A stretch of DNA of 64,000 bases. Source: Ignavibacteriales bacterium. Its GTDB lineage: Bacteria; Bacteroidota; Ignavibacteria; Ignavibacteriales; Ignavibacteriaceae. Shown here piece by piece: positions 1 through 64,000 of this stretch (within the stretch, counting starts at the first letter, position 1; each line of letters opens with the position of its first letter). Location: contig CP054182.1 in the NCBI GenBank assembly GCA_015709675.1, forward strand, positions 3,265,448 through 3,329,447, given 5' to 3'. The notes under the pieces were generated by a model. The model had not been told where the DNA came from. It saw only the letters and a list, made by a program, of their open reading frames with translations, and made no database searches. A program made the translations under genes and the position numbers.

Positions 1-260
1 AAAAATCGTGAATCTTCACAAGTGTTTTTTTTAGTTTTTTACTTTTTTTCTGCTCATACACTCCACGCTTCTTTTACCGAACTGTTAATATTATGGCATG
101 AAAAGTGATGTTACTAACGGAAGAATTGACTTAAAAATATTTCAGTACTTGAAATACCTTCGGATTTTTACAATCATTTATTGTTTCTCAGAAATTCCCG
201 TTATATTTAAGGTCTTTTTATTTTTGAGTTACAAGATATCTCTCACCCCGGATTTACAGA
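1..260. other. Intergenic region upstream of CDF gene
   Basis: I see no gene in this AT-rich stretch. A TATTTTTG octamer at 219-226 matches the Bacteroidota -7 consensus TAnnTTTG and would give a leader of about 30 nt before the ATG at 261. No TTTG lies at the expected distance upstream, so it is only a weak promoter candidate. A short GTGAA/TTCAC hairpin at 8-19 followed by a T-run could be the terminator of a gene to the left of the window. Confidence 0.35.
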
Positions 261-1280
261 ATGAAGCAAAATAAGGCAACCAGAAATGCCGCGCTTGCCG
301 CTCTGATTACCGGCTTCCTGATGCTTGCCGGCAAAATGAGCGCATACCTGATTACCAATTCAGCTGCTATATATTCCGATGCACTCGAATCAGTAGTTCA
401 CATTTTTGCCTCTGGGATTGCTTTTATCAGCATCATTATCAGTTCACGCCCGGAAGATGAAAGCCACCCCTACGGCCATGGCAACATTGAATTCTTTTCC
501 GCCGGTTTTGAAGGGCTGCTCATTATTGTTGCCGCAATCGCTATCATGTATGCCGCGATTCACGATCTGATCTTTGGAATAGCAATTAAAAAACTTGATA
601 TCGGTTTATATATCGTTATCGCTGCAGCAGTCATCAACGTTTTCCTGGGCTGGTATCTTATTCACACAGGAAAAAAATATAATTCGATTACGCTGATTGC
701 CGACGGCAAACACGTACTTACCGATTCCTGGACCAGTCTCGGTGTGGTGGTGGGCATCGGCCTGGTGATGCTGACCGGATATACAATACTTGATCCTATT
801 TTTGCAATTCTGGTTGCCACGAATATTATTTTTACGGGCTCGAAATTGGTACGGGATTCTTTTAACGGACTTATGGATGCTTCGGACCCGGAGATGTTAA
901 AACGCATTTGTGATAAGATTGCTTCCATAAAAAAAGATTTCTGGATTGATATACACCAGCTCAGGGTTCGAAGATCGGGGAATAAATTATTTCTGGATTT
1001 TCATCTGGTTGTCCCCTATTACTTCACGATAAAGCAGACACATTCCGAGGAGATAGCCATTCTTAAGGAAGTGAACGCTCTGCATAATCCGACTGAAATA
1101 AAGATTCATCTTGATCACTGTGATCATACCATGTGCCGCTTTTGTTCCTTTGCGGCATGCACGGAAAGAAAAAACGATCAGACAGTTTTCCTTACCTTTA
1201 ATGATAAGAAAATCATCGGGGGCCCTCAGCAGGAGCATCCTGATGAAGAAGTAGCCGCTATCTCTTCAAAGGTTGAGTAA
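261..1280 (+). CDS. Cation diffusion facilitator (CDF) family transporter
   Basis: Predicted inner-membrane divalent-metal/proton antiporter. The 339 residues start with a CDF transmembrane domain (about residues 10-200, including the HPYGHGN loop at about 68-74 typical of the family) and end in a cytoplasmic ferredoxin-like domain. In the metal site, the second helix reads S-D40-A-L-E43-S-V-V-H47 where many CDFs have HxxxD; the partner helix carries H151 and D155. An unusual Cys/His cluster ([13 protein letters not shown], about residues 281-295) sits near the C-terminus and could bind metal. The last 15 nt overlap the convergent purE. The family call is firm; the transported metal cannot be told. 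Confidence 0.93.
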
Positions 1281-1766
1281 AAAATTCTTCTGCGCTGACT
1301 CGTGGTGCAGATTCTTTTTATAGACCGCGAGTTTTTCAGCCAGCACCTCATCACCAAGCGCAAGAATCTGAACTGCCAGCAGGCCCGCGTTCTTTGCCTG
1401 ATTAATCGCAACCGCTGCAACAGGCACTCCCCCCGGCATCTGTACAATGGAAAGAAGTGAATCAAGACCGTCAAGAGACTTCCCTTTTACCGGCACTCCG
1501 ATTACCGGAAGTGTTGTATAGGCAGCAGTCATACCGGGCAGATGGGCAGCGCCTCCTGCCCCGGCAATAATCACCTTAATCCCCCGGTCTCTTGCCTTCA
1601 AAGCATAATCAGCCATCAGGTCGGGTGTGCGGTGAGCGGAGACAATTTTCACCTCATAGGAAACTTTAAACTCATTGAGTACTTCAGCTGCCTCATTCAT
1701 CACGGGAAGGTCTGAATCACTTCCCATTATTATTCCGACAACGGGATTTTTCATTTCTGCTTTCAT
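1266..1766 (-). CDS. purE: N5-carboxyaminoimidazole ribonucleotide mutase
   Basis: Catalyses the second half of the two-step AIR carboxylation in purine synthesis (N5-CAIR to CAIR). The 166-residue length is that of class I PurE. Visible signatures are GSDSD at residues 15-19, SAHRTP with H45, and the phosphate/substrate loop [11 protein letters not shown] with H75. It is the last gene of the operon. Its ATG overlaps the purK stop as ATGA, so PurK and PurE are translationally coupled, which fits their consecutive reactions. Confidence 0.96.
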
Positions 1767-2905
1767 ATATCGGTCTCCTTTTCAATTGCTGATGCCCGCT
1801 GATATATATCATCCGAGCTTCCTGTTAATGTGATATGCCCCATTTTTCTTCCCGGACGTGATTCCTCTTTTCCGTACACGTGCAGTTTAACATCTTTATC
1901 ATGCAGAGGCAGTTGATAGTTACCCGGAAAACCCGGACCGTTTCTTCTGCCCAGCAGATTAACCATAATCACGTGTGATTTAAGAAGTTCAGGTGAACCT
2001 AGCGGAAGTCCTGCAACGGCTCTGATATGATTTTCAAATTGCGATGTAACACATGCATCAATGGTGTAATGACCGGAGTTATGAGGGCGGGGTGCGACTT
2101 CATTCACAAGTATTTTTCCATCCGCAAGCAGGAATAATTCAAATCCGAATATACCCTCCCCGGCAATGGCATCTAACGCTCTCGTGACCATATCCCGTAC
2201 CTCAGATTCCTGTCCTGGTGTGATTCCAGAAGGAAGCCGTACCTCCTTGCAGATATGGTGCTCCTGAATGGTTTCTGCTACGGGATAAAAGACAGTCTCA
2301 CTTCCCGTTCTTACGACCATGACGGCAAGTTCTTTTACAAATGGTATATACTCCTCAGCCATTAAAGATGAATTCCGGCTCCTGAGTTTTTGATACCCTC
2401 TCATGAGTGATTCTTCATCTGTAACAAGCGCGTTCCCATATCCGTCATACCCCATTGTTCTGCTCTTCAGTAGAAACTTTTCTCCGAGGATTGCGGAAAG
2501 CTGAGCGTAACAGGGCTCACCGTCAGCCTGTACAAATCCGGCGACCGGAACTCCTGCATCCCTGAATGTGGTCTTTTGTATATATTTATCCTGGATCAGT
2601 GAAAGTGTAGCCGCGGAAGGAAAAACTTTTTTGCCTTTGCTTTCTATATAGGAAAGATACGCGGGATCTATAAACTCACTTTCGAGTGTTACCACATCGG
2701 AGGCGTGAATAAAACTATCCAGAACCTGAGTGTCACTTACCTGACCGGTAAACTCAAAACGGGTATGCTTTCCTGCCGGTGAAGCTGACTGTTTTTCCAG
2801 AATTGCACATTCAAATCCTAACTGAGCAGCAGCCAAAAGGGACATTTTAGCAAGCTGACCTCCGCCGAGAATTCCTATAACCAAATTATTCTTTTTTATT
2901 TCCAT
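1763..2905 (-). CDS. purK: N5-carboxyaminoimidazole ribonucleotide synthase
   Basis: ATP-grasp enzyme that carboxylates AIR with bicarbonate and ATP, feeding PurE. The 380 residues begin with the nucleotide-fold motif [11 protein letters not shown] (about 11-21) and contain the ATP-grasp lid GYDGYGN and the signature [18 protein letters not shown] in the catalytic domain. Length is normal. It overlaps comEC upstream by 10 nt and purE downstream by 4 nt. Having purK together with class I purE means the cell uses the bacterial two-enzyme route and not the one-step PurE class II route. Confidence 0.96.
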
Positions 2906-5271
2906 ACTCTCTTATGAACTTTGCTTCCGTCACTGGTAAAAAGCTGCGCCCCTTCCCGGTCCGTCCTTGCTATCATACTTCCGGCATCCTTCACCCGCTG
3001 TAATACTTCATCAGCCGGATGATTATACCGGTTTCCGGGACTGCTGCTAAAGACGACATACTCAGGAGATGCCGCCGCAAGGATCTCCACGCCTGTGGAG
3101 GACTTGCTTCCGTGATGTCCGGCTTTGAATATATCTGCATCAAGAAATCCGCCGAACTTTTCTACCAGATTTCTTTCTGTCTTTACCGGTGCATCTCCGG
3201 TGAAAAGAAATGCAGTTTTACCATATACTAATTTAAGGGAAATACTTCTTTCATTGGACTTCTTTTCATCCGCGGGGAGTTCTCCCGGAGGTGTCATAAG
3301 ACAGAATGCGGCCCCTCCTGAGTGAATTACTGTATCCGTGGCGGTTATTATCCTTGTGTTATTTATCAGAGCAAGATTTCTAAGAGCATCGTCCGATCCT
3401 TCTCCTGGTTCTTCAGGAGGCATAATTAAGGTACCAATTCTTCCCTCTTTTAAAAGAACTGCTATCCCGCCGTAATGATCTGAATCATAGTGTGAAAGAA
3501 GGGCATAGTCTATCCGGTCAATCATCGTCCGTTCGAGAAACGGCATGATCCTGTATTCTCCGGCACTGCTGAATTTGTTTAACATTCCCCCGTCAATCAG
3601 CCACTTTTCACCCCCGGGGGTTGAAACGAGAACAGCATCACCTTGCCCGACATCAAGGAAGAGAACATCAAGTTTTCCTTGTTCAAAAATGCTTCCGCTG
3701 TTCCGTGCGATAAAAAAAACAGAACTCATGGTGAGCAGCGTGAGAATGATCCTTACCTGATAGCGCATTTCCTCAGCAGTCAGCCAGTACCGGATAAGCC
3801 AGGCCAGCCCCATAAATAGCAAGATTAACGGTACACTTATTTGTTCGACTTTCCAGATCATGAAACCGGCCCCGGCAAAAAATGCCGCTGAACCGGTAAG
3901 AAGTGAATTAAGAAACTCCGTCGCGTCAGCGGTAAAGAGGATTGTGCCTCCTGAAATAACTGCTAGAAATGCTGAAAGCAATCCGCCTGACATGATCAAT
4001 GCCGTAAGCGGAATTACAATCAGATTGGATAAGGGGGAAATAAGTGAAACACTGCCAAAATGATACAGGAGGAACGGGAATATGCCTGCCTGTGCAGCAG
4101 CAGAGACCAGCATCAGATCAGCAGTTGCTTTAAGGAAAGATGATTTAATTTTATATACACGAAACGTATCACCCAGCGGTTTAATATAAAACAGAATCCC
4201 CAGCACCGCAGAAAAGGAGAGCTGAAATCCCGCGGTATATATCTCAAAAGGGTTCCAGAGAAGAATAAGCATGGCGGCAGTAAAGACAGTATGAACAGGG
4301 TCGGGATCTTTTTGCCAGATCCTTCCGATGAGATAAAGGATAATCATGATACCCGCGCGTGTCGCAGTAATGACAAATCCCGTTACCGCAAGAAAAAAAA
4401 TAACTCCGGCGATGGTGCCTATATCACGTTTCACCAGCCCCAGCCGGGTGAATATCAGACTGAACAGGAACGCTATAAAACCCATGTGCAAACCGGATAC
4501 CGCCAGCACATGTATCACTCCGGCATCTCTGAATTCCTTCCTTGTCTGTATATCTATCTCGCTTCTGTCAGCAAGAAGAAGTCCTCTCAGAAGTGCATAG
4601 GTATCCGCGGAGAAAGTTGAATTTAGCAATGAATCCGAAGACTTTCTCACCTGATGTACCATCCGTTCATAGTAGTATCCGGATCCTCCGGTAATCACTG
4701 CTGAATCCGGCTTCGTTACACGGAAGCGGCCGGCATATCCCTGATTTCTATAATAGAACTCCTCATCAAATGCATAAGGATTCGCCTGTGAACGCAAACG
4801 GTAATAGTTGCCCGGTAACACGACCTTATCCCCCGGTTTAACTTGTTTTAACCCGTTATATTTCTTGCTGCTGTCTTCATACATACTAACCAGAAGCGTG
4901 CTGCCTGAAAAAAATGTTTTACCATTTCCCGTGACTGAATCAAGTTTCACCGAAAAACTGAGGTTGCCACTGGCTGGCAGTTCGCAGGAGGAGACTGTTC
5001 CATGAATCTTAATATCCCGGATAAAATAATCAAGGAACAACGGTGCAGGCTGATTCTGTTCTTCCAGTTCATGGCGGGCGGCACCAAGGAAAAATGATGC
5101 TGCCAGAACCGGAATATATACAAACTCACGGCGCCAGCGGAAAATAATCAGAGTAGCAGCAAGAAAAATTGAGACGAGTAGTGCATGAGCAGTAAAACCG
5201 GTCTGCAAAATATCCGCTGAAAGAATTCCCATGACAAGGGCAATGGTTACCGGAATCAGCGGATAGTTCAT
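2896..5271 (-). CDS. comEC: ComEC/Rec2 family DNA uptake channel protein
   Basis: Inner-membrane protein expected to carry one DNA strand into the cytoplasm during natural transformation. At 791 residues it has the full architecture: N-terminal helices plus a soluble DUF4131-type region (about 1-185), a polytopic competence domain (about 215-500), and a C-terminal metallo-beta-lactamase domain (about 525-791). The last has LDVGQGDAVLV, the metal motif SHYDSDH and the AGHHGS motif, all intact. It lies 3 nt from the alkaline-phosphatase-fold gene and overlaps purK, so it is part of the housekeeping operon. Other competence genes are not in the window. Confidence 0.93.
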   Translation of the reverse strand: MNYPLIPVTIALVMGILSADILQTGFTAHALLVSIFLAATLIIFRWRREFVYIPVLAASFFLGAARHELEEQNQPAPLFLDYFIRDIKIHGTVSSCELPASGNLSFSVKLDSVTGNGKTFFSGSTLLVSMYEDSSKKYNGLKQVKPGDKVVLPGNYYRLRSQANPYAFDEEFYYRNQGYAGRFRVTKPDSAVITGGSGYYYERMVHQVRKSSDSLLNSTFSADTYALLRGLLLADRSEIDIQTRKEFRDAGVIHVLAVSGLHMGFIAFLFSLIFTRLGLVKRDIGTIAGVIFFLAVTGFVITATRAGIMIILYLIGRIWQKDPDPVHTVFTAAMLILLWNPFEIYTAGFQLSFSAVLGILFYIKPLGDTFRVYKIKSSFLKATADLMLVSAAAQAGIFPFLLYHFGSVSLISPLSNLIVIPLTALIMSGGLLSAFLAVISGGTILFTADATEFLNSLLTGSAAFFAGAGFMIWKVEQISVPLILLFMGLAWLIRYWLTAEEMRYQVRIILTLLTMSSVFFIARNSGSIFEQGKLDVLFLDVGQGDAVLVSTPGGEKWLIDGGMLNKFSSAGEYRIMPFLERTMIDRIDYALLSHYDSDHYGGIAVLLKEGRIGTLIMPPEEPGEGSDDALRNLALINNTRIITATDTVIHSGGAAFCLMTPPGELPADEKKSNERSISLKLVYGKTAFLFTGDAPVKTERNLVEKFGGFLDADIFKAGHHGSKSSTGVEILAAASPEYVVFSSSPGNRYNHPADEVLQRVKDAGSMIARTDREGAQLFTSDGSKVHKRVWK

Positions 5272-5274
5272 GTA

Positions 5275-6177
5275 TTACAATTCCAGCAGCGCCTGCTTTA
5301 TCTGATAAAGTGAAGATATCCGGTCCCGCAGGCGTCCGGCATTCTTTCCTGCCGCAATTCCCAGAGCCGGATTACGGGTATGAGCTTTGATGGTTATATC
5401 TTCAAAATTGCCGTGATCTGAACAAAGCAGAATATCCGTTTCCTCCCTGCTATATTCTTTGAATATATGGATCAGAAAGCGGTCAAGATCAGATGAAACG
5501 ATATCAAAGTCATGCGGAATTCTTCCGTGTCCGAGGTGATCTGTCAGGAAGAATTCGTAGAGGGTAAAATCATGTTCAGCAGTTCTTTGGAGAAGCCTTT
5601 CGGCGGCTTCTTCCGGAGTAATTAACGATATATCCTCATATTTCAGCCGCTCGCGCCATACACGATTGGTAATCTCAGCGGAGAGCGAGTAACCCCTCCG
5701 GACATCATCGGCGGTGTTCAGTTCAAGCCCTGCTGAGCGGTAGCTTAAGGTGCTTACACTGAGCCTGCTTTTGCCTGAGTTCAGGTAATCAAAAAATACC
5801 TGAGGATATGAGTTCATAAAAAATGGTTTTTGTCCCCTTTTAAGAAAATCAATAAAGATATTCTCTTCTTTAATAACCGGAATAAGTGTTGAATAAGGAA
5901 ACGGCCCAAAGTGCTGATTTATCAGAGCAGGTGCATTTACACCGCAGAAAATTGATGTCTGACCGGTACCGCTCTGAGGAATTCCTTCAATTCCCATACG
6001 TGCGTCAAGAGGAAAAAGTTCAATATTCTCCCCTGATAAATACTGCTTCTGCAGATGAGGAGTTTCTCCGAAAAACTCATTAAAAAAATTAAATCTTCCT
6101 GAGAAGAATGGATTCTTCGCGGGATCATTCTCCCCAATCCCCACGCCATCAATAAAGAGCACAAGGATGCGGCTCAA
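5275..6177 (-). CDS. Alkaline-phosphatase-superfamily metalloenzyme (PGM/phosphopentomutase-like fold)
   Basis: Substrate unknown. The 300 residues show the metal-binding pattern of the superfamily: an N-terminal LFIDGVGIG (first metal Asp), a candidate nucleophile Thr in QSGTGQTSIFCG (about 67-78), a HLGHG motif and a C-terminal CSDHGNFED motif. There is no signal peptide, so it should be cytoplasmic. It is shorter than cofactor-independent phosphoglycerate mutase and lacks the family-specific cap I would expect for that enzyme. It overlaps dtd by 4 nt (ATGA) and is followed 3 nt later by comEC. Confidence 0.72.
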   Translation of the reverse strand: MSRILVLFIDGVGIGENDPAKNPFFSGRFNFFNEFFGETPHLQKQYLSGENIELFPLDARMGIEGIPQSGTGQTSIFCGVNAPALINQHFGPFPYSTLIPVIKEENIFIDFLKRGQKPFFMNSYPQVFFDYLNSGKSRLSVSTLSYRSAGLELNTADDVRRGYSLSAEITNRVWRERLKYEDISLITPEEAAERLLQRTAEHDFTLYEFFLTDHLGHGRIPHDFDIVSSDLDRFLIHIFKEYSREETDILLCSDHGNFEDITIKAHTRNPALGIAAGKNAGRLRDRISSLYQIKQALLEL

Positions 6178-6629
6178 GGATTTTTGCTCTCAAGCATTAT
6201 GGTCACCGGCCCGTCATTAATAATCTCCACACTCATCATTGCCCCGAAGATTCCCGTTTTAATCTTTTCATCCCCTAAAATATCTCTGAGACGGCGTATA
6301 TACTTTTCGTACAGCGGAATTGCAACAGGAGGTTTTGCTGAATCAGTAAAACCGGGTCTGTTTCCTTTTGAACCATCACCATAAAGGGTGAATTGTGATA
6401 TTACAAGAATTTCACCAGCAATATCCGTAACAGAGAGGTTCATTTTCCCTTCATCATCTGAAAAAATTCTGAGCGCGGCGGTTTTATCAGCGAGATATAA
6501 CGCGTCCGCTTCGGTATCGCTGTGCTTAACACCCAGCAGCACCACAAGTCCTTTCCCGATGGATGCGGAATAATCGTCCTCTGGTATATCCACTCCCCCC
6601 CGGCTTACCCGCTGAAGCAGTGCTCTCAT
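6174..6629 (-). CDS. dtd: D-aminoacyl-tRNA deacylase
   Basis: Removes D-amino acids wrongly attached to tRNA, a cytoplasmic proofreading step. The 151 residues match the usual DTD length. The signatures SQFTLYGD (about residues 78-85) with the following GNRPGF loop, and the C-terminal NDGPVT (Gly-Pro motif), are present. ATGA overlaps on both sides (with prmC upstream and the metalloenzyme gene downstream) place it firmly inside the operon. Confidence 0.96.
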   Translation of the reverse strand: MRALLQRVSRGGVDIPEDDYSASIGKGLVVLLGVKHSDTEADALYLADKTAALRIFSDDEGKMNLSVTDIAGEILVISQFTLYGDGSKGNRPGFTDSAKPPVAIPLYEKYIRRLRDILGDEKIKTGIFGAMMSVEIINDGPVTIMLESKNP

Positions 6630-7480
6630 GGATACATCCCCGAGATGACCCGGTTAATTCCGGAATAGTCCTTTGTTATTTTGATACCGGTGAACCCGCA
6701 GCTTTTCATAATTTCTTCTGCTTTTTGAGCTGAATTATAACCAAGTTCAAAAAAGAGACTTCCTCCGGGTTTCAGGTTTTCAGCGGCAAACCGGGTGATC
6801 CGGCTGTAAAATTTCATTCCGTCTGATTCATCAGTCACCGCACCGCGAGGTTCGTATTTAACTATTTCTTCCTGCAATGTATTATATTCACTTTCCGGCA
6901 CATAGGGGGGATTGGAGACAATTCTATCCGCCTTTGGCAGTTCCGGGAGGTTTTCCTGAAGAATATCCTGTTTCATCAGATGTACTCTCCCCTCCAGGTT
7001 AAGAGCCCGGATATTCTCTTCAGCCAGGGCGAGCGCTTTTTCACTCACATCAAGTGAATAAACCGTGCTGCTGATCAGTTTTGAGGCAAGAGCACCGCAG
7101 ATATTTCCGGAACCGGTACCAATGTCAATAATAACCGGGGAGTCAGTTTCATACAGGGACTTAATCACCTCTTCAACAAGAATCTCAGTCTCAGGCCGGG
7201 GAATCAGCGCTGATGAATTAACCTTGAACTCAAGTCCGAAGAATTCAACTTTTCCTATAATATACTGCAGCGGCTCCCTTAAGGAACGGCGCCGGACATA
7301 TTCTCTGTAACGGTTCACTTCATCATCTTTGAGCGGCCGGTCAAACTGAAGATAAAGGTTAAGCCGTTTGCAGTTAAGAATATCGGCGAGGAGAAGTTCA
7401 GCATTGAGGCGGGGGGACTCAATCCCCTTTTCCGCGAAGAATTTATCAACTTTTTCGAGCAGTTCTAATACTGTGGGCAT
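6626..7480 (-). CDS. prmC: Peptide chain release factor N5-glutamine methyltransferase
   Basis: Methylates the Gln of the GGQ motif in release factors RF1/RF2, raising termination efficiency. The 284 residues have the N-terminal helical domain and a Rossmann SAM-binding domain (IDIGTGSGNICGAL, about residues 121-134), then the catalytic VSNPPYVPE motif. It is the first gene of the minus-strand operon down to purE and is divergent from the glycosyltransferase genes across a 94-nt gap. Confidence 0.95.
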   Translation of the reverse strand: MPTVLELLEKVDKFFAEKGIESPRLNAELLLADILNCKRLNLYLQFDRPLKDDEVNRYREYVRRRSLREPLQYIIGKVEFFGLEFKVNSSALIPRPETEILVEEVIKSLYETDSPVIIDIGTGSGNICGALASKLISSTVYSLDVSEKALALAEENIRALNLEGRVHLMKQDILQENLPELPKADRIVSNPPYVPESEYNTLQEEIVKYEPRGAVTDESDGMKFYSRITRFAAENLKPGGSLFFELGYNSAQKAEEIMKSCGFTGIKITKDYSGINRVISGMYP

Positions 7481-7574
7481 TTTAGGGTATTCGTATTCTC
7501 CTGAATCTGAAATCTAAATATAAAAAATTGTAAATTGCCTTTTTGAAATCATTGTTCTTAAGGAATTCCCCGGC

Positions 7575-8603
7575 GTGAATCTGTCCCCAGACGGAATCAG
7601 GAAAATACTCTGCATTAAGTTAAAAGGCATTGGTGATGTTGTCCTTTCAAGCATTGTGTTTGATTCCTTAATTGCGTATTTCCTTCAGGCGGAGATTCAC
7701 TATCTCACGGAAAAACCCTCAGAATCACTCCTGAAAAAGCTCCCATTTATTAAAAAAGTTCACCTTTTCAGAAAAAAGGAGCAATTCGGCGGACTTAAAA
7801 CCATAGCGGATATCAGGCAGGAAAAATATGATCTGATTCTCGATTTCTATTCCAATCCGAGGACGGCCCTGATTACTTTTCTTTCAGGGGCGAAATACCG
7901 TGCCGGATTCCCCTACCGGGGCAGGTCGTATGCGTATAACATCTTTGGACCTGAGGAACGGGCTCTTTATCATGCGGCAGAACTGCATCTGAAATTTTTA
8001 GAGAAAGCCGGAATTGCTGTTACCTCCTCAAAACTGCATTTCGGTACCGATAAGGCAGACGATGATTTTGCTGACCGGTTCTGGCAGGAAACATATCAGT
8101 CCGGAGAAACGGTAACCGGAATCTCCCCTACCGGCGGATGGGAATCGAAGAAATGCGATCCGGAAGTGCTTTATGAAATCGCTGATGCTGTTCAGAAAAG
8201 ACTAAATAACCGGATACTTATCCTCTGGGGACCAGGAGATGAAAAGGATGCTGAAAAAATTCACTCCCTTTCCGCGGGAAGATTTGATCTTGCCCCAAAA
8301 TGCAGCATTACTGAAATGGCAGCGCTCATAAAAAAATGCAGAGGAATGATTGCCAATGACAGCGGGCCAATGCATATCTCTTCAGCGGTCGGAACTCCGG
8401 TTTTGGGTCTCTTTGGACCGACTGACCCTCGTTTGCAGGGACCGTATGGCAAAAACAACCGTTATTTCAGAATCGAAGACCTTGACTGTATTGCCTGCAA
8501 TCTGCTTGAATGCCCCAGACAGCATGAATGTTTCCGGCAGATTCCCGTGGAAAGTGTTGTACTTGCTTATCAGCAAATGACCGGGAGCAGCGGCAATGTC
8601 TGA
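7575..8603 (+). CDS. Glycosyltransferase family 9 (heptosyltransferase-like), copy 1
   Basis: GT-B enzyme of the ADP-heptose:LPS heptosyltransferase family, expected to add a sugar to the lipopolysaccharide core or a related envelope glycan at the inner face of the inner membrane. The 342 residues begin from a GTG codon. The N-terminal Rossmann start KLKGIGDVVLS and the C-terminal donor-site motif NDSGPMHISSAVGTPVLGLFG (about 258-278, given here only as a position guide) are family hallmarks. A Cys-rich tail CIACNLLECP is also common in the family. It overlaps the next GT9 gene by 8 nt. Donor and acceptor sugars cannot be read. Confidence 0.88.
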   Translation: MNLSPDGIRKILCIKLKGIGDVVLSSIVFDSLIAYFLQAEIHYLTEKPSESLLKKLPFIKKVHLFRKKEQFGGLKTIADIRQEKYDLILDFYSNPRTALITFLSGAKYRAGFPYRGRSYAYNIFGPEERALYHAAELHLKFLEKAGIAVTSSKLHFGTDKADDDFADRFWQETYQSGETVTGISPTGGWESKKCDPEVLYEIADAVQKRLNNRILILWGPGDEKDAEKIHSLSAGRFDLAPKCSITEMAALIKKCRGMIANDSGPMHISSAVGTPVLGLFGPTDPRLQGPYGKNNRYFRIEDLDCIACNLLECPRQHECFRQIPVESVVLAYQQMTGSSGNV

Positions 8604-9687
8604 ACTTATCAAAGGTGTTGAAAAAACCGTAAAACGGCTTATTCTCAAAACATACATTGCAACCCATAAGGCGCCTGACAAAGGTTTTCCATTCCGGCTC
8701 ACCTCTGAAAGCAAGGTCCTGTTAATCAGGCTGAACAAAATAGGTGATGCACTGGTTACTACTCCGTTTATCCGGCTGCTCAAAAAGTATACCGGTGCAC
8801 AACTCACCATGCTGGCTGATAAAAAGAATCACTTTGTATTTAAAAATCACCCTGATATTTATCAGGTATATATCTACGAAAAAAAACCTGAAAAGCTGAG
8901 AGAATTAACAAGGAAACTTGAGGAAGAAAAATTTGATGCGGTTATAGATCTTCACGACGATGTATCAAATACCGTCAGCATGCTGATCGGTTCTCTTCAG
9001 ATACCGGTAAAAGCGGCTCTCGAAAAAATAACCGCCCCCTTGTTCACGCATACGGTAACGAAAAAAGACCCATCCGCAACACATGTTATTGAACGCTGCG
9101 CTGCCCTCAGTACCATTTTCGGATTCAACCCTGAGCCGTCAGAACTGAAGATCAGTTTAAGCATATCCGATGAGGCATTCTGCAGTGCAGCAGAAAAACT
9201 GAAGGAATTCCGTAAACCAGACCGTCTGCTCCTGGCGGTGAATATCAGCGCCGGAAGCCCGGCACGTTACTGGGGTACTGACCGGTATATACAGCTTATC
9301 CGCTGGCTTGAGAAGAAGGAGCTTGAGTATATCGTCATTTCTGACCCAAAAGACAGGATATTCGCGGAAGCAGTCACAACCGAGAAAAAGCGGATTATTA
9401 CCACTCCGTCTTTTGAGGAATTTGCCGCCCTTTTCAAATACATTGATTTGCTGTTTTCCCCTGATACCGCCACCATCCATCTGGCATCCATGTTTGGCAA
9501 ACCGGTCTTCGGACTGTATGTCTGGTATAATACCACCGATGTTGTCTGGTATCCATATAACAATGATTACGAAGCTGTAATTACGAAAGAGCCAAATCTT
9601 GACAATATCAGCTTTGAAGAAGTTATTACAAAGTTTAACCCATTTCTTGAAAAATATATACATGCCAAAAGAAGCACAATCCTGTAA
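8596..9687 (+). CDS. Glycosyltransferase family 9, copy 2
   Basis: Second GT9 enzyme in the cluster, 363 residues. The nucleotide-binding-fold start is RLNKIGDALVTTPF and the C-terminal donor-site segment is SPDTATIHLASMFGKPVFGLY, a divergent form of the family motif in which the usual ND is replaced by SP. It lacks the Cys-rich tail of copies 1 and 3. It overlaps its neighbours on both sides, so the three glycosyltransferases are probably co-translated and act in one pathway. Confidence 0.85.
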   Translation: MSELIKGVEKTVKRLILKTYIATHKAPDKGFPFRLTSESKVLLIRLNKIGDALVTTPFIRLLKKYTGAQLTMLADKKNHFVFKNHPDIYQVYIYEKKPEKLRELTRKLEEEKFDAVIDLHDDVSNTVSMLIGSLQIPVKAALEKITAPLFTHTVTKKDPSATHVIERCAALSTIFGFNPEPSELKISLSISDEAFCSAAEKLKEFRKPDRLLLAVNISAGSPARYWGTDRYIQLIRWLEKKELEYIVISDPKDRIFAEAVTTEKKRIITTPSFEEFAALFKYIDLLFSPDTATIHLASMFGKPVFGLYVWYNTTDVVWYPYNNDYEAVITKEPNLDNISFEEVITKFNPFLEKYIHAKRSTIL

Positions 9688-10834
9688 ACGATTCAACGGC
9701 TATAAACCCTGTTTTGGTGATCATAACTGCTGGGAAGACGGCTGCAAAGACCACATTCCGGTCGGTGCAAAAATCCTTATAATCAATCTTGATGCAATGG
9801 GAGATGTGGTAATGACCACTGCCCGGCTGCCGGGGCTGAAGCGCAAGTTCCCTGATTCAACCATCTACTGGATCACTCTGAAAATAGCAGCTCCCCTGCT
9901 TCAGAATAATCCTCTTATAGATAAAGTGCTTCCGTATGATTTTGAATCCCTTTCGATATTGCAGTCAATGGAGTTCGATTATGTGATGTGTTCGGATAAA
10001 TCGCAGAGATCATGCGCGATACTTAACCTTGTCCCCGGCAAACACAAACTCGGATTCGGGCTTGATCCGAACGGAAAAATTATTCCGCTGAATAAGGGGG
10101 CTGAGTATAACTTCCGGCTCGGTATGGATGATCATTTTAAGTTCCGGGAAAATACCCGGACAGGGCAGGATTATCTCGCCGAAACATTCGAAATTGATTT
10201 CGTTAACGATGAGTATATACTCAATCTCTCTGAACAGGAAATTGCATATTTCCATGAATACCGGCAGAAAGTAAAGATAAGTGAGGATGATTTTGTAATC
10301 GGATTCAACACCGGCTGTTCGGAACTTTTCCCGAACAAAAAAATGACCGTCGAACAGCATCAGAATCTTCTCTACTCGTTTCTGAAATATCCGGATGTTA
10401 AAATTGCCCTGTTTGGCGGGCCTGAGGATACGCAAAGAAATCTGCAAATAGCCGCTCCTTTCGGAGATAAAGTGATAAATACACCATCCACAGACGGGGT
10501 TAGGAAGGGTATCGTTTATGAAAACCTGGCTGATGTGGTGATTACTGGAGACTCCTTCGGGATGCATCTTGCAATCGGATTAAAAAAATTCGTCATTGCA
10601 TGGTTCGGTCTTAGCTGCTGGACTGAAATAGATTTATACGGCAGAGGCGTGAAACTTTTCCCCGAAGATCTTTTCTGTGCCCCTTGCTGGAAAAAAAGCT
10701 GTCCGTATAATCTGGAGTGCATTCAGATGATTGATCTTGACCGCATTGTAAACGAGACTATGAATTATTACAACAGCGGTGCCTGGAAGGAAGCAAAAAA
10801 CCTTAATCAGGCTTATCTGAAGAAGGACTCCTGA
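9662..10834 (+). CDS. Glycosyltransferase family 9, copy 3, with N-terminal Cys cluster
   Basis: Third GT9 enzyme. I start it at the ATG at 9662 (390 residues), which overlaps copy 2 by 26 nt; an in-frame TTG at 9599 would give 411 residues. Four Cys within the first 30 residues (C7, C17, C24, C29, in the GYKPCFGDHNC region) precede the usual LIINLDAMGDVVMTT start. The C-terminal half has TGDSFGMHLAIGLKK and a CAPCWKKSCP tail. The two Cys groups could form a metal site, which is an inference. The next gene, ispE, starts 2 nt after the stop. Confidence 0.85.
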   Translation: MPKEAQSCKRFNGYKPCFGDHNCWEDGCKDHIPVGAKILIINLDAMGDVVMTTARLPGLKRKFPDSTIYWITLKIAAPLLQNNPLIDKVLPYDFESLSILQSMEFDYVMCSDKSQRSCAILNLVPGKHKLGFGLDPNGKIIPLNKGAEYNFRLGMDDHFKFRENTRTGQDYLAETFEIDFVNDEYILNLSEQEIAYFHEYRQKVKISEDDFVIGFNTGCSELFPNKKMTVEQHQNLLYSFLKYPDVKIALFGGPEDTQRNLQIAAPFGDKVINTPSTDGVRKGIVYENLADVVITGDSFGMHLAIGLKKFVIAWFGLSCWTEIDLYGRGVKLFPEDLFCAPCWKKSCPYNLECIQMIDLDRIVNETMNYYNSGAWKEAKNLNQAYLKKDS

Positions 10835-10836
10835 GA

Positions 10837-11676
10837 GTGGATTCAATAAAACGCGAAGCTCATGCAAAAATTAATCTCGGGCTTAACATTGTAAAAAAGC
10901 GCGATGACGGTTTTCATGATATTGAAACACTCTTCATCCCCATAAAGCTGCATGATATACTGACCTTTACAAAGAGTGATACTGCAGAGTTCACCTCATC
11001 CGCGCCCCGGCTGACACCCTCACCGGAAGACAACCTCATTATGAAGGCAATGCGGCTGACTGAACGGATAACCAGAAAACCGCTTCCTGTGAAGATTCAT
11101 CTTGAAAAACTTATACCCACCGGAGCCGGTCTTGGCGGAGGAAGTTCTGATGCCGCAACAACTATTATGGCATTGAATGAACTTTTTCAGCTGAAGATTG
11201 AGAAAAAAGTAATGGAAAAAATGGCATTGGCACTGGGGAGTGATGTACCTTTTTTTCTTAAACCCTATCCCTCACTTGGGGAAGGACGCGGTGAAATTCT
11301 TACGGAGATTAAGTTATCACTTGCAGCATATTATCTGCTTCTGGTTAATCCTGGTATTCATGTTCCTACCGGATGGGCATATTCCAAGGTTACCCCGCGC
11401 CGGCCGGAAAAAAGTCTTACATCCCTTATATCGAAACAGCATATTCATCTGACGGAACTGACTCCATGGCTGAGTAATGACTTCGAACTTCCTGTATTTG
11501 AGAGTCATCCGGAAGTAAAAGAACTGAAGGATACGATGAAGAACTCAGGAGCTATATATACTCAGATGAGCGGCTCCGGATCTTCAGTATTCGGATTGTT
11601 TGAGTCAGCCGAGGCAGTTGACCAGTGTATTTTAGAAATTAATCCCATGTACTTTATTTACCATGAAAAACTTTAA
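10837..11676 (+). CDS. ispE: 4-diphosphocytidyl-2-C-methyl-D-erythritol kinase
   Basis: GHMP kinase of the non-mevalonate (MEP) isoprenoid pathway. The 279 residues start at a GTG. The ATP-binding motif PTGAGLGGGSSDAA (about 90-103) is intact, as are the N-terminal AKINLGL and the late SGSGSSVFGLF. Placement after glycosyltransferase genes fits a supply of isoprenoid lipid carrier for envelope glycans, though this is only context. The stop overlaps the amidase start by 14 nt. Confidence 0.94.
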   Translation: MDSIKREAHAKINLGLNIVKKRDDGFHDIETLFIPIKLHDILTFTKSDTAEFTSSAPRLTPSPEDNLIMKAMRLTERITRKPLPVKIHLEKLIPTGAGLGGGSSDAATTIMALNELFQLKIEKKVMEKMALALGSDVPFFLKPYPSLGEGRGEILTEIKLSLAAYYLLLVNPGIHVPTGWAYSKVTPRRPEKSLTSLISKQHIHLTELTPWLSNDFELPVFESHPEVKELKDTMKNSGAIYTQMSGSGSSVFGLFESAEAVDQCILEINPMYFIYHEKL

Positions 11677-12271
11677 GTATTTTCTTATACCGCTTTCTCT
11701 ATATATCCTCATCAGTGTAACCGGCTGTGCGGGAACTCCCGCTTCAGATGAACTGGAATTCATCAGCCGTGAGGGGTGGAATGCCCTGCCCCCTAAACCT
11801 TACGCCTCACACGTGCCGGAGAGGATTACCGTGCACCATGAGGGAACAAAGTTCGACAGCAGCAAAGGCAGCCCGGGTAACTTTCTGGCCCGGGTGCAGA
11901 AATGGGGCATGGGCCCTGACAGAAACTGGTCAGATATCCCCTACCACTATATTATTGATTATTCCGGAAAAGTTTACGAAGGGCGAAATGTTTTTACCGT
12001 GGGAGAAACCGGTACAGAATATGACCCCACAGGTCATCTGCTAATCTCCCTGATTGGAAATTTCGAGGTCGAGGAAACCAAAGAACCCCAGATCAGAACT
12101 CTGGTAAAAATGCTCGCCATGAACTGCGAAAAATTTAATATACCGGCAGATTCAATCAGAACGCACCGGGACTATGCAAAAACAAGCTGTCCCGGTAAAA
12201 ATGTCTATGCCCTGTTTGAAAACGGATATATACAGTCTGAGGTCAGGAAACTACTTTCTCAAGGGCAGTAA
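11663..12271 (+). CDS. N-acetylmuramoyl-L-alanine amidase (PGRP/amidase_2 type) lipoprotein
   Basis: Predicted zinc amidase that cuts the lactyl amide between MurNAc and the stem peptide, anchored as a lipoprotein (lipobox SVTGC, Cys22). The 202 residues have zinc ligands as expected for the family: the first His in TVHHEGT, and the late pair in THRDYAKTSCPGK (His and Cys). It overlaps ispE upstream and runs 29 nt into the convergent LD-carboxypeptidase gene. Peptidoglycan recycling or remodelling is the likely role. Confidence 0.9.
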   Translation: MKNFKYFLIPLSLYILISVTGCAGTPASDELEFISREGWNALPPKPYASHVPERITVHHEGTKFDSSKGSPGNFLARVQKWGMGPDRNWSDIPYHYIIDYSGKVYEGRNVFTVGETGTEYDPTGHLLISLIGNFEVEETKEPQIRTLVKMLAMNCEKFNIPADSIRTHRDYAKTSCPGKNVYALFENGYIQSEVRKLLSQGQ

Positions 12272-13178
12272 ACTTCTTTTTTGAGAAGTCAATCCGTACT
12301 TTGGCGCCCACGGGCAGAGTAATATTCTTTTTTATATGACCATGCGGGAAATTCCTTATTACTGGAATTTTCAGTTTGTAGATATACCGCTCAAATACCT
12401 CTTCAATTGAAAGCGTTGGTTTATCCGGTTCTTCTTCACAATCGGTAAACTGACCGAGGATTATGGCATTTAGCTTTTTCAGTTCTCCCATTAGTTCAAA
12501 CTGATTAAGCATCCGGTCAATCCGGTAGGGCTTTTCACCAACATCCTCAATAAAGAGGATTTTCTCCCTGAAATCGGGCAGGTATTTAGAACCTGCCAGG
12601 GCAGTTAACAGTGCAAGATTACCCCCGATCAGCCGTCCTTCAGCGGTGCCTTTTCCAATAAATTCCGCTTCATGGGCAGGAAATTCACCCAGAATATCCA
12701 GATTTTTTTCACCTGAAGTTATTGCCCTGAAAAATGATGCTTCTGTGACCGGGTCAACTTCTGAATGGAAATCAACCGCAGGCATTGGTCCGGCAAAAGT
12801 AATGAACTTTGATTGTGTGTAAAACGCCATCTGGAGTGAGGTTATATCGCTGTAACCGGAAAAGATTCGTGCCTGACCGGATATTTTCTCGTAGGGTAGT
12901 TTCTTAAGGAGCCGGGGAGCGCCATACCCTCCCCTCAGGCAAAACACAGCTTTTACCTGCTTATTGCTGAATGCCTGCCTGATATCATCAATCCGCTCCG
13001 TATCATTTCCGGCCAGATATCCGCTCTCTTTCCCCACATTTTTACCAACGAGCACCTGATAGCCCTTTTTCTCAAAATACGATACGGCTCTGGGAATTCT
13101 CTCCATATCAAACGGTTTTGAGGATGGAGATATAAAGGTAATCAGATCCCCTTCTTTCAGTGCTGCTGGCTTTTTCAT
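12243..13178 (-). CDS. LD-carboxypeptidase (peptidase S66)
   Basis: Serine peptidase of the LdcA/MccF family. LdcA trims the L,D-bond of the murein tetrapeptide in peptidoglycan recycling; MccF members cleave microcin C-type toxins. The 311 residues include the nucleophile region FSGYSDIT, the Glu motif FIEDVGEKPYRIDRM and the catalytic His in FPHGHIKKN, so all three catalytic positions appear present. There is no signal peptide. Its convergent overlap with a murein amidase favours murein recycling over toxin immunity, but sequence reading alone does not settle it. Confidence 0.9.
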   Translation of the reverse strand: MKKPAALKEGDLITFISPSSKPFDMERIPRAVSYFEKKGYQVLVGKNVGKESGYLAGNDTERIDDIRQAFSNKQVKAVFCLRGGYGAPRLLKKLPYEKISGQARIFSGYSDITSLQMAFYTQSKFITFAGPMPAVDFHSEVDPVTEASFFRAITSGEKNLDILGEFPAHEAEFIGKGTAEGRLIGGNLALLTALAGSKYLPDFREKILFIEDVGEKPYRIDRMLNQFELMGELKKLNAIILGQFTDCEEEPDKPTLSIEEVFERYIYKLKIPVIRNFPHGHIKKNITLPVGAKVRIDFSKKKFTALEKVVS

Positions 13179-13308
13179 ATATGGCTCAAAAAGTTAATAA
13201 ACGGATAATACTAAATTAACAATAAGGTAATATCCGGAGAGTAGATTTCGTAATGAAAATTGGTTTTTTCAGGAGTATTACTATCAATTGAGGAATGAGG
13301 AAAAAAGT

Positions 13309-13521
13309 ATGTTCACAAATCATATGCTGGCTGCTGCCGTTATTGTGGCAGAGATATTCAGTTTTGTCAGAGGAGAATATTTATTCTGTCTGATTTTAGC
13401 ATTCGTGTTCGTCCTATACGGAATGATCCGCACGCTCATACATTCTGATATACCGGAGCTAAATCAGGAAATTTCGCTAATAACAAACCCGGCGGAAAAT
13501 AGCCGCGCCGGAGTATTATAG
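13309..13521 (+). CDS. Small membrane protein of unknown function
   Basis: I do not recognise this gene. It encodes about 70 residues from the ATG at 13309, preceded by GAGG at a suitable distance; an upstream in-frame TTG at 13288 would add seven residues. Two hydrophobic segments (about 5-20 and 22-43) suggest a small inner-membrane hairpin with a short polar tail. It stands alone ahead of the acyltransferase gene. Confidence 0.5.
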   Translation: MFTNHMLAAAVIVAEIFSFVRGEYLFCLILAFVFVLYGMIRTLIHSDIPELNQEISLITNPAENSRAGVL

Positions 13522-13587
13522 CGATTTCTTTCTGAAAATGCGGCCGGATAGAACCGGATACTTCTCAATTCATCAAAGCAAAATGCA

Positions 13588-15327
13588 ATGCATCAGTTAC
13601 ATATTGAGTCACTTATTTTATCAAAGTATCCCGGCTTTCCCGGCAGACTTCTGCGGCCGCTAAAATCATTTATATTTCTTCTTACCAGGAAAATCCTTAA
13701 AGTTAAAGATATTAATTCATTTCTCACTCATGCTAAGGGTAAATCAGGCATTGATTTCATTGACGAAATTTTTGAATACCTTGATTTTTCATATATCCTG
13801 AGCGCAAAAGACAGGGACAAAATAAAAAGCGAAGGGCGTGTTGTTATTATTTCTAACCATCCGCTCGGCGGGCTGGATGGTCTAGCACTTGTGAAACTTA
13901 TCAGTGAAATCAGGCCTGATGTAAAGATTGTAGTGAATGACTTCCTGCTGAATATTGAGGAACTGAAACAATTCTTCCTGCCGTATGATCTCACGACTCC
14001 CAAAGCGCAGAGCCGGAATGTCAGAGCTATCATTGATTATCTGAATCATGACCATGCAGTTATAATCTTCCCTGCCGGTGTGGTCTCACGCTTCGGACTG
14101 AAGGGCATCCATGATGGCAAATGGAATAAGGGTTTTCTCTTTTTCGCGAAAGCAACCAACTCCCCCATTCTGCCGCTTTATATTGAGGGAAGAAATACCG
14201 TTCTATTTTATCTGGTCGGGCTTTTCAGCAGTCTGCTTTCGATGCTTATGCTGCCAAGGGAATTATTTAAGAAAAAGCGGTCATCAATCAAAATTACCAT
14301 CGGTAACCCGATACCTCCTGCATCATTTTCCAATTCGATAAAAGATGACAAGACAACATTAAAACTCCTCCGAAAGCATCTATTCCGTATCGCAAAAAAT
14401 AAACCGGGCATTTTTAAAACAGAAAAAAACATCATCCACCCGGTTGGCAAAAAAGAGCTGAAAAAGCAGATACTTCAGGCTGATGTGCTTGGTGAAACAT
14501 CTGATGGCAAACTGATTGTGCTCCTTGACTCTGAAAGAGCTCCCGATGTTATGCGCGAAATCGGACGGCTCCGGGAACTCACCTTCAGAAAAGTGGGAGA
14601 AGGGACCGGCAAGAGAATTGATCTTGATTACTTTGATAAAATCTACCGGCAGATTGTACTGTGGGATGATAGCGAGCTTGAAATTGCAGGAGCATACCGT
14701 ATTGGCGAATGCAGCAGAATATACCCTGATCACAAGCTTTACGGTATATATTCAGCTTCACTTTTTACCTTTTCAGAAGAATTAACCGGCAAACTTCATG
14801 CTTCACTTGAGCTGGGCAGGAGTTTTGTTAATGCAAAATACTGGAACTCCCATGCTCTTGATTATCTATGGCAGGGTATAGGAAGCTATCTTGCAGTCAA
14901 TCCGCAGATAAAATATCTTTTCGGACCGGTAAGTATCAGCAATGCATATCCTCAGGCGGCGAAGGAACTTCTGGTATTTTTTTTCAGGAAGTACTTCTCA
15001 CCGGCTGACTCATCTGTGCTTGCCAAAAATCCGTTCTTCATCTCACCTGCGAAAGAGAAGGAACTTTCGGAGCTTTTCTCAACCGGTTATTACCGGGCAG
15101 ATTTTCTTACTCTGAAAAATCAGCTGAAAATACTCGGCTTTTCCGTTCCAGTTCTCTTAAAACAATATACAGAGTTATGTGAGCCCGGCGGGGTTACGAT
15201 TTATGATTTCAATATAGACCCCGATTTTGAGAACTGCATAGACGGTCTCATACTGGTTGAAGTTGAAAAGCTAAAAGAGCAGAAACGCGCGCGCTACATC
15301 AAATCCAGTTACACAAAAGCAGTTTAA
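13588..15327 (+). CDS. Two-domain acyltransferase: PlsC-like domain plus hemolysin/OlsB-like GNAT domain (OlsF-like)
   Basis: The 579 residues join two acyltransferase folds. Residues about 60-265 are lysophospholipid-acyltransferase-like with SNHPLGGLDG (H91, D97: an HX5D spacing instead of the classical HX4D). Residues about 300-560 resemble the hemolysin-like/OlsB GNAT fold (RELTFRKVGEG, ELEIAGAYRIG, YLWQGIGSYL). This order is that of OlsF, which makes ornithine lipid in one protein: the GNAT domain N-acylates ornithine and the PlsC-like domain O-acylates the product. An aminolipid synthase acting at the inner membrane is the best guess. It is followed 5 nt later by a metallophosphoesterase gene. 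Confidence 0.82.
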   Translation: MHQLHIESLILSKYPGFPGRLLRPLKSFIFLLTRKILKVKDINSFLTHAKGKSGIDFIDEIFEYLDFSYILSAKDRDKIKSEGRVVIISNHPLGGLDGLALVKLISEIRPDVKIVVNDFLLNIEELKQFFLPYDLTTPKAQSRNVRAIIDYLNHDHAVIIFPAGVVSRFGLKGIHDGKWNKGFLFFAKATNSPILPLYIEGRNTVLFYLVGLFSSLLSMLMLPRELFKKKRSSIKITIGNPIPPASFSNSIKDDKTTLKLLRKHLFRIAKNKPGIFKTEKNIIHPVGKKELKKQILQADVLGETSDGKLIVLLDSERAPDVMREIGRLRELTFRKVGEGTGKRIDLDYFDKIYRQIVLWDDSELEIAGAYRIGECSRIYPDHKLYGIYSASLFTFSEELTGKLHASLELGRSFVNAKYWNSHALDYLWQGIGSYLAVNPQIKYLFGPVSISNAYPQAAKELLVFFFRKYFSPADSSVLAKNPFFISPAKEKELSELFSTGYYRADFLTLKNQLKILGFSVPVLLKQYTELCEPGGVTIYDFNIDPDFENCIDGLILVEVEKLKEQKRARYIKSSYTKAV

Positions 15328-15332
15328 ATTGT

Positions 15333-16268
15333 ATGAGAATAGCACATATATCAGACCTTCATCTCAGCCATGCATTTGATAAAAAGCTTACCGGAAGAGT
15401 TTACAAATTTCTGAAACATGTATCTCAGCGTGCTGATCACCTTGTCATCACCGGTGACATCTCAGACAATGCTGAAGAAGAAGATTTTATTCTTTTCAGG
15501 GAAATGCTCAGCCGGCTCGGGCTGATGGATGGCAATAAAACAAGCGTGGTTATAGGCAATCACGATATTTTCGGCGGAGTTATTAAAGCTGAGGATATTC
15601 TCAATTTCCCGCAAAGATGCCGCGAGACAGATTATCAGCAGAAAGTGGGGCTTTTTCATTCTTATCTGGGTGAACTTCAGACTAATTGCGTTTATCAGGG
15701 GACCAGAAATGGCTACCCCTATGCCAAACTTATTGAGGACAGCCTCGTTATAGGAGTTAATTCCATAGCTGAGTATTCCTCCCTGAGAAATCCGTTTGCT
15801 TCAAACGGAGAAATTTCAGACGAGCAGCTGATAGAAATTCAGACTATATTCAATGAATATTCAAAGTACTGCAAGACGAAGATAATTCTCGTTCATCACC
15901 ATTTTAACAAAATGCGTTATATGACCGGCAGCTTTACTGAAAGAATCTGGATGAATATTGAAAAACAGACCATGAAGCTGAGGAAAAAGAAAAAGATTCT
16001 GGAATTCTTTAAGCAGAATGGAGTAAACCTGATATTGCACGGTCATTTTCATCAGATGCACGCTTACACGAGAAAGTCCATTGAAATAGCAAATGCCGGG
16101 GCAAGCATCCGGAATGCCGGGGGACAATTTCAGTATAACCTGATTGGTGCAGAAAACGGTTCGGTATCAATCAGCCATAAAACCAAACTGATCGAAATTA
16201 AAAAACCACAACTTCTTCATATAATTGCACCCGCGGAAAATCTGCCAGGCAAGATTGCAATTGCCTGA
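15333..16268 (+). CDS. Calcineurin-like metallophosphoesterase
   Basis: Cytoplasmic phosphoesterase of unknown substrate. The 311 residues carry all five metal motifs in order: ISDLHLSH, TGDISDNAE, GNHDIF, VHHHF and HGHFH. The start is 5 nt after the OlsF-like gene stop, so the two are probably co-transcribed and a lipid-linked substrate is possible. It is the last gene before the repeat array at 16.4 kb. Confidence 0.9.
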   Translation: MRIAHISDLHLSHAFDKKLTGRVYKFLKHVSQRADHLVITGDISDNAEEEDFILFREMLSRLGLMDGNKTSVVIGNHDIFGGVIKAEDILNFPQRCRETDYQQKVGLFHSYLGELQTNCVYQGTRNGYPYAKLIEDSLVIGVNSIAEYSSLRNPFASNGEISDEQLIEIQTIFNEYSKYCKTKIILVHHHFNKMRYMTGSFTERIWMNIEKQTMKLRKKKKILEFFKQNGVNLILHGHFHQMHAYTRKSIEIANAGASIRNAGGQFQYNLIGAENGSVSISHKTKLIEIKKPQLLHIIAPAENLPGKIAIA

Positions 16269-16370
16269 TAATCTGTAAATCCTATGGCATTAGAGCGGCA
16301 CATCGTGTGTCTGCCTTTTTCTCCTGCTTTGCACCTCCCTATTCCTCTCTGAGACGCCGAATTTTTCGTA

Positions 16371-16878
16371 AAGACGTTGCAATCGCCGCCGTGTATATGT
16401 ATCAGTTGCGGAATTTTCACGGCGATTGCAGCGTCTCAAACCCGTCAAAGGGGACCAGAACAAACGCACATTTTCATTCTCATTTCATGTTCTTCTCCGG
16501 GATCCGTCACATATTCCTCCCTGAGACACCGCAAATGCAAAACATTGTCATGAATAAAACATCCGGTTAGCATTTGCGACGTCTCTACAGAAAATCATGC
16601 ATCCGACCGTAAAGACGATGCAATCGCTGAACGCTATCCATATGTATTATGAGACTTATGCGATTGCGTCGTCTCGTCTGCGTGTCCCTTGTGATGGCGA
16701 CTATGCGGTTTTCTCCTTCGTCCCTAAGACGACGCAAATGCAATAATCCCTGCAAGGTAGGACATCCGGTTGGCATTTGCATCGTCTTTACAAAAAATCA
16801 TGCATCTGACCGTAAAGACGATGCAATCGCTAAACGAAACCCCTATATATTGTAAGACTTATGCGATTGCGTCGTCTT
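16371..16878. repeat. Alternating inverted-repeat array, locus 1 (B-A-B-A-B)
   Basis: Five imperfect inverted repeats of 63-67 bp lie in strict alternation: B at 16371-16437, A at 16523-16585, B at 16612-16675, A at 16726-16788, B at 16815-16878. A arms follow AGACGnnGCAAATGC...GCATTTGCnnCGTCT; B arms follow AGACGnnGCAATCGC...GCGATTGCnnCGTCT. A-to-B linkers are 26 nt both times. In the last three units the outermost pair is A/T instead of the G/C seen at the other loci, and both sides changed together. A truncated A start lies at 16351-16360. No protein gene is supported in 16269-17033. Confidence 0.85.
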
Positions 16879-16960
16879 GTCTGCGTGTCCCTTGTGACGG
16901 CGACTATGTGGTTTCATCTTCATCCTGAAATACCGTATATGTATCAGTTCCCCTGCTTTA

Positions 16961-16993
16961 AAATAAAAAAAGGACGCGGCTGATGCCGCGTCC
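16961..16993 (-). terminator. Rho-independent terminator
   Basis: A 9-bp GC-rich stem (GGACGCGGC / GCCGCGTCC) has a 4-nt loop, with a T-rich tract on the minus strand. It ends the minus-strand operon made of the TonB receptor and the T9SS secreted protein. Confidence 0.85.
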
Positions 16994-17033
16994 CTTGTCG
17001 AAGGAGAGGAGTATGAGGAGAAACTCTTCCTTA

Positions 17034-18650
17034 TTATTTAATAAGCGTCATTTTCTTAGTGATGATCTGATTGTTCGCGATCAGACTATAGAAATAGATT
17101 CCGCTTGAAAGCTGTGAACCGTTAAAGGTTACTGAGTGCTGACCTGCTGAGAAATCAGTATTTGCAAGTACAGCTACTTCCTGACCAAGAGCGTTATATA
17201 CTTTCAGTACTACTTCTGAAGCTTCAGGCAGTGAGAAAGAAATAACGGTTGAAGGGTTGAACGGATTAGGATAGTTCTGGCTGAGTGCATAGTCAGTAAC
17301 CGTGCTGCCTGAAACGAGATCCTTATCCTTTACATCGGTAAGGATATATCCTGCACCTGAGAGCCAGTTAGCCCATCCCTGAGTCCAGTCAGTGATACCA
17401 AATGCTCCAACGTGGAGTCCGCCATTTGGATCAAAGAATCCGTCTGCAGGCGGTGTAATTGCTCCGGTCAGTGCAGGTGAACCTGCCTTAGGCATGAAGT
17501 TCGGCGCATTCAGGTTGAACGGATCAGTGATCCCTGCTCCTGAGTTTGAAGTAAAGATTCTGCCTGAGTTGGTTGTGGTAAACCATGCTACCGGATCCCA
17601 TGAAAGATTCGGTGAACCGGTTGTGTCAATTGCCTTGGATGTTGCTCCGGCAATGATGCTGTTCTTTATATAATTGGTTCCGTTGATAGCACCGTTGATG
17701 GTTCCGCTTCTGTCAAGCAGTACGCCGGTTGGCCAGCCCATGATAAGCGCATTGCTGATCTTGTTCTGTGAATTTCTTCTCAGATGCATACCTCTTCTGT
17801 AAAGGCTGTTTACCGTGGTGGTATCAGTTACTTTAGGACCTACCATGGTTACATTGAACCAGGTTGGTGCAGTAAGAGGGGTGTTGCCTGAACCTGAACC
17901 GTCGTTGTCTGATTCAAAGCCGTTTGACTGTGACTGATCTGCAATAAGAGGATCTCTTACTGCAAGCAGATACTGAAGCTTTCCTGAGAATCCGAAATCG
18001 GTATCAAAGTCATCATCCCATCCGCGGTATGCAATAAGATATTTTCCGTTTACATTTCCGCCAAACCATTCGAATGAATCGTCTCCTGAGTAGCTTACCT
18101 GTATATGTTCAACTACTGTTCCTGATCCAACTCCTCCGAAAGTAATACCATTGATTTCGTTGTTCGGTGAGAATGCAATACCGGGGTATTCAATTCTTAC
18201 ATAACGCAGGCTTCCGCTGTTATCGTTCGGATCACTTCCGCCGTAGCTGTCGCCCGGGCCTTCAATAGATGCAGTACCGCCCGGTACGTTAATCGGTGCA
18301 TTGCCAAGAAGGATGATTCCGCCCCAGTCGCCGTAGGTTGGCTGACGGGTGGATCCCTGCTTTGCGAATTCTGAGGTGAATACAATCGGCTGGGTTGCTG
18401 TACCGTTGGCAATCAGCTTTCCGCCTGGTTTTACGATAAGTGAACCCTGGGTTGAGTTCTCACCAAAGATAACCGTGCCCGGCTGTATGGTAAGTGTGGC
18501 ACCTGACTGAACGCGTACAAACCCGCGAAGCAGATAGGTCTTATTAGAAGTCAGAGTAATATTGGTTGTTATATCACCCTGCAATACCTCCTGAGCCGAA
18601 CCGGTTACAGTTAGGATCATTAAGATAATGAGCAAGAAAGATTTCTTCAT
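17034..18650 (-). CDS. Secreted protein with type IX secretion sorting domain
   Basis: Signal peptide (residues 1-19, ending at GSAQ), then about 430 residues of repetitive, Gly/Asn/Thr-rich sequence that looks like a parallel beta-helix (phrases such as SGATLTIQPGTVIFG and GSLIVKPGGKLIANG), then a type IX tail (from about 455, with QNYPNPFNPSTVISF and a final KMTLIK). It should be exported by the Sec pathway and moved to the cell surface by T9SS. It starts 22 nt after the TonB-receptor gene and so shares the Pho-box-like promoter at 21.5 kb. A surface partner for nutrient capture is plausible; the ligand is unknown. Confidence 0.85.
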   Translation of the reverse strand: MKKSFLLIILMILTVTGSAQEVLQGDITTNITLTSNKTYLLRGFVRVQSGATLTIQPGTVIFGENSTQGSLIVKPGGKLIANGTATQPIVFTSEFAKQGSTRQPTYGDWGGIILLGNAPINVPGGTASIEGPGDSYGGSDPNDNSGSLRYVRIEYPGIAFSPNNEINGITFGGVGSGTVVEHIQVSYSGDDSFEWFGGNVNGKYLIAYRGWDDDFDTDFGFSGKLQYLLAVRDPLIADQSQSNGFESDNDGSGSGNTPLTAPTWFNVTMVGPKVTDTTTVNSLYRRGMHLRRNSQNKISNALIMGWPTGVLLDRSGTINGAINGTNYIKNSIIAGATSKAIDTTGSPNLSWDPVAWFTTTNSGRIFTSNSGAGITDPFNLNAPNFMPKAGSPALTGAITPPADGFFDPNGGLHVGAFGITDWTQGWANWLSGAGYILTDVKDKDLVSGSTVTDYALSQNYPNPFNPSTVISFSLPEASEVVLKVYNALGQEVAVLANTDFSAGQHSVTFNGSQLSSGIYFYSLIANNQIITKKMTLIK

Positions 18651-18672
18651 TCGATCTCCGTTTTTTGTTTTA

Positions 18673-21450
18673 TTAGAATGCTAAACTTAATCCTAGAGAA
18701 AAACTCATATCGGTGTTGTACTCTTCGACCACTTTTTCGCCAAACGGAGTTTTCTGGACGAAATTGTAGTCCTGAGCCAGAATATCTTTAACAACTGCTT
18801 TTACAGCAAAATTCTTAAATATCCTTTTGGAAAAGGAAAAGTCAATCTGATCTCTGGATTTCTGAATGATATCACCGATATCAGTTGTGCCCACTTTACT
18901 GATTCTGTCACCAACTTTATTAAAGGTCAGTGAAGAATTAATACCGTTCTGATAATCATCATAGTAGAGTCCGGCGTTCAGAATGTAATTTGCCTGTCCC
19001 TGAAGCGGACGCTCGCTTGTCTGAAATCCTTCAACACCTGAATTACCAAGAGTAATTTTGGAAGAGATCAGACTCAGATTTCCTACAAGCGAAAAGTTTG
19101 ATAAATAGTCGGATATAAAACCGAGTGATTTACGCAGTTCCATCTCAAAGCCATAATTTTCTGCTTTATCTGCGTTCTTATATGAGCGGATCGGCTCAAG
19201 TGCAGAAGATGCAGTGAGAATCTGCTCTATAGGATCAGTAAATGATTTATAATAGACACTGAGAGCAAGCAGTTCTCCCGGTCCCATAAAGAGCTCATAC
19301 CGGAAATCAAAGTTGCTGATCATTGTTCTGCGTAGTGACTCATTGCCAATCACCAGCTCATTTGCCAAAAAGTCAAAGTAACTGAAAGGTGCGAGTTCCC
19401 TGAATTCCGGACGGGCCAGTGTCTTAGAATAAGCAAAGCGGAAGTTGGTAATATCATTAAACAGATAGGTAATGCTTACAGCAGGAAGTAAATCGGAATT
19501 GTTATTATTGATTTCAACCGGCTGATCAGTCTGGGATCTTGACATCAGGCGCTGCTGGGAGTTTTCAAGACGGGCACCAAAAATCAGGCGCACTTTATCA
19601 ATCACTTCCCAGTCAAACATCATATATGATGCAAACACACTTTGCTCGGATGAATAACTGTCTGACGGCTTTGTTATTTCAACAATCTGAATGAATCTGT
19701 TATCAAAATTTTCCGGTTTGAATATCTCTTCAACTGAGCGCTGCAGAATGGTATCCTCACGGAAAAAGTTTCCTCCCGGTATATTCTTAAATCCGAAACT
19801 GCGGGCATTAAAAGAGCGGCCCTTATCATCATACCCGGCACCAAACTTAACTGTGGGCATATTTCTTTCAGCAAACGGTTTCATCGTGATGCTAATGTTA
19901 GCCCCGGTATTTTCATCTTCCAGATCAGAGAAAAAGCGGGAAGCGAGCGACTGATCAAGCTGAAAGCGGAGCGGTTCTTCAGGATCATCATTATTCTTTG
20001 AATAGATATATCTTCTGTTATCCGGCTCATCGCGGAATGACTTCGCAAAGTTTGTATTCCACTCAAGATTAATGCCGTTCAGCAGGTTAAAACGGTGTTC
20101 ACCGATAAGCTGATGTGAGCGGAGTATTCTGGATACAAACTTCAGGTTATTGGTCTCCCGGTACTGGCTGTATGCATAGTAGTCGCCCTTATAGAGGGTA
20201 ACTTCATCATCACCGCTCTGATTATAGATATTCTTAAAGCTGATTTTATCGTTGGTTGAAGTCTTGAAGCTTATGTTCGCAAGCGCTCCCCAGACAACTG
20301 AATAGTTGTAGGTTGAACCGCTGTATTCGTAGCGCAGGCCTTCGTAAGTATATGCGCTTTTTTCAAGATTCTTCACATCAAATGAACTCGCGTAAGAAAG
20401 TGAACCGACAAGACCAAGAGTATTTCCGCCAAACTCATATTTATCACCAATACTCAGTTTATAACTGCCATTGACCATGGATTTTGTGTCTTTCAGATCC
20501 CAGTTATTCTTAAAACCAAGCCCAATTACCCTGAGGGCGCTGTCAGCATTCATACCGGAAAAATTTCCGGGTGTCAGTTTGAAGTCCGGGACTAACGATG
20601 GCAGACTTCTTGTGCCGTCATCCTGTCCGAGCCAGTCGCTGGCACCGGACTGATATCCTTTAAATACTGCAAGATTATTTGACTGGTTGTAACCGGCTGA
20701 ATAGGAAAAATCCCAGAAAAAGGACTGAGGAAATTCCAGAGTCTGAATCTGTACCAGTCCTCCTGAAAAGTCAGCAGGTTTATCTGGTGTGAAAGTTTTT
20801 GCTGTTACAACATTTTCGATAAGACTTGCGGGAAAAATATCGTACGAGAAACTTTTCTTCTCAGGATCGGTTGAGGGAAGGTTTGCACCATTCAGAAGAG
20901 TATTATTATACCGGTCCCCTATTCCCCGTATATAGGCATATTTCCCTTCAGAAATGGTAACGCCCGTCATCGTCTTAAGAATATCTGTTCCATCGCTGCT
21001 GTTATTCTTTTTAATGAGTTCAGCGCTGATTCCGTCAACAATATTGATGGAGTTTTTCTGAATTTTAAGCACAGCAGCTTCTGAATTTCTCATAGCTTCA
21101 GCGGTAACCACTACTTCCTCAAGCTGTGTTGCTGATGAAACCATGGAGATATTCAGGCGGGTTTCCTTTCCTGCTTCCACTTGAACGTCCTTGATCACCA
21201 GTGTCTGGTAAGAGATGTAAGAAACTTTTAACTCATACACTCCCGGATCAAGATTTTTGACAGCATAAATGCCATCAATATCGGTTGAGGCACCGATGGA
21301 GGTTCCGGAAACCAGAATATTAGCCCCGATAAGTTCCTCATTATTCTGCTTATCGGTGATCTTTCCGGTTATTGAACCTTTATTTTGTGCGGTTATATTG
21401 CCGGCTATAAAAACCATAATCAGCAATGCCGCAAAAACATGCTTTGACAT
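18673..21450 (-). CDS. TonB-dependent outer membrane receptor with carboxypeptidase-regulatory-like domain
   Basis: The 925 residues start with a signal peptide (about 1-21), followed by an Ig-like CarboxypepD_reg/CNA-B domain (about 25-110, GKITDKQNNEELIGANI) common in Bacteroidota TonB receptors. A plug domain follows (about 130-235, including AYIRGIGDRYNNTLLNG), then a 22-strand-type beta-barrel to the C-terminal Phe. It should import a substrate across the outer membrane using TonB energy. The Pho-box-like promoter 36-91 bp upstream and the neighbouring 5'-nucleotidase suggest a phosphorus compound, by inference. No SusD-like partner gene is adjacent. Confidence 0.92.
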   Translation of the reverse strand: MSKHVFAALLIMVFIAGNITAQNKGSITGKITDKQNNEELIGANILVSGTSIGASTDIDGIYAVKNLDPGVYELKVSYISYQTLVIKDVQVEAGKETRLNISMVSSATQLEEVVVTAEAMRNSEAAVLKIQKNSINIVDGISAELIKKNNSSDGTDILKTMTGVTISEGKYAYIRGIGDRYNNTLLNGANLPSTDPEKKSFSYDIFPASLIENVVTAKTFTPDKPADFSGGLVQIQTLEFPQSFFWDFSYSAGYNQSNNLAVFKGYQSGASDWLGQDDGTRSLPSLVPDFKLTPGNFSGMNADSALRVIGLGFKNNWDLKDTKSMVNGSYKLSIGDKYEFGGNTLGLVGSLSYASSFDVKNLEKSAYTYEGLRYEYSGSTYNYSVVWGALANISFKTSTNDKISFKNIYNQSGDDEVTLYKGDYYAYSQYRETNNLKFVSRILRSHQLIGEHRFNLLNGINLEWNTNFAKSFRDEPDNRRYIYSKNNDDPEEPLRFQLDQSLASRFFSDLEDENTGANISITMKPFAERNMPTVKFGAGYDDKGRSFNARSFGFKNIPGGNFFREDTILQRSVEEIFKPENFDNRFIQIVEITKPSDSYSSEQSVFASYMMFDWEVIDKVRLIFGARLENSQQRLMSRSQTDQPVEINNNNSDLLPAVSITYLFNDITNFRFAYSKTLARPEFRELAPFSYFDFLANELVIGNESLRRTMISNFDFRYELFMGPGELLALSVYYKSFTDPIEQILTASSALEPIRSYKNADKAENYGFEMELRKSLGFISDYLSNFSLVGNLSLISSKITLGNSGVEGFQTSERPLQGQANYILNAGLYYDDYQNGINSSLTFNKVGDRISKVGTTDIGDIIQKSRDQIDFSFSKRIFKNFAVKAVVKDILAQDYNFVQKTPFGEKVVEEYNTDMSFSLGLSLAF

Positions 21451-21485
21451 TTTTTTTCCTTTAATATTTTTTACCTTCGACGCCC

Positions 21486-21541
21486 CAAACTTACCGCCCC
21501 AATGTTACCTTAATGTTAAGGCAGGGTTAACAGAGTGTTAA
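21486..21541 (-). promoter_or_regulatory. Pho-box-like operator with TAnnTTTG promoter, upstream of TonB receptor
   Basis: On the minus strand, TTAACA, TTAACC and TTAACA (plus-strand positions 21536-21541, 21525-21530, 21514-21519) repeat at exactly 11 bp. They are followed by exactly 20 bp and TAAGTTTG (21486-21493), matching TAnnTTTG. A further GTAACA lies one period on (21503-21508). The hexamers occupy the place of a -33 element. PhoB/PhoP regulators bind direct hexamers with 11-bp periodicity, and the same layout recurs at 24.3 kb. The start site would lie about 30 nt before the receptor ATG. Confidence 0.72.
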
Positions 21542-21738
21542 TCTTTGAGGGGTGTGTCCGGCGTACCATTCCTGATGACTGTATCATGAAGGGACAGGTA
21601 TCTGATAAAAATGCTTTTTGGGGGATATTTTCGAAATTCTGGCCTGGAAATCAGACAGAGATTACCGGCTTCCTCAATTAGTGATTCCTCACATTGTTGC
21701 TGAATCCAAATAGTAAGGGGAAGTCAGGATGAAAAAAA
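21542..21738. other. Intergenic remainder between Pho-box-like promoter and 5'-nucleotidase terminator
   Basis: I see no gene or repeat here. Together with the operator and the terminator at 21.74 kb it makes up the 338-nt gap between two minus-strand operons. Confidence 0.4.
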
Positions 21739-21766
21739 AGCCGCCGGTCTGGCAAACCGGCGGCTT
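21739..21766 (-). terminator. Rho-independent terminator of 5'-nucleotidase operon
   Basis: A strong 11-bp stem (AAGCCGCCGGT / ACCGGCGGCTT) with a T-run on the minus strand, 20 nt after the 5'-nucleotidase stop codon. Confidence 0.9.
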
Positions 21767-21788
21767 TTGGAGAGGATATGGAGTTCGT

Positions 21789-23648
21789 TTATTTTACGAG
21801 CAAGAGCTTTTTTGTCAGAGATTTTCCGCCAGACTCAAGCCGGTAAAAATAGGTCCCGCTAGCAAGGTTTCTTGAAGAAACATCAAATACCACTGAATAA
21901 CTTCCCTCTTCCTGATAACTATCAACAAGAGTGGTTACCAGCGCACCGGATAAATCATATATTCTGAGGGATACAAATCCTGCTTTCGGCAGGAAGTAAT
22001 TAATTGTTGTGGATGGATTAAAAGGATTCGGATAGTTTTGCTCCAGATTGAAACCGGTGATTCTGTCTGCCTCCCCGAAATCATCTTTCACAGAAGTAAT
22101 TCGTCCCACACCGCCCGGAGTAATCATCTGATGGGCAATAATATATGCCATAAGCACTTCGAACTCGGTAGAATCTTCAAACATATAGGGATTAATAAGC
22201 GTTACTCCCACCATGTTCTGAAGCGCATAGGCAAGGAATTCATTGAGTGTTGCAGTATATACAGCTGCGGGATCAAGCGGCTGGCCGCCAATAGTTACCC
22301 CCGTTACCCTGCCCGGACCCGCTCCGTTTATATCAAATGAGTAATTCATTCCTGAGACCTGCGGCAAAAGTTCATCGTCATACTCAATTGCCTGGAGTCC
22401 GAACTCCAGTCCCATAATTAAATCAGCGCCCGATATGCCGCACTTAATAATACGGTATCCGAGAGCCTTAATGGTGTCAAAACCGTATCCGATAGCTCTG
22501 AATGCATCCGCGGGAACGATCGGTCCTTCATAAATCGGCTGTGCTGTTGAACCGCCGACCGTCAGTGCTACCTGAGTTCCCGTTTTCCATCTGAAGGCAT
22601 CGGTGACCAGATTGCCTAACGGGGTATCAAATGAATCAGCCGAGACACTTGGCCGGGCAACTTCCCAGAACGTTCCTGCAGCATAACCAATCTGCTGAGT
22701 ATATACCGGTCCGTAGAGCGCCTCAATCTGGGTGATAAGGGTATCAACCATATCTTTGGTCGTGGGCTCTTCAGGGATGGTATTGTCCAGTTCAATTGGC
22801 AGATAACTTATCACGGATACATCTGTTGATGTGGCAGCAAGAGTAAGTTTTCCTACCTCCGTGTAATTGGCACTTGTCTGAACAATATATACCGGTTTGC
22901 CTGCAGGATTGGTAATAATCTCCGGCTGTATCGTTTTATAATGGTCATGCGCGCTGATGATAACATTGATGCCGGGTACTGATTCTGCAATAGCCCGGTC
23001 ATACATGATTCCCAGATGGGACATCAGAATAATCACGTTACACTGCTGGGTGAAAAGTTCAGTGAGCGCCGCCTCAAGATAGCCGTCTATAGTATCAATA
23101 ACAACAGGCGCGGGAAGTGAAAAAAGGTTGGTGCTTGGGGTTGTAAGACCAATCAGGCCGATCTTGCTGTTTCCTTTCTGAATGATATGGGTTTTCTTGA
23201 TATATGGCTGCAGAGGGGAAAAACCGTCCAGTATGGCATTTGCTGAAAGTACCGGAATGGCATTAGTTGCAAAGGCAGCTTCAAAACATCCGTAAAGTGC
23301 TTCAGGACCGAGATCAAATTCATGGTTGCCTAAGGCAATTGCATCAAAGTTGAGTGCTTTCAGAAATTCGAGTTCTGCTACTCCGAAGAATTTGTTGAAA
23401 AACAGATCACCTATAAAAAAATCACCGCCGTGAAGAGTTACAACATTCGGCTCAGTTACCTGAGTCATACCGATCACGGATGCAGCTCGCGCAATACCGC
23501 CTCTTGTTCCCTTCAGATTCATATCGCGAGGTGCCAGCGGGGCAAGTGTTGAATGCGTATCATTGATGTGCAGAATGGTTATGGTATCTACCTGAGCGTT
23601 CAGGCTTGCACATAAAATTACCGTAAAAAGAAGAATTAGATTTTTCAT
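21789..23648 (-). CDS. Secreted 5'-nucleotidase/UDP-sugar hydrolase-type metallophosphatase with T9SS tail
   Basis: The 619 residues have a signal peptide (1-18) and a metallophosphoesterase domain (about 20-290) with HINDTHS, GGDFFIGD, GNHEFDLG, SHLG and SAHDHYK. A 5'-nucleotidase C-terminal substrate domain follows (about 325-490), then a type IX tail (from about 535, EQNYPNPFNPSTTINY). It should release phosphate from nucleotides at the cell surface. It is the second gene behind the Pho-box-like promoter at 24.3 kb, which fits phosphate scavenging. Start-to-stop spacing to the preceding gene is 30 nt. Confidence 0.92.
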   Translation of the reverse strand: MKNLILLFTVILCASLNAQVDTITILHINDTHSTLAPLAPRDMNLKGTRGGIARAASVIGMTQVTEPNVVTLHGGDFFIGDLFFNKFFGVAELEFLKALNFDAIALGNHEFDLGPEALYGCFEAAFATNAIPVLSANAILDGFSPLQPYIKKTHIIQKGNSKIGLIGLTTPSTNLFSLPAPVVIDTIDGYLEAALTELFTQQCNVIILMSHLGIMYDRAIAESVPGINVIISAHDHYKTIQPEIITNPAGKPVYIVQTSANYTEVGKLTLAATSTDVSVISYLPIELDNTIPEEPTTKDMVDTLITQIEALYGPVYTQQIGYAAGTFWEVARPSVSADSFDTPLGNLVTDAFRWKTGTQVALTVGGSTAQPIYEGPIVPADAFRAIGYGFDTIKALGYRIIKCGISGADLIMGLEFGLQAIEYDDELLPQVSGMNYSFDINGAGPGRVTGVTIGGQPLDPAAVYTATLNEFLAYALQNMVGVTLINPYMFEDSTEFEVLMAYIIAHQMITPGGVGRITSVKDDFGEADRITGFNLEQNYPNPFNPSTTINYFLPKAGFVSLRIYDLSGALVTTLVDSYQEEGSYSVVFDVSSRNLASGTYFYRLESGGKSLTKKLLLVK

Positions 23649-23678
23649 GACACTACTCCTGTTTGTATTATATTTTTT

Positions 23679-24224
23679 TTAGATCGTTTTATCTATTGCA
23701 TATCCGAAAATGAACGATACGCGGACACCCTTTGGATTCGTAGTGACCGCCAGGTTAAGCGGAATGCTTACACCGCCAAAATCAAAGCTTTTTCCAACCG
23801 CCAGCATCAGTGCGGAAGAAACAGTAGTCTGCGATGCCATAAGGTTGGGGCCCATGCCGAATTCAATTCCGTTGGGAAATCTGATTCCGAAACCAAGCGT
23901 TGCTCCCGGAATGATTTTGCCGTATTCCACTCCCGAAATCAGCGGAATGACCTCAATGATGAAGCAGGGACCTTCTATATTCGGAACTATCTGATACTCA
24001 AAGTGCCAGCCGAACTGACTAAGGAATCTACCTACCTGTTCATCACGTAGTTTCTGGACTAGTTCACCTTCTCCCGGAATGAAGGTAAATCCGAGCCGCG
24101 GACCGCCCAGATTACGGGACACAAACTTCACCGGGGTTTTGGTTTCGGTTGACTGGGCAAAGGAGTTTTCTGCCGAAGCTGATATGAAGATCAGGCAGAT
24201 ACTAAGAAATACTATCCGTTTCAT
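23679..24224 (-). CDS. Small exported outer-membrane-like protein, unknown function
   Basis: I do not recognise the family. The 181 residues have a signal peptide (about 1-23, ending at SFAQ) and then alternating hydrophobic/Gly-rich stretches suggestive of a short beta-barrel or beta-sandwich (GATLGFGIRFPNGIEFGMGPN). It is the first gene after the Pho-box-like promoter and precedes the secreted 5'-nucleotidase, so phosphate-limited expression and a role at the outer membrane are inferred. Confidence 0.7.
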   Translation of the reverse strand: MKRIVFLSICLIFISASAENSFAQSTETKTPVKFVSRNLGGPRLGFTFIPGEGELVQKLRDEQVGRFLSQFGWHFEYQIVPNIEGPCFIIEVIPLISGVEYGKIIPGATLGFGIRFPNGIEFGMGPNLMASQTTVSSALMLAVGKSFDFGGVSIPLNLAVTTNPKGVRVSFIFGYAIDKTI

Positions 24225-24268
24225 TGTTGTAACCTTTCGTTAATTAGTAATATTGAATTCTTACGGTT

Positions 24269-24324
24269 CAAAATTACCGGGGGGCTATAAGGCGGGTGTC
24301 ACGGAGTTGTCATGAAATTGTAAA
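24269..24324 (-). promoter_or_regulatory. Pho-box-like operator with TAnnTTTG promoter, upstream of outer-membrane protein/5'-nucleotidase operon
   Basis: On the minus strand, TTTACA, ATGACA and GTGACA (plus-strand 24319-24324, 24308-24313, 24297-24302) repeat at exactly 11 bp. They are followed by exactly 20 bp and TAATTTTG (24269-24276). Hexamer spacing, distance to the -7 element and its consensus all equal those of the 21.5-kb site, while the spacer sequences differ, so this is not a copied segment. It lies between the terminator of the response-regulator gene and the operon it would control. Confidence 0.75.
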
Positions 24325-24352
24325 AAGAAAAAGGCTGCTTTTTAGGGCAGCC
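24322..24352 (-). terminator. Terminator of the two-component operon
   Basis: The stem GGCTGC / GCAGCC with an 8-nt loop is followed on the minus strand by T5CT5. It ends the kinase/regulator operon and abuts the Pho-box-like operator, sharing its T-run with the distal hexamer. Confidence 0.75.
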
Positions 24353-24391
24353 CATTCAGGAGCAAAGTTGCAGAAAGCAATTATCCTATCA

Positions 24392-25087
24392 TTAATCGGA
24401 ATGATTCAGCCGGAACCGGTAACCTGCCCGGTGAACCGTCAGCAGATGCTCTGGCTCTGAAGGATTTACTTCTATATGTTTTCTGAGGGAAAGAATAAAA
24501 TTATCAACGGTGCGGGTTGTCGGGTAAGCGTCATATCCCCAGACGTCATCCAGGAGCTTCTCACGTGAGACAACTTCATTAGCGTGCCTGATAAAAAAGA
24601 TTAGCATTTTATATTCGGTTACCGAAAGATGAAGAACCGTGCCGTTTTTCCTGACTTCCTGATGTTTCAGGTCAACGGATATATCACCAAATTTGACGGT
24701 TGACCCGGAAACTGCTGCGCCTTCTGATCTGCGCAAAACCGCTTTCACCCGGGCGACAAGTTCCCGCGCTGAAAAAGGTTTGGTTATATAATCATCCGCG
24801 CCGAACTCAAGCCCCATTATTTTATCTATCTCCTCTTTTCTGCTGGTGAGCATTATTACGGGGATGGTCATCCGCTCTTCATTTCTGAGTTTTTGCAGGA
24901 GATCAAGCCCGTTCAACTTTGGCAGCATGATATCAAGCAGTATCATATCCGGCTTAAATGAGAGTGCAAGCGATAATCCGGCTTCACCGTCTCCTGCTGT
25001 TTCAATTTCGAAATGCTCTGCTAAAAGAAGCGTTTTAAGTCCCTCAACAATAGCGGGCTCATCCTCAACTAACAGAATCTTTTTCAT
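24392..25087 (-). CDS. OmpR/PhoB-family response regulator
   Basis: The 231 residues have a receiver domain (1-120; acidic pocket ED at 9-10, phosphoacceptor D52 in LLDIMLP, Lys in TKPF) and a winged-helix DNA-binding domain (about 130-230, ending AGYRFRL). OmpR/PhoB proteins bind direct repeats, and the two 11-bp-spaced hexamer arrays next door make this the obvious candidate to bind them, which is an inference. It sits 27 nt after its kinase gene and before a terminator. Confidence 0.93.
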   Translation of the reverse strand: MKKILLVEDEPAIVEGLKTLLLAEHFEIETAGDGEAGLSLALSFKPDMILLDIMLPKLNGLDLLQKLRNEERMTIPVIMLTSRKEEIDKIMGLEFGADDYITKPFSARELVARVKAVLRRSEGAAVSGSTVKFGDISVDLKHQEVRKNGTVLHLSVTEYKMLIFFIRHANEVVSREKLLDDVWGYDAYPTTRTVDNFILSLRKHIEVNPSEPEHLLTVHRAGYRFRLNHSD

Positions 25088-25114
25088 AGAACTCCTCTTC
25101 TTTATCGTAAGTGA

Positions 25115-27661
25115 TTACATCTTTTTACTGAACACGCTTCTTTTTCCAGAGCGGAATTTCTTATGGTCTGACAATGACGGAAGCGAAAAACGGAAAGTGG
25201 TGCCGTCGTTTTCATTTGGCACTGCTTCAACTTTTCCCTGATGCACATCGGCTATATGTTTAACTATTGCCAGTCCGATGCCCATACCTCCTGTACTTTT
25301 ACTCAGAGGATTACTCAGCCGTTTATATGGTTCAAATATCTCATCTCTTTTTTCCGGAGGAATCCCAACTCCTCTGTCGGTAAAGCTGATAGTTATATAT
25401 TTCTCTTCTCTGATTACCGAAACTTTAAGATATTTTACTTTGTCTGAATAACGGATGGCGTTAGCTATGATATTGACGCATGCTTCAGTGATTGCGTCTT
25501 TATCAGCATAAACCGGCATATCCTCTTCCTGATAATACTCCTCCGTCTGAAACGCATTCATTTGGAGCTGATACTGCATCATGAGCACTACTGATCTGAC
25601 CAGCGCGGTCAGATTACACTCATCAAGCGAATATTCCTTAATTCCTTTTTCAATCCTTGCAAAGTCCAAAACGTTATTTATCAGCCGCGCAAGCCGTTCA
25701 GTTTCTCCTTGTATAATCTTAAGATATTTTACTCGATCCTCCTCACCGGCTTTGCTATCCTGCAGAATCTCTGCAAACAGTTTTATTGAGGTGAGCGGAG
25801 TTTTCAGGTCATGTGAAACACTCGAAACGAAAAAGGATTTCAGTTCATTCAGCTCTTTGAGACGGGCGGTAATCTCCTTTTCAAAACGCAGATTATATTC
25901 AAGTTCAATCCGCTCAACGGCCATAACGAACTGGTTACCCGAGAAAAGTATAAGATTCAGCTCTTCGGAGCTAAGAGGGAATTCAGATTTTTTCTCACCG
26001 AGTATCAGGCAGGCAATTATCTTTTCATTCGCTCCGCTAAAGGGAATAACCGCATGCATAAACTGTAAATCTGCGCTGCTTAGGACCAGGTTTTCATGAA
26101 CTATTTCTGTTTCCTTATTCAGTCCCCTTAATTTTGGAAGTCTGGCACCCTGACCATGAAGTATACTTCTGATAAAAGAAATAATTTCAAGGTTTCTTCC
26201 CTTCTCACTATCACCGCAGAAAAGTGTGCCTGATTCAGGCAAATGTGTATTGTGAATATACAGCCCTGAGAACTTTACAGGAATGAACCGTTCTATCTCA
26301 CTGGAAATCATCTCCGCTGCCTGCCTGATTCCGGTGGCGCTTTCCAGTCTGGCAGCTATCTGGTGTTGTGCTTCAACAAAATTAACTTTCACCATAAAAA
26401 ACCGCCGGTCAACTAAATCCTTTACCCGTTCACGCAGCGGTTGAAAAAGCAATGCCGTAACTACCGATGAAACAGCCGATAACATAACAGAATTTATGAC
26501 CGTAAGCTGCCCGATCAGCATTGCTGCTCCTCCTAAAATAACCGTATAAATACCAAGCACAGCAAGCAATGAAAGACCATAGATGGTACTCCGCCGGAAA
26601 ATCTGATCTATATCAAAAATATGATAGCGGACAATGGAAAAACCATAAGTAAGAGGAAGGACCGCCACCAGAATCAGAATCAACTCCTCGGGAACCAGTC
26701 CTTCTGAGGTAAAGAACTGAGGTATCTGCCAGAAGAGAATAAAAGAAAGCGGTCCGGTAACTGTTCCGAAGAATATCCATTTCAGCTTTTGTCTTTCTGA
26801 CTCATCCGCAGATTTTCTGAAAGAATGAATAAAATTCCCCACTCCTGCAATGACCGATACCGCAAAAAATATCCTGCAGATATCAAACCACGCTTCATAA
26901 CGGTTGAACCAGTCAATACTTCTCTCCGAAAGTGCGTGATATGCAGTATAACCAAGCACAGCTGAAAGCAAAACCGGGATCACGGAAAGAGCGAATACAA
27001 TCCGAAGGGTATGAGGCGTTTTTTCCCTCGGAAAAACAAAAGTAAACCAGAGAAAGAAAAAGGGGACAATTGCATATGAAGCTGAAAAGATGATCCTGTT
27101 CAGCACTCCTGTCCATAGTGCCGGGTATATATAACTGCCCCAGGTCATGGTTATCATTCCAAAAGCAGCAAGCATCATCCCGTGAAACGTCAGCGCTGCT
27201 TTATCGTACAGCGGCCGTTTGAGCAGCACAATTATACCGACCGCGAACACCACAAGCGCAAGGCTCCCAGCGGCAATAATATAAAACCATCCGTAAAACC
27301 TGGTCAGTTTCAATTCCGCATGCAGTATTTCCTCCCTGTGGAGAAACTCTGCGCTCACAATTCTGCCTGTATTTAGCCCGTCACAGGCGAATTCAAGATC
27401 CTCAAATGAAGTAAGCGGTATGCCGTCAAGTGATTTTAACTGCAGGCTTTCAGGAAGGATGATTCCCCTTGCATCCACTGTCTGTTCGGATAAGATGAGT
27501 CTGTCTTGCCGGAGCTCAAGTTTAAGCGGAACTGCTGATTTTTGATATACCTGAAAAATTCCCGCGATTCCCAGAATCAGGACAATTGCATCCAGGACGA
27601 GGATATATCGTTTGATTTTATAATTATCCTGTACAATTTCCTGTCTCATGAACCGCCTCAC
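25115..27661 (-). CDS. Membrane sensor histidine kinase with 7TM-like sensor and GAF-like region
   Basis: The 848 residues have a TM helix (about 21-40), a short PDZ-like extracytoplasmic segment (about 60-118), a block of about eight TM helices (120-385), a GAF-like cytoplasmic domain (about 405-580), HisKA with SHDLKTPLTS (His near 616), and HATPase with N box NIIANAIRYS (about 735), DRGVGIP and GGMGIGLAIV. This is much larger than a typical PhoR, which has one or two TM helices and a PAS domain. Partner of the response regulator. Signal unknown; phosphate status is inferred from context only. Confidence 0.9.
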   Translation of the reverse strand: MRRFMRQEIVQDNYKIKRYILVLDAIVLILGIAGIFQVYQKSAVPLKLELRQDRLILSEQTVDARGIILPESLQLKSLDGIPLTSFEDLEFACDGLNTGRIVSAEFLHREEILHAELKLTRFYGWFYIIAAGSLALVVFAVGIIVLLKRPLYDKAALTFHGMMLAAFGMITMTWGSYIYPALWTGVLNRIIFSASYAIVPFFFLWFTFVFPREKTPHTLRIVFALSVIPVLLSAVLGYTAYHALSERSIDWFNRYEAWFDICRIFFAVSVIAGVGNFIHSFRKSADESERQKLKWIFFGTVTGPLSFILFWQIPQFFTSEGLVPEELILILVAVLPLTYGFSIVRYHIFDIDQIFRRSTIYGLSLLAVLGIYTVILGGAAMLIGQLTVINSVMLSAVSSVVTALLFQPLRERVKDLVDRRFFMVKVNFVEAQHQIAARLESATGIRQAAEMISSEIERFIPVKFSGLYIHNTHLPESGTLFCGDSEKGRNLEIISFIRSILHGQGARLPKLRGLNKETEIVHENLVLSSADLQFMHAVIPFSGANEKIIACLILGEKKSEFPLSSEELNLILFSGNQFVMAVERIELEYNLRFEKEITARLKELNELKSFFVSSVSHDLKTPLTSIKLFAEILQDSKAGEEDRVKYLKIIQGETERLARLINNVLDFARIEKGIKEYSLDECNLTALVRSVVLMMQYQLQMNAFQTEEYYQEEDMPVYADKDAITEACVNIIANAIRYSDKVKYLKVSVIREEKYITISFTDRGVGIPPEKRDEIFEPYKRLSNPLSKSTGGMGIGLAIVKHIADVHQGKVEAVPNENDGTTFRFSLPSLSDHKKFRSGKRSVFSKKM

Positions 27662-27746
27662 ATTTCCGTAAAGTGATTATTTACTTTCTTACATTCTAAC
27701 CGGCAGACACATTGTTTCGAAACTTATTACTTCTCAGCATGTTACT

Positions 27747-28430
27747 TCAGGATTTTCCCTTTCCGGCAAGCACACCATCTGCCTCAATTTCCCTGAAGAT
27801 ATCCTTCAGTGACTCGAGGTAGATTTCCTCAATCTTTACTTCAGGAGGATTAAACGGATAAAAGAAGATGAGCAGTGCCTGAGTCCATGTTTCAAGTTGT
27901 GCAGTTCTCTCGTAGTGTTTGATCTTCATTCCGTTGCGGTCGGTAACATGAGCGGTGAATATATATTCCCACGAATATGCCACGGGTAAAACGGAGAGTG
28001 AACTCCCGGCGAAAAGATCTGCGAGGAAGTGCTTGGCGAATGAGTGTTCACGCCGGATGACCACGTGAACGGTATAATCATTCGCTTCTTTTAGACTGTC
28101 CCTCATCCTTCTTCGGTTCACATTGTCTATATCATCATATGCATCCGTGAACGTCGCGAATGTTTTAATGTTGTTTATCTGCTTCATTGATTCCTGCAGG
28201 ATATCCTTAAACCCTCTGCGCGGCAAAATAATCTTTGGAACTACATCAAATCCTTTTGACTGCTCAAGGTGGCTGAAATAAAAGAAAACTGCAACCGGCT
28301 CCCTGGCAGTAAGTGTTACAGATTCCTGCTTAAACGATCCGTGGATATCAGAGCGGAATGACATGCATCCGGAGATGAGGAGCGGGAGAACTATGAGGAG
28401 CAAAAACCGGGACAAACGGGAACGGGACAT
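27747..28430 (-). CDS. Predicted lipoprotein of unknown function
   Basis: I do not recognise the family. The 227 residues have a lipoprotein signal (LISGC, Cys22) and a mixed alpha/beta body. The wording of the middle part (VHVVIRREHSFAKHFLADLF, a helix-rich amphipathic stretch) and the repeated FYPFNPPEV region do not reveal a catalytic motif. It is separated by 85 nt from the kinase gene, on the same strand. Confidence 0.7.
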   Translation of the reverse strand: MSRSRLSRFLLLIVLPLLISGCMSFRSDIHGSFKQESVTLTAREPVAVFFYFSHLEQSKGFDVVPKIILPRRGFKDILQESMKQINNIKTFATFTDAYDDIDNVNRRRMRDSLKEANDYTVHVVIRREHSFAKHFLADLFAGSSLSVLPVAYSWEYIFTAHVTDRNGMKIKHYERTAQLETWTQALLIFFYPFNPPEVKIEEIYLESLKDIFREIEADGVLAGKGKS

Positions 28431-28603
28431 AAGGCCTCAGCTTTCTGTAAACGAAGATGTTTAGTACTCCAAATCTAATAAAAAATCTAACTGGGTATTC
28501 AGGTGAAAGAAAAATATTCCCATAAACTATGAATCCTTTTAAAGATAAGCCCGGCAGGTCTTATCTTAAGTAACATTTTCAATAAAATTTCGAAAGGAAA
28601 AAC

Positions 28604-29014
28604 ATGATCAGAACCGGATCAGCCCAGTGGAACGGCAGCGGAAAAGAAGGAAACGGAACTTTATCTACCCAGAGTACCGTTCTCAGTAACACACAGTACA
28701 GCTTTAACTCACGGTTTGCTGAGGGAATCGGCACAAACCCGGAGGAACTGGTTGCGGCAGCACATGCAGGATGCTTTTCCATGAAGCTTTCATTTGTCCT
28801 CGGGGCAGCCGGCTTTACCCCGGAAGTTATTAATACCGCCGCAAAGCTGAAGTTTGAAAATGGTGTGGTTGAGAATATTCATCTGGAGGTCACCGCAAAA
28901 GTGCCCGGTATTGACGCAGCAAAATTCCAGGAATGTGCCGCGGATGCCAAGGAAAACTGCCCGATTTCCAAGCTTTTGAAGACCAATATCACCATAGAAG
29001 CTAAACTGGTCTGA
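28604..29014 (+). CDS. osmC: OsmC-family peroxiredoxin-like protein
   Basis: Cytoplasmic thiol peroxidase acting on organic hydroperoxides. The 136 residues match OsmC length. Both catalytic Cys are in place (AHAGCFSM, about residue 51-58, and ENCPISK, about 118-124), with the upstream Glu in TNPEELVAAAHA. A good Shine-Dalgarno (AAAGG) precedes the ATG. It stands alone, upstream of the tRNA genes; no regulator is adjacent. Confidence 0.93.
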   Translation: MIRTGSAQWNGSGKEGNGTLSTQSTVLSNTQYSFNSRFAEGIGTNPEELVAAAHAGCFSMKLSFVLGAAGFTPEVINTAAKLKFENGVVENIHLEVTAKVPGIDAAKFQECAADAKENCPISKLLKTNITIEAKLV

Positions 29015-29043
29015 TAAAAAACCGGATTGGGTACTTTAAAAAA

Positions 29044-29065
29044 TCAGAAAAAACTCTTATATTTG
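29044..29065 (+). promoter_or_regulatory. Promoter of the tRNA-Arg/tRNA-His genes
   Basis: TATATTTG (29058-29065) matches TAnnTTTG and lies 17 nt before tRNA-Arg. A TTTA at 29035-29038 is 19 nt upstream, a near match to the -33 TTTG. The 21-nt block from 29044 recurs before tRNA-Glu, which supports its being a tRNA promoter. Confidence 0.55.
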
Positions 29066-29082
29066 TAGTCCTGATTTTTTAT

Positions 29083-29156
29083 GCGCCCATAGCTCAATCG
29101 GATAGAGCAACAGCCTTCTAAGCTGTAGGTTAATGGTTCGAGTCCATTTGGGCGTA
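29083..29156 (+). tRNA. tRNA-Arg (anticodon TCT)
   Basis: A cloverleaf can be drawn: acceptor GCGCCCA pairs with TGGGCGT (one G-T), the anticodon stem ACAGC/GCTGT holds loop CTTCTAA, and the T arm AATGG/CCATT holds TTCGAGT. CCA is not encoded. Confidence 0.93.
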
Positions 29157-29166
29157 CGGAAATTAT

Positions 29167-29244
29167 GGTGAGTGTAGCTCAGTTGGTTAGAGCACCAGGT
29201 TGTGGCCCTGGGGGTCGTGGGTTCAAATCCCATCACTCACCCCA
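29167..29244 (+). tRNA. tRNA-His (anticodon GTG)
   Basis: Acceptor GTGAGTG/CACTCAC has the His-specific extra G at 29167 opposite discriminator C at 29241, and CCA is encoded (29242-29244). The anticodon loop is TTGTGGC, and the T arm GTGGG/CCCAT-type with TTCAAAT. Confidence 0.93.
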
Positions 29245-29261
29245 AATTTTGCTTCCGGATT

Positions 29262-29283
29262 TCAGAAAAAACTCTTATATTTA
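29262..29283 (+). promoter_or_regulatory. Candidate promoter of tRNA-Glu
   Basis: Same 21 nt as at 29044-29064, here ending TATATTTA, one base off TAnnTTTG. It starts 44 nt before tRNA-Glu. Its presence between two tRNA genes suggests tRNA-Glu can be transcribed separately. Confidence 0.45.
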
Positions 29284-29305
29284 AAGTCTGTTTGCGAAAA
29301 TTTCC

Positions 29306-29380
29306 GGCCCCATCGTCTAGTGGTTAGGACATCGCCCTTTCACGGCGGTAACAGGGGTTCAAATCCCCTTGGGGTCACCA
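29306..29380 (+). tRNA. tRNA-Glu (anticodon TTC)
   Basis: Acceptor GGCCCCA pairs with TGGGGTC (one G-T), the anticodon loop is CTTTCAC, the T arm is GGGGTTCAAATCCCC, and a CCA end is encoded at 29378-29380. A terminator follows within 10 nt. Confidence 0.93.
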
Positions 29381-29389
29381 CTCTTAAGA

Positions 29390-29417
29390 AAGCTCATCCG
29401 AAAGGATGAGCTTTTTT
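29390..29417 (+). terminator. Rho-independent terminator after tRNA-Glu
   Basis: Stem AAGCTCATCC / GGATGAGCTT with a GAAA tetraloop and a T-run. Confidence 0.9.
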
Positions 29418-29491
29418 CGTTTTAAAGCTTTTCCTTATTTTTCTACTGTCCGGAATTTAAACTAATTTTTCATCGTTTTCAGGGAGTTTTC

Positions 29492-30349
29492 ATGAAACGG
29501 TTCGATGCTCTAACAACTGTGTTCCTTTTTTTACTGCTTCTTCTATTCATGGGCTGCAAGGGTGAAGATAACCCCGTCACGCCATCAAGTGAGGTAGATC
29601 AGCGGCTGATTGGAACGTGGGTTAAAATTGACTCAATCCCCTACTTACCTCCTGTGAATTTTTTTGTCTCCTCCTTTACTATAACTTCCACAAAAGGTAT
29701 TATTGAGAACGGCTGGGAATTTGCCACAGGCAGATTAGTTCCTATGAGATCCCCTAAAATAAAAAACCTAATTAAGGCCTCTGATGGAACAATAGTTTAT
29801 AATATTTATGATACGCTTGATACCTATTCATATCGGTTTGAATCTATATTTCTTATTTTGAAAAATGGGAATAGTGAGCAACGTTATAGAAAAACACTAC
29901 CAAATATCACATTATTTCCGATTATTAATTGTTCAGCATCTTTTAATTTCTTAAATCGTGAACATTTCAGCAGAACAGAATTTGTATACCCATCAGTTAC
30001 TATGTTTCCGAATCAGGGATATTTATCATTTTTTACAATTAGGACTGATGATTATATTTTACAAATACAATTTTTTAATTTTAATGGGGTAGGGTCATAT
30101 CCTCTCAGACGCAGTTATACTGAAATTGTTACTGTGGGTGATGAGATAAGACATAGATTTGAACTTGACTCCTCCAAAAAAGGAAGCATCGTTTTTGAGA
30201 GTTATGATCCCGTAAATCGCGCTTTCTCCGGCAGCTTTAACTTTACTGTTAAAAATAATACTTTATTCCCTGATTCAATCACGACCTTTGAAGTTAAGAA
30301 CGGAAAATTCGTTGCCCAGGTGATTGAACCAGTAGATATAATTGATTAA
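29492..30349 (+). CDS. Lipoprotein, tandem paralogue 1
   Basis: The 285 residues have a lipoprotein signal (FMGC, Cys22) and the opening NPVTPSSEVDQRLIGTWV. The C-terminal pattern (SYDPVNRAFSGSFNFTV, then VKNGKFVA) resembles Bacteroidota lipoproteins of the DUF6252 type, a weak resemblance that I infer by eye. It is clearly paralogous to the next gene, with near-identical N-termini and scattered identity after. Base composition is distinctly AT-rich compared with the genes before 29 kb. Its start is set by AGGGAG just before the ATG. Confidence 0.75.
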   Translation: MKRFDALTTVFLFLLLLLFMGCKGEDNPVTPSSEVDQRLIGTWVKIDSIPYLPPVNFFVSSFTITSTKGIIENGWEFATGRLVPMRSPKIKNLIKASDGTIVYNIYDTLDTYSYRFESIFLILKNGNSEQRYRKTLPNITLFPIINCSASFNFLNREHFSRTEFVYPSVTMFPNQGYLSFFTIRTDDYILQIQFFNFNGVGSYPLRRSYTEIVTVGDEIRHRFELDSSKKGSIVFESYDPVNRAFSGSFNFTVKNNTLFPDSITTFEVKNGKFVAQVIEPVDIID

Positions 30350-30531
30350 AATCTTAATTGTTATTTCATCAGTTGAAATTGTTAAGTTTGTTGCGACGCA
30401 CAGGTGACTATAAATCGAATGAAAATAGCTACGATATTAACCTGAGGAAATTCTCTGCTTAATTACATCCGTACGATTGTAATCACTATTGCGTTTTAAA
30501 CTTTTGATTTTTTTTCTTTTGTTCGTATAAT
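30350..30531 (+). other. Gap between tandem lipoprotein genes
   Basis: I see no gene in this AT-rich gap. From 30532 the sequence repeats the leader of the first copy almost exactly. Confidence 0.4.
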
Positions 30532-30564
30532 AAACTAATTTTTCATCGTTTTCAGGGAGTTCTC
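30532..30564 (+). repeat. Duplicated leader (promoter and RBS) of tandem lipoproteins
   Basis: The leader from AAACTAATTTTT through CAGGGAGTT to the ATG is identical to that at 29459-29491 except for one base. It contains TAATTTTT, one base off the -7 consensus, and a strong AGGGAG ribosome site. The match shows that the duplication included the control region. Confidence 0.65.
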
Positions 30565-31416
30565 ATGAAACGCTTCGGTGCTCTTACAGTTCTGTTCCTT
30601 ATTTCACAGCTCTTTTTATTCACGGGCTGCGAAAGCAATGATAACCCGGTCACGCCACCAAGTGAGGTAGATCAGCGGTTGATTGGAACGTGGGTTAGTA
30701 TAGATACTCTTCCCGGAATTCTTCCCCCATATAATCTTTCAGTTAACTCGATTACCATAACCGCAGATAAAAAAATATTCCGTAACGGTTGGGAGCTTTC
30801 TACCGGCAAATTACTGCCAATTGAGACATACTTTCCGGGAAGAATCCTTAAAGCCTCCGGTGATACCTTAAAATATGATGGTCTATCTTCAGGATGGTCA
30901 CTTGTTCAAACATACAGATACCGGTTTGAATCAATTTCACTAATACTCGAAAATGGCTTTGAGAAATTTGCTTACAAGAAAACCAAACCGGGGGCAATGA
31001 TTTTTCCAATAATTACCTGCGATCTTTCTTACAACTTCATGGACAAGATTTTTAAGAATGATTCACCCACCTGGACTACTTCTGCTAAACTTCGTACTTA
31101 TAATGGTGTTAAAGAAATATACGCTGTCTCCAAAGGCCTTTTGCTTCGCATTATAATTCCTGAGTTTCAAGGGAAAGGAACCTACCCGATTTATTATAAC
31201 CAGGCACTCCTTCAAAATCTTGGGGGTGATGTTGCTTATCGCTTTATAAGTGATTCAGTTGAAACCGGTCAACTGGTAATTGAGGAATATGATTCTGATA
31301 ATAAAATCTGTTCGGGAAGATTTGACTTCAGTATCATTTATGATGTATCCTATCCAAATCCGCCTACCACAAAAAGGGTCAGCAACGGAAGGTTTACCGT
31401 GCCGATATTTGATTAA
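30565..31416 (+). CDS. Lipoprotein, tandem paralogue 2
   Basis: The 283 residues have lipobox FTGC (Cys22) and the same NPVTP-SEVDQRLIGTWV opening as the previous gene. The core is diverged but the C-terminal EEYDSDNKICSGRFDF / VSNGRFTVPIF pattern aligns with paralogue 1. Function unknown; exported and membrane-anchored. A repeat array begins about 30 nt after its stop. Confidence 0.75.
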   Translation: MKRFGALTVLFLISQLFLFTGCESNDNPVTPPSEVDQRLIGTWVSIDTLPGILPPYNLSVNSITITADKKIFRNGWELSTGKLLPIETYFPGRILKASGDTLKYDGLSSGWSLVQTYRYRFESISLILENGFEKFAYKKTKPGAMIFPIITCDLSYNFMDKIFKNDSPTWTTSAKLRTYNGVKEIYAVSKGLLLRIIIPEFQGKGTYPIYYNQALLQNLGGDVAYRFISDSVETGQLVIEEYDSDNKICSGRFDFSIIYDVSYPNPPTTKRVSNGRFTVPIFD

Positions 31417-31446
31417 CATTTAACTTTGTATTATACAGATACAATG

Positions 31447-31992
31447 TGAGAAGATGCAAATACTAACCGCATGTTTTATAAACACGGATGGTTTGCACTT
31501 GCAGTGTCTCAAATCCGTCAAAGGGGAACAACGGCAAATCCATTTTTTGATTCCCGATAAATGTTTTTTCTCGAGAATCGTCACATATTCGCCCCTGAGA
31601 CGCCGCAAATGCAATAGTCCTATCAATAAATAGCATTCGGTTAGCATTTGCGACGTCTCTACAAAGGACAATCCAATTTTTGTAGAGACGTTGCAATCGC
31701 CGCCACGGATATATACAGGCCATCGAATTACCGCGGCGATTGCAGCGTCTCAAACCCGTCAAAAGGATACCAGGGCAAATTCATTTTTCATTCACGTTAC
31801 ATGTTCTTTCATGAGACCCGTCAAAGGCAAACCATTGCGTTGGTTTACAAATCTCCCTATGTTCTTCCATGAGACCCGTGAAAGGCAAACCATCGCGCAG
31901 GTTTACAAATCATCCCCATGTTCTTCCCTGAGACGCCGCAAATGCAATAGTCCTGTCAAGGTGTAGCATCCGGTTTACATTTGCGACGTCTC
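31447..31992. repeat. Alternating inverted-repeat array, locus 2 (b-A-B-A)
   Basis: Same families as at 16.4 kb: a decayed B at about 31447-31511, A at 31597-31659, B at 31685-31751, A at 31930-31992. The A-to-B linker is 25 nt. The B-to-A gap of 178 nt contains two extra copies of a 58/59-nt unit. Stem ends here are GAGACG/CGTCTC. Short frames in the region merely read through the repeats. Confidence 0.85.
31813..31929. repeat. 58/59-bp tandem duplication inside array 2
   Basis: Two copies, 31813-31870 and 31871-31929, each begin GAGACCCGT and contain AAAGGCAAACCAT and GGTTTACAAATC. They run directly into the A unit at 31930, which begins with the same GAGAC, so the unit seems to be an expanded B-to-A linker. 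Confidence 0.8.
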
Positions 31993-32036
31993 TACAAAAG
32001 ACAAATCGAATTTTTGGTGATGTTACAAAGAATAAT

Positions 32037-32077
32037 GTCGGGGCGGTCCCGAAATTTCGGGAAACTTGCGACCTCCC
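32037..32077 (-). repeat. tRNA-Pro-derived fragment 1
   Basis: Read on the minus strand, GGGAGGTCGCAAGTT and CCGCCCCGA match the 3' part of the intact tRNA-Pro at 34.8 kb. Between them the T-loop segment is replaced by a 16-bp perfect palindrome, TCCCGAAATTTCGGGA. Only the 3' part is kept. Confidence 0.65.
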
Positions 32078-32097
32078 ACGATACAATGATTTAAAAC

Positions 32098-32128
32098 AAA
32101 AAACCCTCAGAAAAACTGAGGGTTTTTT
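32098..32128. terminator. Terminator hairpin next to tRNA-Pro fragment 2
   Basis: Stem AAAACCCTCAG / CTGAGGGTTTT with a T-run on plus and an A-run before it, so it can work in both directions. On the minus strand it follows fragment 2 by 3 nt, as the terminators do after the intact tRNA-Pro and fragment 4. Confidence 0.75.
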
Positions 32129-32131
32129 ATT

Positions 32132-32168
32132 GTCGGGGCGGTCCCGACAAGTCGGGAAACTAGCGACT
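32132..32168 (-). repeat. tRNA-Pro-derived fragment 2
   Basis: Minus-strand GTCGC(T)AGTT, hairpin TCCCGACTTGTCGGGA, then CCGCCCCGA, as in fragments 3 and 4. The upstream side is lost and one base differs in the GCAAG segment. Confidence 0.6.
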
Positions 32169-32467
32169 ACATGATCCAGCTGAAGATACTAATTAAAATA
32201 AAAACCTTTATAACTCTCCTTCTAAGTTTGAGCTGGATTCAAAGTTAACAGGGGCAATATAAAGGTACATCTCACAAGAGGGGTCGTTATACCATGGTTG
32301 ATTTTTATCAGTAAAACAAACTTCAAAGGTCACTTATAATTTTTTATAAAAACAGATCACCATAACAGAATCTATTTTTTTAAGTATAAATACTACGATG
32401 AAACAAAAAAGCCGAATTAAAATCTAACGGGAGGAAATTTTCCATAAATCGATAAATAAATCGCTAT
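32169..32467. other. AT-rich intergenic stretch
   Basis: I see no gene, repeat or RNA structure in this 299-nt stretch. Confidence 0.4.
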
Positions 32468-33331
32468 TTACGATATAATACCAAGTTTATATTTCCATTT
32501 TCTTATAACAAACTGCAGTGCAGCGATTTCATAAGTCGCCCAACCAGGCCCATATTTTCTTGACACAATCATAATTCCAATCATTCTAAATGGGAGCAAT
32601 ATCGTTAGGCTATACAATCCGAGCCAACCTTGAAGAATTAAAAATAAAATCAAAATAATAAAAAGAGAAGAATCATGTGACCACATAATAATGATTGAGT
32701 ACACAAATGATGGTACCCTCATCCAAGTCCAGAATCGGCATAATTTTGCATAAAAACTTGATGCACCATTTACATAAAATCTAAAAAATTCAGCCATAAA
32801 TATAAGTGCTGAATAAAGAACAGCAATTAAAATGCTTTCATAATACATAATCCCAAAAAGAAAACCTATTTCTGGAGCTCTCTGTACCCAGAATATCAAA
32901 TAGTATGCCTCACCAAGTATTTTTTCTCTGATGGTTGGACTTTTAGCATATAATTCTTTTGTTTCATCTAAAAACTGCTGAAGTGAATACGAATTACCAA
33001 ATTTATATCCGGTTCTACTCAAGAGTTCATTAATATTTGGTACATATGGTAAATGAAATTGAGTTATAATTGATTTACGTATAAGTATAATTCCCAACGA
33101 TAGTAGAAACAACATTCCAAAATGATTAAAATCCATAACTTTATAATATAGAGTGATGATTGCTAATATTCCGACTAAAATGGCAATCCATGATTTTACA
33201 TGACCACTAAATTTCCAAAGGACAGGTGGGTAATATGATCTCCCATAAGGATTAACTATGGAAGAATAATACCAAACAAAAACATTCATTCCGAGGGCTG
33301 AAATAATAATTAGAAATATAAGTTCCAGCAT
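32468..33331 (-). CDS. Polytopic membrane protein of unknown function
   Basis: I do not recognise the family. The 287 residues contain about eight hydrophobic helices (near 1-25, 48-66, 71-86, 144-160, 165-185, 203-220, 222-240, 243-262) and a soluble loop at about 95-140. No motif of a known transporter is visible. Base composition is markedly AT-rich, unlike the flanking housekeeping genes, and it lies between tRNA-Pro-derived fragments, so horizontal gain is possible. Confidence 0.65.
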   Translation of the reverse strand: MLELIFLIIISALGMNVFVWYYSSIVNPYGRSYYPPVLWKFSGHVKSWIAILVGILAIITLYYKVMDFNHFGMLFLLSLGIILIRKSIITQFHLPYVPNINELLSRTGYKFGNSYSLQQFLDETKELYAKSPTIREKILGEAYYLIFWVQRAPEIGFLFGIMYYESILIAVLYSALIFMAEFFRFYVNGASSFYAKLCRFWTWMRVPSFVYSIIIMWSHDSSLFIILILFLILQGWLGLYSLTILLPFRMIGIMIVSRKYGPGWATYEIAALQFVIRKWKYKLGIIS

Positions 33332-33475
33332 TTGATTCCTAATAGTTTAATTTTATCATCAATAATATTACAATTTTGTATTACTTTATTATCACAATTG
33401 GTCTACTGAGTTCACTTACGATAGAACTTATGCTTCTTGATCTAAAATAAATAAGTGTAGAATAAACACTGCCTT
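33332..33475. other. Intergenic stretch
   Basis: AT-rich and without a feature that I can support. Confidence 0.3.
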
Positions 33476-33649
33476 CTATTCTTCAAGATGAATGAACTTA
33501 ACTGTGGGATGATACTTTTTCAATATCTCTGCCGCTTTTTTTGTCTTTTCTTGAAGTAATTTTAGTTCTTCCAAAGTCAAAGGAACATTAAGATTAGCAT
33601 CAGTTGCCTTAGGAGATCGTGAAAAAATTTTTTTCTCTCGTGATTTCAT
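33476..33649 (-). CDS. Possible small Lys/Glu-rich protein (57 aa)
   Basis: An open frame from ATG at 33649 to TAG at 33476 encodes 57 residues, beginning MKSREKKIFSRSPKATD and containing an amphipathic helix (LTLEELKLLQEKTKKAAEIL). Codon use looks coherent and the helix is charged, as in small regulatory or antitoxin-like proteins, but no family is recognised and no clear Shine-Dalgarno is seen. Confidence 0.35.
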   Translation of the reverse strand: MKSREKKIFSRSPKATDANLNVPLTLEELKLLQEKTKKAAEILKKYHPTVKFIHLEE

Positions 33650-33911
33650 ACATTAAAAATTCAGAGTCTATATAATGATTTAGAAAACTATTTTATTTAA
33701 TTTCTTTTTTTAAGAGGAGTATATTTCCTTAAGTGCCTCTCTTATGAGTCTATGTCTTTCTTCAATTGAGGTCGAGAGAATGTTTACTGCTTAGAATTAA
33801 ATTAATTTTATTTATCCTCTCGAACCTTATGATTCTTTAATAACTAGTTTAACAGCAGCACCAAATTTACATTTTTTTCTTATAGATCCTTCTTAGATTG
33901 GAGAATTCTGC
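33650..33911. other. Intergenic stretch
   Basis: AT-rich, with no gene that I can support. Confidence 0.3.
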
Positions 33912-34241
33912 CTAGGAGAGCGTTATGGGTAATCCAACCATAGCACTAAGATGAAGGTTGTACCAAGCCGTTTCTCTGATCCTTGGAGTTAACTTCTCTA
34001 ATTGCCATAGCGGTTCACTATCGTCCCACTGATTTTGGTATGGGCTGTAATTAAGTTCTTTCACGATCAAACTCAGAATTTTGTTCAGCAAATCGTAATT
34101 AATGTCAATCTCCTTTCTAAGTTCCGCCTTCTCATCATCTCTTTTGGGTTTTTTTCTCAAATTATCCCATTGTTTCTCAAGCTCCAAAGTCATTTCCGTC
34201 AGCCCGATTAAATCACTATGTTCTTGGTTAGTAAGTTTCAT
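33912..34241 (-). CDS. Hypothetical cytoplasmic protein (109 aa)
   Basis: I do not recognise it. The product is helical and charged: a coiled-coil-prone N-terminal half (LEKQWDNLRKKPKRDDEKAEL) and a Trp/Pro-containing C-terminal half. A GGAG 10 nt before the ATG supports the start. It is another orphan of the AT-rich region between tRNA-Pro fragments. Confidence 0.5.
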   Translation of the reverse strand: MKLTNQEHSDLIGLTEMTLELEKQWDNLRKKPKRDDEKAELRKEIDINYDLLNKILSLIVKELNYSPYQNQWDDSEPLWQLEKLTPRIRETAWYNLHLSAMVGLPITLS

Positions 34242-34511
34242 TTAAGACTCCGCTTTTATTTTCTAAAAATAGGAATAATTTTTCAATATTTATCTTAGGG
34301 CAGTTAGTTTTAATCTAGAATTATTATTGAAAATTTGAACTTTTGAATTCGAACAATTAGCTGATTTTTGACTAAAGCATTAAAAATAATTATCAAGACT
34401 TTGAATTTGCTAAGCTTTGTGCGTAATATCCGTTTCTAAGAAGTCAGGCAGCTTTCAAATAACCCAAATTTATAACTTAAAATATCCTGATAAACTGGAA
34501 GTCCTTCTTAT
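34242..34511. other. Intergenic stretch before tRNA-Pro pseudogene
   Basis: AT-rich, with no supported gene. Confidence 0.3.
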
Positions 34512-34583
34512 GTCGGAGCGGTCCCGACAAATCGGGAAACTTGCGACCTCTTGCTCCCAAAGCTGTCGCGATACCGTTTCGAG
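34512..34583 (-). pseudogene. tRNA-Pro pseudogene (fragment 3)
   Basis: The most complete decayed copy. On the minus strand it keeps GGTATCGCG, the anticodon loop TTTGGGA flanked by a broken stem (CAGC / GCAAG instead of CCTGC / GCAGG), GAGGTCGCAAGTT, the hairpin TCCCGATTTGTCGGGA in place of the normal T-loop, and CCGCTCCGA. The acceptor 5' side does not pair. It should not make a working tRNA. Confidence 0.7.
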
Positions 34584-34647
34584 ACTAGGAAACGCTCAGA
34601 ATCGAATTTTGTGTCTTTGAATTCTTGAAGATTTGGATTTAAAAAGA

Positions 34648-34682
34648 AAAAGCCTTTATAACAGATGTTATAAAGGCTTTAT
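34648..34682. terminator. Terminator hairpin next to tRNA-Pro fragment 4
   Basis: Stem AAAGCCTTTATAAC / GTTATAAAGGCTTT with an AGAT loop, directly after fragment 4 on the minus strand. Its sequence differs from the other two tRNA-Pro-linked terminators, so only the arrangement is conserved. Confidence 0.75.
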
Positions 34683-34683
34683 T

Positions 34684-34722
34684 GTCGGGGCGGTCCCGAC
34701 AAGTCGGGAAACTTGCGACCTC
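34684..34722 (-). repeat. tRNA-Pro-derived fragment 4
   Basis: Minus-strand GAGGTCGCAAGTT, hairpin TCCCGACTTGTCGGGA, CCGCCCCGAC. This equals fragment 3 in its 3' half and lies 66 bp from the intact tRNA-Pro. Confidence 0.7.
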
Positions 34723-34752
34723 AATTAATAAACAGCTCTAAAATAAAAAAAA

Positions 34753-34779
34753 CCCTTATAACTCAATGAGTTATAAGGG
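34753..34779 (-). terminator. Terminator of tRNA-Pro
   Basis: Stem CCCTTATAACT / AGTTATAAGGG with a 5-nt loop, followed on the minus strand by T8; it begins 8 nt after the tRNA-Pro 3' end. Confidence 0.85.
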
Positions 34780-34787
34780 CTTATCAG

Positions 34788-34861
34788 TCGGGGCGGCAAG
34801 ATTTGAACTTGCGACCTCCTGCTCCCAAAGCAGGCGCGATACCGGGCTACGCTACGCCCCG
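34788..34861 (-). tRNA. tRNA-Pro (anticodon TGG)
   Basis: Full cloverleaf on the minus strand: acceptor CGGGGCG/CGCCCCG with discriminator A, anticodon stem CCTGC/GCAGG with loop TTTGGGA, T arm GCAAG/CTTGC with TTCAAAT. CCA is not encoded. It is the likely source of the four degenerate copies between 32.0 and 34.7 kb. Confidence 0.93.
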
Positions 34862-34998
34862 AGACTATTTCAATCTGTTTCACGATCCATCCCGAAGTAT
34901 TTCTTTTCTAACAAATCGTTAAAAAACAGAATCACAAATATAATCTCCTTTCCTTTCATCTGCAATAGTTTTAATTTTAGGGCTAAATTATTTTTATT

Positions 34999-36225
34999 AT
35001 GAGACAAAAACTCCGCTTTACCATACAGTTCCTCTCCCCCCGCAAAAGCGGAACAAGGATGTCCCTGTTCTCTACTATTGTTATAGCCGGTATTGCCCTC
35101 GGAGTGACCACCCTGATCATTGCCCTGAGCGTCCTTTCCGGATTTGAAAGCACCATCAGAGAAAAGCTCATTTCGCTGGACTCCCATATCCAGATTACCG
35201 GATTTAGTGACCGCCAGCTTCCTGATACGACCAGAAATATCTATGTCATTCGGAGTATTGCCGGTGAAAAACTTGAGGCAATCTACCCGGTTATCAGTAA
35301 TGCTGGAATCGCCGGAAAAGGTAAACTGAAAGAAGGAATTGTAATCAGAGGTGTCAGCGGTGACTACCTTGCCGGGAAACAAAATCTTCAGATTTCCTCC
35401 GGAGACTTTAATCTAACTTCAGGAGAACTCCCTGCCGCAGTGGTAGGAAAAACCGTGGCTGATAAACTCTTCATAAAGCCAGGTGATGCTATTATCCTCT
35501 TTCTTCCTGAGAAAGGACTTACTTCCACTCTCTCTCCCGAAAATATTGCCGTACAGCGATTCAGGGTCAGCGGCATCTTCGAAAGCGGCATGGCAAAATA
35601 TGACGACAGCTTCATATATATAAACATAAGCACGGCAGCCGGACTGCTTGGATTTGAAAACAGCGTTTCCTCTTACGAACTGAAACTGAATACTATTGGC
35701 GGGATTGACACGCTTGTAAACAATCTGCAGGATAATCTTGATTACCCTCACTATGTACGCTCGGTGTTTGATATCAATCAGGCGCTGCTTACCTGGATTG
35801 ATCTTCAGAAAAAGCCGATCCCCATTGTGCTGGGTCTTATCATCCTGGTTGCTGCTTTTAACATCATCAGTGCGATTCTTGTTCTCATTCTTTCGAAAGT
35901 AAACAGCATCGGAACACTCCGTGTACTTGGCATGAAGCGCTCAGATATTGTCACCATGTTTCTGCTGAAGGGACTGCTGCTTGGTACGGGCGGAATTGCC
36001 ATCGGGAATCTGCTTGCCTTGCTGCTTTCAGCAATTCAGCTTGAGTTCAATATTATTACTCTTCCTGCTTCAGTCTATTTTGTGTCGCGTGTTCCCCTTT
36101 CAATCGATCCTTTCAATTATCTGATTACATCGGGTATAGCATTTCTTCTGGTGCTGATGATATCAGTAGTACCTGCTTTTCTTGCCGCATCCATCAGACC
36201 GGTGCAGTCAGTGAGGTTTGATTAA
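34999..36225 (+). CDS. Lol-type lipoprotein-release ABC transporter permease (LolC/LolE family), copy 1
   Basis: The 408 residues have one TM helix near the N-terminus (about 27-50), a large periplasmic MacB-like domain (about 55-260), and three C-terminal helices with FtsX-fold motifs (NIISAILVLILSKVNSIGTLRVLGM). Works with the second permease and the ATPase downstream to extract lipoproteins from the inner membrane. The start of the next gene follows the stop immediately. The alternative is another MacB-type exporter, but the permease-permease-ATPase order fits Lol. Confidence 0.9.
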   Translation: MRQKLRFTIQFLSPRKSGTRMSLFSTIVIAGIALGVTTLIIALSVLSGFESTIREKLISLDSHIQITGFSDRQLPDTTRNIYVIRSIAGEKLEAIYPVISNAGIAGKGKLKEGIVIRGVSGDYLAGKQNLQISSGDFNLTSGELPAAVVGKTVADKLFIKPGDAIILFLPEKGLTSTLSPENIAVQRFRVSGIFESGMAKYDDSFIYINISTAAGLLGFENSVSSYELKLNTIGGIDTLVNNLQDNLDYPHYVRSVFDINQALLTWIDLQKKPIPIVLGLIILVAAFNIISAILVLILSKVNSIGTLRVLGMKRSDIVTMFLLKGLLLGTGGIAIGNLLALLLSAIQLEFNIITLPASVYFVSRVPLSIDPFNYLITSGIAFLLVLMISVVPAFLAASIRPVQSVRFD

Positions 36226-37461
36226 ATGAACAGCGCTTTATTCATCGCTAGGCGGTATTTGTTTTCAAAGAACCGGATAAAGTTTATATCCATTATTTCT
36301 TATCTTTCAGTCGGCGGTATTACGGTAGGTGTGGCAGCACTGATTATTGTGCTGGCAGTGTTCAACGGATTCAGCGGACTGGTGCGCTCTCTTCTGGTGA
36401 ACTTTGATCCCCACATCCGGATAGAAGCTGCATCTGCAGGAGATCTCAGATCACTCGATTCACTGAAAGAATATATATCATCACGGAGCGATGTGGTATC
36501 ATACTCCCCGTTCAGCGAGGGAAAAGTGATGATTATGACCAGCAAATTTTCACGGGTTATCACCCTGCGGGGGGCTGATACAGAAACAGGCAAGGGAGTG
36601 TATAATCTGCAGGGAACTACGGTTTTAGGTGAATCTGATCTTAGTGAAAGTGAATCGGGCCACACACCGATACTAGTAGGGATTCAGCTCGCTGATAAAA
36701 TGCAGATTCTGCCGGGAGATATTATCTCACTTGTTTCCCCTTTCGGATTTGAGAATGTTGCTGCCGGACTAGCCCCGCCAAAAACCCTTATTTGTGAAGT
36801 CGCCGGAATATTTTCCGTCCAGAATAATGATTATGATGACGGACTGATTTTTGCCCCCCTTGAAGATGCTTCATCGGTGCTTGGTTATGGCAGTAACTTT
36901 CAGGGGTGGGATATTAAACTGAGCAATTATGAACACGCGGATGACTTTGCCAAGGAATTCGGAAAAACATTCGGAAATAATTCATACATAGTAAAAACCT
37001 GGTTTGATTTCCATAAAGATCTTTATACCATGATGCAGGTTGAACGGTGGGTAGCATATATACTGCTTTCCCTGATTATCCTTGTCGCTGTTTTTAATAC
37101 GCTCGCGTCGCTTACCATGTCAGTCCAGTCAAAAAAGCGGGATATCGGCATTCTTGCAACACTTGGCATGAACCGGGAGTCAATCAGAAAGATTTTCCTG
37201 TATCAGGGGGTAATGATCGGCTTTATTGGAACAATCGGCGGTTTCCTGCTTGCTTTTGCTGTTTATTATATCCATCTGAAATATAATATCTATCCTCTTG
37301 ATGCAAGCCGGTTCAGAATAAGCGCGATGCCTATGGAACTCCACTGGGCTGACTTTCTTGTAACCGGACTGATGTCCTTTTTCCTCTCCGTTATTTCGTC
37401 ACTTTATCCGGCTAAGCGGGCCGCTGAATCTGATCCGCTTCAGGCAATCCGATATGAGTAA
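36226..37461 (+). CDS. Lol-type lipoprotein-release ABC transporter permease (LolC/LolE family), copy 2
   Basis: Second permease, 411 residues, with the same topology as copy 1: helix at about 20-45, MacB-like periplasmic domain, then FtsX-domain helices (VAVFNTLASLTMSVQSKKRDIGILATLGMN, given by position 285-314). The ATG begins the base after the copy 1 stop, and its end overlaps the ATPase gene by 8 nt, so all three are one translation-coupled operon. Confidence 0.9.
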   Translation: MNSALFIARRYLFSKNRIKFISIISYLSVGGITVGVAALIIVLAVFNGFSGLVRSLLVNFDPHIRIEAASAGDLRSLDSLKEYISSRSDVVSYSPFSEGKVMIMTSKFSRVITLRGADTETGKGVYNLQGTTVLGESDLSESESGHTPILVGIQLADKMQILPGDIISLVSPFGFENVAAGLAPPKTLICEVAGIFSVQNNDYDDGLIFAPLEDASSVLGYGSNFQGWDIKLSNYEHADDFAKEFGKTFGNNSYIVKTWFDFHKDLYTMMQVERWVAYILLSLIILVAVFNTLASLTMSVQSKKRDIGILATLGMNRESIRKIFLYQGVMIGFIGTIGGFLLAFAVYYIHLKYNIYPLDASRFRISAMPMELHWADFLVTGLMSFFLSVISSLYPAKRAAESDPLQAIRYE

Positions 37462-38134
37462 TACTATTCTTTCAGCCCGGAATATCGTAAAATCTTTTTC
37501 CACCGACAGAAAAGAACGGCTGGAAATCTTAAAAGATATTTCGCTTGATATCATAGAGAAAAAAATTACGGTAATAGTTGGTCCTTCAGGCGCCGGAAAA
37601 AGCACGCTGCTGCATATTCTCGGAGGCCTTGATAAACCGGATGCAGGTTCAGTTCATATCCTTGGACAGGAATTAAGCAAACTAAGTAATTCACAGACTG
37701 ACAGTCTCAGAAATTCTTCAATAGGATTTATCTTTCAGTTCCATCATCTCCTGCCTGAGTTTTCTGCCGAGGAAAATATCATGATTCCTCTGCTCATTAA
37801 AGGTATCAGCCGGGGTGAAGCTCAAAAGAGAAGTGACGAACTGATAGAACTGGTTAATCTCTCCCATAGAAAAAAGCATCGTCCTTCAGAATTATCCGGC
37901 GGAGAGCAGCAGAGAATTGCGGTTGCAAGAGCAATAGCTAATGATCCCCCGCTAATTTTTGCTGACGAACCAACAGGCAATCTTGATTCAGCCAACAGCG
38001 AAGTTATCAATAACTTTTTCATCCGGCTGAGGGATGATTATGGCAAGACCCTGGTGATCGTAACTCACAACAAAGACCTTATGGCAATTGCCGATAATAC
38101 AGTAGCCATGCAGGACGGAAAAATTTCCGGCTGA
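37454..38134 (+). CDS. lolD: Lipoprotein-release ABC transporter ATPase
   Basis: Cytoplasmic ATPase of the Lol complex. The 226 residues hold all ABC motifs: Walker A GPSGAGKST (about 43-51), the Q-loop in IFQFHHLLPEF, signature LSGGEQQR, Walker B LIFADEPTG and the H-loop VTHN. The QFHHLLPEF phrase is typical of LolD. It ends 4 nt before the convergent pepA gene. Confidence 0.93.
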   Translation: MSNTILSARNIVKSFSTDRKERLEILKDISLDIIEKKITVIVGPSGAGKSTLLHILGGLDKPDAGSVHILGQELSKLSNSQTDSLRNSSIGFIFQFHHLLPEFSAEENIMIPLLIKGISRGEAQKRSDELIELVNLSHRKKHRPSELSGGEQQRIAVARAIANDPPLIFADEPTGNLDSANSEVINNFFIRLRDDYGKTLVIVTHNKDLMAIADNTVAMQDGKISG

Positions 38135-38138
38135 GCCG

Positions 38139-39629
38139 CTATTTCTTCAGCGCTTTATGCCAGTCGGAGTTGAGGAACTCTACAAGCAGTCTAACCCCAG
38201 TTCCGCTCATATAGGTTTTGTTATATGGCGTTATTGTTTGCGGCATTGAAGGGCCTGCAATATCAAGATGTATCCACCTCTGTGGATCAGAAACCCAGTT
38301 TTCAAGAAACTTCGCAGCCGTAACCGCTCCGCCCCATCTTCCGCCGGTATTTTTAACATCCGCAACATCACTTTCGATCAGCTTATTGTAATCATCCCAT
38401 AACGGCATACGCCATACTCTCTCGTAAGTTTTAAGCCCGGCTTTATATATCGTATCAGCCAGAGTGTCATCATACGCAAACATGGAGGTAACAAATTCAG
38501 CCAGAGCAACAGCGCTTGCACCCGTAAGAGTTGCAAGGTCGATAAGCAGATCAGGTTTTAGCTTTGAGGCATAATGAAGTGCATCCGCAAGAATCATTCT
38601 TCCTTCAGCATCGGTATTGTCAACCTCGATTGTTTTTCCTGATGAAGTTCTTACAATATCTCCCGGCCTCATTGCTGAACCGGAAAGCATATTTTCAACT
38701 GCCGGAATCACAACAGTAATGTTATACGGCAGTTTAAGATCATCAGCAGCTTTTATCAGTCCGGCTGCAACAGCACCGCCGGCCATATCAGCTTTCATTT
38801 TACCCATGCCTTCAGCCGGCTTGATGGATATACCGCCAGAATCAAAACAAACACCTTTGCCAACAATGGCAACATGTGGTGCGTTTCGCTTTACTGATCG
38901 GTATTGCATGATGATCATCCGGGGTTTATTATCACTTCCCCCGCCAACCGCAAGAATGCCCCCCATTTTTTTAGTCTTGAGAACTTTCTCGTTCCAGACC
39001 GTCACTTTCACGTAACGGGATGACAGTTCTTTTTTGCATATTTTGGCAAATGCATCAGGTGTAAGAATATTTGCAGGCTCATTAGCCAAAAGCCGTGCAA
39101 AGAAAACAGATTCCATCAATTTTTGTGTGTAGCTAATTCTGGCCTGATAGTTCTTTGCATCTGACGATACAAAAATAACCTCCGGCAGAACTGGTGCCTT
39201 TGCTGAAGATTTATATTTGGAAAAACTATACGATGCATAAATTACCCCCTCAACGGCAGTCTGAAGCAGATAGAATTCAGAGTCAAACAGGGAATGCAGT
39301 TCTTCACTTTCAGGCAGGCAAATATATACGGAATTAAAATTCTTTTTCACCAGACCTTTCATAAAAAGGTATAAATACCTGCGGAAGTAGTCCATGTGTA
39401 TTTTTCCGCCGTTTACCTTTGCTGAAAAAAGATAACTGTTTTCCAGCCCCTCAAGCGGTGTCATCAGTTCTTCCTGGGAATGGATAATTGTCTTTATATA
39501 CTTGGCCGGAAGATAGTCTTTTACTGCCTCAGGCAGTACTGCTGTTTTTGTACCCGGCGCAATCATCCAGAGTACTACCGTATTATTCTGTATTTTTTTC
39601 GGAAGTACTTTTACTGACCCTATTTTCAC
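38139..39629 (-). CDS. pepA: Leucyl aminopeptidase (peptidase M17)
   Basis: Dizinc aminopeptidase, 496 residues. The catalytic domain (about 175-490) has VGKGVCFDSGGISIKP, KADMAGG and NTDAEGRMILADAL, which hold the metal ligands and the catalytic Arg. The N-terminal domain (1-160) is diverged, as is usual. The ATG overlaps the nrnA stop by 4 nt. Confidence 0.94.
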   Translation of the reverse strand: MKIGSVKVLPKKIQNNTVVLWMIAPGTKTAVLPEAVKDYLPAKYIKTIIHSQEELMTPLEGLENSYLFSAKVNGGKIHMDYFRRYLYLFMKGLVKKNFNSVYICLPESEELHSLFDSEFYLLQTAVEGVIYASYSFSKYKSSAKAPVLPEVIFVSSDAKNYQARISYTQKLMESVFFARLLANEPANILTPDAFAKICKKELSSRYVKVTVWNEKVLKTKKMGGILAVGGGSDNKPRMIIMQYRSVKRNAPHVAIVGKGVCFDSGGISIKPAEGMGKMKADMAGGAVAAGLIKAADDLKLPYNITVVIPAVENMLSGSAMRPGDIVRTSSGKTIEVDNTDAEGRMILADALHYASKLKPDLLIDLATLTGASAVALAEFVTSMFAYDDTLADTIYKAGLKTYERVWRMPLWDDYNKLIESDVADVKNTGGRWGGAVTAAKFLENWVSDPQRWIHLDIAGPSMPQTITPYNKTYMSGTGVRLLVEFLNSDWHKALKK

Positions 39630-40633
39630 TGATTTTCCTCGTTTTTTGATTCTGACAAATATTTCTTTATTTCCCCAACGATTTCGGTGATAAATGAATC
39701 AACGGGGGTAAACAGTTTCGGTATTCCCGCCGCATTTTTATGTCCTCCCCCACCGAATTTACGTGCAATCAGATGAACTTCGGCGGCCCCTTTAGAGCGG
39801 AGGCTTGACTTAAATCCCTCTTTAAGATCAACTATTTTTACTCCGACTTTCACGGTGTTAATCATCATCATATACTGCTCAAAACCTTCGGTATCTTCGG
39901 GTGACATACCATACCGGTTCAGCATATCCCGTGTAATATGGATGACAGCTATTTCACTCTTATCACCGTATATCTGCATGGTGGTTATCATCTCCCCGAT
40001 TGCCTTCATTCTGCCAAGCGTGCCGGTCTCATAGATATTTCTGGTTACCAGCATCATATCTGCTCCCAGTTCAATAAGATCAGCAGCCATGCGATGAACC
40101 TCAGGAGTGGTGCGGTCAAAGCGGAAACTGCCGGTATCGGTAACCAGTCCAAGGTAGAGAGCCTGTACTGCATCTTTGTTGAATGCATTTGGATTCATCG
40201 CTTTAATTACCCGGTAAACCAGTTCACATGTTGAAGAAGCAAGCGTGTCAGAATAAATCCATTCAAATACATCCTCCGGAAGCTGATGATGATCTATACA
40301 AATCTTCATTGCGGAAGAAGCCCTTACCGCCTGCTCCATAGAGTGAATACGGGAAATATTATTAAAATCAAGACAGACCACCACACCCGCCTGGGATATA
40401 AACTCATCATGCTTTCCGGGAGAATACCACTCAAGTAAATTGCCCGTGTCAGCAAAAAGAAGATACTCCGGCAGCGGAGAATGACTGATTATTTTTCCCT
40501 CTTTGCCATAACTTTTAAGCAGATGATAAAACCCTATGACTGACCCGATTGCATCACCATCCGGATTAGCGTGGGTTGTTATCACAAACTTTTTATGCCC
40601 TTTTATAATTTCTTCTAACTTATTTATATCCAT
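39626..40633 (-). CDS. nrnA: DHH-family oligoribonuclease / pAp phosphatase
   Basis: Predicted to degrade short RNA oligonucleotides and/or pAp in the cytoplasm. About 335 residues: DHH domain with HANPDGDAIGS (about 21-31) and the DHH motif in CIDHHQLP (about 113-120), then DHHA1 with GGGGHKNAAGI (about 302-312). I start at the ATG at 40633; a GTG two codons upstream (40639) is also possible. Co-translated with pepA. Confidence 0.9.
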   Translation of the reverse strand: MDINKLEEIIKGHKKFVITTHANPDGDAIGSVIGFYHLLKSYGKEGKIISHSPLPEYLLFADTGNLLEWYSPGKHDEFISQAGVVVCLDFNNISRIHSMEQAVRASSAMKICIDHHQLPEDVFEWIYSDTLASSTCELVYRVIKAMNPNAFNKDAVQALYLGLVTDTGSFRFDRTTPEVHRMAADLIELGADMMLVTRNIYETGTLGRMKAIGEMITTMQIYGDKSEIAVIHITRDMLNRYGMSPEDTEGFEQYMMMINTVKVGVKIVDLKEGFKSSLRSKGAAEVHLIARKFGGGGHKNAAGIPKLFTPVDSFITEIVGEIKKYLSESKNEENQ

Positions 40634-40730
40634 ACACACTTATTAATGAATAATTAACATTGAATAATGAAAAATGCATTAATAAACACCTCACAATTCA
40701 TACTTCATAACTCATAATTAAAATAAAAAT

Positions 40731-40763
40731 CCCCGCCGTCTCGTACTAAATGAAGCGGCGGGG
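40731..40763 (-). terminator. Terminator after korB
   Basis: Stem CCCCGCCG / CGGCGGGG with a T-rich tract on the minus strand, 22 nt after the korB stop. Confidence 0.85.
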
Positions 40764-40785
40764 AAATTTTTCTGTAAGTAAAGGA

Positions 40786-41823
40786 TTACTTCACTTCCCA
40801 GGTATTTGCACTAGTGAAGAGAGCCATAAGATCTCCCTTCCCCTTTGCTGCGGTGATGTCATCAATCTGCTGCTGAACATCCGCATCATAGGTATTCTTG
40901 GTTGTCTGACGGAAGACGCCAAACGGAACCGGGAAATCTTCCATCTCAGTAAAGTGAGAAAGAATGGTTGCCCTTACCGGACTCTTGTCTAATTCATCAT
41001 GCACCCAGCAGTCATCCGCTGAATACTTACCGCTGCTTAAATCAACAACCTCCGGAGTAAATCCGTTCAAACGGATACCCTTATCTTTGTTTTTTCCAAA
41101 GATAAGCGGCTTGCCATGTTCCAGGAATATGGTTGTATCCGGCTTCTGATCTTTTTCCGTCAGGTGCTCATAAGCGCCGTCGTTAAAGATGTTGCAGTTC
41201 TGATACACTTCAATAAGCGCTGTGCCTTTATGCTCAGCGGCTCTGTTCATCATTAACTGCATATGCTTCGCGTCACGGTCCATGGTGCGTGCAATAAAGG
41301 TGGTATCAACGCCGAGCGCAACTGCAACCGGATTAAACGGATGATCAATTGCTCCGTAAGGAGTGCTCTTTGTTTTCTTTCCCTTTTCAGATGTCGGGCT
41401 GAACTGTCCTTTTGTCAGACCGTATATACGGTTATTAAACAGGAGAATCTTCAGGTCAACATTTCTTCTGCATGCATGGATAAAGTGATTGCCTCCGATG
41501 GAAAGCAGATCACCGTCACCTGTAGCAACCCAGACTGAAAGATCAGGGCGTGCAACCTTAACTCCGGTAGCAATTGCAGGAGCGCGGCCGTGAATTCCGT
41601 GGAATCCGTAGGTATCCATATAGTAAGGGAAACGGCTGGAGCATCCGATTCCTGATACCCATACAAAGTTTTCCTTTGCCACATTCAGATCAGGAGATAC
41701 TCTCTGCATCTGAGCAAGGATAGAATAATCACCGCATCCAGGACACCAGCGTATATCATTTGGTGTCTGGAAATCTTTTACGGTTAATTTCGGGTTTTCA
41801 GTTTTTACTTCTTCAGCAGCCAT
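40786..41823 (-). CDS. korB: 2-oxoacid:ferredoxin oxidoreductase, beta subunit
   Basis: Thiamine-diphosphate subunit of 2-oxoglutarate (or related 2-oxoacid):ferredoxin oxidoreductase. The 345 residues have WCPGCGDYS (FeS Cys pair, about 26-34), the TPP motif ATGDGDLLSIGGNHF (about 115-129), and NNRIYGLTKGQ. The start overlaps the korA stop by one base (TAATG), with a full GGAGG 7 nt before the ATG. This redox pair runs CO2-linked 2-oxoglutarate metabolism, as in the reductive or ferredoxin-linked TCA cycle. Confidence 0.93.
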   Translation of the reverse strand: MAAEEVKTENPKLTVKDFQTPNDIRWCPGCGDYSILAQMQRVSPDLNVAKENFVWVSGIGCSSRFPYYMDTYGFHGIHGRAPAIATGVKVARPDLSVWVATGDGDLLSIGGNHFIHACRRNVDLKILLFNNRIYGLTKGQFSPTSEKGKKTKSTPYGAIDHPFNPVAVALGVDTTFIARTMDRDAKHMQLMMNRAAEHKGTALIEVYQNCNIFNDGAYEHLTEKDQKPDTTIFLEHGKPLIFGKNKDKGIRLNGFTPEVVDLSSGKYSADDCWVHDELDKSPVRATILSHFTEMEDFPVPFGVFRQTTKNTYDADVQQQIDDITAAKGKGDLMALFTSANTWEVK

Positions 41824-43655
41824 TATTTACCTCCTAACATGCTGATAATTTTTTCTTCAATTTCCGCCGATTTAAAGGGAAGCCCCTCTACTTTCGTCAG
41901 ACTTTCAACCGGATAGAGATATTCAGCTTTAAGAATATGAGCAAGCTGACCAAGATTGATTTCTGGTACCAGCACTTTCTTGAATCTCTTAAGCACTTCA
42001 CCGGTATTTTTCGGCATCGGGTTAAGATATCTCAGATGTGCCTGGCTTACCTTGTATCCCTTTGCAAGCACCTTGGTTACAGTTTCAGTGATTGCGCCGT
42101 AGGTACCGCCCCATCCGAGAACGAGGAGTTCACCTGACTGCTCACCGCGTACTTCAAGATCAGGTATATCATTCTCGATATGTTTGACTTTCTTTGCGCG
42201 AGTGCGTACCATGAAGTCATGGTTCTTTGTATCATAGCTTACATGACCGGTGATATTTGCTTTTTCAAGACCGCCGATTCTGTGTTCCAGTCCCGGTGTT
42301 CCAGGAATTGCCCATGGGCGTGCATAATTTTCATCACGCAGGTATGGGAAATATCCTTCTTTTTCTGTTCTGAAGGTAACTTTCATCTCAGGCAATTCTT
42401 CAATAGCGGGAATCTTCCACGGTTCGGAACCGTTGGCAAGATATCCGTCAGTGAGAAGAATAACCGGAGTCATATATTTAAGTGCAATACGGCTTGCTTC
42501 AACAGCCATGTGGAAACAATCGCCTGGTGTTGCTGCTGCAACCACGCAAACCGGTGATTCACCGTTTCTGCCATACATTGCCTGAAGCAAATCAGCCTGT
42601 TCGGTTTTGGTTGGCAGTCCGGTGCTCGGTCCGCCTCTTTGAACATCCACAATAACCAGAGGAAGCTCGGTCATAACACTGAGTCCCACAGCCTCCATCT
42701 TAAGTGCAAGACCGGGACCTGATGTGGTTGTAACAGCAAGCGACCCTGTAAAGGATGCACCGATGGCAACGCAGATACCGGCAATTTCATCTTCTGCCTG
42801 AACTGTTTTTACGCCAAAGTTTTTGAAACGGCTCAGCTCATGAAGAATTTCAGATGCCGGAGTGATTGGATATGAACCGAGGAACAACGGAATGCCTGCC
42901 TGATGAGATGCTGCAACCATTCCAAGCGCAACAGCTTCGTTGCCGGAGATATTGCGGTAGAGACCCGGTGCCAGTTTTGCCGGTTCAACTTCATAACGGG
43001 TGGTAAAAATTTCGGTGGTATCACCAAAATTATATCCCGCGTGAAGCGCCCGTTTATTGGCTTCCTTCACCATTTCATTTTTCTTGAATTTATCTTCAAT
43101 CCACTCTAATGTTGGTTCAAGCGGTTTTGAATAAAGCCAGAACATCAGCCCGAGCGCAAAGAAGTTTTTGCATCTGTCTTTTTCCTTCATGGAAAGAGTC
43201 AGACCTTCCAATGCGGCATGAGTCATTTTTGTGAGCGGAACCGGAATTACATTATATCCGTCGAGTGAATTATCCTCAAGAGGATTGGTTTCATACTCAG
43301 CGAGTTTAAGATTTTTTGAATCGAACGCGTTTTCGTTTGCGATAATCGTAGCATTTTTCTTGAGATCACGCAGATTTACCTTCAGCGCAGCCGGATTCAT
43401 GGCAACCAGAACATCAGGGCTGTCACCCGGAGTCTGAATGTCAGAGCTGCTGAAATGAAGCTGAAAACCGCTCACGCCGTAGAGGGTTCCGGCAGGAGCA
43501 CGGATTTCTGCAGGATAATCCGGCAGTGTGCTCAGGTCATTTCCCATCAGCGCGGTTGTGTTGGTAAACTGCGAACCGGTCAGCTGCATTCCGTCTCCTG
43601 AGTCGCCTGCAAAGCGGACCGTCACATCTTCAAGTACTTGGACTTCTTTTTCCAT
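41823..43655 (-). CDS. korA: 2-oxoacid:ferredoxin oxidoreductase, alpha subunit (gamma-alpha fusion)
   Basis: The 610 residues fuse the gamma domain (about 10-190, beginning [14 protein letters not shown]) to the alpha domain (about 215-600, [16 protein letters not shown], and AEDEIAG). This fused form is common for KorA in Bacteroidota. It works with KorB immediately downstream. Substrate (2-oxoglutarate versus pyruvate or a branched 2-oxoacid) cannot be fixed from the sequence alone, but the two-subunit form favours 2-oxoglutarate. Confidence 0.92.
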
Positions 43656-43844
43656 TTTTAGAACATCTTCCGTTTAATTTTCTATGTAAGGATAGTTTGC
43701 TAATTTATAGCAAATACCTTTCCAAACTTTTTCTGTTATCCCCTTTTTAAAACCCCCATTAAAGCCATTAAACAGCATTCGGCACAAAATTCGCTTATCC
43801 GAATTTCTTAGAATTGGAAAGAAAAATGCTGTTTCTTAATCCTG

Positions 43845-45629
43845 TTAATTTACCGATTTAAGCATCGCCAAAAACTCTTCAGCGTTAACAAATCCGGTAA
43901 TTCTTTCTACCTCTTTTCCTGAAGAGTCAATTATCAGTACCGTGGGAACACCCACTATCTGAAACTCCTCACGCAGTTTTTCAACTTCCGGTGACATTGA
44001 TTTGGTCAGATCTGCCTTAAATGTCTTAAACTCCTCAGACTTTTCAATAACTGCCGGATCGGAGAAGGTAAGTTTATCAAGCTCTTTGCAGGGGATGCAC
44101 CAGTCCGCATAAAAATCGATAATCACTTTATCCCCGCTTTCAAGCGCCTGCGAAAATTCTTTTTCATCAAACTTCTTCCAGGCGATTGACTGCTCATCGG
44201 TGGGTATCAGAAACCATACTGCCACTGCCAGAATAAGCACTGCAAATGAATTCTTGAACACCTTAAATCCTTTGAGCTTTTCTGATACCTTCTCAAAGAA
44301 CAGCAGGTAAAGAGCCGCTACCATCATAAAAACAGGGAGTGAATACTCTTTGAAAGGTGAAGGAAGTACCGGCAGGAGGAAATAAACTGCCATTCCCAGA
44401 AGAATGAATCCAAAGATATGCTTTACTGACTCCATCCACATACCAGCTCTCGGGAGCGCTTTGATCTTACCCGAAAATATCGCCAGAACAAAATACGGGA
44501 GTCCCAGACCCAGCGCCAGCACAAAGAACATCAGGAAACCATAAAGTGGATCTGACTTTGCCGCAACCACAGTTACCAGCCCCAGTACAAAAGGCCCGAT
44601 GCAGGGTGCTGCAACGATGCCCATAGTAAGGCCCATAAAAAACGCACCGTAAAGCCCTCCCCTTGCTCCGCCTGCCATATTTACCAACCCGGAAGGCAGC
44701 TGAAACTCATACACCCCGAACATGCTAAGTGAAAGTGCAACAAGAACAAGCACGATAGCAACAATCACATAGGGACTCTGCAGAAGCGCGCCGAACACCG
44801 CACCGGTGAGTGCTGTAACAACTCCAACAACTGAATACATAAGCGCCATGCCGAGCACAAAAAGCGCACCCAGCAAAGCAAGTTTTTTGGTATTCCCCTC
44901 ACTCTGACCGCCAAAATATCCGACCGTTATGGGAATCAGCGGATATACACAGGGAGTCAGGTTTAATGCAAGTCCGCCCAGGAATACGATAAGCAGACTG
45001 AAGAGCAGACCGGAACTTTCAAGAAGCCCGGTCAGTCCGTCATCATCTTTTTTTTTTACATCCTCAACCGGAGGAGTGTAACTCATGTCAATATTTTTAA
45101 AAATCTGCTGATTCACTTCGTTAATCAGCTCTGTTTTGGGAGCTACCGTCACCACAAGCGTATCAGTGGTGTAATTCGGTGCAAGGCAGGTTGCATTATC
45201 ACAAGCCTGATAATCAAGGCGGATGGTAAGTTTCAGCTCACCTTCCGGTATATCATCCGGAATCTGAATGAGCGCGCCGATATATACGGTTCCTTCATAC
45301 ACCGAAACCGGCACATCAGAAAAACTGAACTCCAGTTCTTCAGCATGGGGGAAAACCACTTTGTTAACATTGATCGGTTTGTCACCGGTTATGGTTAACT
45401 CTGAAGGAATAAGAAATTCATCCTTTGGCGCATTGGAATTAATATGCCAGGTGCTGTCAATGGCTACCTCAACGGCAAGTTTCACCTCGCTGCCGGAGTG
45501 CACCTTGTCAAATGATATATATGATTTTATTTTAACCAGATCCTTTTTACCGCCGAACTGCGCCTGTGCCTCGTGAGCAAAAAACACTGCAAGCAGTAAA
45601 AAGAGTGATGTTATAAAGCGAAAATTCAT
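43845..45629 (-). CDS. dsbD: Thiol:disulfide interchange protein (DsbD type)
   Basis: Carries reducing power across the inner membrane to periplasmic thiols. I start at the ATG at 45629 (594 residues): it overlaps the nadE stop as ATGA and has GGAG 8 nt upstream, whereas an in-frame ATG four codons earlier does not. Signal peptide (about 1-24), N-terminal periplasmic domain (30-165), eight-helix CcdA-like membrane domain (205-455; Cys in LTPCVYP and AAPCIG), and C-terminal thioredoxin domain with WCIPC (about 515). Confidence 0.92.
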   Translation of the reverse strand: MNFRFITSLFLLLAVFFAHEAQAQFGGKKDLVKIKSYISFDKVHSGSEVKLAVEVAIDSTWHINSNAPKDEFLIPSELTITGDKPINVNKVVFPHAEELEFSFSDVPVSVYEGTVYIGALIQIPDDIPEGELKLTIRLDYQACDNATCLAPNYTTDTLVVTVAPKTELINEVNQQIFKNIDMSYTPPVEDVKKKDDDGLTGLLESSGLLFSLLIVFLGGLALNLTPCVYPLIPITVGYFGGQSEGNTKKLALLGALFVLGMALMYSVVGVVTALTGAVFGALLQSPYVIVAIVLVLVALSLSMFGVYEFQLPSGLVNMAGGARGGLYGAFFMGLTMGIVAAPCIGPFVLGLVTVVAAKSDPLYGFLMFFVLALGLGLPYFVLAIFSGKIKALPRAGMWMESVKHIFGFILLGMAVYFLLPVLPSPFKEYSLPVFMMVAALYLLFFEKVSEKLKGFKVFKNSFAVLILAVAVWFLIPTDEQSIAWKKFDEKEFSQALESGDKVIIDFYADWCIPCKELDKLTFSDPAVIEKSEEFKTFKADLTKSMSPEVEKLREEFQIVGVPTVLIIDSSGKEVERITGFVNAEEFLAMLKSVN

Positions 45630-47287
45630 TCTCTGCTCCATCGTTGAACAATTGGAAATCTGCGGCCATAGCCAAATGCTTTATAGGAAACCCGTAAAGC
45701 AGGTGCGGCCTGTTTTCTTTTAAACTCATTTAAATCAACCAGCCGGAGGATTCTTTTCACCGTATCCGGTTCACCCACAACGGATGTGATTTCCTTTATC
45801 TCCATATTCTCTTCAAGATACATTTTAAGTATCCGGTCAAGAAGATCATAGGGAGGGAGGGAATCCTGATCCGTCTGATTATACCTCAGCTCAGCCGAGG
45901 GGGGTTTTGTGATAATACTGCGCGGAATAATTTCCTCCTCACGGTTCAGATATTCAGCAAGCGCGTATATATCAGTTTTGTACACATCCGCGATCACCGC
46001 AAGTGCGCCGCACATATCGCCATAAAGCGTGGCGTATCCGGTTGCCACCTCGGATTTATTTCCCGTGGTGAGCAGCAGGTGGCCATGTTTATTCGAGAGT
46101 GCCATCAGATAAAGTCCCCGGGTGCGCGACTGAAGATTTTCCTCCGTCACATCCGCCGGTTTACCGCCAAAATAAGGGGTTAAAACTTCAAGCAGCTTTT
46201 CAAACACCGGCTGAATCGAAACTGATAGTGATTGGATTCCTGTATTGGTAATAAGTTTCTCGGAATCTGAAATACTGCCCCGCGAACTGTAAACCGAGGG
46301 GAGCATAACCGTATAAACATTTTCCGGCCCGATTGCTCTGGCAGCCAGAACCGCCACAATTGCTGAATCAATCCCCCCGCTTAAGCCAAGTAAGACGCTC
46401 TTAAAACCTGTTTTAACACAATAGTCACGGATACCCAGCACCAGCGCATCAGTAACTTCCTCCTCAAAAGACCGCTCAACAGTAATCAGTTTCTTGGGGA
46501 GTGCTTCATGCGTGTCAAAAACAAAAAAATCTTCCTGGAACAGCTTTCCCATTTTTACAAGCTGCCCCGTGTTGCCGAAGCAGAAACTCCCCCCGTCAAA
46601 AATTAAATCAGTCTGGCAGCCGGCATGGCAGACATACACCAGAGGCACCTGATACTTCTGGCTGATGCTTGAAAGCATATCCCGCTTTTCTTCCCTCTTA
46701 CCATAAGAATAAGGGCTGGCGCTGATGTTGATGATAATCTGTGCCCCTTTTGCTATCTGGCGCTCGACCGGGTCAACCGGGTAGAGGCGCTGCTTCCAGT
46801 AGTCTTTATCGTTCCAGATATCCTCGCAGATCGATATGCCTAATTTCTCCCCCCTGAACTCAAAAATATCATTGTGCACGGCTGATTCAAAATAGCGCAT
46901 CTCATCAAAAACATCGTAGTTTGGCAGAAGTGTTTTATGCTGGATGAACCGCACTTTTCGCTCAAAACAGAGATAGGCTGAATTAAACAGGTTTGTGCCG
47001 ATGGTATCATGCTCTTCAGATATTGCACCAAAAATGAGCCCCGTTTTGCCGGTTGTGCCGGCAATCGCCTCAATTGCACGGAAAACTGCCTCTCTGAACT
47101 CCCTTTTTTCGACCAGATCAAGCGGAGGGTAGCCAAGCAGAGCCATTTCAGGGAATACTGCCAGGTCTGCTCCGGAGGCAGAAGCACGGTTATACCCCTC
47201 CAGGATCAGCTTTTTGTTGTATTGAATATCTCCGATAACCGGATTAATCTGGCAGACTGCTATTTTCAATGATACGGACACTTTCAA
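45626..47287 (-). CDS. nadE: Glutamine-hydrolysing NAD+ synthase
   Basis: Last step of NAD synthesis. The 553 residues join a nitrilase-type amidase (about 5-260; FPEMALLGYPP with Glu, CEDIW with the catalytic Cys) to an NAD-synthetase domain (about 280-550) whose ATP-pyrophosphatase loop is LGLSGGIDSAI. Together these release ammonia from glutamine and amidate nicotinate adenine dinucleotide. The stop overlaps dsbD as ATGA. nadA lies at 54.2 kb, in another transcription unit. Confidence 0.95.
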   Translation of the reverse strand: MKVSVSLKIAVCQINPVIGDIQYNKKLILEGYNRASASGADLAVFPEMALLGYPPLDLVEKREFREAVFRAIEAIAGTTGKTGLIFGAISEEHDTIGTNLFNSAYLCFERKVRFIQHKTLLPNYDVFDEMRYFESAVHNDIFEFRGEKLGISICEDIWNDKDYWKQRLYPVDPVERQIAKGAQIIINISASPYSYGKREEKRDMLSSISQKYQVPLVYVCHAGCQTDLIFDGGSFCFGNTGQLVKMGKLFQEDFFVFDTHEALPKKLITVERSFEEEVTDALVLGIRDYCVKTGFKSVLLGLSGGIDSAIVAVLAARAIGPENVYTVMLPSVYSSRGSISDSEKLITNTGIQSLSVSIQPVFEKLLEVLTPYFGGKPADVTEENLQSRTRGLYLMALSNKHGHLLLTTGNKSEVATGYATLYGDMCGALAVIADVYKTDIYALAEYLNREEEIIPRSIITKPPSAELRYNQTDQDSLPPYDLLDRILKMYLEENMEIKEITSVVGEPDTVKRILRLVDLNEFKRKQAAPALRVSYKAFGYGRRFPIVQRWSRE

Positions 47288-47403
47288 AAAAATCAGTTGT
47301 AAATATAGGCAGATCAGCCCTATTTTTTGGAGTTATAAAGGGTGGCTGGCAGGCAGAATTCTGGGTGTACCGGCGAATAAAATTGGGAGAGCCGGCAGTC
47401 CCT

Positions 47404-47684
47404 GAGACGTTGCAAATGCAAAACATCACAGACAGTTACACATCCTCAGAGAGACAATGCATGCATCGTTTCTACAAATATCATGTATTTTTTCGGTAGA
47501 GACGTTGCAATCGCCGCTACCTATATATATAACCATCCAATCCATCACGGCGATTGCAGCGTCTCAGACCCGTCAAAGGAATTACCATGGCTAAATCATA
47601 AACCCGTCGCATGTTCGTCCCTGAGACGCCGCAAATGCAGTAATCGCTAAAAGAAAAACATCCGGTTAGCATTTGCGACGTCTC
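47404..47684. repeat. Alternating inverted-repeat array, locus 3 (A-B-A)
   Basis: A (decayed right arm) at 47404-47472, B at 47499-47565, A at 47623-47684. The A-to-B linker is 26 nt. Stem ends are GAGACG/CGTCTC, as at locus 2. B is followed by a CCCGTCAAAG linker as at loci 1 and 2. No protein gene is supported between 47288 and 47753. Confidence 0.85.
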
Positions 47685-47753
47685 TACAAAAATTGCTGCT
47701 CATTTTTATAAAAATCAAAATCCTAAATCAATTCATACTTCATAATTCTTTTC

Positions 47754-50648
47754 TCATTTTCTCTTGCTCTTCTGTTCCGTAACAGTCAGATCTGCTTCGA
47801 GAACTGAATCACCTGCACTTATGCTCAGAACATACTGACCCGGCAATAGATAATAGTTTCCGTTTTCTTTCTTCTCTGAGCGGATTGATTTTTCCTTTTG
47901 TTTTGCATTAAGCAGTTCACTTCCCTCCTGCGTTATTTCAAGCGGGCAGCGGAAATAGTTTAAACCTGCGTCTGCATTAATCACCTTTGTGTAGAGAGCT
48001 TCATCCTCAAGTGTTGCTACGGTTATAGTCACCTCTCCGGCATCTTTAACATAAAACGGTATTACTACTCCTGAGGTTCTGAATTCACTCCATGCATAGG
48101 TTTTGTTTCCCCAGTTTTTGTCATAACGGATGCTAAATTCATTCTTAAACAGATGAAGCTGTTTTGCAAGAAGCGTGTCAGTGAGCAGCTGAAGTTCATC
48201 CAGAGAAATTTTATAGAGTGACCTTCCGTGTGTTGCGGCTATCAGGTCTTTCTCCCTCTCCTGTATTGCAAGTGCGTGAACCGGTGCGGCGGGAAGAGAC
48301 TTCCCGAAAGGAAAAAATGATTTCCCCCGGTCAAGTGATATATACAATGAGTGCCCGGTTCCGATATACAGGATATTCTGATTAACCGGGTCTTCAAGAA
48401 CTGCGTTTATTGCCTCAGTAGGCAGATTGCTTCCAAGACGGGTCCAGCTGGCGCCAAAATCATCAGACATATACAGATGCGGCTCAAAATTATCCCACCT
48501 GTAGCCGTTCAGTGCAGCGAACACTCTTGATTCACTGTGCCGAGAAGCAATAAGTGAGGAAATCCAGTAGTCCTTTGGAAGTTTTTCACCAATCTTCTTC
48601 CAGGTGACTCCGCCGTCCTTTGTCAGATGAAGCAGTCCGTCATCAGTCCCGGCGTATATCGTGCCAAATGAAAACCGTGACTCATCAAACGCAGTTATGG
48701 TAGAAAACGGCACATCCCCTTTTCTGCCTCCGGTGGTCAGGTCACCTGAGATTGCAGTCCAGTTCTCTCCTTTATCCATCGAGCGGAAAAGCTTTTCACC
48801 TCCCATATAGAGGATATCCGGATTATGGGTTGAAAGCCTTATTGGTGTTTTCCAATTGAACCGGTACGGACGGTCACCGAGTTTATGTACCGGTGATATA
48901 TATTTTTCATCTTTTGTGATACGGTTGATGCGGAAATAGTTCCCGAACTGGTACCCGGTATATACTGTTGCATTGTCGCGCGGGTCAATCTGAATTTCCA
49001 TACCGTCACCCCCCATCAGTTCAGTATAAGGGTAATGGCCGTACTGATGCCAGCTTACATCAGCTTTATAGGTTGAAGGTCCGTACCAGACGCCGTTATC
49101 CTGCAGCCCGCCATAGACATTGTAGGGCTCTGCATTGTCAACCGCCACGGTGTAAAACTGCCCGACTGACGGCGTATTGCACTTAATCCAGTTTTTACCT
49201 CCGTCATAAGAGATGTTCAGTCCGCCATCATTTCCGTTAATAAGATGATCCGGGTTTTTCGGATTGATCCAGAGTATGTGATGATCAACATGCACATTTT
49301 CCTTTTGCACCGAAACAAAAGTTTTGCCGCCGTCAGTTGATTTAATCAGCGGGACTCCAAGCACATAGAGTATATCAGGGTTTGAAGGAGCCGCATTCAC
49401 CTCTCCGAAGTAGTATCCGTACGAATACACAAAATCATCAATTGGTTTCTCGTGAGTCCTGGCCCAGGTTTTCCCCTCATCCTTACTTAAGTAAATTTCT
49501 GCTCCTTTGACCGGTGTATCAAAAAGCTGGCTGTTGCCGTCTTCAAGAAAGTGAACAAGGTGGACTGGTTTTAGTTTTCCCTCTTTTACATCTTTTTTTA
49601 TCTCCTTTGCATTATACTTTTCCGGAAAGCTGTAATAATCCAGATAAGCATTAATATCATCATCTGTGAGTGAAAGAAATGCTTCGTTACTCATCGTCCT
49701 GAGCATATCTTTAGTTAATGCAAGAGGTACTGGCTTGGTTTCAGTTCTTCTTTCCTGATTGTCAAGCACGGCATAAATCCAATCTGGTTGTGCAGGTGAA
49801 ATGCTGAAACCAATCCTGCCGGTTCCTTCACCATCAGGAAATCCGCTGCTGCTGCCTGAAATCTTTTTCCAGGTCTCCCCCCGGTCTGTACTTTTATATA
49901 TCCCGGAAGTTTTGCCGGCTTCTTCAAAATCCCATGCACGGCGTGTGCGGTACCACATTGCCGCATAAAGTACCTCCGGTTTCTCAGGATGCTGTATCAC
50001 ATCAATCGCGCCTGTGTTTTCATCAATGGCGAGAGTCTGCTTCCAGGATTTCCCGTTATCAGATGATTTATATATACCGCGCTCCTTGTTCGGTGAATAG
50101 AGATGCCCCAGAGCAGCTACAAAGAGAATTTCCGGATTCTGATTATCAATAATGATCCTTCCGGTACGGTGAGTTTCCTCAAGTCCCAGATTCTGCCAGG
50201 TGCGGCCGGTATCCCGGCTCATAAAAATCCCCGGACCGCTGTAAGAGGAACGGCTGGAATTTTTTTCACCCGTGCCCACATAGATAGTGTGATTTTTCCA
50301 GTTCACCACGATATCCCCGATGGTCATTGCCGGCTGATCTTCAAATACCGGACTAAAGGTGGTTCCGTTGTTGCTGGTTCTCCATACCCCGCCGGAGGCG
50401 TAGGCGACATAAAACTCGGCCGGGTTAGCCGGGTTAACATCCACGTCCACAATCCGTGCACTCATCACGGTCGGGCCGATTGAGACCGCCTTAAGATTTT
50501 TGAAGAGGGACTTTTCCTGCAGTTCCATCCGTTTGCTAAATGCTTCTAAACGTGCATCCGCGGGTGTTGCCGGGACAGGATTTTTAGCTGGCTGGGAAAA
50601 TATCTGAATGAGGGGAATAATTACTAAAAGCAGAACTAATTTTTTCAT
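47754..50648 (-). CDS. Secreted Asp-box (VPS10/sortilin-like, BNR) repeat protein
   Basis: The 964 residues begin with a signal peptide (about 1-18) and build a large beta-propeller region with about eleven Asp-box turns, such as SRDTGRTWQNLG, SSDNGKSWKQ, STDRGETWKK, SKDEGKTWAR, SYDGGKNW and SDDFGASWTRLG. The last 150 residues are a separate beta-rich domain. Such proteins are often annotated as glycosyl hydrolases or photosystem-assembly-like, but I see no catalytic motif. There is no type IX tail. Role unknown; extracellular or periplasmic. Confidence 0.88.
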   Translation of the reverse strand: MKKLVLLLVIIPLIQIFSQPAKNPVPATPADARLEAFSKRMELQEKSLFKNLKAVSIGPTVMSARIVDVDVNPANPAEFYVAYASGGVWRTSNNGTTFSPVFEDQPAMTIGDIVVNWKNHTIYVGTGEKNSSRSSYSGPGIFMSRDTGRTWQNLGLEETHRTGRIIIDNQNPEILFVAALGHLYSPNKERGIYKSSDNGKSWKQTLAIDENTGAIDVIQHPEKPEVLYAAMWYRTRRAWDFEEAGKTSGIYKSTDRGETWKKISGSSSGFPDGEGTGRIGFSISPAQPDWIYAVLDNQERRTETKPVPLALTKDMLRTMSNEAFLSLTDDDINAYLDYYSFPEKYNAKEIKKDVKEGKLKPVHLVHFLEDGNSQLFDTPVKGAEIYLSKDEGKTWARTHEKPIDDFVYSYGYYFGEVNAAPSNPDILYVLGVPLIKSTDGGKTFVSVQKENVHVDHHILWINPKNPDHLINGNDGGLNISYDGGKNWIKCNTPSVGQFYTVAVDNAEPYNVYGGLQDNGVWYGPSTYKADVSWHQYGHYPYTELMGGDGMEIQIDPRDNATVYTGYQFGNYFRINRITKDEKYISPVHKLGDRPYRFNWKTPIRLSTHNPDILYMGGEKLFRSMDKGENWTAISGDLTTGGRKGDVPFSTITAFDESRFSFGTIYAGTDDGLLHLTKDGGVTWKKIGEKLPKDYWISSLIASRHSESRVFAALNGYRWDNFEPHLYMSDDFGASWTRLGSNLPTEAINAVLEDPVNQNILYIGTGHSLYISLDRGKSFFPFGKSLPAAPVHALAIQEREKDLIAATHGRSLYKISLDELQLLTDTLLAKQLHLFKNEFSIRYDKNWGNKTYAWSEFRTSGVVIPFYVKDAGEVTITVATLEDEALYTKVINADAGLNYFRCPLEITQEGSELLNAKQKEKSIRSEKKENGNYYLLPGQYVLSISAGDSVLEADLTVTEQKSKRK

Positions 50649-50855
50649 GAACTAAACCGTATTTGATGATATCCCAAAATATAAGGAATTTCCGTTTAGG
50701 GGGTGCCCGGTTCAAAACCTGCCGGAAGGATTTCTCCTCTTCGTTTTCCTTTGCGTCTTAGCGTCTTGGCGCGAATCCCCCCAAAATAAGCATCCAGTTT
50801 TCACTTGTCTATTTCCCTCATTATCAATAAATATGCGGTGATAATTCAGGACAAT

Positions 50856-51785
50856 ATGAAAAAATTCTCTTTAATAGCACTATTTACCCTGCTGACGGCA
50901 CAGGTTCCGGCACAGGGAGTATTCGAGTTTCTTAATCTGGAAATGAGTCCCCGCTCCGGTGCTCTTGCTGGAAGTTTCACCGCAGCCAATGATGATCCGG
51001 ATATTATATTTTCCAATCCGGCCGGGCTTTACGGTCTGGAAGGAACCCCGGTTTCTTTCTCCTATCTGAAGCATGTTCTGGACTTCAACTTCGCTTCCCT
51101 TTCAGGTTCCTATGAGATTAAAGATTTCGGGCGGCTCTCCGCAGGGGTGAAATACGCCAACTTCGGTACCTTCACCGAAGCGGATGAATACGGCAATAAA
51201 TTTTCGGAATATGGCGCAGCCGATATTATGTTCGTCACCGGATATGCTAATGAGATAGATAAAAATTTCCATTACGGCGTGAACCTGAAATTCATTTACA
51301 GCGGAATTGCGGATTACTCTTCAACTGCCATTGCAGGTGACCTGGGGCTGCAGTATCTCATTCCGGACGAAAACTGGGTATTTGCAATTGCTTTCAGAAA
51401 TTTTGGCACCCAGTTAAGCTCATATATTGAAACGAAAGAAAATCTGCCGTTTGAAATGGCTCTCGGTGTTTCAAAACGGCTTCAGTATCTGCCCCTCAGG
51501 TTATTTGTTGACTTCAGAAAGTTAAATGAAGAGCAGGACTCATTCCTTGACCGGTTTAAGGCATTCACTTTTGGCGGTGAGTTCACCCTGAGTAAAGCAG
51601 TTAAACTGCGTGTCGGTTTCGATGCTGAAAAACGCCGCGAGTTAAAAGTTGGTTCATTTGCCGGACTTGCCGGATTAAATGTTGGTCTCGGGTTTAATGT
51701 TCAGGAGTATCATGTAAGTTACGCTTATTCATCATTCGGGGAAATTGGCGCTCTGCACAGATTTGGGGTTTCAACGAATTTATAA
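50856..51785 (+). CDS. porQ: PorV/PorQ-family outer membrane protein (likely PorQ)
   Basis: About 309 residues from the ATG at 50856, which starts a signal peptide (MKKFSLIALF..AQ); an upstream in-frame start at 50805 would put 17 polar residues before it. The mature start FEFLNLEMSPRSGALAGSF followed by a NPAGL motif is the PorQ/PorV signature, and the rest reads as a FadL-like 14-strand barrel. PorQ and PorV take part in type IX secretion of surface proteins, and three type IX tails occur in this window. Core T9SS genes are not seen here. Confidence 0.75.
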   Translation: MKKFSLIALFTLLTAQVPAQGVFEFLNLEMSPRSGALAGSFTAANDDPDIIFSNPAGLYGLEGTPVSFSYLKHVLDFNFASLSGSYEIKDFGRLSAGVKYANFGTFTEADEYGNKFSEYGAADIMFVTGYANEIDKNFHYGVNLKFIYSGIADYSSTAIAGDLGLQYLIPDENWVFAIAFRNFGTQLSSYIETKENLPFEMALGVSKRLQYLPLRLFVDFRKLNEEQDSFLDRFKAFTFGGEFTLSKAVKLRVGFDAEKRRELKVGSFAGLAGLNVGLGFNVQEYHVSYAYSSFGEIGALHRFGVSTNL

Positions 51786-51802
51786 GAATATATATTCATC
51801 CA

Positions 51803-51828
51803 AAAAGACACGCTCCGGCGTGTCTTTT
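51803..51828 (+). terminator. Terminator after porQ
   Basis: Stem AAAAGACACGC / GCGTGTCTTTT with a short loop. Its core GACACGC..GCGTGTC is shared with the palindromes at 51930 and 52772. Confidence 0.85.
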
Positions 51829-51929
51829 CGTTTTAAAGAGAATTACATAAAAACGTATCCAGCACCGAATCCGAAGGATTTGCAGAGGAGGTTTGGTGTT
51901 TCAGTTTATTTTCCAAGATTTATAATCCC

Positions 51930-51957
51930 GTAGAGACACGCCGCGGCTTGTCTTTGC
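51930..51957. repeat. Palindromic repeat GTAGAGAC..., decayed copy
   Basis: Starts GTAGAGACACGCCGCGGC, as at 52772-52799, but the right arm has several changes. Confidence 0.6.
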
Positions 51958-51983
51958 AATCTATAAGCAAATTTTATTTTAGT

Positions 51984-52960
51984 GAACCTGCGGAGCAGGT
52001 GACCCGTTAATAGCAGCCCGTATAAACCATATCTGTGAACCCCGGCGAGTCGGGGTGACCCGTCAATAACAGCCAGTATACACAATTTCCTTAAACCCGC
52101 AGCGCGGGTGACCAGTCAATAACAACCCGAATGAATGATTAAGAAAATTGTGGCCGCTATTTCACGCCTTACCAATTTCTCACCCCCAGATCTGCGACTC
52201 CTCTGGAGTCGGGAGGGTTTCCTTGTGATCTATTTTACTACCGATTTGTGACTCCTCCGTAGTCGGGAGGGGGTTATCCCATGCGATCTTGTTTACAATT
52301 TCACGCCTCACCAATTTCCCACCCCGAGAATTGCGACTCCTCTGGAGTCGGGATGGGTTCCTTGTGATCTTGTTTACTACCAACCTGTGACTCCTCCGGA
52401 GTCGGGAAGGGGCAATGATATACCGACTTTTCTGTATGAACCCCGACGAGTCGGGGTGACCCGTCAATAGCAACCCGCATAAACCATATCTGTGAACCCG
52501 CAACGCGGGTGACCCGTTAATAGCAGCCCGTATAAATAATTTCCTTAAACCCGCAGCGCGGGTGACCCGTCAATAACAGCCCAAATTAATGATTAAGAAA
52601 ATTGTGGCCGCTATTTCACGCCTCACCAATTTCGCACCTTGTGATCTGTGACTCCTCCGGAGTCAGAATGGGTTGTCACATTGTTATATATATTCCCAAC
52701 TTTCGACTCCTCCCGAGCGAGGATGCGCTACTCCCAAATCCTATATATTACTTATTTATTGCGTTTTCTTCGTAGAGACACGCCGCGGCGTGTCTCTACA
52801 ATGCTATACTGATCACTATTATTAAAGAGTGGTAATGAATTTTTTGAGTTTACTTCCAACCTGTGACTCCTCTGGAGTCAGGAGGGGTTCCGCTTGATCT
52901 TGTTTACTACCAACCTGTGACTCCTCCGGAGTCGGGATGGGACGCCCCCTGCTCATATAT
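51984..52960. repeat. Nested tandem hairpin repeats (families C and D)
   Basis: Two unit types alternate in blocks. C units (about 55-60 nt; six copies at 51984-52132 and 52436-52590) each contain a short hairpin such as CCCGCAGCGCGGG or CCCCGACGAGTCGGGG, followed by GTGACCCGTYAATA. D units (about 55-60 nt; 52190-52415, 52645-52672, 52862-52940) contain GACTCCTCCGGAGTC. A 45-nt linker beginning AATGATTAAGAAAATTGTGG occurs before both D blocks (52135-52180 and 52591-52635), so C-linker-D is itself duplicated. C stems vary in compensating pairs. No gene is supported in 51786-53064. Confidence 0.8.
52772..52799. repeat. Perfect 28-bp palindrome
   Basis: A perfect inverted repeat centred at the GCCGCGGC core, with arms beginning GTAGAGACAC. 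Its ends (GTAGAGAC / GTCTCTAC) match the outer ends of the A and B repeat families. Confidence 0.8.
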
Positions 52961-53006
52961 GCTACCAATGTTCAGTTCCTCCGGAATTGGTATGAGAAAT
53001 TTAAAA

Positions 53007-53044
53007 CAAAAAAGGCGGCAAAACTTTTACTGTTCTGCCGCCTT
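53007..53044 (-). terminator. Terminator of the desaturase gene
   Basis: Stem AAGGCGGCA / TGCCGCCTT, with T6GT on the minus strand, 20 nt after the desaturase stop. Confidence 0.9.
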
Positions 53045-53064
53045 ATAATTCGATGTGGAATTAT

Positions 53065-54099
53065 CTATGCGAAATGCCTGTCGCCCCTCAGAATGGAACG
53101 GATATTTCTGAAACTCACCAGTTTTTTCTCCTTCTCATCCCACAGAGTAAGCATCATACTTCTGAAACTTGACTTCAGTGTTATCATGTATGCATTATGA
53201 AAAAACGGATTTTCTTTATGACATTTTTCCAGAAGGTAATTCGGAATCTTCGGACTCAGATGATGTATGTGGTGAAATCCGATATTACCGGTGAACCACT
53301 GTAAAATCTTCGGTAGACGGAAATAGGAACTTCCCTTTATGCCAGCAAGGGAGAAATCCCATGACTCATCCTTAGACCAGTAAGCATCTTCAAACTGATG
53401 CTGCACATAAAAGAGCCAGATGCCCGAGGTTGATGAAATCATGGTAATAGGAAGCTGAATTAACAGAAGGTTCAGATATCCGATAAAATATCCAATCGTT
53501 CCGTAAAAAATCAGGATAAAAAGATTAAGCCAGTATATACTCGGATACGTCGGTGCAAGAGACTTGGAGCGCGCGATCGGGAAACGGTACAGCACCAGAA
53601 AGAGCAATGTGGGGACTATTCCGAAAAGCACAACCGGATTCCGGTATAAACGGTATTTGAAACGCTCCCATTTGGAGGCTTTCATGTATTCTTCCACCGT
53701 CATGGTGTAAATGTCACCGATACCGCGCTCATCCAGATTGCCGCTGCCGGCATGATGAATATTATGGCTCTGTTTCCAGTATTTATAAGGTGTAAAGGTA
53801 AAAATGCTGCAGATCCTGCCTGCCCAGTCATTTGCCTCACGGGTCTTGAAAAATGAACCGTGGCCGCAGTCATGCTGAAAGATGAAAATCCTGATAACAA
53901 ATCCCGCCGTGGGAAGCGCAAGCAGCAGGGTTAGCCAGTAGCTAATATCAAGACTCAGGTACATCAGCACCCAGGATGTTATAAACAGGAAAAATGTGGA
54001 TGAATACTGCCAGATGCTGCTGCCGGTTTTTGCCTTTTGATATTTGGCAACCAATGCACGCCAGTTAGCAGATTCCGGGAAAAAGTCAGATGCCCTCAT
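53065..54099 (-). CDS. Membrane fatty acid desaturase
   Basis: Introduces a double bond in membrane fatty acids (di-iron enzyme in the inner membrane). The 344 residues have all three His boxes: HDCGH (about 74-78), HNIHH (about 110-114) and HHIHH (about 277-281), separated by four or so TM helices. A TAATTTTG element (TAnnTTTG) at 54163-54170 on the minus strand would give a leader of about 57 nt. Position of the double bond is unknown. Confidence 0.9.
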   Translation of the reverse strand: MRASDFFPESANWRALVAKYQKAKTGSSIWQYSSTFFLFITSWVLMYLSLDISYWLTLLLALPTAGFVIRIFIFQHDCGHGSFFKTREANDWAGRICSIFTFTPYKYWKQSHNIHHAGSGNLDERGIGDIYTMTVEEYMKASKWERFKYRLYRNPVVLFGIVPTLLFLVLYRFPIARSKSLAPTYPSIYWLNLFILIFYGTIGYFIGYLNLLLIQLPITMISSTSGIWLFYVQHQFEDAYWSKDESWDFSLAGIKGSSYFRLPKILQWFTGNIGFHHIHHLSPKIPNYLLEKCHKENPFFHNAYMITLKSSFRSMMLTLWDEKEKKLVSFRNIRSILRGDRHFA

Positions 54100-54162
54100 C
54101 AGGTCCTAAGTAATTTGATAATGAATAAAGAAAATAATGATTATCCGAAAATTAAATAAAGT

Positions 54163-54170
54163 CAAAATTA
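54163..54170 (-). promoter_or_regulatory. Candidate -7 element for the desaturase gene
   Basis: TAATTTTG matches TAnnTTTG. No TTTG is seen about 20 bp upstream, so it is a weaker site than the one at 62.5 kb. Confidence 0.4.
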
Positions 54171-54239
54171 TTGCTGAATGAAAATCTTAAATTATTTCTC
54201 TGATGGTTTGAACAAAGAAGCCTCTCAGAGTTCCTCTCA

Positions 54240-55184
54240 TCAGCTCATTTCAAGCATACGCTCTATCGGAATCAGAGCTTTGCGGATTATCTCCTCATCC
54301 AGAAGAATTTCCGGCTGCTCGTCTCTCAACGCCAGATATACTTTCTCCATGGTATTAAGCTTCATGTGAGGACACTTATTGCACGGACAATCCTGCTCCG
54401 GAGGAACCGGTATAAACTTCTTCTCCGGTCTGCTCTTTTGCATCTGATGGATAATGCCCGGTTCTGTGGCAATCAGATACTCCGTTGCTTCATCCGATTT
54501 GATAAAATTCAGCAGTGCGCTGGTTGACCCGATGAAGTCTGCCTCCTTCAGTATTCCCGTCTCACACTCCGGATGTGCAATGATTTTTGCCTGCGGAGCA
54601 TCTGCCTTCAGACGGAGCAGTTTTTCGTGGCTGAATGTCTCATGAACAATGCAGCTTCCTTCCCAGAGCATCATATCCCGGCCGGTTTGCTTTATCACCC
54701 ATTTGCCGAGATTTCTGTCAGGTGAAAAGAGAATTTTCTGATCAGGCGGTATCTGGCTGACTATTTTTACGGCATTGCTGGATGTACAGATAATATCGCT
54801 CAGTGCCTTTACCCCCGCTGAGCAGTTGATATAAGTAATAGCCAGATGATCCGGATTCTGTTCCCTGAACTTTTTGAACATGGGAGGAGGGGTTGCATCG
54901 GAGAGACTGCAGCCCGCGTTCAGATCGGGTATCAGTACTTTTTTACCGGGATTAAGAATCTTGGCCGTCTCAGCCATAAAATGGACTCCGGCAAAAAGGA
55001 TGATATCCGCTTCAGTTTGTTTGGCTTTTCGGGAAAGTTCAAGACTGTCACCGATAAAATCAGCTACATCCTGAATCTCACTCTCCTGATAATAGTGAGC
55101 CAGGATAACAGCATTCTTTTTCCGCTTAAGTTCTAATATTTCTTCTGTTCTGTTGATATTCTCAACACTTTGTTCATTCATCAT
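54240..55184 (-). CDS. nadA: Quinolinate synthase A
   Basis: Condenses iminoaspartate with dihydroxyacetone phosphate to quinolinate, early in NAD synthesis, using a [4Fe-4S] cluster. I start at the ATG at 55184 (314 residues), 5 nt after GAAGG; the upstream in-frame start at 55235 lacks a ribosome site. Motifs: AHYYQ (about 26-30), INCSAG and [12 protein letters not shown] near the C-terminus, which supply cluster Cys. No nadB or nadC is in the window. Confidence 0.94.
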
Positions 55185-55423
55185 TTTTCCTTCTTCCCGA
55201 ATCTGAAAAGAGTTTCCCATTATTGGAAAACGCATTTAGCCGGTATTATTCGTATTTCGTCTGAATTGCAATATTCCTGAATGGCACAGGGATTGCATAT
55301 TTATATCTGAAGCAAAGAAAGAAGACTTCTTCATTAGTACCTTCCTTCTATATACACACGACTGCCGTGGTTTGCCCTCTTCCACGGCAGTGTTATTTTA
55401 AACCATTCCTGCCTTACATCCCC

Positions 55424-57169
55424 TTATTTCAGAAAAAGCATCTTGATTGATTTAACACTGCCATTATAGCTTAATGAAGCATAATAGGCACCGCTGGAGA
55501 GATTTTCAGCCAGGAAATTCACCCGGTGATTTCCCTTTTCAGCCATTCCAGAGTAAAGTACCGCAACCTCTTTTCCTAAAGCGGAGTAGACAGTCAGTTT
55601 TACCTCACCTGCCTCAGGCAGCGAAAAGCCGATGACGGTTTCCGGATTGAAGGGATTTGGGTAGTTCTGGTACAGTGAAAAATCTCCGGGAGTATTGTTT
55701 TCGTCCGCTATTCCGGTTACGATGATTCCCGCAGTAATTGAGGGAGCGCTTTCATTATAGCCCTTGTCATAAGCTGTGACCGTAAAGTAATAATTCTGTG
55801 AAGGTTTATTGGCAAATACCACGGTGAAAGTTGTATCCCTTCTTCCGAAGGCAATTACTTTTTTAATATCCGATGTATCAACAGGAAAGACCGTATCCAT
55901 ATATACATTGTAGTATTTGGCTGTATCTCCGTCAGAAGCCGCCGGCGATTTCTGCCACTTCAGAATGTAGGTCAGTGAGTCCTGTGCCGTAACGGTAAGA
56001 TTTTCCGGGGATAGCGGCTTCACATTATCCTTCCATGGCATGGGCGGAATATTGGCAGGATATAAATACTGGTTTGCCTTAATCAGATTATACAGATTCT
56101 TCTGATTATCAATAAAACTTGCCGTGCGGAAATAGGTCTGCCCCTGAGCGCCGAATTTTCTTGAAGTATCTACCTGCGCCAGAATCTCTGCAGCAGGCCA
56201 GTTGCCGTCCGCAGCTGTCATCCGGTACGCGGCGATACCCATATATATATGTCTCCCTCCTCTTCCGGTTATCCAGTCAAGTGCAAGAGAATCAAAGCGC
56301 GGACAGGTGCTTATGTCCCAGTACACCTGAGGTGAAAGATAATCATGCTTGCGTGCCAGCAGCCAGCGGCGGGAGTCCTGAAATACCTGTGTGTAAGCAT
56401 CCCAGCCGGAGTTGCAGGTGCTCAGGTCTTTATATATCCCGATTGGCGCACTTCCTACTTTCATTTTCGGGCGGACCAGCTGAATAGAATCATAGATCGC
56501 AGTGACAAAATTGTTGATATTCGACCTGCGCCAGTCGCTCTTGTTTACACCACCTCCATAATTTGCGTATGAGGCAGAATCGCTGAAATCAGTGCCGGGA
56601 TATCTGATAAAATCGAAATGTATGCCGTCAAGCGGATATTTCCTTACCATCTCCATGGCAAGATTAAGCAGATAGGTTTTCGTGCCCGGTTCACCTGGAT
56701 CCATCCACCACTCACCATCATAGAGCTTAACTAAATTCGGATGTCTGTGCACTACATGCTGAGGATTGGTAACGGGGGGAGTTCCTGTACCATAAACTTT
56801 ATACACATTCCACCAGGCATGAACCTCCATACCCCGCTTATGTGCTTCTTCAATGGTGAACTGCACCGGATCATAACCCGGATTTCCTCCCAATGAGCCG
56901 GTAAGTGCACGTGCCCATGGTTCAATGGCTGAGCCATAAAGCAGATCGCCTCTTCCCCGCACCTGAAGCATAATGGTATTAAAATTCGCGGCTTTCAGCT
57001 TATCAAGAAGCTGGATCATTTCCGTGCGTTGTGTATTTGCTCCTGATGTCCGAGGCCAGTCCAGATTAAATACGGTGGTTACCCAAACCGCGCGTACCTC
57101 TTCTTTTGGCTGTGAATAGATTAGACCGGTCAGAACAATGAGGAAAAATAGCAGAGATTTTTTCATCAA
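55424..57169 (-). CDS. Secreted family-10-type glycosidase (GHL10/DUF187) with T9SS tail
   Basis: The 581 residues have a signal peptide (1-19), a TIM-barrel GHL10 domain (about 24-370, opening EVRAVWVTTVFNLDWPR, with HAWWNVYKV and DGIHFDFIRYPG), a fibronectin-III-like domain (about 395-485), and a type IX tail (from about 495, YQNYPNPFNPETVIGF). It should be a surface glycosidase. The substrate is unknown; the domain family is common in Bacteroidota and acts on cell-wall or matrix polysaccharide in some cases. Monocistronic. Confidence 0.88.
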   Translation of the reverse strand: MMKKSLLFFLIVLTGLIYSQPKEEVRAVWVTTVFNLDWPRTSGANTQRTEMIQLLDKLKAANFNTIMLQVRGRGDLLYGSAIEPWARALTGSLGGNPGYDPVQFTIEEAHKRGMEVHAWWNVYKVYGTGTPPVTNPQHVVHRHPNLVKLYDGEWWMDPGEPGTKTYLLNLAMEMVRKYPLDGIHFDFIRYPGTDFSDSASYANYGGGVNKSDWRRSNINNFVTAIYDSIQLVRPKMKVGSAPIGIYKDLSTCNSGWDAYTQVFQDSRRWLLARKHDYLSPQVYWDISTCPRFDSLALDWITGRGGRHIYMGIAAYRMTAADGNWPAAEILAQVDTSRKFGAQGQTYFRTASFIDNQKNLYNLIKANQYLYPANIPPMPWKDNVKPLSPENLTVTAQDSLTYILKWQKSPAASDGDTAKYYNVYMDTVFPVDTSDIKKVIAFGRRDTTFTVVFANKPSQNYYFTVTAYDKGYNESAPSITAGIIVTGIADENNTPGDFSLYQNYPNPFNPETVIGFSLPEAGEVKLTVYSALGKEVAVLYSGMAEKGNHRVNFLAENLSSGAYYASLSYNGSVKSIKMLFLK

Positions 57170-57255
57170 ACCTGGGGAATTTATTGAAAGTTGAACTGAA
57201 ATATAAGAAACATGCCTCCTCTGAGGAAGTGTTTTCAGGCAAGGGTAAATAAATG

Positions 57256-57285
57256 CCCGTTCCGGCCCGACACCGGAAACGGGCT
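57256..57285 (-). terminator. Terminator of the single-domain response regulator
   Basis: Stem GCCCGTTTCCGG / CCGGAACGGGC (one bulge) followed on the minus strand by ATTTATTTA, 27 nt after the stop codon. Confidence 0.75.
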
Positions 57286-57312
57286 TAAAGTGTTATTGCG
57301 GAAAGAAGTTTG

Positions 57313-57714
57313 TCAGGCTTCCTGAAGTTCATAGAACTGTTCGAATTTTCTGACCAGTTCTTTGGGGTCAATCGGTTTATCCATCATGAAATCGCATTTC
57401 AGCCATTCCTTCTCCTCCGGCGTGGAAACATCGAATTTGATTCCGGTGTGGTAAGTAGCCGAAGTTAGAATAGCCACCGGTATCTTTTTACCGTGCGGAT
57501 CCTTTTTCACATGGTACGAAAAAACGAACCCTGAGTCATAGCGCTCCATCATCAGATCAACCGCTACCGCGTCAGGTTTTTGTTCCCGGAAGAGTTTCAG
57601 GCCTTCTTCGCTGGTTTCAGCAGTCAGCACCGTGAATCCGTCTTCCTCCAGAACGCCGGAAATCATTTCCAGATTATCGGGGTCTTCATCAACTAATAGT
57701 ATTTTCTTAATCAT
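57313..57714 (-). CDS. Single-domain response regulator
   Basis: About 133 residues, start taken at the ATG at 57714 with AGGA 8 nt upstream; an in-frame TTG at 57729 would add five residues. Receiver domain only: acidic pocket DED (9-11), phosphoacceptor D53 in AVDLMM, Thr in ILTSAT, Lys in MDKPID. Between the Thr and Lys motifs there is an insertion of about 12 residues (KFDVSTPEEKEW) that most CheY-like proteins lack. There is no output domain and no adjacent kinase, so it may act by protein contact. Confidence 0.88.
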   Translation of the reverse strand: MIKKILLVDEDPDNLEMISGVLEEDGFTVLTAETSEEGLKLFREQKPDAVAVDLMMERYDSGFVFSYHVKKDPHGKKIPVAILTSATYHTGIKFDVSTPEEKEWLKCDFMMDKPIDPKELVRKFEQFYELQEA

Positions 57715-57781
57715 GGGAGTCCTGTTCAATACACCCCAAAAACATCAAATTCTGTGCCGCCAAATCCCCCTTTATTCCCTA

Positions 57782-58873
57782 TTATTCAAACCAGTGCAGA
57801 CTGTTTTTTATTGCCTGAGAGACAATTTTCTCATTAACAGGAATATCATAAGCCGGCGGCTCACCCTCCCTCAGGAGAACAAACCTCACTTCCCCGTTGC
57901 TGCTTTTCTTGTCTGACTGCATCAGTTTCCACAATTCAGCGGGGTCAATCAGGCTGAGAAGTTTAGGGAAAGAAATCTCCCTGCAAAGAGAAATATACTC
58001 ATCCGCTGTTTTCCTGCTGAGCATACCCCGCACTACGGAAAGTTCTGCCGCACAAATCAATCCTGCTGAAACTGCAACCCCGTGTTTCACCTTAAAGCTG
58101 GTAGCTGACTCAATTGCATGAGCAAACGTATGTCCCAGATTAAGCAGCTTCCTTGGACCTGTTTCTGTTTCATCTGCCGCCACTATACGTGCCTTAATGG
58201 CAATACACTCCGCCATGATACTGTTCAGCTCTTCCTGCCTTGCGCTGCCCTTCAGTCTGAAGAACCCGGCAACACGCTCAAAAAACTGCCGGTCATATAG
58301 AAACGCATATTTCACCATTTCACCGTAACCGGATTCCCATTCCGCCCGCGGAAGCGTCATCAGCAGACTACGTCCGGACCAGACTGATTCCGGCTGGGTA
58401 AAAGTCCCGATAAAGTTTTTTCTTCCTCCGAAGTTAACTCCTGTTTTTCCTCCGACCGAACTGTCAATAACCGAAAGAAGTGTGGTCGGGACCTGAATAA
58501 ACCGTATGCCTCGCATATATACTGAAGCGGCAAATGAGCCGATATCACCGATGATTCCCCCGCCGATTATCACCAGCACTGATTTCCTGTCTGCCCCATG
58601 ATCCTGAAGAAACGAGAGTATCCTGTTTACCGAGGCCATGGTCTTCATTTTTTCTGACGGCTTCATAATAAGTGTTCTGAAAACACCTTTGTTAAAACCG
58701 GTCAGGTCATGCACCCCATCCGTATGATACCGGTATACCTGAGCATCAACAAGAAAAAACGCACGGAATCCTTTTTCTTCAAGATAGGAAGTAAGCGGTT
58801 CAAATGCTCCCTCATGCAGATGTACCTGATAAGAAGCTGAACGGGTTTCAACCGGAATGGATATCATTGTCAT
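57782..58873 (-). CDS. aroB: 3-dehydroquinate synthase
   Basis: Second step of the shikimate pathway, NAD- and metal-dependent. The 363 residues include GGGIIGDIGSFAAS (about 103-116), the PTTLLSVIDSSVGGKTGVN block (about 129-147), metal ligands in NLGHTFAHAIES and KHGVAVSAG, and KKSSNGEVRFV. The ATG overlaps the aroK stop by 4 nt, so the two shikimate enzymes are coupled. Confidence 0.95.
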   Translation of the reverse strand: MTMISIPVETRSASYQVHLHEGAFEPLTSYLEEKGFRAFFLVDAQVYRYHTDGVHDLTGFNKGVFRTLIMKPSEKMKTMASVNRILSFLQDHGADRKSVLVIIGGGIIGDIGSFAASVYMRGIRFIQVPTTLLSVIDSSVGGKTGVNFGGRKNFIGTFTQPESVWSGRSLLMTLPRAEWESGYGEMVKYAFLYDRQFFERVAGFFRLKGSARQEELNSIMAECIAIKARIVAADETETGPRKLLNLGHTFAHAIESATSFKVKHGVAVSAGLICAAELSVVRGMLSRKTADEYISLCREISFPKLLSLIDPAELWKLMQSDKKSSNGEVRFVLLREGEPPAYDIPVNEKIVSQAIKNSLHWFE

Positions 58874-59412
58874 ATATATTTATTAATCATTTTTGCGAGA
58901 AGGTCAACAGCTTTTCCCATTGGCAGATTATCTGTCCGGAAAATAATATCCGCCTGCGAATAATAAATTTCCCGTTTTTCCATAAGATCAGCGATGCGGG
59001 TGAGAATTTTATTTTTGTCGTCATTCTCTTCCTGCATTCTCAGCACAGGCCTGTCCGTCTTGAAGCGGAGCCGCGCATACACCTTCTCAGGAGAAGTTTT
59101 CAGATAAACAATCCTTCCGCTGTTCTTAAGTATGTTCAAATTATCAAAAAATGCAATGGTTCCCCCGCCGAGCGAGACAATATGTTGCTGATAATGGCTT
59201 ATCTTCTTTAGATACTCCGATTCAAGCTGTCTGAAGTATTCCTCCCCCTCTTCCTGAAAAATACCGCTGATCTTCTTCCCCGTTTCAGTTTCTATTAGTT
59301 TATCAAGATCAAGAAAATCCCACCCGATTTTATTCGCGAGTATATGACCGATCGTAGTCTTGCCCGACCCCATAAAGCCGGTAAGATAGATTAATTTAGA
59401 TTTAACAGACAT
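58870..59412 (-). CDS. aroK: Shikimate kinase
   Basis: Phosphorylates shikimate. The 180 residues have the P-loop GFMGSGKTT (about 12-20), the shikimate-binding DLD (about 35-37) and GGG (about 78-80) motifs, and the lid Arg region RFKTDRP. A short two-gene operon with aroB; about 120 nt separate it from the next gene upstream. Confidence 0.95.
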   Translation of the reverse strand: MSVKSKLIYLTGFMGSGKTTIGHILANKIGWDFLDLDKLIETETGKKISGIFQEEGEEYFRQLESEYLKKISHYQQHIVSLGGGTIAFFDNLNILKNSGRIVYLKTSPEKVYARLRFKTDRPVLRMQEENDDKNKILTRIADLMEKREIYYSQADIIFRTDNLPMGKAVDLLAKMINKYI

Positions 59413-59531
59413 GATACATTATATAATTATCTGCCTGAAAAGGGTATTGAATATATGCTCTCGCTTTAAGGTCAAACTCTGTATCCGAATTCTGATCCAT
59501 TCATAATTCATACTTCATAATTCATAATTAC

Positions 59532-60254
59532 TTAAAAGTTCACCATAAAATTATACCGGACTCCCATCATAAACACTACACCATCAACGTTAATCTTCGA
59601 ATCAAATTCCGATTGGCCAACCTTATACTGTCTGTTGTTATAGGTAAATTCTTCACTTACATAACCACTTTTCAGAAGCACCTGAGGATCACGGAACTTC
59701 ATTCCATAAGTAATAAGAAGATTCTTATACGCCACGTAATCCCCACTCACTCCTACCTGAATGCCGTATCCCGACTGCTGATCAACCGTCTTTAACTCAG
59801 CGCTTCCCATCTCCCTCACGAACGAAGCAGGATACAACCCGGCTCCGCCATATATATAGAAACCCCAGTCATCAAGTGAAAAGGGCAGCCGGTAATATAA
59901 ATTCAGCTCTATGGGGTACAATTCAAAACCATCCGTAACGCGCAGACTCCTTGTTACAAATCCGTCAAAGACGGTTACAAACCTGTTGTCCGCAGTCACG
60001 CGCATATATTCAAAGGAAAGCCCGAGCTCAAGATCCGGACTGATATTCCAGAATATCTCCGCGGAGGGATTATAAAAATCATCCAGCGGATAAAATCCGT
60101 TCCGCAGCGAAAGATCAGATGAGTAGGGAGTCGGATACACTTTGGAGGATGTTGTATAATTTCCGGACAGACTGATACCGAACCGCGCTCCCTGAGGGAG
60201 CACAAGAACTGACACAAGTATCCAGCAAACCGCGGTGAACCTTACTAACTGCAA
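59532..60254 (-). CDS. Outer membrane beta-barrel protein, unknown function
   Basis: The 240 residues have a signal peptide (about 1-22, ending in LPQG) and then alternating beta-strand pattern with many aromatic girdle residues, closing with MGVRYNFMVNF (C-terminal Phe, as in beta-barrel proteins). The start is a TTG at 60254 with GGAGA 5 nt before it; no in-frame ATG is near. Function unknown; probably a porin-like or OmpW-like small barrel. Confidence 0.75.
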   Translation of the reverse strand: MQLVRFTAVCWILVSVLVLPQGARFGISLSGNYTTSSKVYPTPYSSDLSLRNGFYPLDDFYNPSAEIFWNISPDLELGLSFEYMRVTADNRFVTVFDGFVTRSLRVTDGFELYPIELNLYYRLPFSLDDWGFYIYGGAGLYPASFVREMGSAELKTVDQQSGYGIQVGVSGDYVAYKNLLITYGMKFRDPQVLLKSGYVSEEFTYNNRQYKVGQSEFDSKINVDGVVFMMGVRYNFMVNF

Positions 60255-60297
60255 CTATTCTCCGTTAAAAAAAGAAATTTATCTAAAATTATCTTCA

Positions 60298-60340
60298 AAA
60301 AAAAAGCCATCCGGCAGTTTTGTCCGGATGGCTTTTTTTT
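60298..60340 (-). terminator. Terminator of ppiD-like gene
   Basis: Stem AAAAAGCCATCCGG / CCGGATGGCTTTTT with A- and T-runs on both sides, so it may act in both directions. It follows the isomerase stop by 14 nt. Confidence 0.9.
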
Positions 60341-60353
60341 AATACTCAGATCA

Positions 60354-62438
60354 TCATCTGTAGAACAGATATCTCTGGTCTTTGATATCCGCGTTATCTT
60401 TAAGATTGTTAAGCCACTGATTATAAAGGCTTGACTTCTTCTCATTATAAATCTCGCTGCGGATTGACGGTTTCTGGGCTGCATAGGCAGTTTCATCAAA
60501 ATTGGAGCGGGAGGTTACTTTGATAATATAGTATCCTCTGTTTCCTTTAAGAGGTTCAGAAACGGTATTTAACGGAAGTTTGTAAGCAGCGCCGCTGAAA
60601 GCATAGTCTGTACCAACATTCGGTATGCTGCCGGCTGTTGAGAACTGGACTGCTGTATTCAGTTTTACCTGAGAAAAAACAGATGCTGCAGCGCTCAGAT
60701 CGGTACTGATCTTTGATTTAATGTTATCAGCCACTTCCTTGGCTTTTTTGAATTTCATCTCGCTGATGACTGCTGAACGGATTTCGTTCTTAATATCATC
60801 AAACTTTTTAACGCCTGCTTTTATAACATCGGATACCTTAAAGACAACGTACGAACCCTGAACGTTAAACACAGGGCTTACGGTGCTCAGACTGTTATCA
60901 AAAGCATAATGAATAATGCTCTTGTTGTACCCGATACCCGGCACATAGAATACATCCTTGGTGAAAGGTGTTGTTTCAAGCGGGGCATATTTCATTTCAG
61001 TCGCGGTTTTTTCAAAACCGTTTTTATCAGCCAGGTACGCAAAGTCGGTTGCTTCAGTCTGGATTTTATCCATGGTGGCAGGTGACGGCTTTATAGCGAG
61101 GACAATTTTCTCAGCCACATAGCGGTTGCTGCTCTTGCCATTCACTTTAATGATGTGATATCCGTATGAAGTTTTAACCGGCTTCTGAACAACGCCAACC
61201 GGAGCGCTGAAACATGCATCTTCGAATGGTTTTACCATTGCTCCCTTGCCAAACCAGCCAAGATCACCGCCGTTTGATGAGTTTGACTTATCAGCAGAAA
61301 ACTGAGCGGCGAGTTCATTAAAGTTTGCGCCTTTAATAGCTGCATCATAAATGCGGTTTGCTTCTGCCAAATCTTTTGCATCATCACCCGTTGATGAAAT
61401 CAGTATATGCTGCGCGCGCACATAAGGGCTTGCTCCGGGCAGAACAGCGGAAATCTTATATAACACACCCCCTTCGGCAGTCACAACCGGTCCGATAAAG
61501 GAGTTTGAGGAAGCTGAAGCAAAAAGCGCTGATGCCTCTGCCGGTACTGCGGAAATATCCAGAGTGTCCACTTTGTGAGGGACTTCAGAATATATATCAA
61601 CAAAGTTTTTGAAATCTCCGGTATCCTTCTCGGCTTTGCCAAGCACTGTTACCAGTGTTTCCATTACCCTTGCGGTGTCCGCTTTGGATGCACGTACCTG
61701 AAATGTTACATAGAGAAGTTTTCTCTGCTCATCAACTTTATATAATTCAGGATTTTCATTGTAATAGGTTTTTAAATCTGCGTCAGTCGGATTGAACTGT
61801 GAATCAGGGAAAGAAGTAATTTCAACAAGCGCAAATTCTGCATCCATTTTAATGCTTCTGTCAATGAACTTTCTTTTCAGTTCACCTTCCGAAACATTAA
61901 CCGTGCTGAAAAGCATGCTTGAAAGTTTATCGCTGATCAGCTGCTGGCGGACAAAATCTTCTGCCTGAACCATGATGTTTTTATTTCTCGGATCTTTAAT
62001 CGCGGTAAGATATGCTTCGCGGTTAAAGTTGCCGAGCGAATCCATAAAGTTCTGCTTTAGAAACTCTGGCGGATTAGCGCCAAGGATTGCATCTCTGATT
62101 TCATCATCAGTTACTTTGATACCGTATTTTTCAATCTGCTGTTCCGTTAATATCTGTGTAACAAGAGCGTCCCAAACCTGGTCACGGAACTGTGCCATCT
62201 GATCTTCTTCGATATCCTGTCCGGTCTGATTCCGCTGATTTTCACGTGCCTGGTTTACGAACTCATCGAATTCAGTAATGGTTATATCTCTTCCATTAAT
62301 TGATCCGACATTGTTTGCCCGGGCGCCCAGTGCCTCAAGAACATTCGAGTCAGAGATCACCATAAACAATACAAAGAGGACTCCCACCGTTATAATAAAA
62401 GCCGGTGCAAGGTCTCTCATTCTGGCCATCATGGGCAT
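60354..62438 (-). CDS. Membrane-anchored peptidyl-prolyl isomerase (PpiD/SurA-like)
   Basis: Periplasmic folding chaperone anchored in the inner membrane. Start at 62438 (694 residues), supported by the promoter at 62481-62512, which would place the longer ATG at 62483 upstream of the RNA start. One N-terminal TM (about 15-37), SurA-N-like helical domain (40-230), then parvulin rotamase domain (about 350-450: RAQHILI, GGDLGWFGKGAMVKPFED, SYGYHIIKV) and a second, degenerate parvulin-like part (about 500-640). PpiD-like organisation; length is in range. Confidence 0.9.
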   Translation of the reverse strand: MPMMARMRDLAPAFIITVGVLFVLFMVISDSNVLEALGARANNVGSINGRDITITEFDEFVNQARENQRNQTGQDIEEDQMAQFRDQVWDALVTQILTEQQIEKYGIKVTDDEIRDAILGANPPEFLKQNFMDSLGNFNREAYLTAIKDPRNKNIMVQAEDFVRQQLISDKLSSMLFSTVNVSEGELKRKFIDRSIKMDAEFALVEITSFPDSQFNPTDADLKTYYNENPELYKVDEQRKLLYVTFQVRASKADTARVMETLVTVLGKAEKDTGDFKNFVDIYSEVPHKVDTLDISAVPAEASALFASASSNSFIGPVVTAEGGVLYKISAVLPGASPYVRAQHILISSTGDDAKDLAEANRIYDAAIKGANFNELAAQFSADKSNSSNGGDLGWFGKGAMVKPFEDACFSAPVGVVQKPVKTSYGYHIIKVNGKSSNRYVAEKIVLAIKPSPATMDKIQTEATDFAYLADKNGFEKTATEMKYAPLETTPFTKDVFYVPGIGYNKSIIHYAFDNSLSTVSPVFNVQGSYVVFKVSDVIKAGVKKFDDIKNEIRSAVISEMKFKKAKEVADNIKSKISTDLSAAASVFSQVKLNTAVQFSTAGSIPNVGTDYAFSGAAYKLPLNTVSEPLKGNRGYYIIKVTSRSNFDETAYAAQKPSIRSEIYNEKKSSLYNQWLNNLKDNADIKDQRYLFYR

Positions 62439-62480
62439 AGGTCTGTTAACTCCGATAATTTTAAAGAAAATACAAGACAA

Positions 62481-62512
62481 CAAATTTAGCCAACCACCCC
62501 CGAAAAATCAAA
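62481..62512 (-). promoter_or_regulatory. Bacteroidota-type promoter of the PpiD-like gene
   Basis: TTTG (62509-62512), 20 bp, then TAAATTTG (62481-62488) on the minus strand: a full -33/-7 pair in the Bacteroidota consensus. The predicted start site near 62474 lies 36 nt before the ATG at 62438. This shows that the lineage uses the TAnnTTTG code seen in the Pho-box promoters. Confidence 0.65.
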
Positions 62513-62603
62513 GAAATTCTTAGTTTCAGGGGTTGTTTGAGGTCTGTCAGGTAGTTATTTTACCCTCTCTTTATCAGCTATTTTATCCATTACCAGGACA
62601 GCA

Positions 62604-63194
62604 GTGACAAAAGATCTACGGCAGAAAATTCTGCAGACCGCAAAAGAACTCTTCGCCAGGAAGGGTTATAAGGATACTGTCCTGCCCGATATTGCTTCAC
62701 AGCTCAATATCGGTAAATCTACCCTGTACCATTATTTTGATTCCAAAGAGGATATCTATAAATGTGCGGTTGAAGAGGATATTGATCTCTATATTGCCAG
62801 AATTGAGCAGATTTTTAACGATGAATCGGTAAGTCTGGAATCCCGGCTGCATCACTACCTGACCCTCAAAGAAAAATTATCCGATTTCTTCCCTGTACTG
62901 GCTCAAAGTCTTTCAGATTTCATGAGAAAGAGCAACCCCATCTATCTGAAAGATATTATCCGCGGAATGCTTGCCCGGGAGGAACACATATTGCAGCTGG
63001 TGGTAAGTGCAATAAAAAGTACCTCACCGGAGTTTTCATCCTCCCTCCCTCTCAGGTTTTTTCCCCTTTCGCTCTTTTTCTATCTTAATATCACCCTGGT
63101 CTCCAGGGATTTGAAAGAAGAGGGAGAAAGCGACCCGGATTCCTCACTCATCACAAAAGCACTATTAAAGCTCTTTAACATCCCCGCTCCCTGA
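62604..63194 (+). CDS. TetR/AcrR-family transcriptional regulator
   Basis: The 196 residues begin from a GTG codon. N-terminal helix-turn-helix (about 5-52; ILQTAKELFARKGYKDTVLPDIA, then STLYHYFDSKED) is typical; the C-terminal ligand domain is variable and gives no clue to the ligand. It acts as a repressor of a nearby operon in most members. Divergent from the PpiD-like gene, with 165 nt between the coding starts. Confidence 0.9.
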   Translation: MTKDLRQKILQTAKELFARKGYKDTVLPDIASQLNIGKSTLYHYFDSKEDIYKCAVEEDIDLYIARIEQIFNDESVSLESRLHHYLTLKEKLSDFFPVLAQSLSDFMRKSNPIYLKDIIRGMLAREEHILQLVVSAIKSTSPEFSSSLPLRFFPLSLFFYLNITLVSRDLKEEGESDPDSSLITKALLKLFNIPAP

Positions 63195-63235
63195 GCAGAC
63201 TAAAAATGTACTCCCAAAGCAGGTCCCCGAGCCGG

Positions 63236-63326
63236 TCCCCGAGCGAAGTCGAGGGGAAGTCGAGGGGCGCTCCCCAAGCCACTCTGCAATCCACTCCCAA
63301 ACTGGTCCCCGAGCGAAGTCGAGGGG
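63236..63326. repeat. Two CCCCGAGCGAAGTCGAGGGG hairpin repeats
   Basis: Nearly identical hairpins at 63236-63255 and 63306-63326, plus a partial copy at 63255-63267. This short palindrome family is widespread in environmental bacterial genomes. The gap 63195-63555 holds no gene that I can support. Confidence 0.75.
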
Positions 63327-63555
63327 GTCCTTAACCATCGTCCCAAATGTCCCTCCCCTCTCACCCAACTCTCTCAAACCTCCCTGCCAAAACCTTTATT
63401 TTCCTCAAACCTTGGTCTTTTTGAAAGAATTAGGTAATTTTAACCCCTTAAAAACCAAAAACATAACGGTCGTTAAACTCTGGAAATTACGTCCTCTGCA
63501 CTTTTGCTCACAAAAGCGGACTAACCCATCATGAAGCTGAATTAAGGAATTTACA

Positions 63556-64000
63556 TTGCACTGGAAAACTAAAGCGAAAATTCAAAATCTGATATCACTC
63601 CTCCCCTCTGCCCTCTCCTATGAAGTATATTATCAGGTGCAGCGAAGAATGGGCAGGCTGCAGAACTTTGGTCCGGTAATCCGGCTCAATGCCGGTATTA
63701 CCACCTGGAAAAAACTGATCGAACACGGTTATCAGCCGGATGATAAAAGATTTTTTGAGGTAGGCACAGGAAGAGTTCTAAACGTTCCCCTGGCATTCTG
63801 GTTAATGGGTGCTGAATCCGTAACGACTATAGATCTGAATCCCTATCTGAAAGGCGATCTGGTCAGGGAAGATCTTCAGTATATATCAGATAACCGCAAA
63901 GAAATTGAAACATTGTTTGGCGGGCTGCTTCGCAAAGACCGTTTTGAAGAACTCATCTCATTCCAAAAAAGAACGCCGTTCATACTAAAAGACTTTTTAC
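63556..64000 (+). CDS. Class I SAM-dependent methyltransferase, 5' part (runs off the window)
   Basis: Open to the right edge. It starts at a TTG with AAGGA 8 nt before it. About 148 residues are visible; the Rossmann motif FEVGTGRVLNVPLAFWLMGA (about 68-87) followed by TTIDLNPYLK (acidic SAM ligand) identifies the SAM-binding half. No signal peptide. The substrate cannot be told from this part. Confidence 0.72.
   Translation, partial: MHWKTKAKIQNLISLLPSALSYEVYYQVQRRMGRLQNFGPVIRLNAGITTWKKLIEHGYQPDDKRFFEVGTGRVLNVPLAFWLMGAESVTTIDLNPYLKGDLVREDLQYISDNRKEIETLFGGLLRKDRFEELISFQKRTPFILKDFL

Follow-up and report, generated by a model that had tools for sequence, protein, structure and literature searches.

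Pho boxes in Escherichia coli sit ∼10 bp before the −10 element, and in the Bacteroidota, of which Riemerella anatipestifer is a member, a TTTG at −33 is an element of sigma-A promoters. According to the accessible text of the respective reports, the E. coli Pho box consists of head-to-tail repeats of 11 nt (PMC4415409), and Bacteroidota sigma-A promoters carry TAnnTTTG at −12 to −5 (PMC9723704). The accessible parts of three further reports concern response regulators or phosphate depletion in Bacteroidota: DAP-seq of R. anatipestifer PhoP gave 583 peaks with TTTAACA as the most conserved motif (PMC9603813); phosphate depletion of Flavobacterium johnsoniae induces TonB-dependent transporters, PlcP and a glycosyltransferase, and there is a Porin_O_P gene in the phoBR operon, itself not induced (PMC8115612); and Bacteroides fragilis PhoB binds the pst promoter, tested as a 512-bp fragment, with no operator defined in that part of the report (PMC3547664). 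A survey of the open-access literature by title and the start of the abstract returned no operators for a Pho regulon of Ignavibacteria.

Here we describe two kinds of operator-promoter, class A and class B, in a 64,000-nt stretch of an Ignavibacteriales genome (the window) and in its relatives. The window sites have the head-to-tail 11-nt repeats described for the E. coli Pho box and PhoB, but class A has four TTAAYA half-sites and N9 to TAnnTTTG instead of TATAAT, while class B has a TTTACA/KTGACA code and conserves no half-site at −27 to −22. They share TAnnTTTG with the sigma-A promoters of Bacteroidota, with a hexamer occupying the place of the −33 TTTG. The class A hexamer TTAACA is close to the PhoP motif of R. 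anatipestifer although, unlike for the window sites, no promoter geometry or direct repeat is described in the accessible text of that report. The gene content of class A resembles the F. johnsoniae phosphate-depletion regulon, for which the accessible text holds no Pho box, motif or promoter and describes no second paralogue.

Three hexamer arrays joined to a −7 box

We scanned the window with three DTDACM hexamers at 11-bp steps followed by N20 and TANNTTTG, allowing up to three mismatches. Two arrays reported in an earlier note on this DNA were recovered exactly as claimed, with 0 mismatches: TTAACA-N5-TTAACC-N5-TTAACA at 21514-21541(−), with TAAGTTTG after a gap of exactly 20 bp, and TTTACA-N5-ATGACA-N5-GTGACA at 24297-24324(−), where TAATTTTG again comes after a gap of exactly 20 bp. 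The count of two such promoters had missed a third site, at 13194-13249(+), which has three mismatches to the full pattern. Three matches are beyond chance, as 0.11 are expected (mean of 100 dinucleotide shuffles, with a maximum of 2 and never 3). The hexamer triple without the −7 box, at two mismatches, occurs 12 times against 6.3 expected, and 5 of 100 shuffles reach as high; the triple alone is weak by count, and it is the −7 box that brings out the signal.

The spacer, described earlier as N20, does measure 20 bp to the −7 box in both sites, but that of the first holds a fourth in-phase hexamer, GTAACA, at 21503-21508, and the full site reads TTAACA-N5-TTAACC-N5-TTAACA-N5-GTAACA-N9-TAAGTTTG. 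In class A, N9 after the fourth hexamer is the same as N20 after the third, a fixed short distance to the −7 box. CTTATA fills this slot in the second site, and across class B there is no conserved fourth hexamer. We counted gaps between a triple and a strong −7 box within 5 to 40 bp over both classes, with no gap penalty and with five loci dropped as duplicates. Among the 36 triples, the gap was 20 in 19 cases, 9 in 11, 31 in 3 and elsewhere in 3, gaps of 9 and 31 being one repeat away from 20.

All three window sites belong to the training sets of the models that score them. With the whole-genome class A model, the sites at 21486 and 13194 reach 37.4 bits (E 1.1e-8) and 39.9 bits (E 1.9e-9), respectively, and the class B model gives its site 40.9 bits (E 7.2e-10). 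The coordinates of the sites, of the surrounding genes and of a further regulator are collected in Table 1. The T9SS-tailed protein likely shares an operon with the TonB-dependent receptor, and the 848-aa kinase, adjacent to RR1 on the same strand, is likely its partner. The 181-aa protein had no family match in Pfam or NCBIfam, and relatives of it follow class B sites in five other loci. olsF is a phosphorus-free-lipid gene.

Table 1. Operator-promoters and genes discussed in the text (window positions unless marked otherwise)
Feature	Position	Strand	Remarks
Class A operator-promoter (Pho-box type)	21486..21541	−	TTAACA, TTAACC, TTAACA, GTAACA at 11-bp steps, N9, −7 box TAAGTTTG
Class A operator-promoter	13194..13249	+	TTAATA, ATAATA, TTAACA, GTAATA, N9, TAGATTTC; upstream of olsF
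Class B operator-promoter	24269..24324	−	TTTACA, ATGACA, GTGACA at 11-bp steps, N20, −7 box TAATTTTG
OlsF, bifunctional ornithine-lipid synthase	13588..15327	+	NCBIfam NF052615, 723 bits, above curated cut-off 620
Metallophosphoesterase, PlcP-like candidate	15333..16268	+	Pfam Metallophos; PlcP by inference only
T9SS-tailed protein	17034..18650	−	Pfam Por_Secre_tail; 22-bp gap to receptor gene
TonB-dependent receptor	18673..21450	−	Start codon 35 nt after class A −7 box
5'-Nucleotidase with T9SS tail	21789..23648	−	Pfam Metallophos, 5_nucleotid_C, Por_Secre_tail
181-aa outer-membrane-like protein (by eye)	23679..24224	−	First gene after class B promoter
Response regulator RR1, OmpR/PhoB family	24392..25087	−	Pfam Response_reg, Trans_reg_C
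Histidine kinase, 848 aa	25115..27661	−	Pfam HisKA, HATPase_c; HisKA_7TM just below cut-off
RR3, PhoB-like regulator	genome 3136460-3137143		Beside PhoR/PnpS-like kinase

The two classes in related genomes

Hexamers at 11-bp steps, set at a constant spacing from a −7 box of Bacteroidota type, proved conserved in relatives, in agreement with the earlier note. There, class A is made of four TTAAYA hexamers and 9 bp to the −7 box, and class B of two to three hexamers, TTTACA-WTGACA-KTGACA, and 20 bp. The array at 21486-21541 recurs before a 925-aa receptor in a same-genus genome (G001, locus L165), and the layout at 24269-24324 recurs beside orthologues of the regulator or of the 5'-nucleotidase. 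The TAnnTTTG box lies a median of 34 nt (73 class A sites) or 31 nt (35 class B sites) from the chosen start codon, and within 100 nt of it in 62/73 and 32/35 cases, respectively.

Training sets were picked by eye (17 class A and 8 class B arrays), with ambiguous arrays set aside (L042, L049 and L056 for class A; L019, L061, L064, L067 and the second L069 array for class B). The 80 class A rows scoring at least 28 all prefer matrix A, by at least 10.9 bits, and the 37 class B rows scoring at least 18 all prefer matrix B, by at least 14.7 bits. A single operator class was rejected on this separation together with the tracking of RR1 by class B. Mononucleotide shuffles of the scanned loci gave one match of at least 18 per class in 1.6 Mb, which is no genome-wide control because the loci were partly fetched on account of model matches; the E-values of the models are a better, if rough, guide.

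Downstream genes were tallied at the same thresholds (28 for A, 18 for B) after removing repeats of the same protein and losing five A and two B sites that lack a downstream frame, and OlsF, 5'-nucleotidase and RR1 are inflated in these tallies because loci were partly fetched by those genes. The 73 proteins behind class A sites include 20 with a TonB plug, 11 of OlsF type, 9 Metallophos, 6 Porin_O_P, 2 binding proteins of PstS type, 1 phosphonate-binding protein (PhnD type) and 1 PhoB-type regulator. Twenty genomes have an olsF match, and in 11 of them a class A array precedes the gene, all 11 being training sites; 19 of 21 receptor sites are not training sites, and neither are 8 of the 9 sites that precede homologues of the window metallophosphoesterase. 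The enrichment before phosphate genes foreseen in the earlier note was found for class A, and the genes before which the arrays sit in relatives make a Pho regulon the most likely identity of this class. This genome has only two strong class A sites, all other matches to the model reaching at most 13.1 bits, and no strong site was found at the pst/phn operon that lies immediately beyond the window (two hexamers only, 12.4 bits, E 0.84).

Class B precedes genes for 5'-nucleotidases, outer-membrane-like proteins and lipid-enzyme-like proteins. Its 53 downstream proteins include 10 5'-nucleotidases, 5 of which come from loci that a search for 5'-nucleotidase had brought in, and 2 endonuclease/phosphatase-like proteins, and many others resemble surface or lipid genes; at the sites at 849-858 and 1139-1142 kb, 7/7 downstream genes tested had no Pfam match (E 0.01). 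The earlier assignment of both window promoters to a Pho regulon stands for the first, on the class A gene sets, while the second belongs to a separate operator class, for which control by phosphate is no more than possible.

Proposed regulators of the two classes and rival readings

RR1 has PhoB (TIGR02154) as its best NCBIfam match, at 233.3 bits against a cut-off of 296.2, and scores 178.9 against a cut-off of 270 for NF053854, below both PhoB equivalog thresholds. A PDB search with RR1 returned RegX3, MtrA, KdpE and others, to which its DNA-binding domain added E. coli PhoB (1gxp, 3t72). RR3 has NF053854 as its best match (236.8, below 270) and also falls short of the other PhoB equivalog cut-off (236.1 against 296); the best family of its partner kinase is PnpS, at 282, below the cut-off of 400.

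The earlier note had the regulator at 24392-25087 reading both promoters, which the comparison did not support: RR1 is tracked by class B, and class A, on thinner evidence, tracks RR3. Order-wide, among 164 genomes searched with stricter filters at which weak matches are lost, 35 have class B, and 31 of these have an RR1 relative (Fisher 2.1e-19, or 1.4e-15 without the seven training genomes, values that overstate independence because the genomes are related). The four class B genomes without an RR1 match are 77 to 90% complete, and 12 of the 43 RR1 genomes gave no class B match at E 0.001. In 21/31 genomes (16/24 without training genomes) RR1 has a class B site no more than 10 kb away, and in seven no more than 1 kb away, in these seven each time 3' of the RR1 gene on its strand. 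Within the RR1 clade of 13 genomes, 12 reach at least 20 bits for class B, compared with 2 of 28 others. This sequence comparison shows strong co-occurrence of class B with RR1.

For RR3, the three of 41 genomes without a match at E 1e-45 take places 1, 3 and 6 when genomes are ordered from the weakest class A upwards (exact p 0.001), and class A strength is unrelated to the presence of RR1 (p 0.72). One of the genomes without an RR3 match, G023, nevertheless has a class A match of 23.5 bits. The sole RR3 match in G010 (81% complete) has 41% identity and E 8e-47 and does not surpass the RR2-type matches; if this genome is counted as lacking RR3, it still carries a class A site that is strong (E 1.9e-7). 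Co-occurrence of class A with RR3 is thus suggested on thin evidence, and the most likely reader of class A would be this PhoB-like regulator encoded elsewhere in the genome.

One could instead take both window sites for a single Pho operator read by RR1, with class B as a mere variant box, and the common period, −7 box and N20 register, the PhoB family as best match of RR1 and the phosphorus-related genes in both operons would fit. We regard this as unlikely, because it is class B and not class A that tracks RR1, strong class A sites occur in genomes without RR1, G013 and G023 carry RR1 and class B with no RR3 match, so that class B presence does not follow RR3, the sites separate by at least 10.9 bits, and the recognition helices differ too. 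That the arrays are AT-rich chance repeats upstream of promoters, with no regulation, agrees with the weak count of the hexamer triple alone but is scarcely credible: chance repeats were rejected at the sequence level by the full-pattern scan against shuffles, arrays are conserved before orthologous genes, and class B sites outside the training set occur in this genome (E 3.1e-5) and in G003, which supplied no training site (32.3 bits, E 3.8e-7).

The reader of class B might also be RR2, a YycF/RpaB-like paralogue with a helix close to that of RR1 and weakly similar boxes near its genes (L036, L032 and L025), and this third regulator may use a similar box. As the reader of class B itself it is disfavoured, and very improbable in our estimate, since G001, G014, G026, G027, G029, G031 and G032 have RR2-clade genes and a best class B match below 20 bits, and class B sites cluster beside RR1.

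A model with two paralogues and two codes

We consider it likely, from sequence comparison, that the two operator classes are built on a single promoter frame and are read by two PhoB-family paralogues through two codes. This suggests that only one promoter is the usual phosphate-starvation switch and that the other is its sister, under a related regulator encoded next to it. RR3 would bind the four head-to-tail class A half-sites, which span roughly −60 to −22 counted from the start, take the place of the −33 element and bring RNA polymerase to the TAnnTTTG box. Under phosphate shortage, class A would turn on outer-membrane uptake (the TonB receptor) and the making of lipids free of phosphorus (olsF and the metallophosphoesterase). 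RR1 would bind the two or three class B half-sites (TTTACA/WTGACA/KTGACA), ending at about −33, and activate both the neighbouring OMP/5'-nucleotidase operon and a broader set of surface and lipid genes. The comparison shows the two classes, with their fixed geometry, their gene sets and the differing helices, whereas we infer binding, activation and the phosphate signal.

More tentatively, and with somewhat greater doubt than belief, RR1 and the 848-aa kinase could make up a second PhoB-family pathway in Ignavibacteriales, insulated and responding to a signal from the envelope or from lipids instead of phosphate flux. Its output would be a programme of secreted nucleotidase, surface lipoproteins and serine-palmitoyltransferase-like lipid genes, run from operators that retain the Pho frame but stop at −33, one half-site short of where PhoB sites end. 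As a comparative proposal, the model sets out a specific arrangement of operator and promoter for the control of genes by phosphate in Ignavibacteria, and classes A and B offer a natural pair for how PhoB-family paralogues stay apart.

The recognition helix of RR3 reads DVH[IV]RK in 18/18 aligned sequences (17 of the 30 RR3 loci returned plus the locus of this genome), that of RR1 DN[FY]IL[SNT] in 13/13 and that of RR2 DNFI[LV][KR]. Because the frame and period are common while the hexamer code and helix residues differ, specificity swaps can be designed.

Two operator classes and their geometry

The two hexamer arrays of an earlier note, which had proposed one Pho-type operator (three hexamers, N20 and TAnnTTTG) at both sites, were found letter for letter in the window sequence, and, allowing up to 3 mismatches, the complete pattern occurs 3 times in the 64 kb, where 0.11 would be expected. 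The 20-bp gap holds at both sites, but at the first it contains a fourth in-phase hexamer, GTAACA, which the second lacks. The third match lies 338 nt upstream of olsF, a spacing almost equal to that in the same-genus genome G001 (337 nt), and a hydrophobic reading frame of 70 codons, recognized by eye, sits between promoter and gene. The -7 box of the first site is overlapped by an imperfect 14-bp direct repeat, CGCCCCAAACTTAC/CGCCCCAATGTTAC.

Loci around matches to OlsF, 5'-nucleotidase and the response regulator RR1 (24392-25087, minus strand) were taken from 40 relatives and scanned for arrays. These carry TTAAYA x4-N9-TAnnTTTs upstream of olsF orthologues (class A) and TTTACA-WTGACA-KTGACA-N20-TAnnTTTG beside RR1 and 5'-nucleotidase orthologues (class B). 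Scanning without gap penalty placed a strong -7 box 5-40 bp from 36 of 55 hexamer triples, at gaps of 20 (n=19), 9 (n=11), 31 (n=3) or elsewhere (n=3), gaps 9 and 31 each being gap 20 shifted by one repeat; mononucleotide shuffles gave 0.3 per pass. When scored with both matrices, rows favoured their own class by margins of 10.9 bits or more for the 80 of class A and 14.7 bits or more for the 37 of class B. With the T of TAnnTTTG at -12, the numbering in an excerpt of PMC9723704, half-sites start at -60, -49, -38 and -27 in class A and at -60, -49 and -38 in class B, the -60 half-site often being poor at other class B sites of the window's own genome. No operator description for Ignavibacteria was found in the literature searched, which was mostly open-access.

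Features and their locations
Feature	Location	Remarks
Third pattern match	13194-13249 (+)	class A
Hydrophobic frame	13309-13521 (+)	
Direct repeat	21481-21508	
227-aa protein	27747-28430 (-)	
Transport operon	L198:5013-12079 (genome 3330013-3337079)	just beyond the window's right end
OMP/5'-nucleotidase	own genome	class B
UbiA-family and lipid-kinase-like pair	own genome, 178 kb	class B
Alpha-oxoamine synthase	own genome, 175 kb	separate weaker class B site, 12.6 bits, E 0.63
Tandem lipoprotein-like genes	own genome, 849-858 kb	class B; named by eye
OMP-like genes	own genome, 1139-1142 kb	class B; named by eye
T9SS-like protein	own genome, 219 kb	class B; by eye
Lipoprotein-like and OMP-like gene runs	L152:9121-18578, L153:9366-12981	class B
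Possible third box	L036:1379 (-), L032:2694 (+), L191:1556 (-)	
RR3-type gene's class A site	G005 C34:95392-95445	gene at 95473
Glycosyltransferase-looking protein	L209:2576-3613, L239:2094-3143, L224:2610-3632, L171:13788-14840	behind class A sites

Class B and its candidate regulator

Across the genomes compared, the presence of class B tracks RR1, its candidate reader. RR1 forms a clade of 13 genomes (support 99/97) apart from that of the YycF/RpaB-like paralogue RR2 (91/99), and a class B match of at least 20 bits occurs in 12 of these 13 against 2 of 28 others, or in 5 of 6 against 2 of 28 among genomes without a training site (Fisher 4e-4). The remaining clade member, G019, reaches 16.2 bits; the two outside are G010 (81% complete) and G037 (a partial match of 38 columns). 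Among 164 genomes of the order, 35 have class B (E <= 0.001), 43 have RR1 (E <= 1e-66) and 31 have both (Fisher 2.1e-19), and the association persists without the 7 training genomes (counts 24, 12, 4 and 117; p 1.4e-15) and without G037 and G040, which pass the RR1 cut yet fall outside the clade (p 1.6e-20). Four class B genomes have no RR1, and their completeness is 77-90%. Of the 31 genomes with both, 21 have a class B site no more than 10 kb from RR1, and in 7 the distance is within 1 kb, each time 3' of RR1 and on its strand. In G001 (88% complete), neither an RR1-clade gene nor, at E 1e-50, a 5'-nucleotidase was found, and the best class B match is 13 bits.

Residues that we take, by PhoB structures, to lie on the DNA-reading helix read DN[FY]IL[SNT] in 13/13 RR1 proteins, DVH[IV]RK in 18/18 of the PhoB-like RR3 (own and 17 of the other RR3 loci) and DNFI[LV][KR] in the 14 of RR2, two of which replace the I by M or V. 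Three loci, two of them near RR2 genes, show what may be a third box, of the type TTTTAC..TTTACC..GTGACA..TACAAT-N9-TAGTTTTG, perhaps RR2's own operator. The likely regulator operon also encodes, ahead of the kinase, a 227-aa protein with zero Pfam or NCBIfam matches.

Order-wide, the 53 proteins downstream of class B include 5'-nucleotidase (10, of which 5 lie at loci that only the model had picked up), relatives of the window's 181-aa outer-membrane-like protein (6), serine-palmitoyltransferase-like (4), UbiA (3) and endonuclease/phosphatase-like proteins (2); many of the others are unassigned. In the gene runs at L152 and L153, which have no Pfam family, several genes each have their own class B promoter. 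The alpha-oxoamine synthase scores 367 bits for NCBIfam bioF and 364 for serine palmitoyltransferase, neither reaching cut-off. This gene set fits a remodelling of lipids and cell surface, with phosphate as one candidate signal.

Class A as a predicted Pho regulon

Class A sites constitute a predicted Pho regulon. Counting those used for training, 32 of 41 genomes have a best match to its model (R1) with an E of 1e-5 or better. The 73 distinct downstream proteins comprise TonB plug (20), OlsF-type acyltransferase (11), Metallophos (9), Porin_O_P (6), PBP_like_2 of PstS type (2) and one each of Phosphonate-bd, PAP2 and a PhoB-type regulator. The olsF tally is not independent, as loci were retrieved via olsF and 11/11 sites trained the model; non-training sites make up 19/21 for receptors and 8/9 for metallophosphoesterases. 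Of the 20 genomes in which olsF is matched, 11 have the array in front of the gene. In the window's own genome, the only strong sites are the two in the window, the next match having 13.1 bits. The transport operon joins phosphonate-type and Pst-type components (PhoU, ABC ATPases, permeases, PstS-type and phosphonate-binding proteins), and upstream of it stand two class A hexamers only, TTAACA-N5-TTAACA (12.4 bits, E 0.84).

RR3, the proposed class A reader, has a match at E <= 1e-45 in 38/41 genomes, and the three without (G013, G020, G023) stand first, third and sixth when genomes are ordered from the weakest class A upward (exact p 0.001); class A strength is independent of RR1 (p 0.72). 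In G005, a 21.3-bit class A site lies directly upstream of an RR3-type gene. Against the link, G023 has a 23.5-bit class A match despite lacking an RR3 match, and the RR3 match of G010 is 41% identical, no better than RR2-type matches, yet this genome has a strong site (E 1.9e-7). Co-occurrence with its proposed reader is weaker for class A than for class B.

A protein with a FICGSLNQTT-like start recurs behind four class A sites and, by the look of its sequence, may be a glycosyltransferase.
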